Source of the DNA: Halorubrum ruber
GTDB taxonomy: Archaea > Halobacteriota > Halobacteria > Halobacteriales > Haloferacaceae
Length of the DNA stretch: 64,000 nucleotides
Reading direction: 5' to 3'
Assembly: GCF_018228765.1 (NCBI RefSeq)
Contig: NZ_CP073695.1
Coordinates: forward strand, 620,001 to 684,000
Shown: positions 1-64,000 of the stretch, piece after piece
Layout of the letters: each line of letters starts with the position of its first letter
Position numbering within the stretch: the stretch's first letter is position 1
Notes under the pieces: model-generated
Database searches by the model: none
What the model saw: only the letters and a program-made list of their open reading frames with translations
What the model was told of the DNA's origin: nothing
Position numbers and translations under genes: made by a program

Positions 1-430
1 CGTCAGGGCGCAGCTGGTGACCCCCGGATCCGACGGCGACGAGACCCACGCGGCCGCCTCCAGCGAGGAGCTCGGCGAGTACGGCTGGGACGCCCCCACG
101 GGCAACCTCCCCAGCGCGTACCTCACCGGCTTCCTCGCGGGCGCCCGCGCAGTCGACGCCGGCCTCGACGAGGCCGTCCTCGACATCGGGCTCAACACGG
201 CGACGCCCGGCAACAAGACGTTCGCGGTACAGGAAGGAGCGATCGACGCGGGCCTCGAGATCCCGCACAACGACGACGTGCTGGCGGACTGGTCGCGCAC
301 GCGCGGCGAGCATATCGCCGACTACGCCGAGCAGCTCGACGAGCCGCTGTACAGCGGTTCGTTCGACGCCAGCGAGCTACCCGAGCACTTCGATTCCGTG
401 CTCGAGACAATCCAGGAGGACCATGAGTAG
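1..430 (+). CDS. rpl18: 50S ribosomal protein uL18, C-terminal part (5' end outside window)
   Basis: Large-subunit ribosomal protein that binds 5S rRNA. The reading frame is open from base 2 and runs off the left edge, so the N-terminus is missing; the GTG at 17 is an internal valine, not the start. The visible residues ([20 protein letters not shown], then [14 protein letters not shown] and [11 protein letters not shown]) follow the archaeal L18 pattern, with an acidic halophile composition. Its TAG stop (428-430) overlaps the ATG of the S5 gene at 423, as expected for translational coupling inside the spc operon. Identification rests on sequence recognition plus gene order L18-S5-L30-L15-SecY. 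Confidence 0.95.
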
Positions 431-1070
431 ACACAACGACGGCTGGGAGCCGCGGACGCGACTCGGCCGCAAGGTACAGGACGGGGAGATCTCGTCGATG
501 GAACAGGCGCTCAACTCCGGCCTCCCGCTGAAGGAGGCGGAGATCGTCGACCAGCTCCTCCCGGGGCTCGAAGACGAGGTGCTGGACATCAACATGGTCC
601 AGCGCATGACCGACTCCGGCCGGCGCGTGAAGTTCCGCTGCGTGGTCGCCGTGGGCAACCGCGACGGCTACCTCGGCTACGCGCAGGCCCGCGACGACCA
701 GGTCGGCGGCGCGATCCAGAAGGCGATCGACGTCGCGAAGCTGAACATCATCTCGGTCGACCGCGGCTCCGGCTCCTGGGAGGACCAGCCCGGCGGCACC
801 AACTCCCTGACCCGCACGGCGAAGGGGAAGGCCGGCTCCGTCACGGTCGAGATCAAGCCCGCCCCGCAGGGGCTGGGCCTCGCGGCCGCGGAGACGGTCC
901 GCAACATCCTGGAGCTCGCCGGCGTCGAGGACGCCTGGACGAACTCCGACGGCAACACGCGCACCACGGTGAACCTCGCGAAGGCGACGTTCAACGCCTT
1001 GGAGAACGCGGCGCAGTCCCGCACTCCGCAGCACGCGCGTGAAGTCCACTACGACGAGGTGAGCGAGTGA
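423..1070 (+). CDS. rpsE: 30S ribosomal protein uS5
   Basis: Small-subunit ribosomal protein S5, 215 aa, normal for haloarchaea. The double-stranded-RNA-binding-like S5 N-terminal domain is visible (about residues 50-115, [18 protein letters not shown]), followed by the S5 C-terminal domain ([16 protein letters not shown], then [16 protein letters not shown]). The start ATG at 423 overlaps the end of uL18, and the TGA at 1068-1070 overlaps the ATG of L30 at 1070. It is therefore part of a compact, coupled spc operon. No anomaly seen. Confidence 0.97.
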
Positions 1071-1534
1071 TGCAGGCGATCGTGCAGCTCCGCGGCGACG
1101 TCAACCTCGACTACGGCGTCGAGGACACGCTCGACATGCTGAACGTCGGGCGCGTCAACCACGCGACGTTCGTCCCCGAGACGGACTCGTACCGCGGCAT
1201 GATCGCGAAGGTCAACGACGTCGTCGCGTTCGGGGAACCGAGCGTCGAGGCCGTCGCGCGAACGATCGCGCGGCGCGGCGAGCCGATCGAGGGCTCGGCC
1301 GACGTCGACGACGAATGGATCGACGACAACACCGACTACGCCGACTTGGAGGCGCTGGCCGAGGCGCTCGTCGACGAGGAGACGACCCTGCGCGATCAGG
1401 GCCTCTCGCCGACGCTGCGGCTCCACGCCCCCCGCGGCGGTCACGAGGGCATCAAACACCCCGTGATCGAGGGCGGCGAGCTCGGGAAACACACCACCGA
1501 GGAGATCGACAGTCTCCTGGAGGCGATGCGATGA
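1070..1534 (+). CDS. rpl30: 50S ribosomal protein uL30
   Basis: Archaeal-length uL30 of 154 aa (bacterial L30 is about 60 aa). It starts [20 protein letters not shown], typical of haloarchaeal L30, and contains the MLNVGRVNHATFVPE segment near residue 24. An in-frame GTG lies just upstream at 1067, but the ATG at 1070 fits homologues better and overlaps the S5 stop. The stop (1532-1534) overlaps the L15 start at 1531. Confidence 0.96.
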   Translation: MQAIVQLRGDVNLDYGVEDTLDMLNVGRVNHATFVPETDSYRGMIAKVNDVVAFGEPSVEAVARTIARRGEPIEGSADVDDEWIDDNTDYADLEALAEALVDEETTLRDQGLSPTLRLHAPRGGHEGIKHPVIEGGELGKHTTEEIDSLLEAMR

Positions 1535-2028
1535 CGAGCAAGAAACGACGACAGCGCGGCTCTCGGACGCACGGCGGCGGCACGCACAAGAACCGGCGCG
1601 GCGCCGGACACCGCGGCGGCCGCGGCGCGGCCGGCCGCTCGAAACACGAGTATCACAACTACGGCCCGCTCGGCAAACACGGGTTCAAGCGGCCCGAGGA
1701 CGCCCAGACGGAGGTCCTCGAAGTGAAGGTCCAGAAGCTCGACGAGGACGCGGCGCTGTACGCCGCCGAGGGCCTCGCCGACGAGGACGGCGACGCGTAC
1801 GTCTTCGACGCGCGCGACGTCGTCGAGGACGGCCACGAGGCCGACGTGGTGAAGGTGCTCGGCGGCGGGCAGGTCCGCCACGAGCTCCGCGTCACGGCCG
1901 ACGCGTTCACGGCCGGTGCGGTCGAGCTCATCGAGGACGCCGGCGGCGAGGCGACGCTCTCCGAGCGCGCCGAGGAAGCCGCTGACGAACCGGAAAACAC
2001 TTCCGACGACGAGAACGACGAGGCGTAA
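1531..2028 (+). CDS. rpl15: 50S ribosomal protein uL15
   Basis: Large-subunit protein L15, 165 aa. The basic Gly/Arg-rich N-terminus (MTSKKRRQRGSRTHGGGTHK then RRGAGHRGGRG) is the rRNA-threading tail of the family. The C-terminal half is the globular domain, ending in an acidic tail typical of halophiles. The ATG at 1531 overlaps the L30 stop. The gene stops one base before the secY ATG at 2030. Confidence 0.96.
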   Translation: MTSKKRRQRGSRTHGGGTHKNRRGAGHRGGRGAAGRSKHEYHNYGPLGKHGFKRPEDAQTEVLEVKVQKLDEDAALYAAEGLADEDGDAYVFDARDVVEDGHEADVVKVLGGGQVRHELRVTADAFTAGAVELIEDAGGEATLSERAEEAADEPENTSDDENDEA

Positions 2029-2029
2029 C

Positions 2030-3510
2030 ATGAGCTGGAAGGAGGCCGCCGAACCGGTGCTCTCGCGGATGCCCGTCGTAGAGCGGCCCGCGGGACACGT
2101 CCCGTTCAAACGGAAGCTCACGTGGACGGCCGGCATCCTGATCGTCTACTTCTTCCTGACCAACATCAACCCGTTCGGGTTGGCGGTCGGGCAGGGGTCG
2201 GACTTCTTCGGGCAGTTCCGGTCGGTGCTCGCCGGCTCGTCCGGGTCGCTGTTACAGGTCGGTATCGGACCGATCGTCACGGCGTCCATCGTCCTCCAGC
2301 TGTTGGGCGGTGCGAACCTCCTCGGGCTCGACACGGAGAACGACCCGCGTGACCAGGTCCTCTATCAGGGCCTCCAGAAGCTGCTGGTGATCATCGTCGC
2401 CGCCCTCACGGCGGCGCCGATGGTGTTCACCGGGAGCTTCCTTCCGGCCGACCCCGCCGTCGGTGACGCGCTCGGCATCGGCACGTTCGGCGTACAGGTG
2501 CTGATCTTCGCGCAGATCTTCGTCGGCGGCATCCTCATCCTGTTCATGGACGAGATCGTGAGCAAGTGGGGGTCGGCTCCGGCGTCGGGCTGTTCATCAT
2601 CGCGTCGGTGAGCCAGCAGATCGTCGGCGGCTTCTTCAGCTTCTCCGCGCTCGGCGCGTCCGGCTTCTTCGCGAGCTGGTACGGCGTCATCGTCGGCGAC
2701 GTGCCGGCCTCGCTGTCGCCGTTCACGGCGGAGGGGCTCCAGAACCTGCTGTTCGATCCGGGCAGCATTCTGGCGCTTTTCACCACGGTGTTCATCTTCG
2801 GGATCGTCGTGTACGCGGAGTCGGTCCGCGTCGAGATCCCTCTGTCGCACGCCCGCGTGAAAGGCGCTCGCGGACGCTTCCCGGTGAAGCTCATCTACGC
2901 GTCCGTCCTGCCGATGATCCTCGTTCGCGCGCTGCAGGCGAACATCCAGTTCCTCGGTCAGATCCTCTCCTCGCAGTGGGCGGGGATGCCGGCGTTCCTC
3001 GGCCAGTACAGCGAGCAGGGCCAGCCGATCTCCGGGCTGTTCTACTACCTGAACCCCATCCAGAGCCGCAGCCAGTGGATGTGGTTCTTAGGCGAGATCC
3101 CGGCGTCGGTCGAACCGTGGATGATCGCGGTCCGGCTCGCCGTCGACCTCACGTTCATGATCGTCGGCGGCGCCATCTTCGCGATCTTCTGGGTCGAGAC
3201 CACCGGCATGGGGCCGGAGGCGACCGCGAAGCAGATCCAGAACTCCGGGATGCAGATCCCCGGGTTCCGCCGGAATCCGCAGGTCGTCGAGAAGGTGATG
3301 GAGCGGTACATCCCGCAGGTCACGGTCATCGGCGGCGCCCTCGTCGGGTTCCTCGCCGTGATGGCGAACCTGCTCGGCACCATCGGCCAGGTCTCCGGAA
3401 CCGGACTGCTGCTGGCGGTCTCGATCACGTACAAGCTGTACGAGGAGATCGCCGAAGAGCAGCTGATGGAGATGCATCCGATGATGCGCCAGATGTTCGG
3501 CAACGAGTAA
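2030..3510 (+). pseudogene. secY: Preprotein translocase SecY, interrupted by a one-base frameshift at 2568-2572
   Basis: SecY is the pore-forming subunit of the Sec translocon in the cytoplasmic membrane. The first part (ATG 2030, MSWKEAAEPVLSRMPVVERP) encodes residues 1-180 correctly up to DEIVSKWG. The frame then shifts: the true continuation VGSGVGLFIIASVSQQIVGG is read one frame over, from 2571 to the TAA at 3508-3510. One extra G in the run of five at 2568-2572 would restore an uninterrupted 493-aa protein, the normal haloarchaeal length with about ten membrane spans. The downstream half is intact and shows no decay. SecY is essential, so a sequencing or assembly error is much likelier than true loss. 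Distal gene of the spc operon; the adk gene often found next is absent. Confidence 0.93.
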
Positions 3511-3832
3511 CCCCATCGGGGTCCCACGCGTTATTTATTAATTCTGCGTAGCCGCTGGTATGCCCAGCGGGTCACATAACAAAATCGAGCGAAACGTCCG
3601 CGTTCCTCCCGTAAAAAAGAGGCGTGGAAAGATGCGGGTCGCGTTACGTTACGCAGAAACGCAAGACGGCGAGCGTATTCGTCGGGCTCGGAATAGCTGA
3701 GTTATAAACTCAAAATAGGTAGTAACTCCGCGAAGAACCGGATCTGCCCTCTCAGTTCTCCTTTCCGTTGATCCACAGAACACGACCTGCTACTACATTT
3801 GAAAACACTTCTGTAAAATCGCATGACGGAAG
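3511..3832. other. Intergenic region after secY, AT-richer, no gene recognised
   Basis: About 320 bases with markedly lower G+C than the flanks. A 7-bp hairpin (arms 3552-3558 and 3564-3570, five-base loop) follows the AT-rich stretch TTATTTATTAATTC and may help end spc-operon transcription. A second small inverted repeat (TGAGTTATAAACTCA) lies near 3709-3723. No tRNA-like or coding pattern was seen. It marks the left edge of the accessory island. Confidence 0.5.
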
Positions 3833-4032
3833 CTATGTTGACACTAACTCAACGCGACCCCGCATCGCGGCCGAGAGCGAAAGTACCCAGTCGTCACCTT
3901 GCCTGGCGTCGGTCGCTGGCCCGAGGGCGATCGTCCCCGCGAGGTCGCCGTCGACGTAGTACCACTCTGCGTTGCGGTCGACGTGGTAGTGAGCAGTAGG
4001 ACGCGGATCCTCGGATCGATGTCGCCGCCCAT
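3833..4032 (-). pseudogene. Small unknown protein (about 66 aa), frameshifted at 4012-4014
   Basis: From the ATG at 4030-4032 the protein begins MGGDIDP. The frame then breaks, and the sensible continuation (EDPRPTAHYHVDRNAEWYYV, then GDLAGTIALGPATDA and GDDWVLSLSAAMRGRVELVS) is read in the next frame to a TAG at 3833. The span of 200 bases is one short of 67 codons, so one missing base near the GG at 4013-4014 explains the break. It lies 19 bases after the HTH gene on the same strand and looks like the third gene of that module. Function unknown. The WYYVDGDLAGTI segment suggests a small beta-rich fold, but I cannot assign a family. Confidence 0.5.
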
Positions 4033-4051
4033 CCGTGGTCTCCTCGCTGGG

Positions 4052-4447
4052 TCAGGCGTTCGCCTTGCGCCCCTGTCCCGACCCGGTCGTGAGCGGGATG
4101 TCGGCGTCGATCTCGTCGTACCAGACGACCGGCCGCTTCGCCCGGCCGTCCTCTTCGAGTTCGAGGAGTCCGTAGTCGGCCAGCTCGTTCACGTTTTCGA
4201 GGACTTCCGGGGGGTTCCGGTCAACGAGGCGCGCGAGCTCGCGGATGCTCCCTGGCTCGTGTTCGACGATCGCTTCCAAGAGCTTGAGATTGGTCGAGCG
4301 GAAGACGCGGCCGAACGTTTCGAGGTTCTCGATCGAGAGCGTCGGCTCGCTGGGTTCGACGTCCTCGCCGGCGTCGATCGCTTCGAGGCGCTCTTCGAGG
4401 TCGCTACGGTCGGCGGACTCGATCCGAACATGGAGTGTCTGAGTCAT
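4052..4447 (-). CDS. Winged-helix regulator, probable antitoxin partner of TumE-type toxin
   Basis: 131 aa. The N-terminal third starts MTQTLHVRIESADRSDLEER. A winged-helix DNA-binding region follows at about residues 50-110: FRSTNLKLLEAIVEHEPGSI, then RELARLVDRNPPEVLENVNE, then LADYGLLELEEDGRAKRPVV, a MarR/ArsR-like recognition helix and wing. In haloarchaea such proteins sit directly after a TumE-family toxin, as here (66 bases downstream of the toxin stop), and are taken to be the antitoxin and autoregulator; that pairing is inference. This gene is intact although both neighbours are frameshifted. Confidence 0.7.
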   Translation of the reverse strand: MTQTLHVRIESADRSDLEERLEAIDAGEDVEPSEPTLSIENLETFGRVFRSTNLKLLEAIVEHEPGSIRELARLVDRNPPEVLENVNELADYGLLELEEDGRAKRPVVWYDEIDADIPLTTGSGQGRKANA

Positions 4448-4513
4448 GGGTGGTGTGGGGTCGTCGGTTGGAGTCGGTCGCGGCCAGTACGTCGGTCACC
4501 GTGCTCGAACGCG

Positions 4514-4803
4514 CTACCAGTCGTCGCGCTTCTCCTCCGGGAGCGCCGCCCGCCACGCGCGGAAGATCTCCGCAAGGCCGGGGTAGTCGATTTCGAAGGT
4601 CTCGCCCCCGAGGTGGAGCTCGTGGACGCCGTGGTGGTTGTCGAATCGGATGATCGGCTCGTCCGCGCCGGCTTCGCCGTAGTGGTAGGCGTACTTGATC
4701 CCGTCCTCGAACCGGTCGGGACCGAGAGCACGCGAACCCGCGCAACAGTGCCGTCGGCATAGGCCTCGATCTCATCTTCGAGTACGGTGACGTCATCGCT
4801 CAT
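4514..4803 (-). pseudogene. TumE-family toxin-like protein, frameshifted at 4718-4720
   Basis: From the ATG at 4801-4803 residues 1-29 read MSDDVTVLEDEIEAYADGTV followed by ARVRVLSVP. After that the homologous sequence continues one frame over (DRFEDGIKYAYHYGEAGADE, then PIIRFDNHHGVHELHLGGET and YPGLAEIFRAWRAALPEEKR) to a TAG at 4514-4516. One extra C in the CCC run (GGG on + at 4718-4720) gives a 96-aa protein. The FDNHHGVHE core and C-terminal RAWRAALPEEKRDDW resemble haloarchaeal TumE/DUF6516 proteins, proposed toxins. As sequenced the toxin would be inactive. Lies upstream of its likely antitoxin. Confidence 0.65.
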
Positions 4804-4972
4804 CGATACGTGTGTCGACGCACCCTACTCCGATGAGTGTTAGGGAAAAACCTAACAAAGAACGGGCAGTACCCTTCCGAACTCCTGACGAAAAGGCACG
4901 ACCTCGCGATCGGGATCTTGTACGTGTCTCTCTTACCCCCGTATTCACATGCTCTGATATTTCGTTACCACA

Positions 4973-5027
4973 ACTACCGTAGTTTGAACTACGATAGTCT
5001 GAGCTACGCTATATGTGCGTTTTATAT
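4973..5027 (+). promoter_or_regulatory. Operator-like repeats and TATA box before the ATPase fragment
   Basis: Three imperfect 15-base direct repeats of the form ACTACGATAGTCTGA follow each other at about 4973-5015. The first two also form a near-perfect 12-bp inverted repeat (4973-4984 against 4987-4998, one mismatch). A TATA-like TTTATAT (5021-5027) lies immediately downstream, 30 bases before the ATG at 5051. The arrangement of repeats abutting a core promoter suggests a regulator-binding site. Regulator unknown. Confidence 0.5.
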
Positions 5028-5050
5028 GCTGGTGGTTCAAAGGCGGAGAC

Positions 5051-5206
5051 ATGCCTGCGTTCGTGAACCGAGAACGAGAACTCGACAGGCTCCACGAATT
5101 ATACGACAGTGACTCTGCGGAGTTGGGCGTCGTCTACGGACGTCGGCGGATGGGAAAGACGGCGCTCGTCGTCAAATCCATCGAAGACTGCGACGACGCG
5201 GTGTAA
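5051..5206 (+). pseudogene. Archaeal ATPase (DUF234/AAA type), N-terminal fragment only
   Basis: 51 codons encode MPAFVNRERELDRLHELYDS and then LGVVYGRRRMGKTALVVKSI with an intact Walker A motif (GRRRMGKT, about residues 30-37). Homologues are around 400-470 aa, with an AAA core and a C-terminal nuclease-like domain. Here the frame ends in TAA at 5204-5206 inside what should be DDAVYYQ, and the following bases bear no resemblance to the family. The gene is therefore truncated at a DNA junction rather than by a point mutation. Promoter and operator-like repeats upstream are preserved. The junction precedes repeat copy A by about 185 bases. Confidence 0.75.
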
Positions 5207-5392
5207 TCTCTCTCCGCGTGCCCAGCTCCCCCGCGACGGCCTCACTCCGATCGTTTTCCGAGTCGGGTCGCTCGCTGCGCCCGCGACCGCTCACGGAAAA
5301 AGCTCGATCAAAAAGCGCGACCTCGCTTCGCTCGGTCGCGTTCGACCGATCCCATCGCTCAGTACGGACGAATCAATAAGCGCCAGCTATCA
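5207..5392. other. Junction sequence with hairpins between ATPase fragment and repeat copy A
   Basis: No coding pattern. It contains an inverted repeat (GCGACC ... GGTCGC, about 5318-5341) whose near-duplicate recurs on the far side of copy A (about 5727-5749), so the repeat element is bracketed by two similar hairpins. This could be flanking duplication or part of the element's own border. Confidence 0.4.
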
Positions 5393-5700
5393 CGGTGGCG
5401 CGTGCCTGCGAGCGGCCGCCCTCGGCGGCCGCGAGACAGCACCACGCGAGGGAGTCGGCCGACCGGAGGGAGGCCGACGAGGCTGGGGAGGCGTGAGGTG
5501 CGGGGCTGTGCGTGGGGGTGGGATTCAAAGGGGCAGTCGCGAGGACGAAGCACGGCGCAGTAAGCACCGCAGCGAACGGAGTGAGCGAGGAGCGCAGCAA
5601 GCCGCGCGAGTCCTCGCGGCTGGGGCTTTGGCGGTGTTCGTCGTCGCTCCGCGATCCGCCATTTATAAGCGAGCGACTGGGGCTTTGGAGGAGTTCACCC
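5393..5700 (+). repeat. Dispersed structured element, copy A
   Basis: Forward copy of the four-member family. Order: 5' box GGTGGCGCGTGCCTGCGAG (about 5395-5413); hairpin P1 (8-bp arms 5413-5420/5424-5431, loop CTC); P2 (GTCGGCC/GGCCGAC, near 5454 and 5472); central box GAGGCTGGGGAGG (about 5479); CAAAG-GGG; P3 5' strand 5534-5546; variable domain; P3 3' strand 5610-5622; GGG-CTTTG. P3 pairs 13 bp with one G-T wobble. A TATA-like TTTATAAG and a second copy of the tail GCGACTGGGGCTTTGG follow at about 5662-5686; this tail matches the P3 5' strand better than the true 3' strand does. No protein is encoded. Confidence 0.85.
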
Positions 5701-5758
5701 GGCAACGCCGGTCACTTATAGAAGCACGACCTCGCTCCGCTCGGTCGCGTCCTCCTCG

Positions 5759-8700
5759 TTACTCCGCGACTGCCTCCTCGACGATCTCGATCTCCTCCTC
5801 GGTCAGGTCGTAGAGGTCGTAGACGATCTCGTCGATGAGGCGGTCGGTTTCTTCGATCTTCGCGTCGAGTTCGTCAGCGCGCGCTTTCGTCTCGACGTAG
5901 CGGTCGAGGTCGTCGGCGGCGTCGTCGGGGTCGGGCAGCGTGATCGCCTTCAGGCGGTCGACGAGCGAGTTCGTCTTGGTGGCGTTCTCGCGGAAGCCCG
6001 CGATCTCGTCGTCGACGGCGACCGGGACGAACGCCGCGACGAGCGCGGCCTCGCGCTCGGAGCAGTCGACGAGCGTGAACGCCTCGTGGAACTCCGTCTC
6101 GGTGTAGCCGTACGTGTCGGTCTCGTGGGCGTCCTCGTCCTCCGGCTTGTACCGCGCCGTCGCGGAGATCGTGACGCGCGTCCCGTCGCGCTCGGCGCGC
6201 ACGTCGCCCACGCGGAGCTTCTCGTACTCCTCCGTCGTCGCGTCGAGGACGTTCGACGCGCTCGGCTGGAAGAGCCCGACGTCGGGGAGGGTCGGGCCCT
6301 CGTCGTAGTTGCCGAGGTAGTCGAGAAGGTCGAGGTTGAGAACAGTTCTTTGGTTTTTAAATTTAGATATCCTTTTTGCGAGTTCGGATAAACTATATTC
6401 TGTTTTACCATCTGTTTTGTCAGCCTCGGAGGGAATGGGGAGGTCGTCAAGACTACCTTGTGTGGTGTAGCCAGTTCTGGATCGCTGTTCTGTTTGCCAG
6501 TATTTAGACAATCTCGAATTCAGTATTGCTGTGAGCCGATGAATATCTATATCCGAACTACGTGGTTTAAGTAGCGTGATATCACGCCTCTCGTAATATC
6601 CTTGATTTTCTACCGCATATGGTTGCCAATCATTCCCCCAGTTAGAATATACTATTTTTGGCGTCTCGAATAACTGCTCATTCCGTGGCCACTGGAGACT
6701 ATACCAGTTTATTTTCCCATTCTTGACTTCTCTTCTCTCCTCCAACTTGGATCTATATTGATTAAGATGCTCCTTGATTCGGGGATACTGGTCAATATCT
6801 GTGTTTGAAGTAATATACAGAACATACAATTTACTTGGATATGATATATGAAATTCTGAGATATTCGAATTACGGTATGCTGGTTTGAGCAATTGGTGCC
6901 CATCGTCAATTCCAATACGATCTAAATCCTCCTTATCCAGTAGAAATACACCGTCTCCAATCTCTACACTTTCGTTTTCATACTCTTCGTACGATTGTTT
7001 TGTAACCCTATCCGGATTCGGAACAATTCCTTGGTAGGATTCGAAGAAATCAGAAAGTGTATTTTCAGTATCCGGTATCTCTAACGCACCCTTTGCTAAT
7101 CCTTTTATACCGTACCATTCGCTACCATCAGTAGGCAAATTGATTTTATCAGTTTCATACTCTTCTTGATAAAATAGTTTCTTATCACCTAACAGAGACT
7201 CCGCGACAGCGTCTTGTTCATAAGTATCTGAACGAATATACGAGAACGTGGTAGTATCTATATCAGAATTGTCAAATTTGTATATGAGATTTTCTTGCCC
7301 GGGAGCCTGGTCGAATACTGTGAAGCCATCAAATTCAACGATCTCGCTAATATTTGTTCTATTTATTATTTCACGACGGAGGTTTTCTGCGCTATCTGCC
7401 TCTGGCCAATATGCTGTAGTAATCATAGAAGATGCCCCAGAGTTGTTGGAGAGTTCAATTCCCAGCAGCACGAAGAAATATAACATATCCATCCTCCCCT
7501 GATAACATTCTCTAACGTGCGAACACTTTCGTAAGAAATCAAATTCCTCTTTACGTTCCTTTTCTCCTACATACGGCGGATTCCCGATCACCGCGTCGAA
7601 TCCGGCGTCGGCCTTGCGGCCGCCGTCCTCGTCGTAGAACGCCACCGGGAACTCCAACTCCCAGTGGAAGAAGCGCTCGTCGGCGGCCATCGCCTGCGCG
7701 CTTTTAAACCAGTCCTGCCCTTCGATCTCGCTCCACGAGTCGGCGCGGAGGGCCTCCGCCATGCGCTTGTCGGCGTCGCTCGGCACGTCGAGGCCGAACC
7801 GCTCGGCGGTGTGGACGTTCGCCATCGCCAGCAGGTGCCGGTAGAGGGGGTCGTCACGGACCGCGTCGTACACGTCCTCCATCTCCTTCGCGTCCGCGAG
7901 CGTCTCGTTGTCGATGGCGAGCAGACTCTGGAACCGGTCCATCACGTGTTCGAGCGCCTGCTGGCGCGTGTGCGCGAACGACTGCTCTAAGGTCAACTGC
8001 CCGTCGTTCGCGTCGGCGTCGTCACCGTTGGCGAGCACGTCCTCGATGTCGCTGCCGACCAGCGAGTTTCCGGTTTTTAAGTGGTGGTCGAGGAACGCGA
8101 GCGGCTGCTCCGCGGCGAGCGTCCGCAGCCACAGCGACACCTTCGCCAGCTCGGTCGCGAGCGGATTCAGGTCCACGCCGTAGATGCACCGCTGGGCCAC
8201 CTTCCGGCGCGCCCAGTTGATGTCGCGCTCTTCGTCGACCGTCTCGACGCCCTGCTGGGCCGCCTGCCGCTCCTGCGCGTCGATGATCTCCCGCGCGAGG
8301 TAGTCGACCGCGCTCGTGAGGAAGTGCCCGCTCCCCATCGCCGGATCGAGGATTTTTAACTCGAACACGCGCTCCGCGAACTCGGCCGCGAACCCGCCCT
8401 CGCTGTATGAGTCGTAGCCGAGCAGATCCTCGCGGATGTCGTCGACCAGCGGCCCGAGCGTCTCGTCGACGATGTACTCGACGACGTACTCGGGCGTGTA
8501 GTACGACCCCGTCGCCTTGCGCTCGCCGCTCCCGGTCGTGAGGTACACCTCGCCCGGCTCGACCGCGACGTCCGCGGAGTCGGCGTCCGGGTCGCTCTCG
8601 TCGCCCTCGTCGTCCGCCGCGCCCTCCTCGCCGCCCTCGACCGGCACGTACTCGCCGTCGTCGAGCGCCAGCGGCTCGTCCGCGACGTGAAGCTGGTACT

Positions 8701-10009
8701 CTAACAGTCCCTCGTAGACGCTCCCGAGGTGGCGCACGTCCAGCGAGGAGTAGTCGACGAAGATCTTCCCCTCGCCGTCCCCCTGCCGGCTCCGCGTGAG
8801 CAGTTCGACGACTCGGGCTAAGTGCGCGTCGCCGACCGTGTGCTCGGCGAGGAACCGCGCCTCCGCGCCGTCGTCCTCGTCCGGATCCGTTCGGAACAGC
8901 CCGCCGTTGTACGCCGGGATGTGGAGGTCGTCCTCGGGGATCCCCCGCGACTTGCTCCCTTGGTCGATCAGCTCGAACAGCTCGTCGAGCCGCGCGCTCA
9001 GGTCGTCCTGCCAGTCGCGGTACTTCGGGTCGCCCCCGTCGAGCTCGTCGGCCACCTCCTGTTTCAGCGAGTTCAGACTGTACGACTCCTCGTAGATCTC
9101 GTTGTCCGTGTCCAGCAGGTCGCGCCCCTCGGCCTCAGCGTACAGCACGAAGATGAGCCGGTAGAGGTAGATGAGCGACGCGTCGTGGATCAGGTCGAGA
9201 TCCCCCTCGTCGAGGTCGTTCTCCGGGTACTGGAGGTACCCCTCCGAGAGCACCTTGATCGCCTCGTAGATGTTGTCTTGGAGGTCCTCGCCGAGGTCCT
9301 GCGCGAAGACGTTCGACTCGTCGTACACCTCGTCGAGGAAGCAGTCGCCGCCGGCGTCTTCGAGGAACGCGCCGTGCCGGAAGAAGAGGTAGAAGTATTT
9401 GAACTCCTCTAAGTCCCCGGTTTCGAGGACGGCCGGTAGATCGATCTCGTAGTAGGAGTCGAGCCGGTGGCTCGTCGGCCCGTAGTAGAGCCGCCACTTC
9501 TTCCCGTCCGTCAGCACCGCCCAGCGGGCGGGCGTCTCTTGGAGGTAGACGTGGATCTGGTAGCTCGGGTTCTCGAAGTCGCGCTCGTGTTCGCCGCTGC
9601 CCCGCGTGTCGAGCGGTCGCCCCCAGCGCTTGGCGTCCGCGACGGCGACCGCGTTCTCGTAGAAGTCGCCGCCCTCTTCGCGGCGCTCGAACGCGTCGCG
9701 CGCCGCCTCGTCGGTCTCGAAGAAGCCGTAGTCCGGTCGGCGCTGGGTCCGGCTCGTGCTCTCCTCGACTTCGAACGGGACCCCCAGCTTCCGGAACATC
9801 GGCCGGATGAACTTCTCCTCTAGCTGGGACTCGTTCCGCTTCGGCGCCGTGTCCTTCTCCCGCTCGTAGAGGTCGAGGATCTCGTCGCGCGCGGCCGCCA
9901 GTTCGTTCTCGTCCACCTCCTCCCACGCCTCGGTCTCGGGGAGGTGCTCGTCGAGGTAGTGGTTGGAGAACAGGTCGCGGTTCGTTCGGTAGGTGAGTGA
10001 ACGCTGCAT
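5759..10009 (-). CDS. Single-chain restriction-modification enzyme (type IIG/Eco57I-like N6-adenine methylase with nuclease domain)
   Basis: 1416 aa. N-terminal PD-(D/E)XK-like nuclease: E66 in LEEKFIRP, PDYGF at 92-96 and AVADAKRW (D125-K127). A helical linker follows. The methylase core has SAM-binding motif I DPAMGSGHF (about 555-563) and catalytic NPPY (810-813). The C-terminal target-recognition region contains ITLLKPR and GSLDDLPIP. The enzyme should methylate adenine in a specific site and cut unmodified DNA, so one gene can act as a complete defence system. Residues about 810-1223 are encoded by strikingly AT-rich DNA (+ strand 6340-7575, near 37% G+C in sampled lines) against about 65-68% elsewhere. 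No other BREX or DISARM gene is nearby, so a PglX role is less likely. Start ATG at 10009. Confidence 0.85.
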   Translation of the reverse strand: MQRSLTYRTNRDLFSNHYLDEHLPETEAWEEVDENELAAARDEILDLYEREKDTAPKRNESQLEEKFIRPMFRKLGVPFEVEESTSRTQRRPDYGFFETDEAARDAFERREEGGDFYENAVAVADAKRWGRPLDTRGSGEHERDFENPSYQIHVYLQETPARWAVLTDGKKWRLYYGPTSHRLDSYYEIDLPAVLETGDLEEFKYFYLFFRHGAFLEDAGGDCFLDEVYDESNVFAQDLGEDLQDNIYEAIKVLSEGYLQYPENDLDEGDLDLIHDASLIYLYRLIFVLYAEAEGRDLLDTDNEIYEESYSLNSLKQEVADELDGGDPKYRDWQDDLSARLDELFELIDQGSKSRGIPEDDLHIPAYNGGLFRTDPDEDDGAEARFLAEHTVGDAHLARVVELLTRSRQGDGEGKIFVDYSSLDVRHLGSVYEGLLEYQLHVADEPLALDDGEYVPVEGGEEGAADDEGDESDPDADSADVAVEPGEVYLTTGSGERKATGSYYTPEYVVEYIVDETLGPLVDDIREDLLGYDSYSEGGFAAEFAERVFELKILDPAMGSGHFLTSAVDYLAREIIDAQERQAAQQGVETVDEERDINWARRKVAQRCIYGVDLNPLATELAKVSLWLRTLAAEQPLAFLDHHLKTGNSLVGSDIEDVLANGDDADANDGQLTLEQSFAHTRQQALEHVMDRFQSLLAIDNETLADAKEMEDVYDAVRDDPLYRHLLAMANVHTAERFGLDVPSDADKRMAEALRADSWSEIEGQDWFKSAQAMAADERFFHWELEFPVAFYDEDGGRKADAGFDAVIGNPPYVGEKERKEEFDFLRKCSHVRECYQGRMDMLYFFVLLGIELSNNSGASSMITTAYWPEADSAENLRREIINRTNISEIVEFDGFTVFDQAPGQENLIYKFDNSDIDTTTFSYIRSDTYEQDAVAESLLGDKKLFYQEEYETDKINLPTDGSEWYGIKGLAKGALEIPDTENTLSDFFESYQGIVPNPDRVTKQSYEEYENESVEIGDGVFLLDKEDLDRIGIDDGHQLLKPAYRNSNISEFHISYPSKLYVLYITSNTDIDQYPRIKEHLNQYRSKLEERREVKNGKINWYSLQWPRNEQLFETPKIVYSNWGNDWQPYAVENQGYYERRDITLLKPRSSDIDIHRLTAILNSRLSKYWQTEQRSRTGYTTQGSLDDLPIPSEADKTDGKTEYSLSELAKRISKFKNQRTVLNLDLLDYLGNYDEGPTLPDVGLFQPSASNVLDATTEEYEKLRVGDVRAERDGTRVTISATARYKPEDEDAHETDTYGYTETEFHEAFTLVDCSEREAALVAAFVPVAVDDEIAGFRENATKTNSLVDRLKAITLPDPDDAADDLDRYVETKARADELDAKIEETDRLIDEIVYDLYDLTEEEIEIVEEAVAE

Positions 10010-10568
10010 CCGTCAGGCGTGGACCGTGGTGAGGGACTCGTCTGAGTCCGTGCCGTCGATAGATCTCTGTGCGATATCCGCTACCCCGACAGGTCCGACG
10101 TCGGTCGCGTCACCGGCCGCAGGGCTGAGTCCGCCGATTCCGGACGCGACGATGCCGAATCGCCCCGAGCGTCCGGAACACTCTCCGACTTGTTTACAGG
10201 ACATCACGTATGAGACGGACGAATACGGGAGGCCGTATAGACTTTTCCTCGGCTCGTGGATTGTAACAGTCCGCTGACAGCACCGGTCCAGAACGACGCG
10301 TCCCGGCTACCGTGACCGGCTCGAAACCGAGTCACGCTCGCGGCCGAACCGACGGGGCGCGTACTTTGTTTGGACCACGGATCCGCACACCGGCGAACCG
10401 CCGCCAGCCGCGGCCGCTCGCGGATCGTCCGACACGCCACCGAGCAGACCGCACCGCGACCCACCGGCTCGCCGTCCCCCTCCCACTCCTCCCTCGTCCG
10501 ATTCCACGAATCCCACCGATCGCCACCGGATCTCCCCGTTTATTGGTCCGGCCGCCCAAGCGTGCGCC
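10010..10568. other. Gene-poor intergenic region (about 560 bases)
   Basis: Separates the restriction-modification gene from uspA. Short open frames exist on both strands but none shows recognisable protein sequence. A TATA-like TTTATTGG at about 10538-10545 lies about 30 bases before the uspA ATG and is a plausible leaderless promoter. Otherwise nothing identified. Confidence 0.5.
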
Positions 10569-11276
10569 ATGGCCGACACGATCCTCGTGCCGCTCGAACT
10601 CCCGGACCCCGAGCCGCTGTCGCAGCTGCTGATCGAGGACCTCTCGTCGCTCGACGTCGTGGTGCTCGGGCACTACGACCTGCCGGAACAGACGCCGGCC
10701 AGCTCCGCCCGCGAGCAGTTCGGCGACGCGGCGCAGGCGACGCTCGACGACGTCGCCGCGTCGTTCGCGGACGCGGGGGCGTCCGTCCGGACGCGGCTGG
10801 TGTTCGGGAAGGACCGCGCCGCCGCGATCCGACAGGTCGCGGTCGAGGAGGACTGCGCCGCCGAGCTCGACCCCGCCCCCACGGAGGGGATCGAGCGCAT
10901 CCTCGTCCCGGTCCCGGACGTCGCCGGGTTCGACCGGCTCCCGACGTTCATCCGCGTCCTGAGCGAGGACTCGACGCAGCGCATCACCCTCTTCCACGTC
11001 GTCGAGGGCGAGGAGACCCGAGAGAGCGGCGAGGCGGTGGTCTCGGAGACGCGCGAGCGCTTAGTCGAAGACGGGTTCGACGCCGACGCGGTCGACACGC
11101 TGGTCGTCGAGGGCGACGAACACGACGCGGAGATCCTCCGCGTCGCGGCCGACTACGACGCGGTCGTGATGTACGAGCCGGAGTCGAGCCTCGGCGACCG
11201 CCTCTTCGGAACGCTCGCGGACCGCATCGCCGACGAGACCGACGACCCGGTTATCGTGGTCGACCGCGACTACTGA
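10569..11276 (+). CDS. UspA-domain protein (universal stress protein family)
   Basis: 235 aa, two UspA-like halves. The N-terminal half (TILVPLELPDPEPLSQLLIE) is degenerate. The C-terminal half has the usual strand IERILVPVPDVAG, helix and terminal strand DDPVIVVDRDY; the typical G-x2-G-x9-G(S/T) nucleotide motif is poorly kept. The 3' end faces an amino-acid permease 36 bases away, convergent. In haloarchaea UspA domains often accompany or are fused to APC-family permeases, so a role in modulating that transporter is plausible but inferred. Promoter as noted upstream; start ATG 10569. Confidence 0.8.
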   Translation: MADTILVPLELPDPEPLSQLLIEDLSSLDVVVLGHYDLPEQTPASSAREQFGDAAQATLDDVAASFADAGASVRTRLVFGKDRAAAIRQVAVEEDCAAELDPAPTEGIERILVPVPDVAGFDRLPTFIRVLSEDSTQRITLFHVVEGEETRESGEAVVSETRERLVEDGFDADAVDTLVVEGDEHDAEILRVAADYDAVVMYEPESSLGDRLFGTLADRIADETDDPVIVVDRDY

Positions 11277-11312
11277 CCGCGCCTCGACGCGACGGTCGCG
11301 CCGCCGCGGCGG

Positions 11313-12695
11313 TCAGTCCTGCTTCGTCGGCGCGACGCCGTCGTCCTCCTCCCCGCGGCGAGCGCGGACGATCGCTCCGAGCGCTCCGGTTCGGTCCGTC
11401 CGCGGCCGGCCGTACGCGAAGTAGACGAGCGCACTGCCGACGATGATCCCCAACGCGCCGAGGATCGGAAACGTCCCCATCTGCGTCAGCAGGGCCAGCC
11501 CGGCGACGAACCCGAACACCTGAACGTACGGGTAGCCCGGCGCGGTGAACTCGGGATCGTAGGCGGGCATGTCCGCGACGCGGAAGGCGACGAGCGCCAT
11601 GTTCTCGAACGAGAAGACGAGGATCTGGAACGCGCTCGCCAGCTTCGCGAGCTCGATCACTGGCACGAACGCGATGAGCAGCAGCAACACGACGCCGGTG
11701 AGCAGGACGGCGTTCCGCGGCGTCTTGAACCGCTCGTCGATCGTCCGCAGCGTCGGCGGCAGGAGGTCGTCCCGGCTCATCGCGAGGGGGAACCGCGACG
11801 AGGAGAGGACGCCGGCGTTCGCCATGCTCGTCAGGGCGACGACGGCGATCACGGAGATGAGCGCCACCCCGACGCCGCCGAACAACGCCCCCGCTCCGTC
11901 TGCCATCGGCGTGAGCGACGCCGTCCCGCCCGGACCGCCCGTTTTCAGCACCTCCGGATCGCTCAGTCCCACGATCGCGCCGACTACCCCGATGTACAGG
12001 ACCGTCATGACGGCCATCGATCCCAACATCGCGCGAGGGAGGTTCGTCCCGGGGTCTTTCACTTCCTCCGCGACGCTCGCGATCTTGGTCACCCCCGCGT
12101 ACGAGACGAAGACGAAGGCGGCGGCCGTGACGATCCCACCGTTCCCGTTCGTCGCGAAGGGTGTGTAGCGGGCGGTGTCGACGACGACGCCCGCGTTGAC
12201 GACGTAGGCGAGCAGGCCGGCGACGACGACCGTGACGATGACCGCCTGGATCTGTCCGCTCATCTTCGTTCCGGAGATGTTCAGGGCCACGACCAAGGCG
12301 CCGAGCGCCAGCGCGACGTACACCACCGCGCCCTGCGAGAGCGGCGCGAAGAGCAGCAGGTACGCCCCGAGCCCGACGAGCGCGAACGAGCTTTTGAACA
12401 CGAGCGAGAACCACGCCCCGATCCCGGCGATCGTCCCGAACAGCGGGCCGAGCGCCCGGTCGATGTAGAGGTACGTCCCCCCGGACTCGGGCATCGCCGT
12501 CGCCATCTCGGCTTTCGACAGCGCGGCCGGTAAGACGACGAGCGCGGCTAACACGTACGCGAGGACCACCGCCGGCCCGGCCTTCTTGTATCCCAACGCC
12601 GGCAGGACGAAGATCCCGCTCCCGATCATCGCACCCATACTGATCATCATCGTCGGGTACAGCCCGAGACTCCGATCGAGGTCGTGGTTGCCCAT
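11313..12695 (-). CDS. APC-family amino-acid permease
   Basis: 460 aa, about twelve predicted membrane helices. The signature of the APC superfamily lies in helix 1 (MMISMGAMIGSGIFVLPALG, about residues 16-35, with the unwound GSGIF substrate site). PESGGTYLYIDRALGP follows helix 2. Expected to import amino acids by cation symport; substrate not predictable. A TATA-like GATAAACC on the minus strand (about 12722-12729) is about 28 bases before the ATG at 12695. Convergent with the UspA gene, its likely functional partner. Confidence 0.85.
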   Translation of the reverse strand: MGNHDLDRSLGLYPTMMISMGAMIGSGIFVLPALGYKKAGPAVVLAYVLAALVVLPAALSKAEMATAMPESGGTYLYIDRALGPLFGTIAGIGAWFSLVFKSSFALVGLGAYLLLFAPLSQGAVVYVALALGALVVALNISGTKMSGQIQAVIVTVVVAGLLAYVVNAGVVVDTARYTPFATNGNGGIVTAAAFVFVSYAGVTKIASVAEEVKDPGTNLPRAMLGSMAVMTVLYIGVVGAIVGLSDPEVLKTGGPGGTASLTPMADGAGALFGGVGVALISVIAVVALTSMANAGVLSSSRFPLAMSRDDLLPPTLRTIDERFKTPRNAVLLTGVVLLLLIAFVPVIELAKLASAFQILVFSFENMALVAFRVADMPAYDPEFTAPGYPYVQVFGFVAGLALLTQMGTFPILGALGIIVGSALVYFAYGRPRTDRTGALGAIVRARRGEEDDGVAPTKQD

Positions 12696-12824
12696 TCGAC
12701 TATGTACGATTATTCGCCCTCACGGTTTATCACCGTCGGAATCGGCGGATATGGGCTCTCGGGAGCGCCCACCCGACCACAATGTCTCGGCGGCGGACGG
12801 CGTCGCCGATCGCGACCGATCCGA

Positions 12825-13700
12825 CTACGAGTCGTCGCGTCGCCCGGCCGCCTCGTCGTCCTCGTCTTCGTCCCCGTCGCCGACGGTTTCCTCGACGGTC
12901 TTCTCGACCGTTTCCTCGACCTTTTCGCCGACGGTTTCTTCCACGGTCTCCTCCACCGTTTCTTCGACCTTTTCGCCGACGGTCTCCTCGACGGTCTTCT
13001 CGACCGTTTCCTCGACCTTTTCGCCGACGGTTTCTTCCACGGTCTTCTCGACCGTTTCCTCGACGGTTTCGCCGACTTTCTCCTCGACGGTTTCGCCGAC
13101 TTTCTCCTCGACGGTTTCGCCGACTTTCTCCTCGACCGTTTCGCCGACCTTCTCCTCGACGGTTTCGCCGACTTTCTCCTCGACGGTCTTTTCGACGGTT
13201 TCGCCGACGGTGTCTTCGACTTTCCCCGTGACCTCCTCGCTGACGGTGTTGCTGACGTCGTCGGCGACTTCGCTGACCTCCTTGTTGACGGTCTCGCCGA
13301 CGCTCTTTTCGACCTCCTTGCTCACCGTCTCCTCGACCTTCTCGCCGACGGTCTCCTCGACGGTCTTCTCCACTTCCTTGCTCACCGTCTCGCCGACCGT
13401 CTTCTCGACCTCCTTGTTGACGGTTTCGCCCACGGTCTTCTCGACCTCCTTGTCGACGGTCTCGCCGACGCTCTCCTCGACCTGCTTGCCGACCTGGTCC
13501 GCCACCTCGCGGGTCATCCAGTCCGGGTCGAACCGCGCCATCTTCCAGACGACGTGGATCACGTACGAGGCGAACACCCCGATCCCGAACGCGATGGCCA
13601 CGTCGTTCTGCTGGGTGGTCGCGATGAGGACGATCGACGCGGCGATCAGCGCGCCGTACGCGATGTCGGTTATCGCGTCCACCCGCGCCGGACTCACCAT
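12825..13700 (-). CDS. Membrane-anchored protein with a long tetrad-repeat helix
   Basis: 291 aa. Two membrane helices near the N-terminus (about residues 11-29 and 33-51, [17 protein letters not shown]) are followed by about 200 residues of degenerate repeats such as EEKVGETV and ETVEKTVE. Valine or another aliphatic residue recurs every fourth position and nearly everything else is Glu, Lys, Thr or Gly. It ends in a short Asp/Glu-rich tail. The repeat is visible in DNA as 24-base units (about 13070-13180). The pattern suggests an extended amphipathic or coiled helix reaching from the membrane. Function unknown; no enzymatic motif. Copy number probably varies between strains. Confidence 0.75.
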
Positions 13701-13891
13701 CCTCGGCCCTCCGTTTCGTCGCCGGCCGCGTCGTTCCGCCGTCGCGTCGCGTCTCCGTTCATACGTCTACGTTCCGAGCCGACGGCGTAAAAGCCTCCCA
13801 TTGTCGCCGCGCCGACCGCCGCGTCCGACGCTCCCGAGGCTCGCCGGCCCCGGAGCGCGGTCCTTTTAGCCCGGATGGCCGAACCGACGGT

Positions 13892-15022
13892 ATGGATATC
13901 GAAGAGGGCGGACTCACCGTCTCCGTCCCGGAGGCCCGCGACGGCGCCAGCGAGGGCACCGGCGGCGGCGTCTTCTTCAACCCGACCCAGGAGCTGAACC
14001 GCGACGTGACGGTCGCGACGCTGCGCGCCTACCGCGACCGCGAGCCGCGCGCGGCCTCCTACCTCGACGCGATGGCCGCCTCGGGGGTCCGGGGCGTCCG
14101 CGCCGCGGCCGAGGGGTACGACGTGACCTGCGCCGACGTCGACGACGAGGCGGTCGAGCTTGCGGCCGCCAACCTCGACGCCAACGGCCTCGACGGCGAG
14201 GCGGTCCACCGCGACGTCAACGCCCTCCTGTACGACGAGGGCCCGTTCGACGTGGTCGATCTGGACCCCTACGGCACGCCGATCCCCTTCGCGGACGCGG
14301 CGTTCGCGAACGGCCGCAACTTAGTCTGCGTCACCGCGACCGACACCGCGCCGCTGTGCGGCGCCCACCTCAACAGCGGGATCCGGAAGTACGGCGCGGT
14401 GCCGCGCAACACCGACTACCACCCGGAGATGGGGCTCCGAACGCTGATCTCTGCCTTGGTCCGGACCGCCGCGCGCTACGACAAGGCGGCGACGCCGATC
14501 CTCTCGCACGTCTCCCGCCACTACGCGCGCACCTACCTCGAACTGGAGTCGGGCGCCCGCGCGGCCGACGACTGCCTCGACGGCGTGGGGCACGTGGACG
14601 GCTGCGAGGACTGCCTCTGGCGCGAGGCGACGCCGGGCCACATCGCCGACCCCGTCGACGCCTGTCCCGAGTGCGGGAGCGACCGCGTCCTCACGGCGGG
14701 CCCGATCTGGCTCGGGCCGGTCGCCGACGCCGACTTCGCGCGCGCCGTCCGCCGCGAGGTGACGGACGACATGGGCGAGGCGAAGCGCGCGCGCAAGCTG
14801 CTCGGCACCGTCGCGCGCGAGCTCGACACCCCTACGCACTACGACCAGCACCGGCTGTACAAGGAGTGGGGCGAGCCCGCGATCGGCATGGACGAGTTCG
14901 TCGAGCGCCTCCGCGGCGCCGGCCACGAGGCGAGCCGCGCACACTACCGCGGCACGGCGGTGAAGAGTACGGCGTCGATCCCCGAGATGCGCGAGGCGGT
15001 CCTCGGCGGCGACGGGGACTGA
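13892..15022 (+). CDS. trm1: tRNA (guanine(26)-N(2))-dimethyltransferase Trm1
   Basis: 376 aa. SAM-dependent enzyme that dimethylates G26 of tRNAs. N-terminal Trm1 signature [16 protein letters not shown] (about residues 27-42); SAM-binding [14 protein letters not shown] (about 54-67); catalytic DLDPYGTP (about 124-131). The C-terminal zinc-binding region has CEDCLW and CPECGSD cysteines near 240-270. Length normal for archaea. TATA-like CTTTTAGC at about 13863 lies 28 bases before the ATG. Downstream yihY-like gene is on the same strand, 58 bases away. Confidence 0.95.
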
Positions 15023-15080
15023 ACCGCCTCTCGCCGTCGGCACCCTCTCGCTTTTGTCGCGGTCGGTCGAAGGGCCGGGC

Positions 15081-16391
15081 GTGTCCAGACACTCGCGCAC
15101 CGCGTTCGGCACGGCTCGGCGCGTCGTCGACGTCGCGGTCGACCGGCAGGTGACGTTCCTCGCAGCCGCCATCGCCTACTACGCGTTCGTCTCGCTCGTC
15201 CCCGCGCTGCTGCTGCTCGTCGTCGTCGCCACCGCCGTCTTCGGGGAGACGATCGCCGGCGAGCTGGTGGCTGGGGCGGGCGACCTCCTCACCCCGGCGG
15301 GCGAGGAGGCGGTGACTGCGGCGATCTCATCCGCCGGCGGTCGGACCGGCGCGAGCCTGCTCGGCGTCGCGGTGCTGCTCTGGTCGACGCTGAAGGTGTT
15401 CCGCGGACTCGACACGGCGTTCGCCGAGCTGTACGGCGTCAAGGAGCCGCCGGACCTGCTGAAACAGCTCACCGACGCCGGTTCGGTTATCCTCGCCGTG
15501 GGCGTCGGGATCGCCGTGATGGTCGTCGTCGGGGCGTTCGTCGCGGCCGCGGACGCGATCCCGGCGGTGGAGGCCGCGAGCATCCTCGTCTTACCGGGGT
15601 TCCTCGCGGTCGTCTTCCTCCCGATGTACTACCTGCTCCCCGAGCCCGACATCGCGTTCCGCGAGGCGTTACCCGGCGCGGCCGTCGCCGCCCTCGGGTG
15701 GACGCTGCTTCAGGCCGGATTTCAGGTGTACGCGGCGAGCGCCGGCCAGTTTCAGGTGTACGGCGTCATCGGCGGAATCCTCCTGCTCGTCACGTGGCTC
15801 TACCTCGCGGCGGTCGTCGTCGTGACCGGAGGCGTCGTCAACGTGGTGCTGGCCGGCCGCGACGGGGTCGTCCCCGCGAGCGGCGCCGGTCTCGGCGGCG
15901 GGGCGGCGCCGACCGACCACGCCGCGGACCGGCAGTTACAACAGGACCGCGACCGACCCACGGGTATGAACGGCGAGTCGGATCCCGATGGGGACGACGG
16001 CGAACGGCCGCGCGGCGCGCCGGACGTCGCCGCCCTCGAAGCGGAGGTCCGGGAGCTGCGGTCGCAGCTCGACGAGTTCGAGGACGACGTGGAACGCCGC
16101 ACGGTCGACAAACCGGAGGTCGAGTCGGAGCTGAAGCGGTACGTGCGCTCGCGGATGCGGCGCGGCCACGCCCGCGGCTGGGGACCGTACCTCGTGTTGC
16201 TGTACGGCACCGTGCTGACGCTCGCGGCGCTGACCTCGCTTCAGGGGATCTACGCGGTCGGCGCCATCGTCGTCCTCGGACTGTCGACGCTCGGCCTCTA
16301 CACGATATTCGTCGTCGTCGGCATCGGCCTCAACCTGATCGAGACGCCCGGCAAGGCGCTCGACTACGCCCGGCGCCGCGGCGATGACTGA
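15081..16391 (+). CDS. YihY/BrkB-family membrane protein fused to a coiled-coil membrane domain
   Basis: 436 aa from the GTG at 15081. A TATA-like CTTTTGTC about 30 bases before this GTG supports it over the alternative GTG at 15054. Residues 1-270 are the YihY/BrkB family: six membrane helices, with FLAAAIAYYAFVSLVPALLL, YGVKEPPD and the VYGVIGGILLLVTWLYLAAV segment. Then comes an acidic linker, a heptad-like helix (EAEVRELRSQLDEFEDDVER) and two more membrane helices. The second part begins at an internal ATG (15966) and resembles a small protein usually encoded separately, so this may be a fusion. Molecular function of YihY is unknown. Confidence 0.75.
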   Translation: MSRHSRTAFGTARRVVDVAVDRQVTFLAAAIAYYAFVSLVPALLLLVVVATAVFGETIAGELVAGAGDLLTPAGEEAVTAAISSAGGRTGASLLGVAVLLWSTLKVFRGLDTAFAELYGVKEPPDLLKQLTDAGSVILAVGVGIAVMVVVGAFVAAADAIPAVEAASILVLPGFLAVVFLPMYYLLPEPDIAFREALPGAAVAALGWTLLQAGFQVYAASAGQFQVYGVIGGILLLVTWLYLAAVVVVTGGVVNVVLAGRDGVVPASGAGLGGGAAPTDHAADRQLQQDRDRPTGMNGESDPDGDDGERPRGAPDVAALEAEVRELRSQLDEFEDDVERRTVDKPEVESELKRYVRSRMRRGHARGWGPYLVLLYGTVLTLAALTSLQGIYAVGAIVVLGLSTLGLYTIFVVVGIGLNLIETPGKALDYARRRGDD

Positions 16392-16436
16392 CGCGGTGGC
16401 GCCCGCACCGGCGACGACCCCGGGGGTGGCCGAGGC

Positions 16437-17423
16437 GTGACCGGACTCGTCGCCGCCGAGCGCGGGCTGGGCGAGTTCGTCGTCGTCGACGCGCTCCCGG
16501 AGTTCGTCGTCGTCGCCTTCGCGGCCGTCACCCACCTCGCGGACCCGTGGTTCCTCTTCGCGCTGCTCGCGGTCGGCTACTGGTTCGCGACCGAGGGGGT
16601 CGCGGGGTCGCCCCGCCGCGCCGGCGCGACCGCCATCGCGGCCGTCACCTGCGCGTACGCCGCGACGGCGCTCGGGAAGGCGTGGTTCGCGGTCCCCCGA
16701 CCGCCCGGCGCGATGCCCCCCGCTGACGTCCCGACGTGGCTCCCCGCGCTCCTGTCCGGCTGGTACGAGGCGCAGGTGCTCTCCGACGGGTTCGGCTTCC
16801 CGAGCGGCCACGCCACCGGCGGCGCGGCCGCGTACCTCGCCGTGGCCCTGCTTTACGACCGGTTCTGGACGGACCGAGGCCGCTACCTCGCGGCCGGGGC
16901 GGTCGCCGTCGCCATCGCGGCCTCGCGGGTGATCATCGAGGTCCACTACCTCGTCGACGTGCTCGCGGGGTTAGCCGTCGGCGCGGGGACGGTCGCCGTC
17001 GCGCTGCGGCTCGCCGGCGACCCGCGTGTCCGGCGCTCGACGGACCCGGCAGCGGCGGCCGGCCCGACCGCCGCGCTGAACCCCGCCCCGGCGTTCCTGC
17101 TCGCGGCCGTCGTCTCGGCCGGCGCGCTGGCCGTCGCCGTCGCGGGCGGGCACACCGGCGAGGTGGTCGAGGCGGGAATCGGGATCGCCACCGGCGCCGG
17201 CGGCGCGGTCGGCTGGCGGCTCGTCGAGGGGGACGAGCCCGCGGTCCCGGTCCGCGTCGCGGTCCCCGCGCTCGCGGTCACCGGCGGGCTCTGGGTCGGC
17301 GCGTACTCGCTCGCGGGAACGCTTCCGGTGACGCTCGTCGCCACGACCGCCGCCGTGGTCGCCGTGGTCGCGCTGCCCGCGCTGCCGGAGCGGATCGGGG
17401 CGATGAGCGGCGCCCGGAACTGA
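16437..17423 (+). CDS. PAP2-superfamily membrane phosphatase
   Basis: 328 aa, GTG start. The three PAP2 motifs are present: KAWFAVPRP (about residues 82-90), FPSGHATGG (about 121-129, PSGH) and SRVIIEVHYLVDV (about 162-174, SR-x5-H-x3-D). These form the vanadium-haloperoxidase-like active site that dephosphorylates lipid or isoprenoid phosphates at the membrane. The family domain ends near residue 190. The remaining 140 residues add four or five hydrophobic helices of unknown role. Follows the YihY gene by 45 bases; an eight-T terminator follows. Confidence 0.88.
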   Translation: MTGLVAAERGLGEFVVVDALPEFVVVAFAAVTHLADPWFLFALLAVGYWFATEGVAGSPRRAGATAIAAVTCAYAATALGKAWFAVPRPPGAMPPADVPTWLPALLSGWYEAQVLSDGFGFPSGHATGGAAAYLAVALLYDRFWTDRGRYLAAGAVAVAIAASRVIIEVHYLVDVLAGLAVGAGTVAVALRLAGDPRVRRSTDPAAAAGPTAALNPAPAFLLAAVVSAGALAVAVAGGHTGEVVEAGIGIATGAGGAVGWRLVEGDEPAVPVRVAVPALAVTGGLWVGAYSLAGTLPVTLVATTAAVVAVVALPALPERIGAMSGARN

Positions 17424-17427
17424 GTCG

Positions 17428-17435
17428 TTTTTTTT
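17428..17435 (+). terminator. Oligo-T terminator after PAP2 gene
   Basis: A run of eight Ts starts five bases after the stop codon, in otherwise G+C-rich sequence. Archaeal RNA polymerase terminates on such T tracts without a hairpin, so this is a likely end for the yihY-PAP2 transcript. Confidence 0.7.
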
Positions 17436-17543
17436 AAGCGGTCGTCGCGACGCCGTCGTGGTTCCCGCCCGACAGCGCATCCTCGTTGACCGACGAGCGC
17501 GGCGCTACCGGGCTTCGGAAAACGGAGAGAGAACGCCGCCGAG

Positions 17544-17990
17544 TCAGTCGTCTTCGAGCGCCTGCGCGATGCGCTGGAGCTGCCGGGTCGCGTCGCGGAC
17601 CTCGTCGCGGAGCTGGCGCACCTCGCGGACGAGCTCCTCGTTGCCGCCGTCGTCGCCGCGAGCGCCCTGCTCGCCCTGCGCGCCGGGGCCGCCGCCCATC
17701 CCGGGCGGGCCGCCCGCGCCGCCGGGACCGCCGCCGCCGCCCATCATGCCGGACATCATCTGTGCGAAGGGGTTACCGCCGCCGCCACCGCCCATCCCCG
17801 GCGGGCCGCCGCCGCCCATCATCTCTTCGGGGTCGGGCCGGTCGCCCTCCTCGCGCTCCTCTTCGCGTCGCTCACGGATCTCCTCGACGCGCTCGCGGAA
17901 GGACTTCTCCTCGCCGTCGTCGCCCTCGGCGGACGCGTCCTGTTCGCCGGCCTCGCCGTTCTCGGGGTCGGTGGCGTCGTCGTCTGCCAT
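17544..17990 (-). CDS. Acidic Gly/Met-rich low-complexity protein
   Basis: 148 aa with three zones: acidic N-terminus plus charged helix (about 1-56, RVEEIRERREEEREEGDRPD); a Gly/Pro/Met-rich middle (about 57-105, blocks such as GMGGGGGGNPFAQMMSGMMG); and a C-terminal helix that looks like a coiled coil (LVREVRQLRDEVRDATRQL). No enzyme motif. Similar low-complexity haloarchaeal proteins are known only as hypotheticals. The layout (two helices joined by a flexible linker) would suit an oligomeric scaffold or condensate-forming protein, but that is speculation. Confidence 0.7.
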   Translation of the reverse strand: MADDDATDPENGEAGEQDASAEGDDGEEKSFRERVEEIRERREEEREEGDRPDPEEMMGGGGPPGMGGGGGGNPFAQMMSGMMGGGGGPGGAGGPPGMGGGPGAQGEQGARGDDGGNEELVREVRQLRDEVRDATRQLQRIAQALEDD

Positions 17991-18125
17991 GTGCCACGCT
18001 TCGGCGGCGCCGCCGAAAAGGGTTGTCGTGGCGTCCGCGACGGTGCGTTTATAAGTCAGGGGCGGGCGGCGGCGACCGGACGGAGCCGTATCCGCTTCGC
18101 GACCGGGCAGCGGTCGGCCCCGCCG

Positions 18126-18281
18126 TCACGCGCGCACGAGGCGGTGGCAGTTCGGACACTCCGCGGGCTCCCCGTCGCCGCCGGCCACCGGGACGCGGTC
18201 GCCGCAGTTCGGACAGCGCGTCCGGGTGCGCGCGTACTCGGTGCGCGACCGGACGCCGGATCGGTCGGTGTCGTCCGTCAT
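18126..18281 (-). CDS. Two-CPxC zinc-ribbon microprotein (51 aa)
   Basis: A short frame encodes MTDDTDRSGVRSRTEYARTR and then two CPNC knuckles, CPNCGDRVPVAGG and CPNCHRLVRA. Four cysteines at the right spacing form one zinc ribbon. ATG at 18279-18281, TGA at 18126-18128. Codon use is fully haloarchaeal, and short CPxCG proteins are common and often conserved in this group. Role unknown; regulatory or RNA-binding functions are typical guesses. Confidence 0.7.
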   Translation of the reverse strand: MTDDTDRSGVRSRTEYARTRTRCPNCGDRVPVAGGDGEPAECPNCHRLVRA

Positions 18282-18376
18282 ACACCATTGTCAACGAATA
18301 CCATACAAATAGCTTACCCGTGTATTCCTAAAACACCATTTAGGCCGCGAACGGGCCGAACCCGCGTTCGCGCCGC

Positions 18377-19354
18377 CTACTCGTGGCCGGAGACGCGGAC
18401 CGGCTCGTACGGCTCCTCCAGCCACTCCAGATCGGAGTCCGAGAGGTCGACGTCGAGCGCTTCGACCGCGTCTTCGAGGTGTTCGACGCTCGTCGTGCCG
18501 ACGATCGGCGTGTCGACCGACTCCTTGTGGAACAGCCACGCCAACGCGATCTGGGCCATCTTCACGCCCCTCTCGGCGGCGAGCTCCTCGACGCGCTCGT
18601 TGACGGTCGGACCGCCGCCCTCGCGGTAGGGGTGCGCGTAGAGGTGGTCCTCGGTCTGCCCCCGGAGCGTCGCGTCCACGTCCTCGTGCGGGCGCGTCAG
18701 GTAGCCGCGCGCGAGCGGGCTCCACGGCATCACGCCGACGTTTTCCTTCTCACACAGCGGGAGCATCTCGCGCTCCTCCTCGCGGTACGCGAGGTTGTAG
18801 TGGTTCTGCATCGTCGCGAACCGCTCGTACCCCTCGCGCTCGCTCGCGTGGAGCGACTCCGCGAACTGGTGGGCCCACATCGAGGAGGCGCCGATATACC
18901 GCACGTCGCCGCGCCGCACCGCGTCGTCGAGCGCGGCCAGCGTCTCCTCGATCGGGGTGTCGTAGTCCCACCGATGGATCTGATACAGGTCGATCATGTC
19001 GGTGCCCAGGCGGTCGAGCGAGTTCTGAAGCTCCTGTTCGATCGCCTTCCGCGAGAGCCCGCCGGAGTTCGGATTCGACTCGTCCATCTGGAAGTACCCC
19101 TTCGTCGCGACGACGAACTCGTCGCGGTCGTACCCGTCGAGCGCCTCGCCGAGGACGCGCTCGCTCTCGCCGTCCGAGTACATGTTGGCGGTGTCGAAGA
19201 AGTTCACCCCGAGGTCGATCGCGCGCTCGACGAGCTCCTTGCCTTCCTCTTCGTCGAGGACCCACTCGCGCCAGTCGGGGTCGCCGAAGCTCATGCAGCC
19301 GAGACAGATCTTCGAGACGGTGGTGCCGGTGTTCCCGAGTGTCGTGTACTCCAT
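18377..19354 (-). CDS. Aldo/keto reductase
   Basis: 325 aa NAD(P)H-dependent oxidoreductase of the AKR superfamily, TIM barrel. N-terminus MEYTTLGNTGTTVSKICLGC is typical. Catalytic tetrad candidates: D and Y in FFDTANMYSDG, K in FVVATKGYF, H in QIHRWDYDTP. The C-terminal cofactor-binding loop IVGTTSVEHLEDAVEAL is present. Closest to the MpcA/YakC-like branch; physiological substrate unknown. Stands alone, with no obvious operon partner. Confidence 0.92.
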   Translation of the reverse strand: MEYTTLGNTGTTVSKICLGCMSFGDPDWREWVLDEEEGKELVERAIDLGVNFFDTANMYSDGESERVLGEALDGYDRDEFVVATKGYFQMDESNPNSGGLSRKAIEQELQNSLDRLGTDMIDLYQIHRWDYDTPIEETLAALDDAVRRGDVRYIGASSMWAHQFAESLHASEREGYERFATMQNHYNLAYREEEREMLPLCEKENVGVMPWSPLARGYLTRPHEDVDATLRGQTEDHLYAHPYREGGGPTVNERVEELAAERGVKMAQIALAWLFHKESVDTPIVGTTSVEHLEDAVEALDVDLSDSDLEWLEEPYEPVRVSGHE

Positions 19355-19483
19355 ACGCCGATCAGTTCGAGGCGAGACAAAAAGCTACGCGCGGCGGCGG
19401 GGATCGCGGGGAGTCGGTCGGGTCGAAAGCGGCGGCGTTCGTCGCGCGGTCGGTCGGGTCGAAGGCGCGGAGGCGTCGAACCG

Positions 19484-19678
19484 CTAATCCCGGAACGACG
19501 CGGTGTACACGAGGAACGCGCCGGTGAGGATGACGAACGCGAGGAAGGTGACGAGCGCGAGCACGTTCGCGACCGGCGCGAGCGAGGCGAGGAAGGGCTC
19601 GCCGGTCGAGTCGAGCACCAGCACCGCGAGGAGGGCGGCGATCAGGCCGAGCAGCCAGTTCGTGAGGATCTCGTCCAT
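19484..19678 (-). CDS. Small two-helix membrane protein (64 aa)
   Basis: MDEILTNWLLGLIAALLAVL leads into two hydrophobic helices (about 8-26 and 38-60, NVLALVTFLAFVILTGAFLV) with a short acidic loop. ATG at 19676-19678. It lies divergently, 94 bases from the photolyase gene start. No function known. Confidence 0.65.
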   Translation of the reverse strand: MDEILTNWLLGLIAALLAVLVLDSTGEPFLASLAPVANVLALVTFLAFVILTGAFLVYTASFRD

Positions 19679-19771
19679 GGCCCGCCCGACACGCGCGGGC
19701 GATAAAAAGCCGCGGATGCGGCGACGACGGAGCGATCGGAGACGGCGGACGCCGCGCGCGCCGCCGGAGCT

Positions 19772-21601
19772 ATGCCGCTCGCGCACCTGAGTCCCGTCGT
19801 GAGCGACCGGACGACCTGCTGGCTGCTCGGCGACCAGCTCAATCCCGACCTCGACGTCCTCGACGCGGCCGACGACGTGCTGCTGATCGAGGCGCACGGG
19901 TTCGCCGACCGGAAGCCGTACCACGCCCACAAGCTGACGCTCGTGTTCTCGGCGATGCGGCACTTCCGCGACGAGCTCCGCGAGCGCGGCCGCGACGTGA
20001 CGTACGTGCGGGCCGAGTCGTTCGGCGAGGGGCTCGACGAGTTCTTCGCGGAGCGACGGGCGGAAACGGGCGGCCGGGACGGCGACGGCGAGGACGGCGA
20101 CGGTGACGGCGACGACAGCCCGCATCTGCGACTCATGCGCCCGGCGAGCCACGGCGCCGGCGACCGGCTCCGCGAGCTCGTCGCCGAGCGCGGCGGGACC
20201 CTCGAACTCGTCGACAACGAGCTGTTCTGGACGACGCCGAGCGACTGGCGCGAGTGGGCCGGGGGCGAGGAGGGCGACGGCGGCGACGAGGATGGCGACG
20301 GACCGCTCGTCGGCGCCGACGGGGCCGCCGAGCGAACGTACCGGCAGGAGCACTGGTATCGTCACGTCCGCCGCGAGACGGGCGTGCTGATGGACGACGG
20401 CGAGCCGGTCGGCGGCGAGTGGAACTACGACGACCTGAACCAGGAGACGCCGCCCGACGACTGGGAGCCGCCCGGGCGGCCGGCGTTCGAGCCGGACGAG
20501 CTGACCCGCGAGACCCACGCGTGGGTGTGCGAGCGGTTCGACACGTGGGGGACCGACTCGCTCGACGAGTTCGCGTGGCCGGTCACGCGCGAGGCGGCGC
20601 GCGAGGCGCTCGACCGCTTCGTCCGCGACGGGCTCCCGGCGTTCGGCCGCTACGAGGACGCGATGGTCGGCGGCGAGCCCTTCCTGTCGCACTCGCTGCT
20701 CTCGCCCGCGATCAACCTCGGGCTGCTCGACCCGCGCGAGCCGGTCCGGGCGGTCGAGCGCGCCTACGCGGAGCGGGGCGTCGAGCCGGGCGCGTACGAT
20801 CCCGAGGAACACGGCGAGTTCGACGCGGGTGCGGCGGCGACCTCGCTCGACGAGTTCGGCGGCGGCGACTCGGGCGACGAGGGAACGGCGCCGAGCGGCG
20901 ACGGTGCCGAGGAGGAGACGGGAGCGGCGGCGGACGAGGAGCCCGCACCCGTCCCGCTCAACGCCGCGGAGGGGTTCGTCAGGCAGGTGATCGGCTGGCG
21001 GGAGTTCGTGCGCCACGTGTACCGCGAGGCGATGCCGGAGCTGGCCGACGCGAATCAGTTGGAGCAGTCGCGGGAGCTCCCGCCTGCCTACTGGGACGGC
21101 GACACCGACATGCGGTGTCTCTCCGAGGCGGTCGGCCACGTCCGCGAGTTCGGCTACGCCCACCACATCGAGCGGCTGATGGTGCTGTCGAACTTCGCGC
21201 TCGTCTACGGCGCCGACCCCGCGGAACTGAACGAGTGGTTCCACCTCGGGTTCGTCGACGCGTACCACTGGGTGACGACGCCGAACGTCGTCGCGATGGG
21301 GTCGTTCGGCACGGACGTGCTCTCCTCGAAGCCGTACGCCTCCTCGGGGAGCTACGTCAACCGGATGAGCGACCACTGCGCGGACTGCCGGTACGCCGTC
21401 TCGCGGACCACGGGTGAGGGCGCCTGCCCGTTCAACGCGCTCTACTGGGACTTCTTAAAAGAGAACGAGGAGACGCTGCGCGGCACCGGGCGGATGGGGC
21501 TGATGTACTCGCACGTCGACGGGAAAGACGACGCGGAGTGGGAGTCGATCCGCGAGCGCGCGGATCAGGTTCGCGAGCTGGCGGCCGACGGGGAGTTGTA
21601 G
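19772..21601 (+). CDS. FeS-type cryptochrome/photolyase (PhrB-like, COG3046)
   Basis: 609 aa flavoprotein of the iron-sulfur cryptochrome/photolyase class; characterised members repair (6-4) photoproducts using light. N-terminal alpha/beta antenna domain begins TTCWLLGDQLNPDLDVL. C-terminal FAD domain includes RQVIGWREFVRH and VVAMGSFGTDVLSSKPYASS. Four cysteines fit the [4Fe-4S] ligands: C449, C536, C539, C552, spacing 87/3/13, close to Agrobacterium PhrB. It is longer than the usual roughly 510 aa because of acidic Asp/Gly-rich insertions near residues 93-113, 164-180 and 350-395. An alternative start is GTG 19799. Confidence 0.9.
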   Translation: MPLAHLSPVVSDRTTCWLLGDQLNPDLDVLDAADDVLLIEAHGFADRKPYHAHKLTLVFSAMRHFRDELRERGRDVTYVRAESFGEGLDEFFAERRAETGGRDGDGEDGDGDGDDSPHLRLMRPASHGAGDRLRELVAERGGTLELVDNELFWTTPSDWREWAGGEEGDGGDEDGDGPLVGADGAAERTYRQEHWYRHVRRETGVLMDDGEPVGGEWNYDDLNQETPPDDWEPPGRPAFEPDELTRETHAWVCERFDTWGTDSLDEFAWPVTREAAREALDRFVRDGLPAFGRYEDAMVGGEPFLSHSLLSPAINLGLLDPREPVRAVERAYAERGVEPGAYDPEEHGEFDAGAAATSLDEFGGGDSGDEGTAPSGDGAEEETGAAADEEPAPVPLNAAEGFVRQVIGWREFVRHVYREAMPELADANQLEQSRELPPAYWDGDTDMRCLSEAVGHVREFGYAHHIERLMVLSNFALVYGADPAELNEWFHLGFVDAYHWVTTPNVVAMGSFGTDVLSSKPYASSGSYVNRMSDHCADCRYAVSRTTGEGACPFNALYWDFLKENEETLRGTGRMGLMYSHVDGKDDAEWESIRERADQVRELAADGEL

Positions 21602-21605
21602 TCTG

Positions 21606-21851
21606 CTACTCGCCGCTCGCGAGCCGACGCAGCCGCGGGAGCGCCTGCTCGTAGCCGAGCGCGACGACGCCGACGTACAGCGCGAGCAGCCCCATCCCGA
21701 CGGCCCAGGCGCCGAGAACGAGCTCACCGCCCGATACCGCCGAGAGCCCGAAGCGTTCGAGGACGACGCCGACCGCGGCGGCCGCGCCGGCACCGAGGGT
21801 GACGGCGAGGAGTTCGACGAGTTCGACCGCGACGGCAGGTACTTCGACCAT
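21606..21851 (-). CDS. Small membrane protein (81 aa)
   Basis: Two or three hydrophobic helices (LLAVTLGAGAAAAVGVVLER and LVLGAWAVGMGLLALYVGVV) and a basic C-terminus (LPRLRRLASGE). ATG at 21849-21851. Convergent with the photolyase gene, four bases apart. No recognised family; haloarchaeal hypothetical. Confidence 0.6.
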   Translation of the reverse strand: MVEVPAVAVELVELLAVTLGAGAAAAVGVVLERFGLSAVSGGELVLGAWAVGMGLLALYVGVVALGYEQALPRLRRLASGE

Positions 21852-21950
21852 ACCCGAGGGGGACGGCCGGTGATTATGAGTCTTTCGAGAGAACGGTGAA
21901 CGCCGAGCGGGCGTCGACGACGGCCGAGGCGCTCGGGTCGAGCTCGCGGA

Positions 21951-22130
21951 CTACTTCAGCCCGAACGAGCGCATGGCGGTGTCGACGAGCCCCTTCGCGA
22001 TCAGGGCGAGGCCGGCGATGAGGAGCAGTACGGCGCCGGCGATGACGGGATCGCGGACGGCGATGATGCCGACCGCGACGAAGACGACGAGAACCCCGGC
22101 GATGCCTTCGAGACCCAGAGTGTCGCGCAT
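21951..22130 (-). CDS. Small membrane protein (59 aa)
   Basis: [20 protein letters not shown] followed by a second helix ([20 protein letters not shown]) and the end MRSFGLK. A TATA-like CTTTTAAGC on the minus strand (about 22154-22162) lies about 25-30 bases before the ATG at 22128-22130. Two-helix haloarchaeal protein of unknown function. Confidence 0.65.
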
Positions 22131-22224
22131 GTCGTCGGGTGGTTCTCGGTCGTGCTTAAAAGGAGATGATTTCGCAGCGGAGAGCGGCCCTTTTATTTCC
22201 GGGAGCGCGTATCACCGCGTACGC

Positions 22225-22515
22225 ATGAGCAACGGAGACGGAGACGGTCGGAACGACCTCCGGATGCCCGACGACGACGAGGTGTTCGCGGAGGTCGTCG
22301 AGATGCTCGGCGCGAACCGCGTCAAGGTGCGCTGTGCGGACGGGAAACAGCGAACCGCACGCATCCCCGGCCGGATGCAAAAGCGGGTGTGGATCCGCGA
22401 AGACGACATCGTCCTCGTCGAGCCGTGGGACTGGCAGGACGAAAAGGCCGACATCTCGTGGCGCTACGAGAAGAGCGAGGCGGAACAGCTCCGCGAGGAA
22501 GGCCACTTACAGTGA
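22225..22515 (+). CDS. eif1a: Translation initiation factor aIF1A
   Basis: 96 aa OB-fold S1-like protein that binds the A site of the 30S subunit during initiation. Diagnostic stretch [20 protein letters not shown], then [20 protein letters not shown] and [22 protein letters not shown]-like TTTTATTTC at about 22191 precedes the ATG by about 33 bases. Stands alone, followed by repeat copy B. Confidence 0.96.
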
Positions 22516-22570
22516 GTCAGCGAGCGCGGATCGGCAGTTAACACCGCCGGATCCTCAGCCGATCATTTAT

Positions 22571-22977
22571 AAATAGCTGAGCCCAGAACGACATCGGACG
22601 CCTCCAAAGCCCCAGCCGCTCGCTTATAAATAACCGATCGTGGATCGGCGGCGAACTCCTCCAAAGCCCCAGCCGCTCGCTTATAAATAACCGATCGTGG
22701 ATCGGCGGCGAACTCCTCCAAAGCCCCAGCCGCGAGGCCGCAGTACGCTCGTTGTGCTCCTCGGTCGCTCACTACGTTCGCTCCCTGCGGTGCTTACGTC
22801 GCCTACTGCGGCCTCGCGGCTGCCCCTTTGAGTCCCGCCCCGCACGGCACCGCCCCGCACCTCACACCTCCCCAGCCTCGTCGCTGGCACCCTCCGCTTC
22901 GCTCCGGGAGCCAGCGACTCCCTCGCGCGTGCTCCTCGCGACCGCCGAAGGCGGCCGCTCGCAGGCACGCGCCACCG
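22571..22977 (-). repeat. Dispersed structured element, copy B, with a 57-base tandem array
   Basis: Reverse-strand copy. P3 is a perfect 19-bp helix: one strand at 22804-22822 (CAGCCGCGAGGCCGCAGTA read on the minus strand), the other at 22727-22745. P2 is GTCGCTGGC/GCCAGCGAC (near 22912-22920 and 22879-22887). P1 has loop TTC. The 3' tail is tandemly repeated: units of 57 bases begin at 22601, 22658 and 22715, each with the CCAAAGCCCCAGCCGC tail, the first two also carrying a TTATAAATAA box. It lies between aIF1A and the RimK-like ligase. Open frames here are by-products of the repeat. Confidence 0.85.
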
Positions 22978-23053
22978 CGTTTCGCAACGCGTTCGTATCG
23001 CCGCCACGCACCGTTCGCGCGGTTTTTAAGTCCGAACGGCGCCCAGTAATGCT

Positions 23054-23965
23054 ATGCTCCGGCTCGCGATGACCACCGACGCGGAGACGTTCGAGCGCGT
23101 GCGCGAGCCGCTCGCGGACCGCGACATCGAGGTGGGTCACGTCCGAGCGAAAGAGCGGTCACTCCGGGTGTCGGGCGGGGAGTCGAGCGCGGGCGACACG
23201 GGCGACGTCGCGGCCGGCCCCGAGGAGTTCGCGGGGTTCGACGTCGGCCTCGTCTACCCCACCCGCCTGATGGAGGGGGCGGTCGTCGACGAGCGCCTCG
23301 GCGTCCCGTGGGTGAACGGCCGGGACGCGGTCGTGGCCTCGCGCAACAAGGCGGGGGTGCTGGCGCGGCTGTCGGCGGCGGGCCTGCCGACGCCGAAGAC
23401 GACGCTCGTGTCGAACCCTGTCGACGAGTCGGTCGTCGTCGACGCCGCAGAGGAGTTCTCCTACCCCGTCGTCGTGAAGCCGAACTCCGCGACCCGCGGG
23501 GTGGGCGTCGCGACCGCGACCGACCTCGACTCCCTCTTGGGCGTCGTCGACTACCTGAACCTGATTCACGACTACCGCGCCACCGGGGACAAGTCGTTCC
23601 TGATCCAGGAGTACCTGCCCGACGCACGCGACTACCGCGCGATGGTCGTCGACGGCGCGTCCGCGGGGGCGGTCGAGCGCGTCCTCGACGACGACGCGCT
23701 CGCGGCGGGGCGGTGGAAGCACAACGTCCACCGCGGCGCGACGGCCGAGGGGATCGCCCTCGACCCCGAGGCGCGCGACCTCGCGGAGCGCGCGGCCGAG
23801 ACGCTCGGGATCGACTACCTCGGCGTCGACCTGCTCGCGACGGACGACCGGCTCGTCGTCAACGAGACGAACGCGCGGCCGACGGTCGACGCCGCGACGA
23901 AGTACGCGGACGACTTCTACGACCGGTTCGCGGCGCTGATCCGGCGGACGGCAGAAACAGCTTAA
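23054..23965 (+). CDS. RimK-like ATP-grasp ligase
   Basis: 303 aa. ATP-grasp fold of the RimK/LysX/CofF group, which adds an amino acid (often glutamate) to a carboxyl group. Features: RNKAGVLARLSAAGLPTPKT (about 96-115), ATP-binding YPVVVKPNSATRGVGVATA (about 136-154), FLIQEYLPDARDYRAMVVDG (about 181-200), and Mg-binding DLLATDDRLVVNETNARPT near 260-278. Possible substrates include F420, a pterin, a ribosomal protein or the LysW-type carrier; none can be chosen from sequence. TATA-like TTTTTAAG (23023-23030) precedes the ATG at 23054. Confidence 0.85.
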   Translation: MLRLAMTTDAETFERVREPLADRDIEVGHVRAKERSLRVSGGESSAGDTGDVAAGPEEFAGFDVGLVYPTRLMEGAVVDERLGVPWVNGRDAVVASRNKAGVLARLSAAGLPTPKTTLVSNPVDESVVVDAAEEFSYPVVVKPNSATRGVGVATATDLDSLLGVVDYLNLIHDYRATGDKSFLIQEYLPDARDYRAMVVDGASAGAVERVLDDDALAAGRWKHNVHRGATAEGIALDPEARDLAERAAETLGIDYLGVDLLATDDRLVVNETNARPTVDAATKYADDFYDRFAALIRRTAETA

Positions 23966-23980
23966 AAACGGGCGACCGCT

Positions 23981-24361
23981 TCAGACGAGATCGATCGACG
24001 CGCTGTCGTCGTCGCGGTCGAACGAGACCTCGAGGACGCCGTTGTTGAACGTCGCGTCCGCGGAGTGTTCGTCGACGGGCGCGGGGAGCTCGACCGTCTC
24101 GTCGTACTCGCGCCGGTCGGAGACGGCCGAGATGGTGAGCGCGTCGCCGTCGCAGCGCAGCGAGAGGTCCTCCTTCTCGACGGCGGGGAGGTCGGCGACG
24201 AGACGCACCGACTCCTCGGTGGTGTACGCGTCGACGTGGGTGTCGGAGCCGAACCCCGCGTCGTCGGCCGACGGGGCGTCGCCGCTGGCCATCTCGTTCA
24301 TCATCCGCTCGATCTCCTCGAAGAAGTCTCCGAACGGATCGTCGCGGTCGTCTCTGTCCAT
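23981..24361 (-). CDS. Hsp20/alpha-crystallin-family small heat-shock protein
   Basis: 126 aa. Acidic N-terminal arm (MDRDDRDDPFGDFFEEIERM), then an alpha-crystallin domain (about 45-115) with VRLVADLPAVEKEDLSLRCD and the hallmark NNGVLEVSFDRDD. ATP-independent holdase chaperone that binds unfolding proteins. Related to haloarchaeal GvpH-like Hsp20 proteins. Convergent with the RimK-like gene. Confidence 0.88.
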   Translation of the reverse strand: MDRDDRDDPFGDFFEEIERMMNEMASGDAPSADDAGFGSDTHVDAYTTEESVRLVADLPAVEKEDLSLRCDGDALTISAVSDRREYDETVELPAPVDEHSADATFNNGVLEVSFDRDDDSASIDLV

Positions 24362-24589
24362 ATCTCCCGTGAAGTCGGTGACCCCGATAAGCCTTCTGTC
24401 GGTCGCCGTTTCGGCCGCTATCCGCTCCGCGCCGAGGGGGCGACGAGCGACGTCGAGCGGGCGCGAGCGACGCGAGCCGACCGAGACCGACCGCGGACGC
24501 CGGCACCGACCGTAACAAATTCGAACGATTATGACGGTCTCGACGCGACTGGGCCGGATTTAAGTAGTTGCGGCTCGCTTTTTTCGAAC

Positions 24590-25642
24590 ATGAGTAAATC
24601 GTATCTGGACGCGGGCGAGGACGTGAGCGACGACGAGGTCGTGCGGGTGGGGCTCAACGGCTTCGGTCGCATCGGGCGCAACGTGTTCCGCGCGGTGTTA
24701 GAGAGCCCGCGGATCGAGCTCGCCGGGATCAACGACGTGATGGACTTCGACGACATGGGGTACCTCGCGAAGTACGACACCGTCATGGGCCGGCTCGACG
24801 ACGTCGAGCGCGACGGCGACGAGCTGACGATCGGCGGCACGTCGGTCCCGCTGTTCAACGTCCAGGACCCCGCCGACCTCCCGTGGGACGAGCTCGACGT
24901 CGACGTCGCCTTGGAGTGTACGGGCATCTTCCGCACCCGCGACGACGCGAGCGCGCACCTCGACGGCGGCGCCGACACCGTGATCATCTCGGCGCCCCCG
25001 AAGGGCGACAAGCCGGTCAAACAGCTCGTCTACGGCGTCAACCACGACGAGTACGAGGGCGACGACGTGGTCTCGAACGCCTCCTGCACCACGAACTCCA
25101 TCACGCCGGTCGCGAAGGTACTGGACGACGAGTTCGGCATCGACGCCGGCACCCTCACCACCGTCCACGCGTACACCGGCTCGCAGGCCCTCATCGACGG
25201 CCCGATGAGCAAGCGCCGCCGCGGCCGCGCGGCCGCCGAGAACATCGTCCCCACCTCGACCGGCGCCGCGGGCGCCGCCCAGGAGGTCCTCCCGCAGCTC
25301 GAGGGTAAGATCGACGGGATGGCGATGCGCGTCCCGGTCCCGACCGGCTCGCTCACCGAGTTCGTCGTCAGCCTCGACGAGACGGTCACCGCGGACGAGG
25401 TCAACGCCGCCTTCCGCGACGCCGCGGACTCCGGCCCGCTCGCGGGCGTCCTCGGCTACACCGACGACGAGGTCGTCTCCTCGGACATCGTCGGCCTCCC
25501 CTTCTCCAGCTACGTCGACCTCCAGTCGACGAACGTCATCGCCGGCGGGAAGCTGCTGAAGATCCTCACCTGGTACGACAACGAGTACGGCTTCTCGAAC
25601 CGGATGCTCGACATGGCCGCGTACGTTCACGACGAGGCCTGA
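24590..25642 (+). CDS. gap: Glyceraldehyde-3-phosphate dehydrogenase, type I
   Basis: 350 aa. NAD(P)-binding GLNGFGRIGRNVFRAV (about residues 21-36). Catalytic cysteine in ASCTTNSI (about 163-170) with HAYTGSQ and RRRGRAAAENIVPTSTGAA (about 204-222). The C-terminal WYDNEYGFSNRMLD is typical of phosphorylating type I enzymes. Haloarchaea use this bacterial-type GAPDH together with PGK, which follows 96 bases downstream. An in-frame upstream extension is not supported by homology. TATA-like ATTTAAG at 24558-24564 is 32 bases before the ATG. Confidence 0.96.
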   Translation: MSKSYLDAGEDVSDDEVVRVGLNGFGRIGRNVFRAVLESPRIELAGINDVMDFDDMGYLAKYDTVMGRLDDVERDGDELTIGGTSVPLFNVQDPADLPWDELDVDVALECTGIFRTRDDASAHLDGGADTVIISAPPKGDKPVKQLVYGVNHDEYEGDDVVSNASCTTNSITPVAKVLDDEFGIDAGTLTTVHAYTGSQALIDGPMSKRRRGRAAAENIVPTSTGAAGAAQEVLPQLEGKIDGMAMRVPVPTGSLTEFVVSLDETVTADEVNAAFRDAADSGPLAGVLGYTDDEVVSSDIVGLPFSSYVDLQSTNVIAGGKLLKILTWYDNEYGFSNRMLDMAAYVHDEA

Positions 25643-25738
25643 ACGCGGGACAGCTGGCGACGACCAGCCCCGACACCCGGGCGGCAACGCTCCCCCGGAG
25701 CGCCACCGCTTAACTATCTCATCGACGACCACTCACCC

Positions 25739-26962
25739 ATGCCCACCTTCGACACCATCGACGACCTCCCGGCAGACAAACGCGTCCTCGTTCGGCTCGA
25801 CCTCAACTCCCCGATCGAGGACGGCGAACCGCAGGACAACCGCCGGTTCGAGCGCCACGCGGAGACGGTCCGCGAGCTGGCCGACGCCGGCCACCGCGTC
25901 GTGCTCATGGCCCACCAGGGTCGCCCCGGCCGCGACGACTTCACCTCGCTCGCCGGCCACGCGGAGATCCTCGCCGACCACGTCGGCCGCGACGTGGGGT
26001 TCGTGGCCGACACGTACGGCGACGAGGCGTTGGCGGCGATCGACGCGCTCGAAGCGGGCGAAATCCTCCTCTTGGAGAACACCCGGATGTGCGAGGACGA
26101 GCTCCCCGAGGCGTCGCCCGAGGAGAAGGCGGAGACGGCGTTCGTCGAGACCTTGGCCCCCCACTTCGACGCGTACGTCAACGACGCCTACTCGGCGGCG
26201 CATCGGAAGCACGCCTCGCTGGTCGGCTTCCCGCTCGCGCTCCCCGCGTACGCGGGGCGCGTGATGGAGACGGAGTACGAGGCCAACACCGCCATCGCGA
26301 CCCGCGAGTTCGACGGCCCCGTCACGATGGTCGTCGGCGGAACGAAGGCGACCGACGTGATCGGCGTGATGGACGCCTTAGACGAGACGGTCGACCGCTT
26401 CCTCCTCGGCGGCGTCGCGGGCGAGCTCTTCCTCCGCGCCGCGGGCCACCCGGTCGGACACGATGTCGGCGAGATGGACCTGTTCGACGAGCAGTGGAAG
26501 AAGAATCAGGAGCTGATCGAGTCGGTTCTCGACGAGCGGGGCGACGCGATCCGCCTCGCGAGCGACCTCGCGTACGAGGGCGACGACGGCGAGCGAGCCG
26601 AGGTCGCCGTCGGCGACATCGACGAGAAGGCGACGGGCTACCTCGACGTGGGCGCCGCGACGGTCGCGGACTACGAGCCCGCGATCCGCGAGTCCGACGC
26701 CGTCTTCGTGAAGGGCGCGCTCGGCGTCTTCGAGGACGAGCGGTTCGCCGACGGCACCGTCGGCGTCCTCGAAGCCATCGCCGAGACCGACTGCTTCTCG
26801 GTCGTCGGCGGCGGCGACACCTCGCGGGCCATCGAGATGTACGGCCTCAGCGAGGAGGACTTCTCGCACGTCTCCATCGCGGGCGGGGCGTACATCCGGG
26901 CGTTGACGGGCGAGCCGCTCCCGGCGGTGGAGGTGCTGGAGGCGGCGGCGAAGCGGCAGTAG
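25739..26962 (+). CDS. pgk: Phosphoglycerate kinase
   Basis: 407 aa. Transfers phosphate from 1,3-bisphosphoglycerate to ADP. N-domain substrate-binding VLVRLDLNSPIEDG and RFERHAETVRELAD; VVLMAHQGRPG; LLLENTRMCEDE. C-domain nucleotide site TMVVGGTKATDV and FSVVGGGDTSRAIEMYG (about 345-361). Archaeal-type length. Its own TATA-like GCTTAACTA lies about 30 bases upstream. Acts in sequence with the adjacent gap product. Confidence 0.96.
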   Translation: MPTFDTIDDLPADKRVLVRLDLNSPIEDGEPQDNRRFERHAETVRELADAGHRVVLMAHQGRPGRDDFTSLAGHAEILADHVGRDVGFVADTYGDEALAAIDALEAGEILLLENTRMCEDELPEASPEEKAETAFVETLAPHFDAYVNDAYSAAHRKHASLVGFPLALPAYAGRVMETEYEANTAIATREFDGPVTMVVGGTKATDVIGVMDALDETVDRFLLGGVAGELFLRAAGHPVGHDVGEMDLFDEQWKKNQELIESVLDERGDAIRLASDLAYEGDDGERAEVAVGDIDEKATGYLDVGAATVADYEPAIRESDAVFVKGALGVFEDERFADGTVGVLEAIAETDCFSVVGGGDTSRAIEMYGLSEEDFSHVSIAGGAYIRALTGEPLPAVEVLEAAAKRQ

Positions 26963-27035
26963 AAGGGCGGAATCGATCTCAGAGCGGGGCGGGCGTTCGA
27001 TTCGATCCGGGCGATCGGGTTACGGAGAATCGAGG

Positions 27036-28513
27036 AGAAAGCCTCGCGCTTTAGCGCGGGGATGAATCCGACACTACCCTTCACAGTCCGCCGTTCGATG
27101 GCACGGCTGGATATTCCACGCTGAGCAAATACACAGCTTCAAGTAAGTTTGTCTACATAGGTTACGTATGGCGAAACAGGTCGTTACCCGCACCTACACC
27201 GCTTCCATACGGAACCAGTCGCGGGTACAAGACGACCTTGATTCGCTCGGGTTCGCAGCCAGTAAGCTCTGGAACGTCGGACGGTGGACGTGTAGTCGGA
27301 TCTGGGATGAAATCGATCACATCCCGAACCACAACGAACTCACCACGTACCTCAAAACCCACGAACGCTATGATGACCTGCATTCGCAGTCAAGTCAGCG
27401 AGTCCTTCAAGAACTCGCTGAGGCGTTCAACGGCTGGTACGGCAAACGACGTAACGGAGACACGAGAGCGAACCCGCCCGGCTACCGTAAACACGGCGAC
27501 GAACACCCGCGTTCCACAGTCACGTTCAAAGCCGCTGGCTTCAAACTCGACACCCAGTACAACCGCGTCCGACTCTCAAAAGGATCGAACCTGAAAGAGT
27601 ACTGGTCGGATTTTGTCCTGTGTAAGTACCAAACTCGCCCCGACGTTGACCTCTCCGCCGTGGAGAACGTCCAACAAGCCAAGATTGTGTGGACGGGCGA
27701 CGAATGGGAACTACACTTCGTCTGTAAGGTCGAGATCGACGTGGATGAAGCCCCCGGTGAGAAGACGGTGGGTGTTGATCTCGGTATTAACAACTTTGCC
27801 GCGCTCGCGTATGAAGACGGTCACAGCGAGCTGTACCCGCTGAACTGCTTGAAACAGGACGACTACTACTTCAGCAAGCGAATTGCTCGGTGTGACGACT
27901 CGAATTCCGATCAGGCCACCCGGCTGAACCAGAAGAAGTCGGCCCGCCGCACCTACTACTTCCACACCCTCTCGAAACATATTGTCCAGCGGTGTGTTGA
28001 CGAGGAAGTTGGAACTATCGTGGTGGGAGATCTCTCCGGCATCCGTGAGGATGAGGAGAACGCCGAGTCAAAGGACTGGGGCATGCACGGGAATCTTGAT
28101 CTGCACTCGTGGGCATTCGACCGTTTCACAGACCTTCTCGAATACAAAGCCGAAATGGAAGGTGTCACGGTTGAACAAGTGTCTGAGCGGGATACCTCGA
28201 AGTCGTGTTCGTGCTGTGGCCGGAAGTGTGACGCGAACCGTGTTGAACGTGGACTGTATGTCTGCGATGAGTGCGGGACAGTGGCGAACGCGGACGTGAA
28301 CGGTGCTGAGAACATTCGGCAGAAAGTATCTCCAAGTCCCGCCACGGATGGCGGTGATAGGAGTAACGGCTGGTTGGCACAGCCATCGACGTTCTTGTTT
28401 GACAAGGAAACTGGTGCGTTTGTACCTCAAGAACAGGTCACGTCGTAAACCACAATATCCCAACCCAGCGGTGCGGTGCCGTGGGAATCCTCGCGCTTCA
28501 GCGCGGGGAGGAT
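27036..28513 (+). mobile_element. IS200/IS605-group (IS1341-type) element carrying tnpB, no tnpA
   Basis: A single tnpB gene in distinctly lower-G+C sequence sits between pgk and lrp. A right-end-type hairpin lies at 28488-28512 (CCTCGCGC TTCA GCGCGGGG, then AGGATGTCAA), ending next to the lrp stop codon. A near-copy of the same hairpin (CCTCGCGC TTTA GCGCGGGG, 27042-27061) occurs before the gene. The left boundary is uncertain: it may be the left hairpin or lie nearer 27100. No Y1 transposase is present, so the element is non-autonomous. Confidence 0.75.
27168..28448 (+). CDS. tnpB: TnpB-family protein (RNA-guided nuclease homologue) with catalytic Glu apparently replaced by Gly
   Basis: 426 aa, full length. 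RuvC-like domain: D204 in GVDLGINN, then VVGDLSGIRE where the family's catalytic Glu would sit but G287 is found, and D376 in NADVNGAENIRQK. Spacings fit ISDra2 TnpB (D191/E278/D361). A four-cysteine zinc finger (CSCCGRK ... CDECG) lies between the last two motifs. Known TnpB proteins use a guide RNA from the element's 3' end to cut DNA and favour element retention. With Glu missing this copy may be cleavage-deficient. G+C is lower than neighbours, consistent with transfer. Confidence 0.88.
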   Translation: MAKQVVTRTYTASIRNQSRVQDDLDSLGFAASKLWNVGRWTCSRIWDEIDHIPNHNELTTYLKTHERYDDLHSQSSQRVLQELAEAFNGWYGKRRNGDTRANPPGYRKHGDEHPRSTVTFKAAGFKLDTQYNRVRLSKGSNLKEYWSDFVLCKYQTRPDVDLSAVENVQQAKIVWTGDEWELHFVCKVEIDVDEAPGEKTVGVDLGINNFAALAYEDGHSELYPLNCLKQDDYYFSKRIARCDDSNSDQATRLNQKKSARRTYYFHTLSKHIVQRCVDEEVGTIVVGDLSGIREDEENAESKDWGMHGNLDLHSWAFDRFTDLLEYKAEMEGVTVEQVSERDTSKSCSCCGRKCDANRVERGLYVCDECGTVANADVNGAENIRQKVSPSPATDGGDRSNGWLAQPSTFLFDKETGAFVPQEQVTS

Positions 28514-28514
28514 G

Positions 28515-28973
28515 TCAATCCTTGACGTCGAGGTCGAACTGCTCGTTTTCCGTGACCGCGTTGAGGACGACGCTCGTGTTCGACTCGCGGATGTCCGCGT
28601 CCGTGAGGATCGATTTGATCTGGTCGTTCATCCCGTCCGTGTCGGTGAACTTCCCGATGGCGATCACGTCGTAGTCGCCGGTGACCTCGTAGACGCTCAC
28701 CATCTGTTTCTCTTGGCGCAGCTTCTCGGTGACGTCCGGCAGCGCGCTCCCCTCCACTTTGAGCTGGAGCACGGCCGTCACGTCGTAGCCGAGCTTGTCG
28801 TAGTCGACGACGGGGGTGTACCCCCGGATCACGCCCTCCTCTTCGAGGTCGCGGAGGTGGTTCGAGACGGTCGTCACCGAGACGTCGAGCTCGTCGCCCA
28901 GGCTTCGGAGGCTCGCGCGGCCGTTGCTGAGCAGCGAGTTGATAAGCTTCGCGTCGAGGTTTTCGTACGTCAT
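28515..28973 (-). CDS. lrp: Lrp/AsnC-family transcription regulator
   Basis: 152 aa. Helix-turn-helix at about 10-50 ([20 protein letters not shown], then [20 protein letters not shown]), linker, and an RAM/AsnC ligand-binding domain ([20 protein letters not shown], then [15 protein letters not shown]). Start chosen at ATG 28971-28973; a TTG nine bases upstream is less likely. Divergent from glnA with a shared 126-base intergenic region. The same arrangement is known in Halobacterium, where Lrp influences glnA, so a role in nitrogen/glutamine control is likely. Confidence 0.92.
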
Positions 28974-28995
28974 CACACCCAACCACGCTTTCGGG

Positions 28996-29070
28996 GGTTT
29001 AGAATTTTACGAACGTCCAGCAGTTTTGCCTGTCCGGCGGTTCATGCGCCAAGCGATAAGGCCTTTATAC
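28996..29070. promoter_or_regulatory. Divergent lrp-glnA promoter region
   Basis: On the minus strand an A/T-rich box (complement of TTTAGAATTTTAC, 28998-29010) lies about 25-35 bases from the lrp ATG. On the plus strand TTTATAC (29064-29070) lies about 30-36 bases from the glnA ATG. The roughly 50 bases between the boxes are the natural place for Lrp binding. Confidence 0.6.
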
Positions 29071-29099
29071 TGGCAGATAAGGAATGAAGCGTCCAGAAC

Positions 29100-30467
29100 A
29101 TGACGGACGAACACGCGAAACCGGACGGCGGCCTCACGGCCGAGGAACAGGCGGTACTCGACGAGATCGAGGAAGAGAACGTCGACTTCCTGCGGCTCCA
29201 GTTCACCGACATTCTCGGCGTCGTGAAGAACGTCTCCGTCCCCGCCCATCAGGCGGAGAAGGCGTTCACCGAGGGTATCTACTTCGACGGCTCCTCCATC
29301 GAGGGGTTCGTGCGCATCCAGGAGTCGGACATGCGGCTCGTCCCCGACCCCGACACGTTCGCGGTGCTCCCGTGGCGCAGCGGCGAGGACGGCTCCGCGG
29401 CCGCGCGCCTCATCTGTGACATCGTCGACACCGACGGCGAACCGTTCGTCGGCGGGCCGCGCCAGGTGTTGAAGAGCGTCCTCGAAGAGGCCGAGGAGAT
29501 GGGGTACTCCGTCTCGATCGGTCCCGAGCCCGAATTCTTCCTCTTCAAGACCGACGACGAGGGGAACGCGACGACGACCCCCCACGACAACGGCGGCTAC
29601 TTCGACCTCGCGCCGAAGGACCTCGCGTCCGACGTGCGCAAGGAGATCATCTTCACCTTAGAGGAGATGGGCTTCGAGATCGAGGCCTCCCACCACGAGG
29701 TCGCCGAGGGCCAACACGAGATCAACTTCAAGTACGACGACGCGCTCACGACCGCGGACAACATCGCGACGTTCCGCGCCGTCGTCCGCGCGGTCGCCGC
29801 ACAGCACGACCTCCACGCGACGTTCATGCCCAAGCCCATCGCCGACATCAACGGCTCGGGCATGCACAGCCACATCTCGCTGTTCGACGAGGACGGCAAC
29901 GCGTTCGCCGACGACTCGGACGAGTTCAACCTCAGCGAGACGGCCTACGAGTTCATGGGCGGCATCTTAGAGCACGCCCCCGCGTTCACGGCCGTGACGA
30001 ACCCGACCGTGAACTCCTACAAGCGCCTGGTGCCCGGCTACGAGGCGCCAATCTACGTCGCGTGGTCCGACACGAACCGCTCGGCGCTCGTCCGCGTGCC
30101 GGACGCCGCGGGCGTCTCCGCGCGCTTCGAGGTCCGCAGCCCCGACCCGTCCTGTAACCCCTACCTCGGCATGGCGTCGCTCATCGCCGCCGGCCTCGAC
30201 GGGATCAAGACCGGCGCCGACCCCGGCGACCCGGTCCGCGAGGACATCTACGAGTTCGACGACGCGAAGCGTCAGGAGTACGGCATCGAGACGCTCCCGC
30301 CGAACCTCGGCAAGGCCGTCGAGGAGTTAGAGGAAGACGAGGTGCTGCAGGAGGCGCTCGGCCCCCACACCTCCGAGAAGTTCGCCGAGGCGAAGTCCCA
30401 GGAGTTCAGCGAGTACCTCACCCAGGTGTCGCAGTGGGAGGAGGACCGCTACCTGGAGACCTTCTGA
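29100..30467 (+). CDS. glnA: Glutamine synthetase, type I
   Basis: 455 aa. ATP-dependent ligation of ammonia to glutamate. Beta-grasp N-domain ([20 protein letters not shown]) with [10 protein letters not shown] (about 61-70). Catalytic domain: GPEPEFFLF (Mg-binding Glu), [26 protein letters not shown], the Arg region [20 protein letters not shown], and [15 protein letters not shown]. No adenylylation-loop Tyr of the GSI-beta type is evident, consistent with the GSI-alpha form found in archaea. Divergent lrp is the likely regulator. Followed by repeat copy C. Confidence 0.97.
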
Positions 30468-30701
30468 GGCGACCGCGCGGCCCGACGTTTCGATTTCTTT
30501 CGGTCTTCTATCGTGCCGTCCGGTTTCGCCCTGTTGCGCGTTTTTCGAGTGAGAGCGCTTCGTCTCCCAGAGAGCGTGTGAACTCGCGACCGATCGATTG
30601 CGGGAGTGCGTGTAATACGTCGTGAGTGAAACCATTTATAAATCAGAGTGCGGTGTTGCTGTCGGCTTTTTATAAGCGATCGACGCTGCTGGGATGGCGA
30701 T
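30468..30701. other. Spacer between glnA and repeat copy C
   Basis: No gene recognised. Contains T-rich stretches shortly after the glnA stop (TTTCGATTTCTTTC near 30487) that could act in termination. Two A/T boxes (ATTTATAAAT near 30632 and TTTTTATAAG near 30667) resemble those found at the borders of the repeat family. Confidence 0.4.
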
Positions 30702-31016
30702 CTTCAAAGCCCCAGTCGCGACGGCTCGCGCGCCTTGCTGCGCTCCTCGCTCGGTCGCTGTTGCTCCCTCGCTGCGGTGCTTGCTGCGGCGTGCTTCGCC
30801 CTCGCGACTGCCCCTTTGAGTCCCACCCCACACCGCTCAGCACCGCAACCTCACACCTCCCCAGCCTCGCGGTTCGCGCTCTCCGAGCGCTCACCGCGTC
30901 CAGCGAGAATCGAAGATTCTCTGGCAGCCGGCGCGTAGCGCCGGCGACCTCGCGGGCTGGCTCGCGGCCGCCGATGGCGGCCGCTCGCAGGCGCGCCACC
31001 GCCTGCCATTTATAAA
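30702..31016 (-). repeat. Dispersed structured element, copy C
   Basis: Reverse-strand copy between the convergent glnA and nrdJ genes. P3 core CAGTCGCGA/TCGCGACTG (30802-30810 with 30713-30721) is perfectly paired although copies B and D have C-G where this copy has T-A. CAAAG-GGG and GGG-CTTTG flank it. P2 is CGCGGT/ACCGCG. Two inserted triloop hairpins: 30905-30921 (7 bp, loop GAA) and 30927-30945 (8 bp, loop GTA). On the element's 5' side a TATA-like TTTATAAAT (31008-31016) sits just before the GGTGGCGCG box. Confidence 0.85.
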
Positions 31017-31155
31017 CGACCGTCGTCGCCGCTGGCGACTATTTAAATACCGAATCGCTGCTACCGATCTGTGATACTCACTCCCGGTATCGATCGCGTT
31101 CGTACGAACTGCGAAAAATCGCGCCGCAAGCGCTTTTACCGTCAGTTCGGTCCGT

Positions 31156-34100
31156 CTAACACTCCGACCAGCCGCACGACTCGCACGTCTTGCAGCCCTC
31201 GGAGTAGTAGAGGTTCATGCCGCCGCACTCGGGGCACTCGGGCGACTCGCCCGCCGCGATGAGCTCCTGGGTCGAGTCGTCGGCGCCGGCGGCGTCGTCT
31301 TCCGCTGCCGGGCCGGGGGCGTCCGCGCTCGGGGCGTCGGTCGCCGTGCCGGCGTCGACCGCGCCGCCGTCGGTCTGGCTCGGGGGGCTCGCGCCCGCCG
31401 CGGACTCCTCGACGTCGTCGAGGCTCTGCTGTTGGGGAATCCCCTTGTCGACGTCGTCGTCGAGGTAGCGCCGGAGCGCGGTGCCGATGGCGTCCGGGAT
31501 CGACTGGATCTGCTCGCCTTTGTCCCAGGCGACCTTCGGGCTCCGGGTGCCCTGGAGCTCGTCGACGATCTCCTCGGGGTCGACGCCCGAGCGGAGCGCC
31601 GTCGAGATGACCTTCGCGAGCGCCTCCGTGAAGGAGTTGGTGTAGCCGCCGGAGTGGCCGATGTTCGCGAACAGCTCGAACGGCAGCCCGTTCTCGTCCT
31701 CGTTGATGGTGACGTACAGCTTGCCGTAGCCCGTCTCGACGCGCTGGGTGACCCCGTTCAGGGAGTCGGGGCGCGGGCTGCGCTCGCTGTAGTCGATCCG
31801 GGGCTGCTCCGTCGTTTCGAGCAGGTCCGAGATCTCCGCGTCGATCGCGGCCTGAACGTCCTCGTTGTCGAGGAACGCGTCGACACCGCCGAACACCTCG
31901 TTGATCTGTTCGACGATCGTCTCGGCGGCCTCGCTCTCGTCGGCGAACTCCGCGTTCTGCGCGCGCGTCGTGAGCACCTGCTTCGAGCGGGTGCCGTCGC
32001 GGTAGTAGGTGACGCCCTTCCCGCCGTTCTCGTAGATGTACTCGAAGACCTCCTTGGCGTCGCCCAGCGTGGAGTCGTTGGGCGCGTTCACGGTCTTCGA
32101 GATGGCGGAGTCGACGCCCTTCTGACAGGCGACCTGGACGCCGGCGTGGTCCTTCGCGGAGAGGTCGCCGGTGACGACGAACAGCTCACCGATCGCGTCC
32201 GGAACGGTGTCGAGCCCCTCGACGCCGTCGAACTCGTTGGTCGCCATCTGCTCTTGGGCCTCCTCCTTGACGGCGTCGACGTCGACGTCGTTGGCCTCCA
32301 AGGTACGCAGGAAGTAGTCGTCGAACTCGACGAGCATCTCGTCGCCCTGAACGTCGTCGGAGACGTTCTTGTAGTAGGCGACGTTGTAGATGGGCTCACA
32401 GCCCCCGGTCGTGTTGCCGATCATCGACGTCGTGCCCGTGGGGGCGATCGTCGTCGTGTTGTGGTTGCGGATCGGGAAGCCGTCCGCCCACTCGTCGGCG
32501 TCGAGCCCGGTGTAGTGCTCGAACCAGTCGCGGTGTTCGGTCGGGTTCGCGTACTTCGAGTCCGCCCAGTCGTTGAAGGTGCCGCGCTCCTCGGCGAGCT
32601 CGTGGGAGGCGAGCTTCGACTGGTGGTTGATGTGGGTCATCAGTTGCCGGGCGATCTCGTTGCCCGACTCGGAGCCGTAGCGGACGCCGAGCTGGACGTA
32701 CAGCTGCGCGAGCCCCATGATCCCGAGCCCGATCTTCCGCATGTCGCGGACCTTCTCTTCGATCTCGTCGACCGGGAAGTCGGACATCGTGACGACGTTC
32801 TCGAGGAAGCGGGTGCCGTACGCGATCCGCTCTTCGAACTCCTCGAAGTCGATCGCCTCCTCGAGGAACGCCTCGACCGCGGCGGCCTCGGAGTCGTACT
32901 CGTCGGCGTGCTCGTCGGACCAGACGCGCCAGTCGGGGGCGTCGAGGTCCGCGAGCGTCGAGAGGTTGATGTGGCCGAGGTTACAGGCCTCGTACTCCTC
33001 CAACGGCTGCTCACCGCAGGGATTTGTTGCGAGGATTCTGTGGCTTGGATTTTCCTCCACATCGAAGGAATGTTCTTTGTTGATCCGTTCGAGGTAGACG
33101 ACGCCCGGCTCCCCGTTCTCGTGGGCGCCCTCGATCATGTGGTCCCAGATCTCGGCCGCGGGGACGGAGAGCTCCTCGCCCACCTCGACGTGGTCGCCGA
33201 GGCCGAACATGTCGTAGAGCTCCTTCGTCTCCGGGGTGGCGACGTGGGGCTCCTCGGTGCGGGGGTTGGTGAAGGTGAACTCCTCGTCGTTCTCCAACGC
33301 ATCCATGAAGTCGTCCGTGACGCCGACGCTGATGTTGAAGTTCGAGAGGTGGCCCTCCACCGCGTTCCGGAGGTGTTCCGGCACCTTCCCGTCCTCGTCG
33401 ATGAGCTCGCGGGCCTCCTCCAAGGCGTCCGCGAAAGAGTTGTGCGTGAAGTCGTCGGGGTCGTTCAGGCGTAGCGAGTGGGCTAAGGAGACGTCCTTGT
33501 TCTTCGCGTGGATGAACTGGATGACGTCCGGGTGCGAGATGCGCATGACGCCCATCTGGGCGCCGCGGCGCGCGCCGCCCTGCGCGATCGTCTCGCACAT
33601 CTGGTCGAACGTCCGCATGAACGTGATCGGCCCGGAAGCGATGCCGCCGGTGGAGCCGACGGAGTCGCCGTAGGGGCGGAGCTTCCAGAACGCGTACCCC
33701 ATGCCGCCGCCGGACTGGAACACCTCGGCCGCCTCCTTGGCGGTCTGGTGGATGTCGGTGATGTCGTCGCCCGGCGAGTCGACGAAGCAGGCGGAGAGCT
33801 GTTGGAGCTCGTCGCCCGCGTTCATCAGGGTGGGGGAGTTCGGCATGAAGGAGAGCGACTCCATCCCCTGCCGGAACGTCTCGGCGGTCGCCTCGACGTG
33901 GTCGCGCACGCTCTCGGGAAGCTCGGGAACGACGGTCTCGTACGCGAACTTGTTGACGTTGTGGGCGGTGAGCGTCGTCTCCGCGTCGTCCTGCGCGGTC
34001 GTGCCCGCGCCGAAGACCTCCTCGGCGAGCTCGTCGCGCCGGGGGTGGTCGGGCTTCAGCTGGTCGGGCGTGACCGTGACCTCGACGCCCTGCTTTTCGG

Positions 34101-34317
34101 CCTCGAAGACGGCCTCCGCGAGCGCGACGTTGCGCGCGACGCGGTCGAACAGCTCCTCCTGATCTTCGTCCGGCTCGCCGTCCGCGTTCTTCCGGAGGTA
34201 GCGCGCAGGCAGGATGTTGTGGTAGGCGTTGCCCGTGAGGCGCTCCTCCATGGTGTCACCCGTGGTTCGTTTGATCGGCAGTTCGACTCCGTCGGCGGAG
34301 ACGCCGTCGCTGCTCAT
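31156..34317 (-). CDS. nrdJ: Adenosylcobalamin-dependent (class II) ribonucleotide reductase
   Basis: 1053 aa from ATG 34315-34317; the frame stays open further upstream but that extension (to 34770) lacks homology. Reduces ribonucleotides to deoxyribonucleotides using B12. Landmarks: MPNSPTLMNAGDELQQLSAC (N-terminal catalytic-site region), FQSGGGMGYAFWKLRP, ARRGAQMGVMRISHPD, ATNPCGEQPLEEYEACNLG (active-site Cys434), and GTTSMIGNTTGGCEPIYNV. The C-terminal CPECGG ... CESCGWSEC tail carries redox or zinc cysteines. Bases 33019-33085, encoding residues about 410-433 just before Cys434, use A/T-rich codons (about 44% G+C) unlike the rest. No intein is present. Confidence 0.95.
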   Translation of the reverse strand: MSSDGVSADGVELPIKRTTGDTMEERLTGNAYHNILPARYLRKNADGEPDEDQEELFDRVARNVALAEAVFEAEKQGVEVTVTPDQLKPDHPRRDELAEEVFGAGTTAQDDAETTLTAHNVNKFAYETVVPELPESVRDHVEATAETFRQGMESLSFMPNSPTLMNAGDELQQLSACFVDSPGDDITDIHQTAKEAAEVFQSGGGMGYAFWKLRPYGDSVGSTGGIASGPITFMRTFDQMCETIAQGGARRGAQMGVMRISHPDVIQFIHAKNKDVSLAHSLRLNDPDDFTHNSFADALEEARELIDEDGKVPEHLRNAVEGHLSNFNISVGVTDDFMDALENDEEFTFTNPRTEEPHVATPETKELYDMFGLGDHVEVGEELSVPAAEIWDHMIEGAHENGEPGVVYLERINKEHSFDVEENPSHRILATNPCGEQPLEEYEACNLGHINLSTLADLDAPDWRVWSDEHADEYDSEAAAVEAFLEEAIDFEEFEERIAYGTRFLENVVTMSDFPVDEIEEKVRDMRKIGLGIMGLAQLYVQLGVRYGSESGNEIARQLMTHINHQSKLASHELAEERGTFNDWADSKYANPTEHRDWFEHYTGLDADEWADGFPIRNHNTTTIAPTGTTSMIGNTTGGCEPIYNVAYYKNVSDDVQGDEMLVEFDDYFLRTLEANDVDVDAVKEEAQEQMATNEFDGVEGLDTVPDAIGELFVVTGDLSAKDHAGVQVACQKGVDSAISKTVNAPNDSTLGDAKEVFEYIYENGGKGVTYYRDGTRSKQVLTTRAQNAEFADESEAAETIVEQINEVFGGVDAFLDNEDVQAAIDAEISDLLETTEQPRIDYSERSPRPDSLNGVTQRVETGYGKLYVTINEDENGLPFELFANIGHSGGYTNSFTEALAKVISTALRSGVDPEEIVDELQGTRSPKVAWDKGEQIQSIPDAIGTALRRYLDDDVDKGIPQQQSLDDVEESAAGASPPSQTDGGAVDAGTATDAPSADAPGPAAEDDAAGADDSTQELIAAGESPECPECGGMNLYYSEGCKTCESCGWSEC

Positions 34318-34741
34318 TCGGCGGCCACCCCGCTGGTTTGGCGTGGGATATGGATCATCTGTAGTGTTGGTGTACTGGCGAGGCGGGCCCTTGTAGGTTC
34401 GGATGTTCGGACCCGCCCGGCATCTACGTGTCCGATTCGGTATGTAACGTCGGTCAGGCGCGTCTGACGCTGAATCCGGTACGTCGGTACAAAAAGGGCT
34501 CCGGACACATAAGCGTAGGTAGACCGGAGTGAAACTGATCTCCAACCGGCCAAACCGCTGTACGAGAGCGGTCTCCAACCGGAACAGAAGGGGGGTTGCT
34601 GGGCGGTGATTCCTCCGTCGATATCCGGCGCTGGCCTCCCCGCGCTCGTCGCCTCGCCGCGTGCGCGTCCGGACTCCGCGCAGTTCTTGCCGCGGATATA
34701 TCAAAATTCGATAACTGGATCCGCCCTCGTCCCACAAGCTT
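34318..34741. other. Upstream region of nrdJ and of a small membrane-protein gene
   Basis: 424 bases between divergent genes, no coding pattern recognised. An 11-base sequence TCTCCAACCGG occurs twice, 33 bases apart (34539-34549 and 34572-34582). An A/T-rich GATATATCAAAATTCGATAA (about 34694-34713) could hold a promoter for the + strand gene. No bacterial-type cobalamin riboswitch box was seen. Confidence 0.4.
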
Positions 34742-34984
34742 ATGCCCGGCGTCGCCGTGGGGCCGGACATGACCGCATCATCGCTCGCGCTCGCGGGGCT
34801 CGTCGCGCCGGCACAGGCCGCGCTGCTCGGCAGTCAGGTCGGCCAGCTGCTGGTCGCGCTGGTCGCCGTCGCGCTGATCATCGTCGTCGGCAAGTTCGTG
34901 CTGAAGCTCGCGTGGCGGCTCGTCACGATCGGGATCGTCGTCGTCGCCGCGTTCTACCTGCTGTCGGCGATCGGACTGATCTAA
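34742..34984 (+). CDS. Small membrane protein (80 aa)
   Basis: Hydrophobic protein with two adjoining helices (QLLVALVAVALIIVVGKFVL and LVTIGIVVVAAFYLLSAIGL) separated by KLAWR. Start ATG 34742 or the inner ATG 34769 (MTASSLALAGLV). Haloarchaeal conserved-hypothetical type. Convergent with the Cdc48 gene. Confidence 0.65.
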   Translation: MPGVAVGPDMTASSLALAGLVAPAQAALLGSQVGQLLVALVAVALIIVVGKFVLKLAWRLVTIGIVVVAAFYLLSAIGLI

Positions 34985-35026
34985 GGACTGATCGAAAAAA
35001 CGCGGCCGCGAAGCCGGGAGTGCGCC

Positions 35027-37294
35027 TTACTGGAACGCCGCGCCCGGTTCGGCCTCGTCGCGGTTGACCTCCGACCGCTGGAACTGCTTTTCTATCTCCT
35101 CGTACCGCTCGCGCGTTTCGGGGGTGACGCTCGGGTTCACCTCGTTCAGCGCGTCCTCGAAGTGCGCCATCGTCACGCGGACGTTGCCGACGGACTCGCC
35201 GACCTCCTCGCGCGTGACGCTGCCGATGAACTCCCGGGAGGCGTTCATCGACGCCTCGCGGGCGACCGCCTCGATGTCGGCGCCCACGTACCCCTCGGTC
35301 TTGCGGGCCAGCGCGTCGAGGTCGACGTCGTCGGCCAGCGGCTTGTTCCGCGTGTGGACCTCGAAGATCCGGCGGCGGGCCGTCTCGTCGGGGACGGGCA
35401 CGTGGACGTGCCGGTCTAAGCGGCCGGGACGCAGCAGCGCCGAGTCGATGAGGTCCGGGCGGTTCGTCGTCGCGATGACGACGACGTCCTCCAGCGACTC
35501 GAGCCCGTCGAGCTCCGTCAGCAGCTGGGAGACGACGCGCTCGCCGACGCCGGAGTCGCCGGAGTTCTTCCCGCGCTCGGTCGCGATCGAGTCGATCTCG
35601 TCGAAGAACACGATCGTCGGCGCGTTCTCGCGAGCCTTGCTGAACACCTCGCGGACGCCCTTCTCGGACTCGCCCACGTACTTGTTCAGCAGCTCGGGCC
35701 CCTTGATCGAGATGAAGTTCGACTCGCTCTCGTTGGCGACGGCCTTCGCGAGCAGGGTCTTCCCCGTGCCCGGCGGGCCGTACATCAGGACGCCCTTCGC
35801 GGCCTGCATGTCGAGCTCCTCGAACACCTCGGGGTACTCTAAGGGCCACTGGATCGTCTCGCGGAGCCGCTCTTTGGTGCCCTCGAGGCCGCCCACGTCG
35901 TCCCAGGTGACGTCGGGGACCTCCACGAACACCTCGCGCAGCGCGGAGGGTTCGATCCCCTTGATCGCCTCCTTGAAGTCCGCCTCGGTCACCTGAATGC
36001 TGTTCAGCACGTCGGCGTCGATCTCGTCGCTCTCTAAGTCGATCTCCGGCCGGATACGCCGCAGCGCGTGCATCGCGGACTCCTTCGCCAGCGACTCGAG
36101 GTCGGCCCCGACGAAGCCGTGGGTGTTCTCGGCGTACTCGTCGAGGTCGACCCCGTCGGTCAGCGGCATGTTCCGCGTGTGGACCTGCAGGATCTCCTTG
36201 CGGCCGTCGCGGTCGGGGACGCCGACCTCGATCTCGCGGTCGAAGCGGCCGCCCCGTCGGAGCGCCTGGTCGATGGCGTCGACGCGGTTCGTCGCCCCGA
36301 TGACGACGACCTCGCCGCGCTCCTCGAGCCCGTCCATCAGCGAGAGGAGCTGGGCCACGACGCGGCGCTCCACGTCGCCGCCGGCCTCCTCGCGCTTGGG
36401 CGCGATGGAGTCCAGCTCGTCCATGAAGATGATCGACGGCGACTCCTCGGCCGCCTCCTCGAACACCTCGCGGAGCTGCTCTTCGCTCTCGCCGTAGTAC
36501 TTCGACATGATCTCCGGGCCGGAGATCGTGTGGAAGTTCGCGTCGATCTCGTTGGCGACCGCCTTCGCGATCAGCGTCTTCCCCGTGCCCGGCGGGCCGT
36601 GGAGCAGCACGCCCTTCGGCGGGTCGATGCCGAGGCGCTTGAACAGCTCCGGGTGCCGCATCGGCAGCTCGATCATCTCGCGGACCTGTTCGAGCTCGTC
36701 GTCGAGCCCGCCGATGTCCTCGTAGGTGACGTCGGGCCCCTCGCCGGTGCCGCCCGGGGCGTCGCCGCGGTCGGCGATCTCCTCGGCGGAGATCTCGGAG
36801 ATGCTGATCTCCGTCTCGTCGGTGATGACGACCGTGCCGCTCGGGCTTGTCTCGGCGATCTTCATCGGGACGGCCTGCGACTGACCGCCCATCAGCCCGA
36901 AGCCGAGGGAGGTCCGGATCGTCTGTCCCTCGGTCACGGGCTGGCCGGAGAGCTTGTCGCGGATGAACGGGGCGATCTGGCCCCGCACCCGCAGTTGGCT
37001 CGGGAAGGCGATCGTCACCGCGTCTGCGCGGGAGACGTCGACGTCCTCGACGGTCACGCGGTCGTCGATCCCCACGTCGGCCTCCTGCCGGAGGCGGCCG
37101 TCGATGCGGATCACGCCGGTGCCGTCGTCCTCGGGGTAGCCGGGCCAGACCCGGGCGATCGCGGCCCCGTCGGCGCCCTCGACGCGGACGATGTCCCCGC
37201 CGGAGAGCCCGAGCTCGTCGGCCGCGACGCGGTCGATCGCCGCGAGGCGGCGGCCGGCGTCCTTCTGTTTCAGCGGCTTGACGGTGAGCTTCAT
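35027..37294 (-). CDS. cdc48: Cdc48/VAT-type AAA+ ATPase
   Basis: 755 aa. N-terminal Cdc48 double-psi barrel domain ([20 protein letters not shown] through about 185), then two AAA modules. D1 has [18 protein letters not shown] and Walker [12 protein letters not shown]2 has [18 protein letters not shown] and [10 protein letters not shown], with R-finger and second-region-of-homology motifs ([20 protein letters not shown]). A hexameric unfoldase that extracts and unfolds proteins, often for the proteasome. Its ATG (37292-37294) overlaps the stop of the DUF7127 gene, so the two are translated together. Confidence 0.95.
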
Positions 37295-37542
37295 CGCTCG
37301 CCCTCCACGGTGAGCACGCCGTTGTTCACGGCCGCGTCCGCGGCCGTTCCGGGCAGCTCGAACTCCGATTCGACCGGCCCGTCCGGTCCCTCCACGACAA
37401 CGATCGCCGTCTCGCCGACGGTGTCGACGGTGACGGTCTCGTCGTCGACGCCGAGATCGGCGGCGACGACCCACTCGTCGTCGTACTCGTACCGACGCAG
37501 CAGCGCGCCGTCGCCGGTCGATCGGGTCTGTATGTGATTCAT
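37291..37542 (-). CDS. Hsp20-like DUF7127 protein encoded with Cdc48
   Basis: 83 aa. Resembles the C-terminal part of an alpha-crystallin domain: [40 protein letters not shown], and the Hsp20 hallmark [10 protein letters not shown]. It has no N-terminal arm. The four-base overlap with cdc48 suggests a co-chaperone or adaptor for that ATPase, which is inference from gene coupling. First gene of the operon. Confidence 0.8.
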
Positions 37543-37544
37543 CC

Positions 37545-37576
37545 TAACTACGAGTTAGTCGCGTAGCTATTTAAAC
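37545..37576 (-). promoter_or_regulatory. Promoter of the DUF7127-cdc48 operon
   Basis: GTTTAAATA on the minus strand (37568-37576) lies 26 bases before the start codon, so the mRNA is probably leaderless. A small palindrome TAACT-ACG-AGTTA (37545-37557) sits between this TATA box and the start, overlapping the expected initiation site. Confidence 0.6.
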
Positions 37577-37687
37577 TTGACGCTCAAAATCGCACGACGT
37601 GAGTGTTTCTCTGTTCTATCGGTAGTGTAGCGGTTCGGATCCCATTGCCCCCGATCGGTCGCCGTCCGGCGGTCGGCGCCGCGTCGT

Positions 37688-37755
37688 GTCTCCCGTTCGG
37701 ATCGCGGGCCCGTCTCCCGTTCGGATCGCGGGCCCGTCTCCCGTTCGGATCGCGG
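37688..37755. repeat. 24-base tandem repeat, 2.8 copies
   Basis: Unit GTCTCCCGTTCGGATCGCGG plus GCCC begins at 37688, 37712 and 37736 (the last incomplete). The copies are essentially identical, so the expansion is recent. It lies just before the alpha/beta-hydrolase gene, about 60-130 bases from its ATG. Confidence 0.85.
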
Positions 37756-37815
37756 AGTGCCGACCGCAGTCCGACCCCTCGGGCGTTTATACCGCTCGGC
37801 GCCGAACCGCCGGCC

Positions 37816-38586
37816 ATGGAACGGGTCACCCACGACGGCCGGGCGACGGCGTCCCGCCGCTTCGACCGCGGCGGCGACGGGCCGACGGTCTGTTTCGTCC
37901 ACGGCAGCGGCGGCACGAAGGACGTCTGGAAGTCGCAGGCGCGCATCGCCGACCGGTTCCCCGGCGTCGCCGTCGACCTCTCCGGGCACGGCGACAGCGA
38001 CGACGTCTCGACGCCCGCGGGCCGCGAGACGCTCGACGCGTACGCCGACGACGTCGTCGCGGTCGCGGAGGCGACGGACGCGACCGTCCTCTGCGGGAAC
38101 TCGCTCGGCGGCGCGGTCGCGCTGTGGATCGCCTTAGAGCGCGACCTCGCGCTCGACGGCCTCGTCCTCGCGGGCACGGGCGCGAAGCTCGCGGTGGCCG
38201 AGCCCCTCCGCGACGCGCTCGCCGGCGACTTCGACCGGGCGGTCTCGCTGCTCCACGAGCCGGACCGGCTGTTCCACGACGCGCCCGCCGAGTACGTCGA
38301 GCTCTCGGAGGCGGCGATGCGCGCGTGCGGCCGGGAAGTCACCGAACGCGACTTCCTGACGTGCCACCGCTTCGACGTCCGGGACCGCCTCGACGCGGTC
38401 GACGTCCCGGCGCTCGCGCTCGTCGGCGCGCACGACGGGCTCACGCCGCCGGCGTACCACGAGTACCTCGCCGAGGAGATCCCGGACGGGGAGTGGACCG
38501 AGCTCCCGGACGCCGCGCACCTCGCGATGCTCGAACGGCCGGCCGCGTTCAACGAGGCGCTTTCCGGGTTCCTCGACCGACTGTAG
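37816..38586 (+). CDS. Alpha/beta-fold hydrolase
   Basis: 256 aa. Oxyanion-hole HGSGGTKDVW (about 28-37); nucleophile elbow GNSLGG (about 94-99, Ser96); late acid in LVGAHDGLTPP; catalytic His in DAAHLAMLERP. Cap region between about 125 and 190. Esterase, lipase or C-C hydrolase activity cannot be told apart. TATA-like CGTTTATAC about 27 bases before the ATG supports this start. Confidence 0.88.
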   Translation: MERVTHDGRATASRRFDRGGDGPTVCFVHGSGGTKDVWKSQARIADRFPGVAVDLSGHGDSDDVSTPAGRETLDAYADDVVAVAEATDATVLCGNSLGGAVALWIALERDLALDGLVLAGTGAKLAVAEPLRDALAGDFDRAVSLLHEPDRLFHDAPAEYVELSEAAMRACGREVTERDFLTCHRFDVRDRLDAVDVPALALVGAHDGLTPPAYHEYLAEEIPDGEWTELPDAAHLAMLERPAAFNEALSGFLDRL

Positions 38587-38677
38587 GGCGTCGACCGCGG
38601 CGACCGGCCCCGAAGCCGGTCGAGCCGCGGCGACCGCGCAGGTACCCTTTTAGGTCGCTCGCGCGTCGCGGGGGCAC

Positions 38678-39373
38678 ATGGTCGACAGCGACGAACGAGA
38701 CGCGGACGCGGGTCGGACCGGCGACTCGGAGGAGCGGGCCGCCGCGGCGAACGCGCCCGGCAACCCCGACATCGAGGACCTGCTCGCGAAGCTCGACGCC
38801 TTGAGCGACACCGTCGACGAGGACCACGAGCGCGAGAAGGTCAGACAGACCATCTCGCTCGTCGAGCGGATGCCCGGGACCGGCGCGCTCGCCGAGCGGA
38901 TCACCAAGTACACCTCCCGGGACTTGGCCGAGTCGTTCGTCGGGGCGGTGCTGTTCGCGCTCCCGCTGCTCGTCGAGGGCGGCGTCTTCGAGATAGCCGC
39001 CTGGTTCGCCGCGACGACCGTCGCCGGCGTCCCGGTCCTGTTGATCGGCCACGTCGGGTTCATCTTCATCGCGACCGCCGGGCTCCTCTACTTTGCCGAC
39101 TTCCGGCAGATCACGATCCGACACCCGATCTTCGGGCTCATCCCCCGCCGGTACGCCGGGGTCCTCCTCGTATCGCTGGTCACGTCGTCGACCATGCTGC
39201 TGTTCTGGGGCCGGCTCCACGAGGGGGACCCGACCGCGCTCGAACGGCTCGGTCGGATCGCGGTCGTCTGGGCCGCGGCCGCGTTCGGCGCGGGACTGGG
39301 TGACATCCTCCCGGGCGAGTCGCAGGGCGAGGACCTCGGGAAGTTCGACCTCGACATCGGCGACGACGACTGA
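38678..39373 (+). CDS. DUF2391 integral membrane protein
   Basis: 231 aa. Acidic N-terminal region with a charged helix (to about residue 85, IEDLLAKLDALSDTVDEDHE), then four or more membrane helices (SFVGAVLFALPLLVEGGVFE, TVAGVPVLLIGHVGFIFIAT) and an acidic tail. Matches the pattern of the archaeal/bacterial DUF2391 family; function unknown. TATA-like CTTTTAGG at about 38648 is 30 bases before the ATG. Confidence 0.8.
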   Translation: MVDSDERDADAGRTGDSEERAAAANAPGNPDIEDLLAKLDALSDTVDEDHEREKVRQTISLVERMPGTGALAERITKYTSRDLAESFVGAVLFALPLLVEGGVFEIAAWFAATTVAGVPVLLIGHVGFIFIATAGLLYFADFRQITIRHPIFGLIPRRYAGVLLVSLVTSSTMLLFWGRLHEGDPTALERLGRIAVVWAAAAFGAGLGDILPGESQGEDLGKFDLDIGDDD

Positions 39374-39503
39374 GCCGCGGCCGGCGACCGCGAACGGCAA
39401 GCCGACTCGACGCCCGCCCGCGACCGCGTTTGCCCGCCTCGGCTCCCGCGAGCGGACCCCGTTTTTCCACAGCTTTTTCGCTGCGGCGACCCTACCTGTA
39501 TCC

Positions 39504-39878
39504 ATGTCAGCGCTACGCGACGCGCTCCGGGACCTCCCGGACGCGGTGTTTGCGGACCTACTCGAGTCGGACGAGGGGTACGTCCTCGTCGTCGACCTCC
39601 CGGGCGCGACCGCCGAGACCACCGAGGTGCTCGTCGAAGACGGGCGCATCGACATCGAGGGGCGCCGCGAGAAGGCCGTCCCCGAGGGGTTCGAGTACGT
39701 CCGCGAGGACCGCCCGCTGTTCCTCGACGCGGAGCTCCCCCTCCCGAGCGACGCCGACGGCGCGGGCGCAGACGCCGAGATCGACCGCGGCGTCCTCGAG
39801 ATCTCGCTGCCGAAGCGGGAGCGCGAGGTCTCCCGGACCATCCCCGTCGACGACGCGGACGACGAGGGCGACGCCTGA
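39504..39878 (+). CDS. Hsp20/alpha-crystallin-like protein
   Basis: 124 aa. Alpha-crystallin core: GYVLVVDLPGATAETTEVLV, EDGRIDIEGRREKAVPEGFE, and DRGVLEISLPK (family motif GVLxIxxPK). Acidic C-terminus. Three bases separate its stop from the ABC1-kinase start, so they form an operon. Second Hsp20 of the window besides the one at 23981. Confidence 0.85.
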   Translation: MSALRDALRDLPDAVFADLLESDEGYVLVVDLPGATAETTEVLVEDGRIDIEGRREKAVPEGFEYVREDRPLFLDAELPLPSDADGAGADAEIDRGVLEISLPKREREVSRTIPVDDADDEGDA

Positions 39879-39881
39879 CGG

Positions 39882-41555
39882 GTGGTCACGCTGGTCAACC
39901 TTCGCGCCTACTGGCGGTTCGTCGTCGTCCTGCGGCAGTTCTCGCCGCTCATCGTCGCGTACTGGCGTGACAGCCGCCGCTACTTCCTGTTCGGCGGGAG
40001 CCGCGAGGTCGACGCCGAGACGCAGCGCGAGCGCGCGGCGGTACTGCTCGACATCCTGCTCACCCTCGGCCCGACGTTCATCAAGCTCGGCCAGATCCTC
40101 TCGACGCGGCCGGACATCCTCCCGCCGGCGTACATCGAGGTGTTGGAGGGGCTCCAAGACGACGTGCCGCCCGCGCCGTGGGAGGAGTCGAAGGTCGTTC
40201 TCGAGGAGGAGTTCGGGCCGGTCGACGACACGTTCGACGACTTCGACCGCGACCCGATAAGCGGCGCGAGCCTCGGACAGGTGTACACCGCGGAGTACGA
40301 GGGGAACCCGGTTGCGGTGAAGGTGCGCCGCCCGGGAATCGAATCGCTCGTCGAGGCCGACCTCCGGACGATCCGCTGGTCGATCCCCCTCGTCAAGCGG
40401 TTCACCGGGGCGGGCCGGTCGTTCTCCTTAGAGAACCTCGCCGACGAGTTCGCCAAGACGATCCGCGAGGAGATGGACTACGAGCGCGAGCGGACGATGC
40501 TCGAGGAGATCCGCGGCAACTTCGGCGACGAGGACCGGATCCGGATCCCGGAGACGTACGAGTCCGTCTCCGGCCCGCGCGTACTCACGATGGAGTACGT
40601 CCCGGGCACGAAGATCAGCGACATCGACGCGCTCGACGAGGCGGGACACGACCGGACGCAGATCGCGGAGACGCTCCAGGAGGTGTACCTCCAGATGATA
40701 ATCGAGGACGGCGTGTTCCACGCCGACCCCCACCCGGGGAACCTCGCGGTCGCGGACGACGGCGCCGTGATCTTCTACGACTTCGGGATGGCGGGCCGGG
40801 TCGACCCGTTCGTCCAGGAGAAGATCGTCGAGTTCTACGTCGCGGTCGCGCGGCAGGACATCGACGCCATCCTCGACACGCTGATCTCGATGGGGACGCT
40901 CTCGCCGGAGGCTGACCGCGAGGTGATGGGAAACGTGATGGAGCTGGCCATCGCGGACGCCAGCGGCGAGGACATCGAGCAGTACCAGGTGAACCAGATC
41001 ATCGAGCAGGTGGAGTCGACCATCTACGAGTTCCCGCTGCGGCTCCCGCCGAACCTCGCCTTGGTCCTCCGCGTCGCTACCGTCGTCGAGGGGGTCTGTG
41101 TCACCTTGGACCCCGAGTTCGACTTCATCTCGACGGCGACCGACTACCTCCGCGAGGAGGGGTACTACGAGCAGACCGCCCGGGATCTCGCCGAGGACGC
41201 CGGCCGGCAGGTACAAAAGACCACCGAGGCGCTGTTCACCGTCCCGCCGAAGGCCGACGAGTTCCTCGACCGCGCCAACCGCGACGACCTCACCGTCAAC
41301 GTCGTGTTGGAGGACGACACGAACGTCTTAGAGAAGCTGGCGATGCGGATCGCCTACTCCGTGCTGCTCGCCGTCGGCGTCCTCTCGGCGACGATCCTCT
41401 ACTCGTTCGCGGACAACTGGCGGCTCGCGCTCGTCGTCCTCGCGTTGGCCGCGCCGCTCGCGATCGCCCTGTACCGGTCGTTCCGGAAGAAGCGCGGGCT
41501 CCGGACCACGCCCCAGTTCACCAGGCAGGGGATGAAGAACCAGCGCGACGACTGA
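39882..41555 (+). CDS. ABC1/UbiB-family atypical kinase
   Basis: 557 aa, GTG start. Family motifs: KxGQ in GPTFIKLGQILSTRPDILPP (about 62-81), the SGASLGQVYTAEYEGNPVAV loop replacing the usual P-loop, VKVRRPG lysine, HADPHPGN catalytic loop (about 281-288) and DFGMAG (about 300-305). Two membrane helices near the C-terminus (LLAVGVLSATILYSFADNWR, LALVVLALAAPLAIALY). UbiB homologues support isoprenoid-quinone synthesis, so a role in menaquinone metabolism is plausible. Transcribed with the upstream Hsp20-like gene. Confidence 0.92.
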   Translation: MVTLVNLRAYWRFVVVLRQFSPLIVAYWRDSRRYFLFGGSREVDAETQRERAAVLLDILLTLGPTFIKLGQILSTRPDILPPAYIEVLEGLQDDVPPAPWEESKVVLEEEFGPVDDTFDDFDRDPISGASLGQVYTAEYEGNPVAVKVRRPGIESLVEADLRTIRWSIPLVKRFTGAGRSFSLENLADEFAKTIREEMDYERERTMLEEIRGNFGDEDRIRIPETYESVSGPRVLTMEYVPGTKISDIDALDEAGHDRTQIAETLQEVYLQMIIEDGVFHADPHPGNLAVADDGAVIFYDFGMAGRVDPFVQEKIVEFYVAVARQDIDAILDTLISMGTLSPEADREVMGNVMELAIADASGEDIEQYQVNQIIEQVESTIYEFPLRLPPNLALVLRVATVVEGVCVTLDPEFDFISTATDYLREEGYYEQTARDLAEDAGRQVQKTTEALFTVPPKADEFLDRANRDDLTVNVVLEDDTNVLEKLAMRIAYSVLLAVGVLSATILYSFADNWRLALVVLALAAPLAIALYRSFRKKRGLRTTPQFTRQGMKNQRDD

Positions 41556-41564
41556 GTCGCGGCG

Positions 41565-42713
41565 TCACGCGCCGACGACCTGAATCGGCACGAGGAGGAA
41601 ACAGAGCGCGCCGACGGCGAACGTGGCGAGGCCGACCGCGAGCCGCGGGAGCCCCACACCCTCCTCGTCGGTCGGGTCGGCCGGGCCGTTGAACGCGATC
41701 ACCGTCGCGAACACGCCCCAGAACGCCCACAGCCCGACGGACTCGTTCAGCCCGAGCCCCCGCCAGAAGTGGAGGTACGCGGCGATCCCGAACAGCGCGC
41801 CAGGGACGAGCGCCGCCACCGTCTCCTGTCGCGGCCCGAGCATCGCCCGGACCATGTGACCGCCGTCCAGCTGGCCGACCGGGAGGAGGTTCAGGAGGGT
41901 GAAGAACATCCCGACCCAGCCGCCGATCACCACCGGGTGGGCGGTGAGCCGCGGGTCGCCGTAGCTCGTCGGCTGCCCGAGGACGCCGGCGATGAGGTCT
42001 AAGAGTGGCGGGTTGTTGAACCGGATCACCGAGCTCGACGAGCTCGCGAGCTCCGCGGGCACCCCAATCGGGTCTAAGGAGAGGCCGACGGCAGTCACGA
42101 CGACCGTCGCGACCAACCCCGCGATCGGGCCGGCGGCGCCGATGTCGAAGAGGACCTTCCGCGAGGGCATCCGCCCCCGGATCCGGATCACCGCGCCGAG
42201 CGTGCCGAACGGGAAGATGAAGGGGATGACGTACGGGAGCGAGACGGGGACGCCGTGGTAGCGCCCGGCGGCGTAGTGGCCGAGCTCGTGGGTCATCAGA
42301 ACGCCGAGGACGGCGGCGGTGAACGGCCACGCCTGAAGCAGCGAGAGGGGGTTCGACTGGATCTCCGCGAGCGGAACGTAGTACCAGCCGTACGCGCCGA
42401 CGAACAGCGTCGACAGTATCGTGGCCGCGAACATGGCGACGTTCACCCACGGGATCCCGTCGCGGCCGCGGTCGAACGGCGTCGCGACGACGACGTGGCC
42501 GTCGTCGACGACCTCGACGTCGACCTCGTAGCCCGCCTCTCGGAAGTGCGGGGTCAGCTTTCGCAGCAGCGTCCGCTCCGGGACGTACGACTCGCCGCGG
42601 TATCGCACGCGGCCGTCCTCGCGGCGGACCTCGTCGATCCGGAAGAACGTCCGGAGGGGCTCCGGACGCGGCGCGCCGTCGCCGGCCGCCGCCGCGTCCT
42701 CGTGTTCTGGCAT
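41565..42713 (-). CDS. Site-2-type membrane metalloprotease (M50 family)
   Basis: 382 aa. Zinc-binding HELGH in GVLMTHELGHYAAGRYHG (about 137-154) and the second-ligand motif LDGGH in LLPVGQLDGGHMVRA, each in a membrane helix; about seven spans. The N-terminal 85 residues form a soluble domain (RYRGESYVPERTLLRKLTPH). Members cleave substrates within the membrane. The NPPLL stretch and long loop resemble archaeal S2P homologues. Convergent with the ABC1 kinase gene. Confidence 0.9.
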   Translation of the reverse strand: MPEHEDAAAAGDGAPRPEPLRTFFRIDEVRREDGRVRYRGESYVPERTLLRKLTPHFREAGYEVDVEVVDDGHVVVATPFDRGRDGIPWVNVAMFAATILSTLFVGAYGWYYVPLAEIQSNPLSLLQAWPFTAAVLGVLMTHELGHYAAGRYHGVPVSLPYVIPFIFPFGTLGAVIRIRGRMPSRKVLFDIGAAGPIAGLVATVVVTAVGLSLDPIGVPAELASSSSSVIRFNNPPLLDLIAGVLGQPTSYGDPRLTAHPVVIGGWVGMFFTLLNLLPVGQLDGGHMVRAMLGPRQETVAALVPGALFGIAAYLHFWRGLGLNESVGLWAFWGVFATVIAFNGPADPTDEEGVGLPRLAVGLATFAVGALCFLLVPIQVVGA

Positions 42714-42915
42714 CGCCTCGTCGTAACTGGTCGGCGAGTATAAACCCCGCGTCGGCGGGTGAGCGAACCGGAAACGGGGGGACCGGTCGTCCGCTCGGTT
42801 CGCGAGGCGGACGCGTGCGCGGTCAGAAAGCGCGAGTCGGGGACCGAACCGCGAACGTCGGTGCGGTGGTGCGCGTCGGGGGCGGTGCTGCGGGCGTCAG
42901 TTGGGACCGGGAATG

Positions 42916-43176
42916 TCAGGCGGGCTCGACGCGCCAGGTCGTCGCGCCCGTGTACGACCACTTCTCGACGGTGAGCTCCGTCGCGGAATCGCGGAGCTTC
43001 ACCATCAGGGCGCCGATATCCTTCGGCGAGAGGTCGACGTCCTCGGAGATGAACTTCCCTTTGAAGTACATCTCGCCGTCCTGCGCGCGGTCGAGCAGGT
43101 ACTGCTTCAGCCGCTCTTCCTTGCTGCGGTCGTCGTTCGCGCTCGCGTTCGTGGAGGGGTTCGCTGTCGCGCTCAT
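42916..43176 (-). CDS. DUF7123-family small protein
   Basis: 86 aa. MSATANPSTNASANDDRSKE, then a winged-helix-like region (RLKQYLLDRAQDGEMYFKGK, FISEDVDLSPKDIGALMVKL) ending in WSYTGATTWRVEPA. Start ATG 43174-43176; TATA-like CCTTTATAA on the minus strand (43206-43214) is 30 bases upstream. A small haloarchaeal HTH-like protein, function unknown. Confidence 0.75.
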   Translation of the reverse strand: MSATANPSTNASANDDRSKEERLKQYLLDRAQDGEMYFKGKFISEDVDLSPKDIGALMVKLRDSATELTVEKWSYTGATTWRVEPA

Positions 43177-43522
43177 GGTACACCCCACGCTTGCCGCCGG
43201 AGGGTGTTATAAAGGCAACACCGTTGGGCGACGTTCAGGGGGTTTCAGGGCGTTTCACCGAACTCGACGGGCTAAAACGTGTCTGACGGACTCTTTACAA
43301 CGGTTCCAAAGCGGCGCAGACGTTTTATAATCCGTTTTACGCTCGTTTCTCTCGATAACTACTCGGGGAACGAGCCACTCGTCGCCGCCGCGTTCGCCCG
43401 ACAACTACCGGCAAAATGGGCCGCGTAACACCGTCTCGGAGCGACCGCGCGCCCCTCGCGCGGCCCGCTCACCGGCCGTCCGACGTTGTGGGGAAGGCCT
43501 CGACGCCGCCTCCGACCACCGT
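43177..43522. other. Intergenic region, no gene seen
   Basis: 346 bases. Apart from the promoter of the DUF7123 gene, there is an A/T-rich patch (TTTTATAATCCGTTTTAC, about 43323-43340) that could be a promoter, but no gene starts after it. Nothing else identified. Confidence 0.4.
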
Positions 43523-44403
43523 TCAGTCGCGCCGATGGACCCAGAACGTCTCCGATTCTGTCGCCTCCTTTTTGAATATCGGTACCTCGTCTTTCAGCCG
43601 GTCGATCCCGTCCTCGACCGTCCGGAACGCCTCCCGGCGGTGGCCGGCGAGCACGACCACGAACACGATGTCCTCGCCCGCCTCGATCACGCCGGTGCGG
43701 TGGTGCATCCGCACGTCGAAGACGCCGTCGCGGTCTTCGAGCTCGTCGGCGATGTCCCCCATCCGCGCCTCGGCGACCCCCTCGTACTTCTCGAACGCGA
43801 GGTGCGTCGTCCGGTCGTCGTCCGGGTCGTCGCGGGCGCGCACGCGGCCGGTGAACGTGGCGATCGCCCCTGACCGGTCGGCGTCCGCCGACGCCTCGAC
43901 GCGCCGCACGAGCGTCTCGCGGGTGATCCACGGCTCCGCGTCGTCGAGGTCGGCGACGAGCGCGTCGAGGTCGACCTCGTCGGGGGCGCCCGCGGTCGCG
44001 AGGACCGTGCCCGGCACGCTCTCGGGGTCCGGGTTCGGGCCGAGGAGGACCGCGGGGACGCGCAGGCGCGACTCGCCGACCGCCAGCAGGTAGTCGTGGT
44101 CGGGGGCGAGCCCGTCGAGCAGGTCGTCGAACCCCTCGACGCTTCCCCGCCCGGTCCAGTTCCCGTCCGCGTCGAACGCGATCTCGGTGTCGGCGTCGGG
44201 GCGTCGAGCGGGGTCGGTCCCCTCGCCGTCGACCACCCCGCCGTCGGTGGCCGGATCGGTCGGACCGACCGAGTCCGCCTCGCTCCGCCTCCCGCCGTCC
44301 GGGTCGGCGCCGCGTTCCACGACGGCGACCCGCCCGTCCAGCCGCGCCGCGAGCCGCCGCGCCAGCGCCGAGCCCCGTCGCCGACGATCGATATCGGTCG
44401 CAT
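43523..44403 (-). pseudogene. moaE: MobB-like/MoaE fusion (molybdopterin synthase large subunit), frameshifted at 44373-44376
   Basis: The C-terminal half (about residues 150-293) is MoaE, the catalytic subunit that inserts sulfur into precursor Z: ITRETLVRRVEASADADRSG, ATFTGRVRARDD, HHRTGVIEAGEDIVFVVVLA, GHRREAFRTVEDGIDRLKDE, VPIFKKE. The N-terminal half resembles a degenerate MobB nucleotide-binding domain. From the ATG at 44401-44403, MRPISIVGDG reads well, then the frame breaks; the continuation SALARRLAARLDGRVAVVER is one frame over. One more base in the C-run at 44373-44376 (CCCC) restores a 293-aa protein (VGDGGSALARRL). MoaE itself is undamaged, so an assembly error is likely. Confidence 0.85.
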
Positions 44404-44535
44404 ACCCGAGAGCGGGCCGCGACCGGCTTAGGCGTTTCCCGGTCGTCCCGTCGGTCCGGATCCGGTGTCCCGGACCGGCTCCGCCGCGTCCGGGCTTGAC
44501 AATCCTTAAGACCGCGACAGGGGTACTCGTCGCCA

Positions 44536-45255
44536 ATGAGAGTCGTCGTTTCTGTCGGCGGGAGCGTGCTCGCGCCGGACCTCGACCCCGCGCGCGTGGC
44601 CGCCTACGCCGAGGCGATCGAACGACTGGTCGCCGACGGCTGCGAGGTCGGGGTCGTCGTCGGCGGCGGCGGCGTCGCCCGCGAGTACATCGAGACGGCC
44701 CGCGAAATCGGGGCCAACGAGGTCGAGCTCGACCGGCTCGGCATCGGGACGACACGGCTCAACGCCCGCCTCCTGATCGCCGCGCTCGGCGACCGCGCGA
44801 GCCTCGCGCCCGCGCCCGACACGGAGGAGGCGGCGGCGGCGCTCCGCCGCGACGAGGTGTCGGTGATGGGCGGGGTGACGCCGGGACAGACGACCGACGC
44901 GGTCGCCGCCGCGTTCGCCGAGTCGGTCGACGCCGACCTGCTCGTGTACGCCACGAGCGCCGACGGGGTGTACGACGCCGACCCCAACGCCGACCCCGAC
45001 GCGACCCAGTTCGCGGAGCTGTCGCCGGCCGAGCTCGTCGACATCGTGCTCCCGATGAGCCGCGACGCGGGCGCGTCCGCGCCCGTCGACCTGCTCGCCG
45101 CGAAGCTGATCGACCGGGCCGGCATCCGGTCGATCGTCTTAGACGGTACCGACCCGAGCGCCGTCGTCGACGCTGTGTTGCGCGGCGACCACACGGGGAC
45201 CGACGTGGTCCCCGTCGACGGCGCCGAACCGAGCCGCTGGACGGAGGACCGATGA
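44536..45255 (+). CDS. pyrH: UMP kinase (archaeal type)
   Basis: 239 aa amino-acid-kinase fold enzyme converting UMP to UDP. N-terminal MRVVVSVGGSVLAPDLD, then VGVVVGGGGVAREYI (about 36-50), DRLGIGTTRLNARLLI, and the C-terminal DLLVYATSADGVYDADPNAD and PVDLLAAKLIDRAGI. TATA-like CCTTAAGA about 31 bases before the ATG. Its TGA overlaps the ATG of lysS (45252), a coupled pair. Confidence 0.95.
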   Translation: MRVVVSVGGSVLAPDLDPARVAAYAEAIERLVADGCEVGVVVGGGGVAREYIETAREIGANEVELDRLGIGTTRLNARLLIAALGDRASLAPAPDTEEAAAALRRDEVSVMGGVTPGQTTDAVAAAFAESVDADLLVYATSADGVYDADPNADPDATQFAELSPAELVDIVLPMSRDAGASAPVDLLAAKLIDRAGIRSIVLDGTDPSAVVDAVLRGDHTGTDVVPVDGAEPSRWTEDR

Positions 45256-46985
45256 GCGCGGACGACGACTCCCCGCACATCCTCTCCGAGCAGACCGCGC
45301 TCGACGAGGGAGCGGCAGACGAGAGCGCGGAAGCGGTCGACGACGGCGAGGGCGCGAGCGACGAATCTGCGGAGACGTTCCACGCCTTCTGGGCCGACGT
45401 CGTCGCGGACAAAATCGAGACGCGCGACCCCGACGAGCCGATCGTGATCAAGGGCGGCGTCTCCCCCTCCGGGGTCGCGCACCTCGGCAACTTCAACGAG
45501 ATCATGCGCGGCTACTTCGTCGCCGAGGTGCTCCGCGACCGCGGTCACGAGGTCCGGCAGGTGTTCACCTCCGACGACAGGGACCCGCTGCGGAAGGTCC
45601 CGCGGAAGTTAGCGAACGCGGACGGCGAGATCGTCGGCCTCGGCGAGGTCGACGCCGGCGCGCTCGGCCGCAACCTCGGGAAGCCGTACACGGCAATTCC
45701 GGACCCGTTCGGCGAGGCCGACTCGTACGCGGCCCACTTCGCGGGCCTGCTGAAGGCCGACGCCGACCGGCTGAACGTCCCCGTCGAGATGCTCTCGAAC
45801 ACCGAGCTGTACGCCGACGGCGCGTTCGACGACGCGGTCCGGACGGTCCTCTCGGACGTCGAGCGCGTCCGCGAGGTGCTCTCGCCGTATCAGGACAAGG
45901 TCGACGACGAGTACGTCCCCTTCAACCCGGTCTGCGAGTCGTGCGGCAAGGTCACCGAGACGGTGACGGCGATCGACCTTGACGCGGAGACCGTCGACTA
46001 CGTCTGTACCGACATGGACGCCGGCGGCAACACCATCGAGGGATGCGGCCACGAGGGGACCGCGACGTTCCGCGAGGGGAAGCTCCCGTGGCGGCTTGAG
46101 TGGCCCGCACAGTGGGAGGTCCTCGGCGTCGACTTCGAGCCGTTCGGGAAGGACCACGCCGAGGGGTCGTGGCCCTCCGGGGTCGACGTCGCGCGGAACG
46201 TCTTCGGCGAGGAGCCGCCCGTGCCGATGGTGTACGAGTGGTTCACGCTCAACGGCGAGGCGTTCTCCTCCTCCGAGGGCAACGTCGTCACGGTCCAGGA
46301 GCTGCTTGAGCTCATCGAGCCCGAGGTGCTACGCTACTTCTTCGCGCTCCACCCGAAGAAGGCCCGCGACCTCGACGTCGAACGGCTCGACCAGCTCGTC
46401 GACCGGTTCGACCGGTTCGAGCGCGCCTACTTCGGCGAGGTCGACGACCCGGACCTCACCGCGTTCGCCGAGCGCGCCTACCCGTTCGTCGTCGGGAGAC
46501 CGGACGACCCGCCGACGGAGCGGCCGATCCGGCTCCCGTACACGTTCGCGGCGGTCCTTGGAATGGTCGACGACCCCGACTTCCGCGAGCGCCTCGCCCG
46601 CGACGAGGGGCACATCCCCGCCGAGGCCGACGAGGACGCGGTCGACGCCGCGCTCGCCCGCGTGGAGCAGGCCCGGAACTGGGCCGAGCGGACCGAAAAC
46701 GAGTACGACTACCGCCTCCAGACCGACCTCCCCGCGGTCGAGTTCGACGAGGACGTCGCGGCCGCGCTCGACGACCTCGCCGACTTCGTCGCGGCCGGCC
46801 ACGACGGCGAGGAGATCCAGGGGGCGATGTACGAGACCGCCCGCGACCACGACGTCGAGGTGAGCGACTTCTTCGCGGCCGGCTACCGCCTCTTCTTCGA
46901 CGACACGCAGGGGCCGCGGCTCGGGGAGTTCCTGGGCGAACTGGAGCGCGACTACGTCGTCGACCGGCTCCGACGGGAGGCGTAG
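45252..46985 (+). CDS. lysS: Lysyl-tRNA synthetase, class I
   Basis: 577 aa. Class I LysRS, the form typical of most archaea. HIGH-type motif in GGVSPSGVAHLGNFNEIMRG (HLGN, about 75-78) and a KMSKS-like SSSEGN in GEAFSSSEGNVVTV (about 338-343). Zinc-type cysteines CESCGK ... C ... CGHEGT occur mid-protein. N-terminal 45 residues are an acidic extension. Overlaps pyrH and is followed directly by a DUF7573 gene, so the three genes are one unit. Confidence 0.95.
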   Translation: MSADDDSPHILSEQTALDEGAADESAEAVDDGEGASDESAETFHAFWADVVADKIETRDPDEPIVIKGGVSPSGVAHLGNFNEIMRGYFVAEVLRDRGHEVRQVFTSDDRDPLRKVPRKLANADGEIVGLGEVDAGALGRNLGKPYTAIPDPFGEADSYAAHFAGLLKADADRLNVPVEMLSNTELYADGAFDDAVRTVLSDVERVREVLSPYQDKVDDEYVPFNPVCESCGKVTETVTAIDLDAETVDYVCTDMDAGGNTIEGCGHEGTATFREGKLPWRLEWPAQWEVLGVDFEPFGKDHAEGSWPSGVDVARNVFGEEPPVPMVYEWFTLNGEAFSSSEGNVVTVQELLELIEPEVLRYFFALHPKKARDLDVERLDQLVDRFDRFERAYFGEVDDPDLTAFAERAYPFVVGRPDDPPTERPIRLPYTFAAVLGMVDDPDFRERLARDEGHIPAEADEDAVDAALARVEQARNWAERTENEYDYRLQTDLPAVEFDEDVAAALDDLADFVAAGHDGEEIQGAMYETARDHDVEVSDFFAAGYRLFFDDTQGPRLGEFLGELERDYVVDRLRREA

Positions 46986-47291
46986 ATGCCCGAGGACCGC
47001 TCGCTCGACGAGTTCGCCCTCGGTGATGAGGACGCCGATTCCGACGCCACAGAGGCCGCAGACGCCGATTCCGACGCGGCGGAAGCCGCCGACGATTCTG
47101 CCTCGGACGACGGGGACCCGGACGCCCCGAGCGATCCGAACGACGCCGCTGACCCGGCCGCCGTCGACCCCGCGGTCGCCACCTCGACGTGGCATACGGA
47201 CGGCGCGGCGTGCGACCGCTGCGGCGAGCGGGTCGAGCGCCGCTGGCGCGACGAGGACGACTTCGTCTGCGCCGACTGCGCGTCGTGGTGA
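46986..47291 (+). CDS. DUF7573-type acidic protein with C-terminal zinc finger
   Basis: 101 aa. The first 60 residues are almost entirely Asp, Ala, Glu and Ser (repeats such as DADSDATEAADADSD). The last 40 contain a zinc knuckle pair, CDRCGERVERRWRDEDDFVC followed by ADCASW. It begins one base after the lysS stop, so it is co-transcribed with lysS. Function unknown. Confidence 0.75.
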   Translation: MPEDRSLDEFALGDEDADSDATEAADADSDAAEAADDSASDDGDPDAPSDPNDAADPAAVDPAVATSTWHTDGAACDRCGERVERRWRDEDDFVCADCASW

Positions 47292-47389
47292 CTGTCTTTC
47301 TGCGATCGGATGCGACGGTCAAAATTTAAGCCGACGGCCGTCGAGGAGTTGCTCGCGAAGAAAATTCGGCGAGTAAAAGTTAAATATAA

Positions 47390-48301
47390 ATGAAGTTTAA
47401 TTCGGAACTGATCTACGGGCGGTCTGCGGCCGCTCTCACGGCGGCGTACCTCTGTCTCGGAGCGCTGTTCGCGGTCGCGGTTCACCTCGCGGTCGCGTCG
47501 GCGAACGGGACCGCGGCGGGGTGGGCGCCGACGCGACTCGTCGGGGACTTCCTGCTCGTCGCCGGGTCCGGCGGACTCCTCTACGGCGCGGTCACGCACC
47601 ACCGGCGGCGGGCAGAGACCGCCAGACGGGACCTCGAAACCTCCAACCAGCAGCTACAGGTGCTGAGCCGGGTGTTCAGACACAACGTCCGCAACGACCT
47701 CAACGTGATTCAGGGGTACACCGACCTGTTGGCCGACCGAGTCGACGACGAGCGGGGCCAGGAGTGCCTGGAGACGATCCGGCAGACGACCGACGACGTC
47801 ATCGCGATCAGCGAGAAGCTCCGGGTGATCGAGGACGCCTCGCCCGAACCGCCGGACGAGCGCGTGAACCTCGTCGACGCCGTTCACGAGGCGATCGGGG
47901 TCCTCGACGACGACGGAACCGCGGTCACGGTCGAAACCCCGTCCGAGGCGTGGATCCGCGCGGACGACTCCGTCGAGTTCCCGATCCGCGAGGTGTTCGA
48001 GAACGCGGTCACCCACAACGACGGCGCGACGCGGCGCGTGGCGGCGACGATCCGCGAGAACGGGACCACCACCTGTCTGGAGGTCACCGACAACGGGCCG
48101 GGGATCCCGCCGGACGAGCGCGCGGTGTTACAGGCGGAAGAGGAGACGCCGCTCTCGCACGCGAGCAGCATCGGGCTGTGGCTCGTCAAGTGGATGTGCG
48201 AGACGCAGGGGGGGACCGTCCGCTTCGAGGCGACGGACGACGGCACGACGGTCCGGCTCCGGTTCGAGTCCGCTCCGCCGCCCGCTACTCAAGCTCGGTG
48301 A
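47390..48301 (+). CDS. Membrane sensor histidine kinase
   Basis: 303 aa. Two N-terminal membrane helices (about 12-34 and 47-64) with almost no extracellular domain. A HisKA-type H-box, VFRHNVRNDLNVIQGY (about 94-109, phospho-acceptor His97), follows. The HATPase domain has EVFENAVTHND (N box), VTDNGPGIPPDER (G1) and SSIGLWLVKWMCETQGG (G2). No PAS or receiver domain and no adjacent response regulator. TATA-like AAGTTAAATATA lies just upstream. Confidence 0.9.
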   Translation: MKFNSELIYGRSAAALTAAYLCLGALFAVAVHLAVASANGTAAGWAPTRLVGDFLLVAGSGGLLYGAVTHHRRRAETARRDLETSNQQLQVLSRVFRHNVRNDLNVIQGYTDLLADRVDDERGQECLETIRQTTDDVIAISEKLRVIEDASPEPPDERVNLVDAVHEAIGVLDDDGTAVTVETPSEAWIRADDSVEFPIREVFENAVTHNDGATRRVAATIRENGTTTCLEVTDNGPGIPPDERAVLQAEEETPLSHASSIGLWLVKWMCETQGGTVRFEATDDGTTVRLRFESAPPPATQAR

Positions 48302-48419
48302 TCGTCACGGCGTACACCGCGCCGCAGTTCCCGCATTCGACGTGGACGCCGCGGCTCGCCTCGCCGCGGGTGAACTCGGAGATCTCCTCCGAACAGGAGC
48401 ACTCGAACTGGACTTTCAT
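48285..48419 (-). CDS. Zinc-finger microprotein (44 aa)
   Basis: MKVQFECSCSEEISEFTRGE, then a second knuckle VECGNCGAVYAVTITELE: two C-x-C/C-x2-C pairs for one zinc site. TATA-like TTTTAAATAC on the minus strand (about 48442-48450) is 23-30 bases before the ATG at 48417-48419. Its 3' end overlaps the histidine kinase gene by 17 bases, tail to tail. Unknown role; typical of haloarchaeal small zinc proteins. Confidence 0.7.
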   Translation of the reverse strand: MKVQFECSCSEEISEFTRGEASRGVHVECGNCGAVYAVTITELE

Positions 48420-48536
48420 TATCCGTTCTGCGCGCTGCTGGTATTTAAAAGAAACCGATGCGGAATCAACGGCGAAAAACGGCGATCGCGGTACCACCCC
48501 GCACGCCGTTCCCTCGGTCAGAGGTCGCGCTCGGCG

Positions 48537-48839
48537 TCAGTCGTCGTCGACGATCACTTCGACGGGGCCGTCCCCGTCGTCCGCGGCGTCCTCGTCGTGT
48601 CCGCCCGACGCGTCGGGGCCGCCGGACTGCTGCTGCTGGTAGTAGAGCCCACCGGCGACGGCGAGGACGAGCCACGACCGCCAGTTGGCGAGGTTCAGCG
48701 TGTAGCCGATGCCGAACGGCTTCTCGACGAGCATCCCCTTGCCGGGCTGCCAGTACGACGAAAGCAGGCGTCCGAGGCTCGGGCGCTCGAAGTTGTACGG
48801 GATTCCGAGAATCTCTCCCGACGACGGTTTATCTCCCAT
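48537..48839 (-). CDS. DUF5808-type protein
   Basis: 100 aa. MGDKPSSGEILGIPYNFERP, SLGRLLSSYWQPGKGMLVEK, PFGIGYTLNLANWRSWLVLA with one membrane helix (about 57-68) and an acidic tail. The repeated G-I/F-G-Y/P-Y and W motifs match the haloarchaeal DUF5808 pattern. Start chosen at ATG 48837-48839; an in-frame ATG upstream adds 14 unlikely residues. Function unknown. Confidence 0.78.
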   Translation of the reverse strand: MGDKPSSGEILGIPYNFERPSLGRLLSSYWQPGKGMLVEKPFGIGYTLNLANWRSWLVLAVAGGLYYQQQQSGGPDASGGHDEDAADDGDGPVEVIVDDD

Positions 48840-48945
48840 GCCCGGTACTCTATCCGCTGGCACCATAAATCGTGGCGCCATCGGACGCCGATCGCCGTGG
48901 GGAGCGCAGCCGCGCCGACGCCGCGGTCGGCGGCGCCGGAAGTCC

Positions 48946-50679
48946 TCAGCGATACCGGCCGCGGTCCGCCACGTCGCGAAGCCGTTCGAGGACCTCGCCG
49001 TCTCCGACGGCCCCGTACCCCGATTCGAACGCCGCGATCAGCGGGTCCGGGTCTGTCGCGGTCGCCCGGATCGATCCCTCGAACACGTGGAGGTCCATCG
49101 CGTGGTCCTCGACGTGGCCGGTGTGGTAGCCGAGCCCGAAGTCGATGAGGTACGTCTCCGGCGCGGGGTCGGCGTTGCCGCTCTCCGCCCCCGCCTCGAC
49201 GTCGTCGGGCGACACGCGTACGTTCCGGGTCGTCGGGTCGCCGTGGACGATCCCCGCGCCGTGAAGCCGCGCGAGGTGGCGGCCGACGGCCTCCGTCCAC
49301 CGCTCGTCGAGGGCGGCCGCGAGGTCGCGGTCGCCGACGTACTGGAGCGTCAGCGTCGCGTTCGCGAGGTCGACGTCGGACACGAGCGGCGTCGGCACAC
49401 CCGCGCGCCGCGCCTCGCTCGTCAGCCGCGCCTCCGCGACGGTGCGGTCGCGCCTGAGCGTCCGGTCGAGCTCGGGGTGGCGATACGACTTCTCCACGCG
49501 CCGCTTGATCACGCGACGGTCGCCGCCCCTCCCCTCGACCGTCACGGTCGCCTCCGCGCCGCGGCGGTCCGCGTCCGGGTCGCGCGCCGCGCCGCCCGAC
49601 CCACTACCCGGGCCTCCCCGAGCGACCGACTCGCCGTCGCGCCACGTCACCGGCACCTGGTCCGGTCGGAAGTTCGGGTCGACCGCGGACTCCGCGATCG
49701 GAATCGTGTCGCCCGCGGCGGCCATCTTCGCGCCCAACACGGCGATCATCCCCGCGTTGTCACGGAGGAAGCGCGGCTCCGGGGCGTGGAAGTCGGCGCC
49801 GCGGGCCTCGCACATCGCGGCCAGCATCTCGCGCAGCCGGTCGTTCTGTGCGACGCCGCCGCCCAACACGAGCTCGTCGGCGCCGGTCAGCGACAGCGCG
49901 CGCTCCGACACCTCCGCGAGCATCGCGAAGACGTGCTCCTGAAGCGAAAAGCAGATCTCCTCGACGGGGACCCCATTGTCCGCCGCGTCGTTGGCGGCCG
50001 AGCTGATCCCGGAAAAAGAGAAGTCCATCCCCTTGACGACGTACGGGAGGTCGAGGAGGTTGGCGTCGGCGGTCCCCCCGTCACCTTTACTGTCGTCGCC
50101 GGAACCGCCCGCGGCCGCCGCGAACTCCGCGGCCGCCGCCTCCACCTTCGGCCCGCCGGGGTGGCTCCAGCCGACGTGGCGCGTGAACTTGTCGATCGCG
50201 TTGCCGACGCCGGCGTCCATCGTCTCGCCGAGAACGCGGTAGCGCCCGTCGTGGTAGCCGAGCAGGTGCGCGTTTGCGCCCGAGGCGTTCAGACAGACCG
50301 GGTTGTCGAAGCCGGATTGATGGCGACCGATCTCTAAGTGCGCCACCATGTGGTTGACGCCGACGAGGGGGACGTCGAGCGTCCCGGCCAGCGACCGCGC
50401 CGCGGTCCCGACGATCCGGAGGCAGGGGCCGAGCCCGGGGCCCCGGGAGAAGGCGATCGCGTCGACCGCGTCCGGGCCGTGTTCCGCCTCGGCCGCGCTC
50501 AGTACCCGGTCGACGACCTCGGGGATCGCCTCCGACATGTGTTCGGCGGCCTCGCGCGGGTGAATGCCGCCGCTGTCCGGCTCGTAGGCGTCGGATTCGA
50601 TGAGAACTGAGTCGGTCTCGGCGTCGTACAGCGCGGCGCTGGCGCACCACGCGGTACCCTCGATGCCGAGGACTCGCAT
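48946..50679 (-). CDS. kae1-bud32: Kae1-Bud32 fusion, tRNA t6A synthesis and kinase
   Basis: 577 aa. Kae1 domain (1 to about 330): MRVLGIEGTAWCASAALYDA, HPREAAEHMSEAIP, metal-binding NHMVAH (about 108-113), SGANAHLLGYHDGRYRVLGE. A linker (about 330-375) is Gly/Arg/Asp-rich. Bud32 atypical kinase follows: GAEATVTVEGRG, RHPELDRTLRRDRTVAEARL, catalytic HGDPTTRNV and YLIDFGLGYH. Part of the KEOPS complex that makes N6-threonylcarbamoyl-adenosine at A37 of tRNA. Nine bases after rps24e on the same strand. Confidence 0.95.
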   Translation of the reverse strand: MRVLGIEGTAWCASAALYDAETDSVLIESDAYEPDSGGIHPREAAEHMSEAIPEVVDRVLSAAEAEHGPDAVDAIAFSRGPGLGPCLRIVGTAARSLAGTLDVPLVGVNHMVAHLEIGRHQSGFDNPVCLNASGANAHLLGYHDGRYRVLGETMDAGVGNAIDKFTRHVGWSHPGGPKVEAAAAEFAAAAGGSGDDSKGDGGTADANLLDLPYVVKGMDFSFSGISSAANDAADNGVPVEEICFSLQEHVFAMLAEVSERALSLTGADELVLGGGVAQNDRLREMLAAMCEARGADFHAPEPRFLRDNAGMIAVLGAKMAAAGDTIPIAESAVDPNFRPDQVPVTWRDGESVARGGPGSGSGGAARDPDADRRGAEATVTVEGRGGDRRVIKRRVEKSYRHPELDRTLRRDRTVAEARLTSEARRAGVPTPLVSDVDLANATLTLQYVGDRDLAAALDERWTEAVGRHLARLHGAGIVHGDPTTRNVRVSPDDVEAGAESGNADPAPETYLIDFGLGYHTGHVEDHAMDLHVFEGSIRATATDPDPLIAAFESGYGAVGDGEVLERLRDVADRGRYR

Positions 50680-50688
50680 CCGGCGGGG

Positions 50689-50994
50689 TTACGCTTCCTC
50701 GGCGTCCGCCTCTTCGCCGCCGATCTTGTTGCGTTCGAGCATGTGGTCCTGTTCGACCTCCAAGGCGTCAGCCGCGGAGTCGTACACCTTCGCGTAGCCG
50801 ATCGTCTTGCGCATGCCGAACTTCGTGTCGAGCTCGTGGACGACGACCTCCTCGGAGTCCTTGTCGAGCTTGGCAGCCAGCGAGTCGCGGACCGACAGCC
50901 GCGAAGGGGTGGCTTCCTCGTGGGTCGTCTCGAAACGGATGTCCGTGCGGTGCAACATCGGGTTCTCCTCCTCGGAGATGATATCGACGTCCAT
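50689..50994 (-). CDS. rps24e: 30S ribosomal protein eS24
   Basis: 101 aa archaeal/eukaryal S24e: MDVDIISEEENPMLHRTDIR, TPSRLSVRDSLAAKLD, VVVHELDTKFGMRKTIGYAK, VYDSAADALEVEQDHMLERN. Precedes kae1-bud32. In many haloarchaea a short rps27ae gene lies between these two; here only nine bases separate them. Confidence 0.95.
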   Translation of the reverse strand: MDVDIISEEENPMLHRTDIRFETTHEEATPSRLSVRDSLAAKLDKDSEEVVVHELDTKFGMRKTIGYAKVYDSAADALEVEQDHMLERNKIGGEEADAEEA

Positions 50995-51143
50995 GGTTCA
51001 GTTGGGCGTATATCCCCTCGAAAGCTGTAAAAGGATTTCGAAGCGGGGGTGACGCCGCCGAACCGCTCGCCGACCGTCGACCGAGTGCCCCGTTCGGCGT
51101 CAGAGTTTCACTTCTCCGGAGCGTGTGTATCGTTACCGCGCGG

Positions 51144-51728
51144 ATGTCCGACGACACTCGATTCGAGCCGACCGACCGCTCGGAGTACGACCTCGTCCGG
51201 GCGGCGAACGTCATCGTCCCGCTGTCGCCGCTCCGGAAGGCCCGGGTCTGCGGCGCGCTGGCACTCCTCGGTGCGCTCGCGGCGCCGGTCGTCGCGACCC
51301 TGCCCGCGGCCGTCCGCGACGCAGCGTTCTCGGGGCCGCCGCTCGCAACCCCGCTCGGCGTCGCGGCGGTCGTGCTGGCCGGCACCGTCGCCGCCGGCCT
51401 CGCCGGTCTCGGGCTCGTCGCGCTCCACCGCCGCCTCGCGCGCGGTCCCGAACCGACGGACGACGCGGTCTGGTCGTTCCTCGCCATCGAGGACGCGCTC
51501 ACGGGGATCGGGTTCGTCACCGGCGGCCTCGGCGTCGGCGTCGGCCTCTCGCTACTGGCGAGCGGTCACTGGGGCGTCGACGCGCTCGACGCCCTCCGGC
51601 GCAACGGCGTCGAGCCGTACCTCTCGGTTTCGACGGTCCCGGTGACGCCGCGGCTGACGAGCGCGGTCGGGCTGGTGGCCGGCCTCGCCGTCCTCGCGGC
51701 GACCGTCGTCGCCGTCGACCGCGAGTGA
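51144..51728 (+). CDS. Hypothetical membrane protein (194 aa)
   Basis: Begins MSDDTRFEPTDRSEYDLVRA (ATG 51144 chosen; an in-frame ATG at 51123 is weaker). Four to five hydrophobic segments, including VCGALALLGALAAPVVATLP, LGVAAVVLAGTVAAGLAGLG and GFVTGGLGVGVGLSLLASGH. No recognised family. Tail to tail with the dephospho-CoA kinase gene. Confidence 0.65.
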   Translation: MSDDTRFEPTDRSEYDLVRAANVIVPLSPLRKARVCGALALLGALAAPVVATLPAAVRDAAFSGPPLATPLGVAAVVLAGTVAAGLAGLGLVALHRRLARGPEPTDDAVWSFLAIEDALTGIGFVTGGLGVGVGLSLLASGHWGVDALDALRRNGVEPYLSVSTVPVTPRLTSAVGLVAGLAVLAATVVAVDRE

Positions 51729-51749
51729 CGCCGACGGACCGGCTGTCAC

Positions 51750-52385
51750 CTACTCTCCGCCGGCGTCGTCGAACTCGTCCGGGTCGACGCCGAGAATCTC
51801 GTACGCGGCCGCGGTGTCGCCGGTCAGCCCCTCGAACAGCTCTCGCGCCCGCCGCCGGGTCTCGGGCGTGACCGCGACGCGGACCATTCCCTCGCCCGGC
51901 TGGCCGTAGACGACGGTCGACCCCAGCGGCGCCGCGAGCATCGCCGGCAGCGCCGCTAAGTCCTCCTCGCCGGTCACCTCGATCGTCACCGGCTCGGTGG
52001 CCGCGAGCGCCTCGGCGAGCGCGTCGAGCAGCGCCGCCGACAGCGCTGCGGCGGGGTTTTCGACGGGAATGCGCCGCTCTTCGGCGGCGTCGAGCGCGGT
52101 CGCTATCTCCTCGCGGACCGCCTCGCGCTCCGTCTTCCCGTCGACTAACGCCGCGTCCGGGACGCGGCCGGCACCCCGGAGGTGATACGTGACCACGTCG
52201 CCGACCGCGATCAGCCGCGGGGGCCCCTCGTCCGGGGAGCCGTGTCGCTCGCGGGTCTCGTCGGCGGCCTCTAAGAGCGCGGCGGCATCAGTGGTCACCG
52301 GCCCCAGCGGCTCCTTGAACGCGTCGCGCAGCGATTCGGGCAGCGTGAGAAGCGGGTCGGACGGGTCGTCGGGTGAGTCGATCAT
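51750..52385 (-). CDS. GTP-dependent dephospho-CoA kinase
   Basis: 211 aa. Archaeal DUF359-type enzyme (last step of coenzyme A synthesis, using GTP). Recognisable stretches: LTLPESLRDAFKEPLGPV, PPRLIAVGDVVTYHL (glycine-Asp-Val core), ALVDGKTER, and VYGQPGEGMVRVAVTPE with ATEPVTIEVTGEEDLAALPA before it. N-terminal acidic leader of about 10 residues. It is 28 bases downstream of spt4, so part of the rpo7-spt4 transcription unit. Confidence 0.9.
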   Translation of the reverse strand: MIDSPDDPSDPLLTLPESLRDAFKEPLGPVTTDAAALLEAADETRERHGSPDEGPPRLIAVGDVVTYHLRGAGRVPDAALVDGKTEREAVREEIATALDAAEERRIPVENPAAALSAALLDALAEALAATEPVTIEVTGEEDLAALPAMLAAPLGSTVVYGQPGEGMVRVAVTPETRRRARELFEGLTGDTAAAYEILGVDPDEFDDAGGE

Positions 52386-52413
52386 CGGTTTCGTTCGGCC
52401 TCAGTGCGGCCGG

Positions 52414-52611
52414 TTAGCGGACCTTGAGCGCGTATGCGCCCGCCTCGGAGACGTTCATCTCCTCGGCGATCTGGCTGTCCTCGGGATCGGTGATGATGAC
52501 GTAGCCCGCCCAGTCCTCCGTCAGCGACGAGGACCCGCAGAGCGCGCAGGTCTGGGCGTCCGGGTCGTTGACGTGGTGGCACTCCCGGCACGCCAGGCGG
52601 TCCTCGGCCAT
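52414..52611 (-). CDS. spt4: Transcription elongation factor Spt4 (RpoE'')
   Basis: 65 aa zinc-ribbon protein that pairs with Spt5 to increase RNA polymerase processivity. CRECHHVNDPDAQTCALCG supplies the four Cys zinc ligands (residues about 8-26). Then SLTEDWAGYVIITDPEDSQI and AEEMNVSEAGAYALKVR match archaeal Spt4. The ATG overlaps the stop of rpo7 (52611), giving tight coupling. Confidence 0.94.
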   Translation of the reverse strand: MAEDRLACRECHHVNDPDAQTCALCGSSSLTEDWAGYVIITDPEDSQIAEEMNVSEAGAYALKVR

Positions 52612-53186
52612 CAGTCGGCCTCCTCACCGGTCTGCTCGCGGTGTTTCCGCTGGCCCTCCAGCCACTCGTGTTTGCCGAGGCCGGGCTGTTTGGCCGTGAG
52701 CCCGATCTTCGAGTCGCGCGGGTTGCGCTCGTCGATGCTCTTGGTGACGACGCGGACGCGCACCGCGTCGTCGACGCCGAGCGTCTTGTCGGAGTCCGAC
52801 GAGGCGAGCTGCTGGTTCGCGCCGTCGAACGTGAGGTACTCGTCGGTGATCTGCGAGACGTGGAGCAGCCCGTCCACCGGCCCGATCCCGACGAAGGCGC
52901 CGAACTCGACCGTCTCGACGACGGTGCCGTCGGCGACCTCCTGCATGTCGGGGTCGTAGGTGAGTGCGTCGAACTCCGCCTCGTAGTAGACGCCGGGGCG
53001 GTTGTGTAACACCGCGCCCTCCCCGATGTCGTGAACCTCGATGACGCTCACGACGCTGCCGACCTCTTCGTCCATCCGTCCTTCCAGCTTGTCTTGGAGC
53101 AGGGCCTTCACCCGCTCGTCGGTGACGTCCGCCAGGTGCTTCGGCGGGACCTCGACCGTGTCCTTGAGTCGAACTCGTTTGTACAT
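52611..53186 (-). CDS. rpo7: RNA polymerase subunit Rpo7 (E')
   Basis: 191 aa. N-terminal tip domain (MYKRVRLKDTVEVPPKHLAD), LQDKLEGRMDEEVGSVVSV, then an S1-type OB domain (VEFGAFVGIGPVDGLLHVSQ, about 82-165) and a charged tail. With Rpo4 it forms the stalk of archaeal RNA polymerase that binds emerging RNA. It sits in the conserved order aIF2-gamma, PIN, rpo7, spt4. Confidence 0.95.
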   Translation of the reverse strand: MYKRVRLKDTVEVPPKHLADVTDERVKALLQDKLEGRMDEEVGSVVSVIEVHDIGEGAVLHNRPGVYYEAEFDALTYDPDMQEVADGTVVETVEFGAFVGIGPVDGLLHVSQITDEYLTFDGANQQLASSDSDKTLGVDDAVRVRVVTKSIDERNPRDSKIGLTAKQPGLGKHEWLEGQRKHREQTGEEAD

Positions 53187-53207
53187 GTTGTTGGTTGTCC
53201 GCGGCCG

Positions 53208-53678
53208 CTAGGGTTCCGTTATCGCCAGTGTGTTCCGACCCCTTAAACCGATTACTGGTGCGTCCGCGGCCAGCACCCGGTTCGCGAGGGGTCCGTCGAC
53301 CGTGACGACGGCGTCGACCCGGCCGGCCGCGGCCAGGGCGACGAGCGCGTCGTCGGCGTACGATTCGTCCGTCTCCACCGCCTCCGCCCGCTCGGCGAGA
53401 TCCGCCCCGACGCTCGCGGCGGTCGCCTCGGCGCCGTTGCCGCCCTGGAGCCCGTCGAGCTCCGCGAGCACCGCCTCCGGCACCACGGCCTCGTAGCCGC
53501 CGAGGAGCCGGTCCAGCTCCTCGAACAGCCGCAGGTCGGCCTCGACCGGCGCCATCAGCGCGCTCGTGTCGAGCGCGACGACAGGGGCGCCGCCGGGGCC
53601 GTCTTCCGCGAGATCCTCGCTGCGGGCGTCGCCCGCGGGGGTCGACTCGGAGCCGTCCGCGCGGGCGTCGTCGGCCAC
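53208..53678 (-). CDS. PIN-domain protein (Fcf1/rRNA-processing type)
   Basis: 156 aa. After an acidic leader, PIN-domain strand VVALDTSALMAPVEADLRLF with the first catalytic Asp, then EAVVPEAVLAELDGLQGG, SYADDALVALAAAGRVDAVV and TVDGPLANRVLA with the later acidic residues. Archaeal homologues in this operon position are considered rRNA-processing endonuclease-like. Ends one base before the aIF2-gamma stop region on the downstream side of that gene. Confidence 0.85.
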   Translation of the reverse strand: MADDARADGSESTPAGDARSEDLAEDGPGGAPVVALDTSALMAPVEADLRLFEELDRLLGGYEAVVPEAVLAELDGLQGGNGAEATAASVGADLAERAEAVETDESYADDALVALAAAGRVDAVVTVDGPLANRVLAADAPVIGLRGRNTLAITEP

Positions 53679-53679
53679 G

Positions 53680-54924
53680 TTACGTCAGGGTCCCGACGCC
53701 GATGAGCCGCCAGCGCGCGCCGACGCGCCGATTGATCGCGATCTGGGCGCCCTCCTCGGCGCAGACGGGCCGCTTGAGGCTCACCTCGCACTCGCCGTCG
53801 CGCGCGCTCGTCACGGCGCCGACCGTCGTCGCCGTGCCGACCGTGAGCATCAGCGGCTCGCCGGTGCTGATCTCCTCGATGTCGCTCTCGCCGCTCTCGT
53901 CGTCCTCCTTCCCGACGACGCGGTCGAGGAGGTCGACTTTCATCTCGAACTCCTCGCGCGTCGGCGGGAGGGTGCCGGGCTCGCCGGCGACCTGCCCGGC
54001 GAGGGCGTCGCCTTTCGTCAGGCTCGGGTCGAGCCCGGTGCCGACGCCGAGCAGGCCGCCGGGGTGGGCGGTCTCGACGTCGCGGTCGCCGGCCTGGAGC
54101 GACCGGACGGTCGTCTCCAGGGGGCGCCACTCGGTCTGGCCCTCCTCGTCGACCTCGCGGCCCGGGCGGATCTCTAAGCCGTCGCCGACCGACAGCTCGC
54201 CGCTGACGAGCGAGCCGCCGACGACGCCGCCCTTGAGGTCCTCGGCGCTCGCGCCCGGTCGGTTGATGTCGAACGAGCGGGCCGCGTACATCCGGGCGCT
54301 CTCGCCCGGGTCGCGGTCCGGCGTCGGGATCTCCGTCTCGATGGCGTCGATGAGGAGGTCGAGGTTGACCTCCTGTTGGGCCGAGACGGGGACGATCGGC
54401 GCGTCCTCCGCGACGGTGCCCTCGACGAACTCCTGGATCTGCTCGTAGTTGTCGACGGCGCGGTCGCGGCTCACGAGGTCGACCTTGTTCTGGGCGATGA
54501 CGATGTTCTCGATCCCGATGAGATCGAGCGCCATCAGGTGCTCTTCCGTCTGGGCCTGCGGGACGTCTTCCGTCGCGCTGACGACCAGGACCGCGCCGTC
54601 CATGATCGAGGCGCCCGAGAGCATCGTCGCCATCAGCGTCTCGTGGCCGGGCGCGTCGACGAACGACACGGTCCGGATCGGCTCGCTCTCGGAGCCGTCC
54701 TCGCACTCCTCGTCGACGGTGTAACACTCGGGCGCGTCGACGCCGGGGCAGCGTCGGAACGTCGCGTCCGCGTACCCCAGCCGGATCGAGATGCCGCGCT
54801 TCATTTCCTCGCTGTGCTGGTCGGTCCACGAGCCGGACAACGCCTGTACCAGCGTGGTCTTCCCGTGGTCGACGTGACCGACGAGACCGATGTTCACCTC
54901 CGGTTGTGTGTTGGCTTCAGTCAC
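53680..54924 (-). CDS. eif2g: Translation initiation factor aIF2 subunit gamma
   Basis: 414 aa GTPase that delivers initiator Met-tRNA. G1 [13 protein letters not shown] (about 13-25), G2 region [14 protein letters not shown], a zinc-knuckle loop with [17 protein letters not shown]3 DAPGHE (about 91-96), G4 NKVD, and beta-barrel domains II and III ([20 protein letters not shown]). GTG start at 54922-54924 is backed by a strong Shine-Dalgarno GGAGG (complement of 54932-54936), unusual in a genome that is mostly leaderless. First gene of the PIN-rpo7-spt4 unit. Confidence 0.96.
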
Positions 54925-54931
54925 TGTTGGA

Positions 54932-54936
54932 CCTCC
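54932..54936 (-). promoter_or_regulatory. Shine-Dalgarno site before eif2g
   Basis: GGAGG on the minus strand lies seven bases before the GTG start codon. It decides the start and shows that this mRNA has a leader, unlike most genes in the window. Confidence 0.75.
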
Positions 54937-55082
54937 TAACGGAGTAGTCTTACCCGAATTTCGCCCCGTGCGAGTGATAAAGTTGCTGTTATAGCGGCGT
55001 CAGCCCGCGCGACGGCTTCCGGCGGAGGGCCGACCTCGACGGCGAAGTGGTATATAAATAAACGAACCCGGGTGGCGTGGCC

Positions 55083-55565
55083 GTTTATAAATAGTGCCGC
55101 GGTGCGGTGGCGCGTGCCTGCGAGGCCGCGTTGCGGCCGAGCAGCACGCGCGAGGGACGCGGTGAGCGAGGGCGACCGGAGGGGGCCCGAGCGAACCGCG
55201 AGGCTGGGGAGGCGTGAGGTGCTGTGCGGGGCGGTGCGGGGCGGGACTCAAAGGGGCAGCCGCGAGGGCGGCGCAGGCGACGTAAGTAGCGTGGCGCTAC
55301 GCGCCACGGAAAGCCGGCGGCGAAGCCGCCGGCGACACCGCAAGGAGCGAGCAGCGCGAGCGACTGGGGAGCGTGGTTCGAGAGAGCGAAGCTCTCTCGT
55401 CATCACGAGACGCCTTCGGCGTCTCGAACGACAACGAGCGTGCGCCGCCCTCGCGGCTGGGGCTTTGGCGGTGTTTGCCGTCGATCCGGTATTAGCCATT
55501 TATAAGCGAGCGGCTGGGACTTCGGCGATGTTGTTCGCGTCACGGCCGGTATGATTTATAAATAA
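55083..55565 (+). repeat. Dispersed structured element, copy D (longest)
   Basis: Forward copy between eif2g and the DUF5810 gene. TATA-like TTTATAAATA (55084-55093) precedes the GGTGGCGCG box (55106). Central box GAGGCTGGGGAGG near 55199-55211. P3 is a perfect 19-bp helix, 55257-55275 with 55441-55459 (CAGCCGCGAGGGCGGCGCA strand). The loop inside P3 (165 bases) holds four triloop hairpins: 55291-55307 (7 bp, loop TAC), 55313-55333 (9 bp, GAA), 55379-55399 (9 bp, GAA) and 55406-55426 (9 bp, TTC). A TTTATAAG box and a diverged tail copy follow at about 55499-55525, and ATTTATAAATAA at 55554-55565. Confidence 0.85.
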
Positions 55566-55628
55566 CTCCCATCGACTCCGACAACGTTCGACGCCGATTT
55601 ACGCCTCACGGGTCAACGCGAATTCATA

Positions 55629-56120
55629 ATGGGATACGCGTGCCCGGTCTGTGACACCCCGCAGCGCGACGGCGAACACCTCGCGCACCACCTCGCGTTC
55701 ACGGCGATGCTCCACGGCGGCGACCACGCCGACTGGCTCGACGAGCGCGTCGACGACTGGAGCGAGCGAGAGCCCGCCCAGCTCGCGGCCGAGGTGACCC
55801 CGCACGCCGACGACGCCGAGTACGACGAGGTGTTCGAGGACACCGTCCCGCGCGGCCGCCCTGATGTGGGGATGGGATCGGGCGGAGGCGCGGCCGGGCA
55901 CGAACACGCTGGTCACGACCACGCCGACCACGGGCACGGCGCCGACCCCGACCCCGCCTCCGGAGCCGGCGTCCCGGACCCCGAATCCGTCGACGACCCC
56001 GAGGTCGCCGAGGCGCTGCGCGAGGCGCGCGAGATGACCCGGAAAGCGCAGGAACAGGAGAACGACACCGACGCCGACGCCGACGACCCCGACTCCGCGG
56101 ACGACGACCGCGACTCGTAA
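55629..56120 (+). CDS. DUF5810 protein with zinc-finger-like N-terminus
   Basis: 163 aa. MGYACPVCDTPQRDGEHLAH followed by HLAFTAMLHGGDHADWLDER: a C-x2-C plus two His pattern suggests a zinc site at residues 5-22. Then a His/Asp/Gly-rich linker (HEHAGHDHADHGHG) and an acidic tail with a charged helix. The neighbouring DUF5809 gene, 36 bases on, is its usual partner in haloarchaea. The His-rich segment could bind metal. Function unknown. Confidence 0.8.
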   Translation: MGYACPVCDTPQRDGEHLAHHLAFTAMLHGGDHADWLDERVDDWSEREPAQLAAEVTPHADDAEYDEVFEDTVPRGRPDVGMGSGGGAAGHEHAGHDHADHGHGADPDPASGAGVPDPESVDDPEVAEALREAREMTRKAQEQENDTDADADDPDSADDDRDS

Positions 56121-56156
56121 CGGAACGCCCTTTTCGGCCCGCGCTCAACCCCGCGT

Positions 56157-56594
56157 ATGGAGACCAGAGGCACGTTCGCCCCGGAGACCCGCGCCGACGC
56201 GCTCGAACGGTACGAGGAGGTCGGCCCCGTCGCGCAGGTGGTCGTCCGCGAGGCGACGAAGGCGATGTCGTTCGACGCCGACGAGTACGACGAGCGCGTC
56301 ACGCCGGAGGTGATCCGGACCGCCCGCGACGCGACGTTCGCCGAGCTGCTCGCCGTTCACGTCGGCACGGGCGACGAGTTCGACGCGTGGCTCGCGGACA
56401 GCGAGTTCGACGACGAGGACGTCGTGCGGATCGGCTCCGAGAACGTCGACAACGTCGTCTGGCATCCGGTCCCGTTCGCAGACACCGTGATCGCGGCGAC
56501 GTATCAGGAGGAACCGGACGCGGCGGCGAGCACCCTCCGACGCAACGCCTTCGGGCGCGTCTACCGCGAGGAGTTCTACGAGTCGGGCCGGTAA
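56157..56594 (+). CDS. DUF5809 protein
   Basis: 145 aa soluble protein: METRGTFAPETRADALERYE, GPVAQVVVREATKAMSFDAD, VIRTARDATFAELLAVHVGT, then VDNVVWHPVPFADTVIAATY and a basic C-terminus. Occurs with DUF5810 in haloarchaea, so they probably act together; no catalytic motif can be named. Confidence 0.78.
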   Translation: METRGTFAPETRADALERYEEVGPVAQVVVREATKAMSFDADEYDERVTPEVIRTARDATFAELLAVHVGTGDEFDAWLADSEFDDEDVVRIGSENVDNVVWHPVPFADTVIAATYQEEPDAAASTLRRNAFGRVYREEFYESGR

Positions 56595-56664
56595 GGGATA
56601 CGGCAGTCGCTGTTCGAGACGAACGAACGAAAAAACGGGAGTCGCAGTCGACGAGTTGTCTGCC

Positions 56665-56931
56665 TTACAGGCGACCGACGTTTTCGACCGCGACGGACTC
56701 GACCTCCTCGACCTGCGAGAACGCCTCTTCGACGGCCTCCGTGCCGCCCGCGCCGTCGGGGACGATGACGGTCGGCAGGAGCGCGACGAGCCCGAACGCG
56801 ACGTCGTCGCGCTCGAAGCCGCGGATCTTCGCGCCCTCGGGGAGGACCTCCTCAAGGCGGTCCTGGAGGTCGTCGAGGTCGACGTCGGGGCTGTTCGGCA
56901 TGACCTTGATCTTGGCGGCGACGTCGCCCAT
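56665..56931 (-). CDS. ef1b: Translation elongation factor aEF1-beta
   Basis: 88 aa nucleotide-exchange factor for aEF1-alpha. [52 protein letters not shown] and [20 protein letters not shown] match the archaeal EF-1-beta ferredoxin-like fold. One base separates it from the upstream zinc-finger gene, a two-gene operon conserved in haloarchaea. Confidence 0.95.
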
Positions 56932-56932
56932 C

Positions 56933-57112
56933 TTACGGCCCCCGGAAGCCGCAGTCGTGGCACTCGTAGAGGTTGCTCTGCTTCCGGCACTTCGCGCACC
57001 GGTAGATGGTGGCGCCGCAGTCCGGACAGGAGAACCGCGCGGCGTTCATGCCGGACACCTGAATCCCGCAGGAGACGCACTGCGGAGTGGCTTGGGAGTC
57101 GCTCTGGCTCAT
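56933..57112 (-). CDS. HVO_2753-type double zinc-finger microprotein
   Basis: 59 aa with four C-x2-C knuckles: [35 protein letters not shown], which can hold two zinc ions. This matches the Haloferax volcanii protein HVO_2753, for which zinc binding and effects on swarming and biofilm formation were reported. Co-transcribed with ef1b. ATG 57110-57112. Confidence 0.88.
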
Positions 57113-57245
57113 ACACGTACCTACCGGCGGCGACTTTTAACCGTTGTTCTTTTCGCCGGAACGCGCCGTGCGCCCCGGTACCGTGCCACTCGATGGACGC
57201 GGTCCCGGCGGCCCGCTCTCACCGTTCCGCCGCCGCTGTCGCCCG

Positions 57246-58481
57246 TCATCCGACGATCAGCGGGCCGATGAGCACGCCCATCAGGTGGACGCGCCGTGCG
57301 TCGACCCGCGGCGGAACGAGCCCCAGCGCGCCCGCGACGAGGAGGACGCCGACGCCGAACCCCCCGGCGAACGCGTACGAGACGGCCACGAGCAGTCCCA
57401 ACACGCCGACCGAGAGCCGGGTGTAGTCGGCGTTCCCGACGATCCGGAGGTACGGGTCGCCGACGAGCACGACGAGGGCGAACCCGAAGCACGCGGCGGT
57501 CGCGGCGGCGATGAGCAGTATCGGCAGCGCGAACGGCACGCCGGCCCGGTCGATCGCGACGGTCACGCCGGTCCGCGGCGTCCCGAGCGCCACCAGCGCG
57601 AACAGCGCGAAGATCGTGTTGGCCGTGCTGGCGCCGCTCGTCGCCACGACGAACCCGCGGTCGGCCGACGCGCGCGGCACCGCGGGCATCGCGGCGACGG
57701 CGGCGATGGCCGCCGACACGCCCGGAACGTACCCGACCACCGCGCCGGCGAGCGAGCCGGCCCCCGCGCTCGTTCCGAGGTCGCGCGCCCGCATCGCGAT
57801 CCGGGCGTCCGCCTGCGGCGGGACCCCCTCGCCGCCGAGCGCGTCGACGAGGACCGGGACGCCGAACAGCCCGGCGAACAGCGGCGCGAGGACGCCCCCG
57901 GTCGACAGCGGCGCCGCGGGGTCGGCGTCGAGCGTCGCGAAGCCGAGCGTAGCGCTCGCGAGGAAGGCAAGCAGCCCGCCGACCGCGGCCCGGCGCGACG
58001 ACTCGGTGAGGACGAGCAGCGCGACGACGCCCCCGAGCAGCAGCGGCAGGTGCGCGCGCAGCGTCGGGTACCACCGCGTCATCAGCCACGTGATCGGGAC
58101 CGCGAGCGGTACGGCGAGCGCGACCGCCAGCCCGGAGCCGACCGCGGAGAGGCGGAGTGCCTCGCGACCCCGGCCCGCGATCACCAACCGGTGGCCGGGC
58201 AGCGCGGCGACCGCGGTCGCGGCGTCGGGCACGCCGAGCGCGAGCGCGGGGACGATATCGAGAAAGGAGTGGACGACGCCGGCGCCGAGCATCGCGACGC
58301 CGACGAACAGCGGGTCGGCCGGCACCGACGGGGCGAAGCCGGCTAAGAGCAGCGCGAAGTTGTTCGCGTGGAGCCCGGGGACCAGCCCGCTCGCGGTCCC
58401 GAGCGCGACCCCGCCGAGCAGGAACGCGAGGGCGCCCGCAGCGAACGTCGGATCGACCACCGGCCGCACGAGCGCGTCCAT
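57246..58481 (-). CDS. TctA-like permease (archaeal DUF112 type)
   Basis: 411 aa, about eleven membrane helices. Glycine-rich TctA-type segments GTASGLVPGLHANNFALLLA (about 28-47) and GSLAGAVVGYVPGVSAAIAA, repeated in the two halves of the protein. Homologous to the large membrane subunit of tripartite tricarboxylate transporters, but TctB and TctC partners are absent nearby, as usual for the archaeal branch. Substrate unknown. Confidence 0.85.
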   Translation of the reverse strand: MDALVRPVVDPTFAAGALAFLLGGVALGTASGLVPGLHANNFALLLAGFAPSVPADPLFVGVAMLGAGVVHSFLDIVPALALGVPDAATAVAALPGHRLVIAGRGREALRLSAVGSGLAVALAVPLAVPITWLMTRWYPTLRAHLPLLLGGVVALLVLTESSRRAAVGGLLAFLASATLGFATLDADPAAPLSTGGVLAPLFAGLFGVPVLVDALGGEGVPPQADARIAMRARDLGTSAGAGSLAGAVVGYVPGVSAAIAAVAAMPAVPRASADRGFVVATSGASTANTIFALFALVALGTPRTGVTVAIDRAGVPFALPILLIAAATAACFGFALVVLVGDPYLRIVGNADYTRLSVGVLGLLVAVSYAFAGGFGVGVLLVAGALGLVPPRVDARRVHLMGVLIGPLIVG

Positions 58482-58565
58482 CGAGCCGGAATGGCCGCGG
58501 CTCCGGACTTAACGTGTCGGGCGGTCGCGACGGGCCGCAGAATCAGTGCGATTCGAACCGAACGG

Positions 58566-58760
58566 TTACGCGTGCTTTGCCGCCTGCGCCTTCTTCTGGG
58601 TGACGTAGCCGGCGATCCGGTTGCGGACGCCTTTCGACTCGACGGTCGTCAGCGCCGTGACACTCTCCTTGTTCGTCTCGAAGTCCGTGTTGAACGAGTC
58701 GGGATACCGCTCCAGCAGGACGTTCCCGAGCTGTTTGATGTACTTGGGTTTGATGGCCAT
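58566..58760 (-). CDS. rps17e: 30S ribosomal protein eS17
   Basis: 64 aa archaeal S17e: MAIKPKYIKQLGNVLLERYP, DSFNTDFETNKESVTALTTV, ESKGVRNRIAGYVTQKKAQA. Full length. Lies 91 bases downstream of the DUF447 gene and may be the last gene of that operon. Confidence 0.95.
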   Translation of the reverse strand: MAIKPKYIKQLGNVLLERYPDSFNTDFETNKESVTALTTVESKGVRNRIAGYVTQKKAQAAKHA

Positions 58761-58851
58761 ACCGAGCGGTACCGGCGGCCCGAACTAAAAGGGTTCGTTC
58801 CGCCGCGAGCGGCCGCGAGCCGGAGGCGCGGCGGGGTTCGTTTCCTCTCCG

Positions 58852-59499
58852 TCACGCCTCGTCCGCGCGCTCCCGCCACCCGGTCGCCTCGTCGATGCGC
58901 GCGAACGCCTCGCGCTCGGCCGGGCCGCCGCAGCGCTCGACCACGTCGGCGAAGTACCGGAGCCGGTCGAGCAGCTCTCCGGTGTCGAACGCCGGCACGT
59001 CCAGCCGCGAGGCGGCCACCGTGGCGTCGACGACCGCGCCGAACCCCCGGTTCACCGTCGGCACGCGCTCGCTCACCACCGCCGAGTCGACCGGCGACAG
59101 CTCCCACGTCCGGACCGTCGTGTCGCCCTCCGTCTCGGCCGCGACCTCCTCGGCGTCGACCTCGACCCACGCGTCCGCGCTCGGAAGCACCGGGTCGTCG
59201 ACCTCGGTGACCGTCAGCGCCGCGTCGACGAACGTCCGCGGGTCGGCGGTGAACTGGACCACGCCGCCCCCGCGCTCGGCGAAGTTCCGCCACGTGCGGG
59301 TGCGCCCGTAGGTGCGCGCGGTGACGGGACCCTCGGGGTCGCCGTCCGCGTCGGTCTCGGGCGCGTGGAGTCCGAGCGCCGCGACGTTCCACCGGTCGTT
59401 CGGCCCCAGCGTCGTCACGACCGACTCGGTGACGCCGCGGAGCGGGACCGGCCAGCCGTCGGGGACGACGCCGAGGTGTTCCTCCCGCTCGTCGCTCAC
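58852..59499 (-). CDS. DUF447 protein (split-barrel flavin-binding-like)
   Basis: 215 aa, GTG start (59497-59499) overlapping the stop of the CitG-like gene. GVTESVVTTLGPNDRWNVAA (about 22-41), RTYGRTRTWRNFAERGGGVV, QFTADPRTFVDAAL, and the C-terminal helical part RGFGAVVDATVAASRLDVPA and RLRYFADVVERCGG. Members have an FMN-binding split-barrel fold by structure. Homologues occur in archaea and in methylotrophs with C1 cofactor genes. Function unproven. Confidence 0.85.
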   Translation of the reverse strand: MSDEREEHLGVVPDGWPVPLRGVTESVVTTLGPNDRWNVAALGLHAPETDADGDPEGPVTARTYGRTRTWRNFAERGGGVVQFTADPRTFVDAALTVTEVDDPVLPSADAWVEVDAEEVAAETEGDTTVRTWELSPVDSAVVSERVPTVNRGFGAVVDATVAASRLDVPAFDTGELLDRLRYFADVVERCGGPAEREAFARIDEATGWRERADEA

Positions 59500-60503
59500 G
59501 GCGCCACCTCCGCCCCGCCGCGGAGCGCGACGAACAGCGCCGCGCAGGTGAGGTCGGCCGTCGTGCCCGGGTTGATCCCCTCGGCGACGAACTCCTCCGC
59601 CAGCGACTCCGCGGCGTCGAGGTCGGCGCCGTGGACGGCGTCGGCGTCGACCGCAGAAACGTCGCCGACCGGAGCCTTCGGATCTCTCTCGTCCGGTTCC
59701 AGAATCTCCCTCGCCCACGCGCTCGCCTCACGCGCCGTTTCTGCCCCTTGCGTCGACGCGACGAGGGTGTCCGGCTCCGCGGCGAGCAGCCCGAGGAACG
59801 CCCGCGCGGCCCGGTCCGCGAGCGGCCCCTCGTCGGAGAGGATCCACTCGGCCGCGCGAAACGTTCGGGGGAATCCCTCGGTCCACTCGGCGGCGTTGCG
59901 GTCGGGGACGCGCTCCGGGTCCTCGGGGGTCTCCGGGTCGCCGGGGTCGGCCGACAGCGCCAGGACATCCAGCAAGGTCATCTCGCGTTCCCGGAGCGCG
60001 GGCTCGGCATCGCTCCCGCGGCGCACGTCGAGGTCGTCCGCGCCCGGCGGCGGATCGTCGACCGCGACGTCGACGCGCTCGAACGCGCGGTAGAAGGCGA
60101 TCGCGTCCTCGACGGTCGTCGACCGGCAGACGGCGTCGAGGCCCTCGGGAGAGAGTTCGCGGTCGGGATCGGCGGCCGCACGCACTAGCGGGACCAAGAG
60201 CAGCAGACAGCCGAACTGCGTGTTGGTCCCGGCGCGGTCGGCCATTCCCGCCACGGCGCGATCGAACGCGTCGCCGACGACGGGAGGCTCGCCCGTGGTC
60301 GGCCCCGTCTCCGCCGCCAGTTCGAGCCCGGACCGCGCGCCGACGGCGCCGCCGAGGAACGCCTCGAACCGCAGGTCGTCGAGGTCGCGGCGCCGGTCGA
60401 CGTTCCCGGGTTTCGGCGTCCCGGCGACCTCTACGAGGAGCGCGAGCGTCGCGTCGTCGACGGGGTCAGTCGCGTCCGTCTCGGCGGACACGTCCCGGGT
60501 CAC
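59496..60503 (-). CDS. CitG/triphosphoribosyl-dephospho-CoA synthase-like protein
   Basis: 335 aa, GTG start (60501-60503). DATLALLVEVAGTPKPGNVD (about 17-36) has the conserved KPGNV motif. Then AVGARSGLELAAETG, GTNTQFGCLLLLVPLVRAAA and the C-terminal VAEGINPGTTADLTCAALF. Bacterial CitG makes a citrate-lyase cofactor, but no citrate lyase genes are here. The archaeal members may act on a different phosphoribosyl or pterin substrate. Overlaps both neighbours by four bases. Confidence 0.85.
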   Translation of the reverse strand: MTRDVSAETDATDPVDDATLALLVEVAGTPKPGNVDRRRDLDDLRFEAFLGGAVGARSGLELAAETGPTTGEPPVVGDAFDRAVAGMADRAGTNTQFGCLLLLVPLVRAAADPDRELSPEGLDAVCRSTTVEDAIAFYRAFERVDVAVDDPPPGADDLDVRRGSDAEPALREREMTLLDVLALSADPGDPETPEDPERVPDRNAAEWTEGFPRTFRAAEWILSDEGPLADRAARAFLGLLAAEPDTLVASTQGAETAREASAWAREILEPDERDPKAPVGDVSAVDADAVHGADLDAAESLAEEFVAEGINPGTTADLTCAALFVALRGGAEVAP

Positions 60504-61369
60504 GGCGACGCCTCCGGTTCGGGTTCCGGCTCCGGCTCGCGGGCCTCGCGCGGAAGCGACCCGCGACGCCACGCCTCCACCGCGTCCGCGACGCGCGCGA
60601 GGACGGGCGGGTCCTCCGTCGGGCGGCCGACGCTCACCGCGTCGGCGCCGTGCGCCGCGTACTCGGCGACCGTCTTGCGGCCCCGAACACCGTTGTTGGC
60701 GACGAGAATCAGATCCCCGAGTGCGGTCTCCTCCCCGCTCGCGGGCGCCGCGTCGATCGCGGACGCGACCTCGCCGACGACCGCCTCTGAGTCCATCGCG
60801 TCGACGTGGAGCCAGTCCGCGCCGGCCGCGGCGACGCGCTCCGCGACGGCGACGAGGTCGACGCCGGGCACCTCGGCGCGGACCTTCACGCTCGTTGTCG
60901 CGCCCGTCTCGGCCGCCGCGGCGACGTACCGGGCGAGCCGGTCCGGCTCGCGGAGCAGCGACTCGCCGCAGCCGACCGCGCGCAGCTCCGGCTGCCGGCA
61001 GTGGGCGTTCACCTCGCAGACCGCGCCGCGATCGGCGCAGATTTGCGCCGCCTCGCGAACGGGTTCCGGCGTCGCACTCCGGACGTTGACCCCGGGACGG
61101 ACCGGCGCGTCCGCGAGCCCGTCGAGCTGGTCGGCGACGAAGGCGAGCGGGTCGGCCGGGAGGAACTCGGACCGCCCGCGCGCGACGAGGTCGCGGGCAG
61201 CCGCTCGGCTGGCCGAATCGAGCGCGACGCCGCCGAGGAGCGCGACGTCGACGTGCTCGGCCGCGGCGCGGGCCCATGCGGCGTCGGCGGCGCCGCTGAG
61301 GCTCGCGGCGACGAGGAACGGGTCGGTGCCGTCGGGCCCGCGGCTCCCGTCGGCGACGCGCCGGCTCAC
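60500..61369 (-). CDS. Dihydrouridine-synthase-like TIM-barrel protein
   Basis: 289 aa. [20 protein letters not shown] at the start, [40 protein letters not shown] (substrate/active-site region with C and H), [53 protein letters not shown], and [11 protein letters not shown] (phosphate site). Shorter than true Dus enzymes and lacking their C-terminal RNA-binding domain, so a substrate other than tRNA is possible. Overlaps cofD and the CitG-like gene. Confidence 0.8.
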
Positions 61370-62403
61370 TCCGCGCCCCCCCCCGGCGGGCGCGCGCCCG
61401 CCGGCTCGTCGGTGACCGCCGCCAGCGCGCGCTCGCAGGCGCGGGCGACGCGCTCGGCGTCGTCCGCGTCGGCGATCCGCGTGTCGGTACGTTCGACGTG
61501 TCGGTCGAGCTCGGTCGGATCGTCGTCGTCGAGGACGAACGCGTCCGCGAAGGGGTAAGCGTCGGCCACGCCCGCCGTCGAGGGCTTACGGCCCACGCCG
61601 CGCATCAGGTCCGCCGCTGGACCCGAGAACACCTCGTCGCCGACGAACGGCGAGACGGCGACCACGGGCGTCTCCCGGAGCGCGCGCTCGAAGCCGGGGA
61701 GCGCGAGCATCGGCCCGAGGCTCGTCACGGGGTTCGAGGGGCCGATCACGACCGGCTCCGCGAGGGCGTCCAGCACCGCGTCGGTGGGTTCGGCGTCCGC
61801 CGCGCCCCGAAACTCCACGTCGGCGACCGCGGGCTCGGCCCGCCGAGCGACCCAGTACTCCTGGAAGTGGAGCGTCTCGCCGCCCTCGGTGTGGACCAGG
61901 GTTGCGACCGGGTCGTCGGACATCGGGAGGAGGTCGACGTCGAGGTCGAAGGCGTCCGCGAGGACCCCGACCGCTTCGGTGAGCGACTTCCCCTCGTCGA
62001 GCAGGCTCGTGCGCGTGAGGTGGACGGCGCGGTCGCGGTCGCCGATCTCCATGAACTCGCCGACCGCCGAGAACCGCCGCCACCGGGCGATCTCACGGCC
62101 CGCGGTCTGCGCAGCGTCGTCGAGGTAGCGCGGGGCCGTTCCGAGTCCGACCTCGTCGGCGAGCCGCCGCAGTTCCTCGTGGGTCGCGGTCGTGTCGCCG
62201 TCGATCCCCCACCACGTCTCGTGGTCGAGGACGCCGCCGCCCGCGAACAGCACCGTGTCGACGTCGGGGCAGACGAGGTGCCCGCCGAGCTCGACGTCGT
62301 CGCCGGTGTTGGCGACGACCGCGGTCTCGGCCGGCTCGAACACCCGGGCCGCGCCGTCGAGGAGCTTCGGCGTGCCCGTCCCCCCGGCGAGGAAGGTTAC
62401 CAT
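61366..62403 (-). CDS. cofD: 2-phospho-L-lactate transferase (F420 biosynthesis)
   Basis: 345 aa. CofD joins the activated lactate moiety to the deazaflavin Fo. [96 protein letters not shown], and [20 protein letters not shown]. Length and motifs fit the archaeal family. First gene of a four-gene run with four-base overlaps. Confidence 0.95.
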
Positions 62404-62482
62404 ACCGGCGCAAGGCGACCCCCGGATTTGTATCCTCGCCTCCGCGGACGGCGACCGGCCGGGCCGCGCCCGACGGCCCGCC

Positions 62483-63409
62483 TCACTCGGCGAGCGCCAC
62501 GCTCGTCTGCATCCCCTCGGTGTTGAACGCGCTCCCGGCGCCCTCGTCGCCGAGGACGATCACGCCGGCGCCGGACCCCGTGATCGCCTCGAACTCCTCG
62601 ATCGCCCGGTCCGCCGCGCCCTGGGCGTCGAGCCCCTCGTCGAGGAAGTCGACGGCGCGCCGCGAGAGCGTGACGCGCGCGATGTCCTCGCCGGCGCCCG
62701 TCGCGCTCGCGCCGCCGGCCTCGGTACAGAAGAACCCCGACCCGACCTGCGGCACGTCGCCGACGCGCCCGGCAAGTGCGAACGACCGGCCGCCCGTCGA
62801 GGTGACCGCCGCGAACGACTCCCCGTCGGTCGCCACCGCGCCGACCGTGTCGTGGTCGGGGGCGCCGTTTTTCCCGCCGTCGCCCTCCTCGGCACCGTCG
62901 TCGGACGTCTCCCCCGCCTGGTCGTCGCCCGAGCCGAACCGCGATTCGAGCCAGTCGAGGTGTTCGCGGGGCGACCCCCGCGGCGGGTCCTCGGCCTCGT
63001 AGCGCTCGTGTTTCTCGTCGGTGAGCAGGTCGACGCCGGTCTCGACGCCGAAATCGGCGGCGAGATCGACCGCGTGTTCGCCGGAGACGAAGACGTGCGG
63101 CGTCTCGGAGTGAACCACGCGGGCGACGCGCGCCGCGTGCTCAACGCCCGGCATCGAGCAGGCCGCGCCGACCTCGCGGTCGGAGGTCATCACGCCGGCG
63201 TCGGTGCGGACGACGCCGTCCGACTGGACCGCGCCGCCGACGCCCGCGTTGAACCGGGGGTCCGACTCGAGGACGCCGACCGCGGACTCGACCGCGTCAA
63301 GCGGTGACGTGGCGTCGGCGCCGCGCGCTGCCGCGTCGTCGAGGACCGCCTGTCTGGGCTCCGGGTCGTCCGGCGCGCCGCCGGCGCCGCCGTGGACGAT
63401 GACTCGCAT
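62483..63409 (-). CDS. Isoaspartyl peptidase / L-asparaginase (Ntn hydrolase)
   Basis: 308 aa. [20 protein letters not shown] start (ATG 63407-63409 chosen over a frame extension to 63433). [33 protein letters not shown]. The autoprocessing nucleophile Thr lies in [20 protein letters not shown], after an acidic insert (about 150-188). [20 protein letters not shown] and FNTEGM are typical. Autocleaves into alpha and beta chains; removes isoaspartyl residues from peptides. Confidence 0.93.
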
Positions 63410-63528
63410 ACCGGAGGCTCCCGCGGCGGCCACATAAGCGCCCGGAAGGCGGCGGGAGAGTCGGGGGCATCGTGACGACCGACGACGCCGGGGAGGCGAC
63501 GAACGGGCCCGCGGTTCGACCGCCCCCG

Positions 63529-63537
63529 TTTATCAAT
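63529..63537 (+). promoter_or_regulatory. TATA box before the glycosyltransferase gene
   Basis: TTTATCAAT lies 30 bases upstream of the GTG at 63559. This spacing fits a leaderless haloarchaeal transcript and supports the GTG as the start. Confidence 0.6.
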
Positions 63538-63558
63538 CGGCCGCCCGAACCGCACGGC

Positions 63559-64000
63559 GTGACCGATTCGGAACCGAGCTCGGCGTCGACGGGCCCGACG
63601 CCGGTGTCGGTCCTGCTCCCGACCGTCCGCTGGACCGACGCCTGCGACGAGGTGGCGGCGCAGCTCCGCGGTCCCGAGGCGTTCGGCGGCGACTGGGAGG
63701 GCGGTGAGGGCGACGGTGACCGCGACGCCGACGGCGCCGACCCCGCGGCCGACGAACTGCTCGTGATCTGCGACTCCGCGGACGACCCCGTCGCGGACCG
63801 ACGCGGCGACCTCCCGGAGCGGGTCCGGATCGTGGTCGCGGGAGAGCCGGAGGGCTGCTCCGGGAAGGCGAACGCCATCGCGGCCGGGATGGAGGCGGCC
63901 GAAAACGACCGGATCGCGTGGACGGACGACGACTTTCATCACCCGTCCGACTGGCTGGCGACGCTCGACGCCGACTACGACCGCCGGGGACCGACCACGG
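63559..64000 (+). CDS. Family 2 glycosyltransferase, N-terminal part (3' end outside window)
   Basis: At least 147 codons, GTG start, running off the right edge. After a Ser/Pro leader: VSVLLPTVRWTDACDEVAAQ, an acidic insert (EGGEGDGDRDADGADPA), ELLVICDSADDPVADR, then CSGKANAIAAGMEAAENDRI and the metal/nucleotide-sugar DxD-type motif AWTDDDFHHPSDWLATLD. This is the GT-A fold of GT2 enzymes, which transfer sugars to lipids, proteins or polysaccharides. Membrane helices, if any, would lie beyond the window. Confidence 0.85.
   Translation, partial: MTDSEPSSASTGPTPVSVLLPTVRWTDACDEVAAQLRGPEAFGGDWEGGEGDGDRDADGADPAADELLVICDSADDPVADRRGDLPERVRIVVAGEPEGCSGKANAIAAGMEAAENDRIAWTDDDFHHPSDWLATLDADYDRRGPTT

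Follow-up and report, generated by a model that had tools for sequence, protein, structure and literature searches.

A dispersed haloarchaeal repeat whose main hairpin keeps its pairing while its stem letters change

The nearest described counterparts of the element reported here are the PATEs, small mobile repeats of Haloquadratum that are likewise short, non-coding, palindromic, haloarchaeal and present in high copy number, and that are likewise invaded by other small repeats (PMC3119063); membership of this group is not established. PATE palindromes resemble the ends of IS605-type elements, and PATEs lack inverted ends and have no room for a transposase (PMC3119063), whereas our element forms inverted pairs in g24 and g60 genomes and inverted-repeat units in Halorubrum. 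A PATE has been reported in Halorubrum lacusprofundi and its virus (PMC10544981). The REP and BIME repeats of bacteria are also intergenic, chromosomal and hairpin-forming, with 100 or more copies found more often between convergent than between divergent genes, and the element meets the REP criterion of an intergenic, high-copy palindrome. REPs, however, measure 20-40 nt, a size criterion that the element fails: its core is ~330 nt long and combines several helices and hypervariable cassettes with unpaired motifs that are invariant. As in MITEs, terminal inverted repeats (end CAGTACAGGGGTAGC) are present, in ~12 of 95 host copies, but most copies have none, target duplication was not found and the parent transposon is unidentified. 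At Neisseria pilE, G tracts adjoin a locus of frequent gene conversion, as they do here; our copies differ in being dispersed, non-coding and engaged in exchange of hairpins, and a quadruplex has not been shown in them. A search of the open-access literature (subscription journals were outside its scope) gave no match to the consensus letters and no fitting description.

The window analysed, meaning the whole stretch of 64,000 nucleotides of Halorubrum ruber DNA (NZ_CP073695.1, positions 620,001 to 684,000), holds four copies of the element, A to D (Table 1), which were found by a covariance model of the P3 domain, R1, at E values from 3e-24 to 3e-8, the next match in the window having an E of 0.42. 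A sequence-only reading of this window had claimed that helix P3 is a perfect 19-bp pairing in copies B and D, that the differences between these two copies at pairs 12, 15, 16 and 18 are each compensated on the opposite arm, and that pair 4 is C-G in B and D, T-A in C and T-G in A; all of this held, with exact coordinates. The perfect 19 bp is true for B and D only, as copies A and C form a second class in which an outer helix of ~13 bp, carrying a G-G at its pair 10 in copy C, is followed by a different inner stem. P3 is followed on its outer side by a symmetric internal loop, GGG/GGG, and by an outer stem, CAAAG/CTTTG.

Other features of the window were also recorded. An IS1341-type TnpB gene (27168-28509) carries CTCGCGCTTNAGCGCGGGG palindromes at its ends and contains the sot0042 sense-overlapping RNA (Rfam RF02656, 188.8 bits; 28324-28509), and the ends of this one TnpB element (CTCGCGCTTTAGCGCGGGG / CTCGCGCTTCAGCGCGGGG), compared by eye, have no motif in common with the core. 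Other repeats comprise a 12-bp periodic stretch at 12829-13470 (~34 overlapping matches at 12-bp spacing), possibly encoding a repetitive protein, tandem 24-bp repeats of CCGTCTCCCGTTCGGATCGCGGGC at 37662-37755, and duplicated segments ~820 bp apart, of 72-74% identity, at 35241-36673.

Table 1. Positions of the P3 element and its parts in the window
Feature	Position	Strand	Basis or remark
Copy A, P3 domain	5521-5631	+	model R1, E 1.5e-21
Copy B, P3 domain	22718-22835	-	model R1, E 3.3e-24
Copy B, P3 5' arm	22804-22822	-	spacer 58 nt
Copy B, P3 3' arm	22727-22745	-	
Copy C, P3 domain	30704-30823	-	model R1, E 7e-23
Copy D, P3 domain with inserts	55244-55468	+	model R1, E 3.4e-8
Copy D, two AT boxes upstream of structured core	TATATAAATA 55051-55060; TTTATAAATA 55084-55093	not assigned	
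Copy D, core start, P1 5' arm GCGGTGGCGCGTGCC	55104-55118	+	95-copy consensus; partner 55144-55151
Copy D, P1b hypervariable hairpin	55122-55141	+	
Copy D, P1 3' arm GCACGCGC and conserved unpaired GAGGGA	55144-55157	+	95-copy consensus, RNAalifold fold
Copy D, P2 hypervariable hairpin (cassette)	55158-55200	+	49 distinct P2 sequences in class-I copies
Copy D, conserved unpaired joint GAGGCTGGGGAGG	55200-55212	+	95-copy consensus
Copy D, G tracts GGGG-C-GGG, ACT, outer stem 5' arm CAAAG, internal-loop GGG	55238-55256	+	nearly invariant across genera
Copy D, P3 5' arm CAGCCGCGAGGGCGGCGCA	55257-55275	+	spacer 165 nt
Copy D, inserted two-hairpin module (TAGCGTGGCGCTACGCGCCACG; GCCGGCGGCGAAGCCGCCGGC)	55287-55337	+	absent from most copies; near-identical one in L312
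Copy D, inner chain: 2-bp steps, tandem G-A mismatches, apical loop	55342-55367	+	
Copy D, second inserted two-hairpin module	55375-55433	+	similar modules in L042, L303
Copy D, P3 3' arm	55441-55459	+	exact complement of 5' arm
Copy D, internal-loop GGG; outer stem 3' arm CTTTG	55460-55462; 55463-55467	+	
Copy D, downstream AT box TTTATAAGCGAGCGG	55499-55513	+	closes a ~57-bp unit

The element is a high-copy, intergenic constituent of the host chromosome and is spread through the class Halobacteria. The core motif GGGGCAGYCGCGAGG occurs at 102 exact places in the host genome (3.02 Mb, a single contig) and the reversed control at none, while a longer form of the motif, with two mismatches allowed, gave 174 host copies and between 7 and 151 in each of 34 other genomes sampled from the genus; the motif was present in all 35 Halorubrum genomes sampled. 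Named records carrying it were from Halorubrum and one uncultured archaeon. That the element is confined to Halorubrum, as a first pattern search had it, was ruled out by looser patterns and by model R1 (built from a 40-sequence alignment), which matched 128 of 155 genomes of the class Halobacteria in 49 of 59 genera. Relatives in other genera keep the architecture with wholly different P3 letters, and genomes with few copies have one to three, mostly of the P3 domain alone.

For the host, 95 copies were retrieved and aligned. RNAalifold recovered P1, P1b, the outer stem, P3 and the inner chain, the last as 2-bp steps separated by tandem G-A mismatches and ending in a GNA loop; P2 was hypervariable and poorly aligned. 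The outer stem covaries (GAAAG/CTTTC, CAAAG/CTTTG, CGAAG/CTTCG), and the unpaired joint TGGGGAGG is conserved in other genera too. An AT box lies 13-18 nt ahead of GGCGCG in 42 of 92 copies and no more than 40 nt ahead in 55 of 92, and another lies 44 nt past P3 in 50 of 92. The upstream TATA/AT box was rejected as a core promoter because, ~14-18 nt before the core, it would be inferred to start transcription inside P1. The ~57-bp unit that ends in the downstream AT box is repeated several times after other copies; 3' of copy B, tandem ~57-bp units (CGGCTGGGGCTTTGGAGGAGTTCGCCGCCGATC..TATTTATAAGCGAG on the element strand) occupy 22521-22740, and many other copies are followed by similar units, whose number varies.

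The joint at which a two-hairpin module is inserted differs from copy to copy, and modules related to the first of copy D occur at other joints of other copies. As side observations, these mobile-looking modules (~50 nt) are inserted in both directions, as in the example GAGGGACC-GNA-GGTCCCTC followed by TGNCA and then GCCGGCG-NNN-CGCCGGC, and besides the two of copy D were located in L098, L108, L110, L113 and L312; L042 and L325 are a variant, with P1b/P2 hairpins ending in TTTTAA (GCGCTTTTAAGCGC, GCGGCCGCTTTTAAGCGGCCGC).

Pairing in P3 is maintained far beyond chance. The helix is present in nearly all of the 95 genome-wide copies, and in 66 class-I host copies, with 25 variants of its variable 8 bp between them, it is perfect in 50, contains wobbles only in 13 and has a mismatch in 3. 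The sequence-only reading was to be refuted if further copies showed one-sided, helix-breaking substitutions as often as not, and with 3 of 66 mismatched this clearly failed to occur. In an alignment of 62 distinct sequences drawn from many genera, 98.5% of cells were paired (66.9 +- 1.0% in shuffles), the covariation score was 0.759 (0.165 +- 0.012 in shuffles), and two-sided changes were seen at 12 of the 13 pairs of P3 as well as at one outer pair; sliding the partner column by 1-3 positions reduced paired cells to 49.6% or less. These shuffle and slide controls rule out a chance origin of the pairing. Two measures that count only pairs or pair types showed no excess over shuffles, because variants already saturate most of the columns. 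Two-sided changes were seen in 20 of 25 predicted pairs of the 40-sequence alignment, and at one site that is orthologous in genera g53 and g28 (L363/L386/L389/L390), with flanks 81-84% identical, the P3 letters differ and are compensated except for a few mismatches.

Many of these double changes are supplied by cassette exchange and by copying of one arm from the other. When 11 host sites were compared with three close Halorubrum species, the element was usually at the same place (it was absent from several of these sites in G293), and P1b, P2 and P3 at the shared sites were often different, ready-made hairpins. P2 alleles common to two or more copies always stood beside different P3 alleles (9 of 9), establishing hairpin-cassette exchange among paralogues. 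L306 and L324 carry the inner hairpin in reverse orientation between their P3 arms, and L030 has a 3' arm that complements its 5' arm exactly, including the GGG (GGGG) that normally stays unpaired. Two host copies, at two sites, have an identical 279-bp core. Since hairpins are swapped among paralogues and arms are inverted or copied, independent compensatory substitutions are fewer than a naive count would give; pure arm copying is not the whole story, however, because the GGG/GGG loop, the bulged A and the tandem G-A mismatches are kept. The earlier proposal of selection or concerted change for pairing thus held, both parts being seen.

Gene context, determined with a simple purpose-written gene caller, placed 30 host copies between convergent genes, 24 and 25 between genes both on the plus or both on the minus strand, 15 between divergent genes and none inside genes. 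No orientation preference towards genes was found in the host or in the other genomes examined. A role as a co-directional 3'UTR, considered as several copies lie directly after stop codons, was rejected by this context, and replication co-orientation, at ~60 of 101 by hand count relative to two presumed origins (orc1 hits), was unconvincing. No conserved reading frame was noticed in the element.

In three genomes checked the element was on the main contig only; Halorubrum plasmids yielded one truncated copy, viral sequence sets no Halorubrum-type copies, and plasmids of other genera (those named including Halobaculum, Halorussus, Haloarcula, Natrinema and Haloplanus) few copies. Besides solo P3 domains there are inverted-pair forms, a foldback arrangement in which two divergent P3 domains flank a small central hairpin (g24 genomes) or stand as wider divergent pairs (a g60 genome), and the elaborated Halorubrum form, a single P3 domain carrying P1, P1b and P2. 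The terminal inverted repeats described above bound units of ~600 bp, one of which contains copy C; repeats of about CAGTACAGGGGTAGCGRCGAGCGATTTCGGGAGTR were observed to enclose the core in L014, L041, L062, L080 and L021 (copy C). Positions are mostly common to close species, and presence or absence at sites differs between species. No transposase, target duplication or precise empty site was identified, the flanks and short orthologous sites being too diverged to reveal target-site duplication.

Which molecule folds, RNA or single-stranded DNA, was left as alternatives by the sequence-only reading and remains undecided, with loop types favouring DNA. In well-paired columns G-T exceeded A-C in 20 of 25 informative cases and the reverse held in 5 (p 0.004; relatedness of the copies not removed), and therefore one strand, the G-rich one, is folded. 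The inner cassette is in forward orientation in 94 of 95 copies. Most apical loops are of the cGNAg type and hardly any are GNRA: among 227 P3 inner-hairpin loops 102 were GNA, 24 GNYA and 3 GNRA, among 92 P2 loops 67 were GNA and 2 GNRA, and 28 of 81 P1b loops were GNA. In DNA the extra-stable loops are those of d(GCGNAGC) hairpins and of d(cGNNAg), whereas GNRA and UUCG are the loops favoured in RNA. The GNA loops may thus point to folded single-stranded DNA over RNA, an indication that rests on general knowledge of loop stability without an RNA control from the same organism. Better-than-shuffle folding, seen for both strands as DNA (z -4.6 and -4.5) and as RNA (z -5.0 for the core strand and -3.7 for the other), does not decide the molecule.

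The main rival explanation is that the G-rich strand of the many copies is transcribed into a structured non-coding RNA, whose helices are kept by selection on the RNA and whose loops bind a protein. In its favour are textbook covariation with G-U intermediates, the bias to one strand, internal loops that are invariant across genera and the stronger RNA fold of the core strand; base-pair covariation beyond controls, a criterion for a structured non-coding RNA, is met. Against it, no promoter was found at a usable distance, an orientation preference is absent, GNRA tetraloops are almost absent and there is no Rfam family, copies A-D having no match in Rfam 15 and copy D only chance hits at a permissive threshold. 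We rate this rival, in which transcription is an inference, as less likely than not. It is unlikely that complementarity is kept without any selection, by arm-from-arm copying (quasipalindrome correction) and hairpin gene conversion alone. The copied arm of L030, GGG loop included, the inverted inner hairpins, the cassettes swapped at orthologous sites and the shared P2 alleles beside different P3 alleles speak for such a process; copying would, however, erase the GGG/GGG internal loop, the bulged A and the tandem G-A mismatches, all of which are conserved, it predicts G-T equal to A-C, which was not observed, and the unpaired joints are invariant across the class.

A further proposal, compatible with the explanation we prefer, is a G-quadruplex/hairpin hybrid formed in the potassium-rich cytosol: four G tracts (GGG-N-GGG, GGGG, GGGG) would come together at the GGG/GGG loop that separates P3 from the outer stem and would promote exchange between copies. 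Both upstream tracts had at least 3 G in 258 of 293 matches with a long inner tract, and all four true elements with a short inner tract (L380, L403, L411, L412) had GG-N-GG upstream, the remaining short-tract matches in the scan being coding-sequence look-alikes. The short-tract cases number only four, however, and in paired forms GGGYGGG is able to pair with CCCRCCC of the partner; with no biophysics, we regard a quadruplex as improbable.

Our preferred reading, in which function and DNA form are inferred and which could as readily prove wrong as right, is that haloarchaeal chromosomes carry an old, non-coding, dispersed element, foldback/MITE- or REP-like, that has P3 as its main hairpin and acts as folded single-stranded DNA. 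The working form would be a single folded DNA strand, made accessible by replication or extrusion, and a trans-acting protein would recognise the invariant unpaired motifs (GAGGGA, TGGGGAGG, GGGNGGGACTSAAAGGGG...GGGGCTT and the AAG-AC/GAGGA internal loop) and would spread or maintain the element. Stem letters would be free to vary provided that pairing holds, and recombination between copies and between both arms would renew them together. Against this reading stand the lack of an identified transposase, target duplication or precise empty site, the positions mostly common to close species, and the near-absence from Halorubrum plasmids and viral sets, which is odd for a mobile element. A bolder version, which we raise only as a possibility, is that of a class-wide element folded as single-stranded DNA with a G-quadruplex/hairpin junction, a domesticated structural element and not a parasite, in which recombination among ~170 copies replaces the hairpins and the fold and unpaired motifs alone are preserved.

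With hundreds of natural variants per genome, the element offers a test of whether DNA-level processes can yield base-pair covariation, a question that bears on every covariation-based RNA claim. At 174 copies of a ~330-bp core, some 2% of the host chromosome would consist of a structured element that is undescribed and present class-wide; if RNA, it would be an abundant and unrecognised archaeal RNA family, and if DNA, a large-scale example of selection acting on the structure of single-stranded DNA.

Follow-up and report, generated by a model that had tools for sequence, protein, structure and literature searches.

The DNA analysed here is a window of 64,000 nucleotides, part of the 3.02-Mb single-contig genome of Halorubrum ruber. 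It contains four copies (A to D) of a repeated element, of which copy D is intergenic, lying between the aIF2gamma gene (identified by eye; minus strand, start near 54924) and an ORF at 55629. The features needed below are listed with positions counted from the first base of the window, the basis of the call being given in brackets.

5393–5715, plus strand: element copy A (sequence comparison)
22521–22977, minus strand: element copy B, with three 57-nt tail units
27395/27396, plus strand: empty site, between these two bases, in a tnpB-like ORF (27168–28448); a relative (L204) carries a 54-bp two-hairpin unit there
30705–31000, minus strand: element copy C, with unit W, an X-type unit in reverse complement, lying between P1 and P2
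55084–55093, plus strand: TATA box TTTATAAATA upstream of copy D (sequence)
55110–55151, plus strand: P1 hairpin, GCGCGTGC..GCACGCGC, with tandem GA/GA and triloop GTT at 55130–55132 (folds, tandem GA count)
55158–55200, plus strand: P2 hairpin, CGCGGT..ACCGCG, with tandem GA (folds)
55199–55219, plus strand: most conserved stretch, CGAGGCTGGGGAGGCGTGAGG, the family signature (52 of 52 Halorubrum genomes)
55249–55467, plus strand: P4 long stem, CAAAG-GGGC-AGCCGCGAGGGCGGCGCA .. TGCGCCGCCCTCGCGGCT-GGGG-CTTTG, enclosing both inserted units (covariation, folds)
55290–55335, plus strand: unit X, made of hairpins 1 and 2 joined by the linker GAAA and followed by GA (copy comparison)
55290–55308, plus strand: copy D hairpin 1, 8 bp, loop TAC
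55313–55333, plus strand: copy D hairpin 2, 9 bp, loop GAA
55344–55365, plus strand: apical P4, in which tandem GA separates helices of two pairs; loop AGC (folds; same place in 33 aligned copies)
55374–55432, plus strand: unit Y, made of hairpins 3 and 4 joined by the linker TCATCA, with flanks TGGTT..AACGA (copy comparison)
55379–55399, plus strand: copy D hairpin 3, 9 bp, loop GAA
55406–55426, plus strand: copy D hairpin 4, 9 bp, loop TTC

Elsewhere in the window there are an array of 12-bp steps at 12772–13416 (ca. 34 overlapping matches, apparently coding) and a stretch at 6001–8000 with a G+C of 0.505 against ca. 0.69 around it, suggesting acquired DNA.

The 21-base signature CGAGGCTGGGGAGGCGTGAGG was searched in 52 Halorubrum genomes with up to two mismatches, its backwards sequence serving as control. 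It matched in every genome, 9 to 195 times in each (median 78.5), the 195 being those of Halorubrum ruber, and the backwards control gave no match in 50 of the 52. BLAST detected the element in 28 of 39 relatives and 6 of 17 genera; outside Halorubrum, the matches listed include Haloparvum, Halobellus and Halorussus. It was absent from the 50,697 phage records searched and its exact motif had no match in IMG/VR, on which grounds presence in viruses was rejected; with no phage match, and with matches in 4 of 72,556 plasmid records, each in part, the family appears to be largely chromosomal. The place beside aIF2gamma held the signature in 16 of 30 relatives (own genome included) and lacked it in 10, while four further relatives showed, by eye, just remains or masked stretches. 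As this copy is common to several relatives, single copies must be old enough for sharing between species. The hairpins differ even where the element copy is shared. In all these figures the copies are kin to each other and were sampled by means of a conserved motif, so that counts do not represent independent events.

Larger arrangements were seen around some copies. Five loci (L243, L246, L247, L248, and L249) have ca. 650 bp in common with inverted ends of the GAGCGATAGCGGGAGT type, which suggests a MITE-like carrier unit; some element copies seem to ride in such a larger inverted-end unit, and part of the copying may be DNA transposition. Tandem units of 57 nt occur 3' of the element at 22521–22733 (copy B), at 55450–55540 (copy D) and at 59–420 of locus L005, where there are seven consecutively. 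Each repeats GGCTGGGGCTTTGG and ends in a TTTATAA-like box, and these tail units may be promoters, possibly antisense ones too.

Comparison with base copies, that is, those without inserted units (ca. 240–270 nt), resolved the four hairpins of copy D into two inserted two-hairpin units, X placed after GTAAG and Y after GAGGAGCG. The first-pass annotation of this DNA had given the four loops correctly, as well as the 9 bp of three stems, but had assigned 7 bp to the first stem, which has 8; the loops that it read in copy C (GAA and GTA) and in P1 hairpins (CTC, TTC, ATC, and GTT) match the sequence. Unit X is also present in copies at 1292720, 2075163 and 2692747 and is missing from base copies. 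We read a total of 60 distinct hairpin pairs of unit type from the copies, a count in which some pairs include a neighbouring core hairpin. They are ca. 48–60 bp long, fall into types X, W, Y, Z and others, and are seen either way round at several sites, as expected of the interchangeable modules that had been proposed. Nested units were seen by eye in L222, L228, L208, and L220.

The hairpin pattern of unit Y (with a variable gap) was found in 45 of the 52 Halorubrum genomes, the backwards control giving none in any of them. Units were located in tnpA (G009, G062), in tnpB (L204) and, by eye, near tnpB 3' ends, but in the own genome all 17 Y matches are either inside an element or no more than 600 nt away from one, as are 21 of the 30 loci fetched with the Y pattern. 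One locus from that search (L206) resembles a chance match. Direct comparison of L204 with the window tnpB revealed, at this one site, a clean insertion of 54 bp with no target duplication. Further units lie, by position, inside the Y1 transposase matches of two genomes (G009, C14; G062, C14). Their presence in tnpB and Y1 genes indicates that the units are mobile DNA and not solely RNA ornaments, and clean insertion, loop inversion (see below) and the use of both orientations bear out the earlier suggestion of a DNA-level process acting on the modules. The IS200 tnpA genes of L119 (near 1450) and L231 (near 1501) share the insertion point of a two-hairpin unit of 54 nt, with opposite loops (GGA and TCC, respectively); the unit adds an in-frame TGA, the frame being judged by eye. 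In L237 (near 1501) a W-type unit lies directly downstream of an apparent tRNA gene, again by eye.

The nearest described relatives in kind of these units would seem to be the SMR-A repeats of Haloquadratum walsbyi, which are reported to be small, transposase-free, present in many copies and devoid of target duplication, and to occupy in many cases the palindromes of PATEs and of IS605-type elements, their mobilisation being called enigmatic (PMC3119063). The units are likewise small, transposase-free and, at the one site where L204 was compared with the window tnpB, without target duplication. However, SMR-A as described there measures ca. 110 bp and has prominent inverted ends and near-identical copies, whereas the units, at ca. 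48–60 bp, vary in arms and loops, and their ends (TCGTT/AACGA) amount to 5 nt at best, in the Y type. They also differ in consisting of two triloop hairpins and in being housed mainly in one RNA-like element.

Three-base loops are characteristic of the element. In a set of 80 loci they were found in 58 of 95 perfect hairpins of at least 8 bp inside the element, against 46 of 445 outside (odds ratio 13.6), and in a larger locus set in 199 of 292 inside, so that the uniform triloops expected from a few copies were confirmed by a survey of loop lengths. The closing pair was 5'C-G3' in 196 of these 199 and in 14 of the 46 outside triloops. Where neighbouring hairpins had equal loop size, this was 3 nt in 59 of 65 pairs inside and 10 of 33 outside. 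By class, 91 of the 199 loops were purine-N-A, 65 the complementary T-N-pyrimidine and 43 others. The stable GNA loops closed by C-G that had been pointed out are thus only part of the picture: closure holds nearly throughout, and GNA or its complement TNC accounts for 121 of 199 loops (our sum over the loop list), the remainder being other loops. Similarly, the stems had been called unrelated; several stem types do exist, but they group into few recurrent families common to many copies and species. Chance as the source of the triloops was rejected on the inside/outside counts, the C-G closure and the tandem GA described below. We gave up the idea that only the element has triloop hairpins, as pairs with equal 3-nt loops and the tnpB insertion occur outside it.

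The loops can be inverted. A given stem was found with both a loop and its reverse complement in 20 of 235 distinct loop pairs, more than in any of 2000 shuffles, for which a mean of 5.3% was expected. The P1 stem CGGCCGCC keeps its loops in one sense (ACC, CCC, ATC, CTC or TTC in 26 of 28, with one GGG), whereas unit loops occur in both senses (78 vs. 54), from which the core loops appear to be strand-bound and the unit loops not. A loop that flips to its reverse complement between unchanged arms is what template switching would predict. Inversion of a spacer between inverted-repeat arms by template switching has been described in yeast, including a change of tcc to gga in a 10-bp hairpin with a 3-nt loop (PMC8604942). 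In L230 (near 1501) P4 appears, by eye, to carry its inner part inverted with respect to the long-stem arms, a large-scale counterpart of the loop flip.

Other signals distinguish the two strands. In 73 of 161 copies the 60 nt preceding GGTGGCG contain an exact TTTATAA or TTATAAA, and 70 of these 73 7-mers fall at −25 to −10 from that motif (2.6% per window expected); the exact 7-mer is missing in the other 88, which limits the RNA reading developed below. The usual archaeal distance from TATA box to start would place the start near P1. A spacing of −26 is reported for archaeal TATA boxes (PMC8707807). Among copies no longer than 300 nt the plus strand (copy D sense) folded better in all 35, which came from 42 with both ends (mean −150.1 vs. 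−123.7). RNAalifold gave a poor consensus on the whole element because of unequal copy lengths, and a set of P4 stems of modal length was used instead. Of 104 found, 34 had this length and 33 were aligned, one (L156) being left out for its other register; P2 was not used in the pairing statistics, as its register mixed two sub-types. Among the 39 pairs of P4, 99.1% of cells were paired, compared with 88.7 in shuffled and 26 to 51 in slid controls, and double changes were found at 20 of them, 133 in all vs. 34 shuffled and at most 11 slid. In the outer 12 pairs (89 distinct arm pairs) the Watson-Crick fraction was 0.908 vs. 0.666 shuffled (maximum of 1000, 0.706), with G.T outnumbering A.C 37 to 17 (p 0.009); in A1, summed from the covariation table, the figures were 34 and 3. 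P4 therefore shows the covariation above both shuffled and slid controls that was taken to mark a structured RNA. The weight of this is limited in that template switching can generate part of such covariation without selection (PMC8794818).

The two-by-two internal loops beside the apical stem are more telling in this respect. In 235 copies, 130 of 170 such loops were 5'GA/5'GA and none TC/TC, while outside the element there were 5 GA/GA and 5 TC/TC in 635. Since template switching makes complementary arms and cannot retain one fixed mismatch, tandem GA is the strongest sign of a selected, folded plus strand. At gathering score copies A to D had no match in Rfam, and a lax Rfam search of copy D returned two matches only, far below threshold; a tRNA or known RNA family was rejected, no match in the tRNA and Rfam searches supporting it. 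A structured RNA is the best reading of the element, the folded strand being the plus strand of copy D, and on the TATA box and the strand signals it is probably transcribed.

On balance we consider it probable that these hairpins are modules through which a structured RNA element of high copy number, equipped with a TATA box, has been expanded, the added material being two-hairpin DNA units for which Y1 is not needed. The element would be transcribed from the TATA box just upstream of P1 and act as RNA, its plus strand folding into P1, P2 and the long covarying P4, with tandem G.A throughout and C-G closed triloops as caps. Base copies lengthen by the entry of two-hairpin DNA units at few sites and in either orientation. 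These units may be transposase-free mobile repeats, tolerated because a self-contained hairpin pair can join the folded RNA without disturbing the remainder. Template switching during replication would keep the arms perfect and invert the loops, and C-G closed triloops would be retained as the shortest stable caps.

There are other possible explanations. One would be a repeat acting as DNA only, with no RNA function, in which template switching and cruciform extrusion keep the stems perfect, perhaps in a REP/BIME-like role in chromosome structure. Loop inversion, the nested units, the inverted inner P4 of L230 (by eye) and the largely chromosomal distribution would all fit this, and DNA too forms stable sheared G.A pairs and triloops with C-G closure. 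We nevertheless think it unlikely, given the tandem GA (130 of 170, with no TC/TC), the excess of G.U over A.C, the TATA box at a fixed distance and the CGGCCGCC loops of P1 that keep one sense (26 of 28) while unit loops flip. Template-switch hairpin evolution as described (PMC8794818, PMC8604942) resembles what we see in its spacer inversion between inverted-repeat arms. However, it concerns how mutations arise rather than an element, and leaves the constant 3-nt loops, the C-G closure and the tandem GA unexplained.

Another alternative is that the element is a non-autonomous, PATE-like derivative of IS200/IS605, its RNA being an omegaRNA-like guide or a transposon end on which TnpB/TnpA act in trans. 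PATEs are reported to be abundant in haloarchaea, are non-coding and palindromic as the element is, and can be transcribed, strongly so in the case of one in a Halorubrum virus (PMC3119063, PMC10544981). Units also lie within tnpA and tnpB genes, and the window itself contains a tnpB with a sot0042 RNA. Yet Rfam matched the element with none of its omegaRNA or sot families, and no sequence relation to PATEs was found; BLAST similarity to the PATE of Halorubrum virus HRTV-DL1 was limited to shared words of 11–13 nt, and identity with it was rejected. As far as its ends could be placed, the element showed no match to IS605 ends and no near-terminal IS605 palindrome, and a subgroup has inverted ends. 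With some copies holding orthologous places as well, we regard this derivation as decidedly unlikely. The sot0042 match (sense overlapping transcript, IS1341-type tnpB) lies at 28324–28509, within and past the tnpB-like ORF.

The first-pass annotation had suggested recognition of the hairpins as DNA by a Y1 enzyme as an alternative to RNA, looking for support to a cognate Y1 gene in the host, and for refutation to element-rich hosts without an HUH enzyme. Searching the 52 Halorubrum genomes with the Y1_Tnp profile (PF01797) gave one match in the own genome and matches in 41 genomes in all. None was found with this profile in the other 11, which hold 16 to 130 element copies; among them are the element-rich G019, G016, G044, and G005 (130, 128, 112, and 109 copies, respectively), and seven of the 11 have Y hairpins. 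For Y1_Tnp, the refuting observation named in that annotation was thus made in these element-rich hosts. The number of Y1 matches was correlated neither with that of Y-type hairpins (Spearman 0.04) nor with that of element copies (−0.03), and Y hairpin number tracks element copies (rank correlation 0.78). We infer that Y1 transposase is not needed for the units, although an earlier Y1, or an HUH protein from another family than PF01797, may have contributed. REP palindromes carry at their foot a conserved tetranucleotide of the GTAG/CGTC type. That a Y1/REP-associated tyrosine transposase recognises and moves the hairpins as single strands or cruciforms, RNA being irrelevant, agrees with the C-G closed and often GNA triloops, the insertion without target duplication, the units in Y1 and tnpB genes and the presence of Y1_Tnp in most genomes, but we consider it decidedly unlikely in view of the Y1-free hosts, the missing correlations, the size of the listed Y1 matches (mostly ORFs of 126–150 aa, read as ordinary IS200 enzymes), the fact that no fixed target tetranucleotide was apparent in an unsystematic look, and strand signals that favour a transcript, namely the TATA box, the tandem G.A and the excess of G.U over A.C. 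The REPIN/REP and RAYT (Y1) systems, as reported, share with the element paired palindromes, high copy number and intergenic location (PMC3116915, PMC2817692). The element differs in showing no Y1 dependence in 52 genomes and in being large and strand-specific, with a TATA box.

We return, therefore, to a structured RNA element enlarged by DNA units. The family is absent from Rfam, the RNA catalogue searched, and no description of the element was found in the open-licence literature searched. More tentatively, and as a possibility that we would not yet call probable, it could represent a new genome-wide class of archaeal RNA with up to ca. 195 copies, the habitat of transposase-free two-hairpin expansion segments. 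Such segments would insert either way round into the junctions of folded RNA genes and into one another, with template switching and the C-G triloop rule preserving their ability to fold. With ca. 195 copies of some 240–360 nt, the element would rank among the most frequent non-coding features in an archaeal genome of 3 Mb. Its hundreds of paralogues form a natural series for module insertion, arm homogenisation and loop inversion, and such a series would make the origin of RNA expansion segments directly testable.
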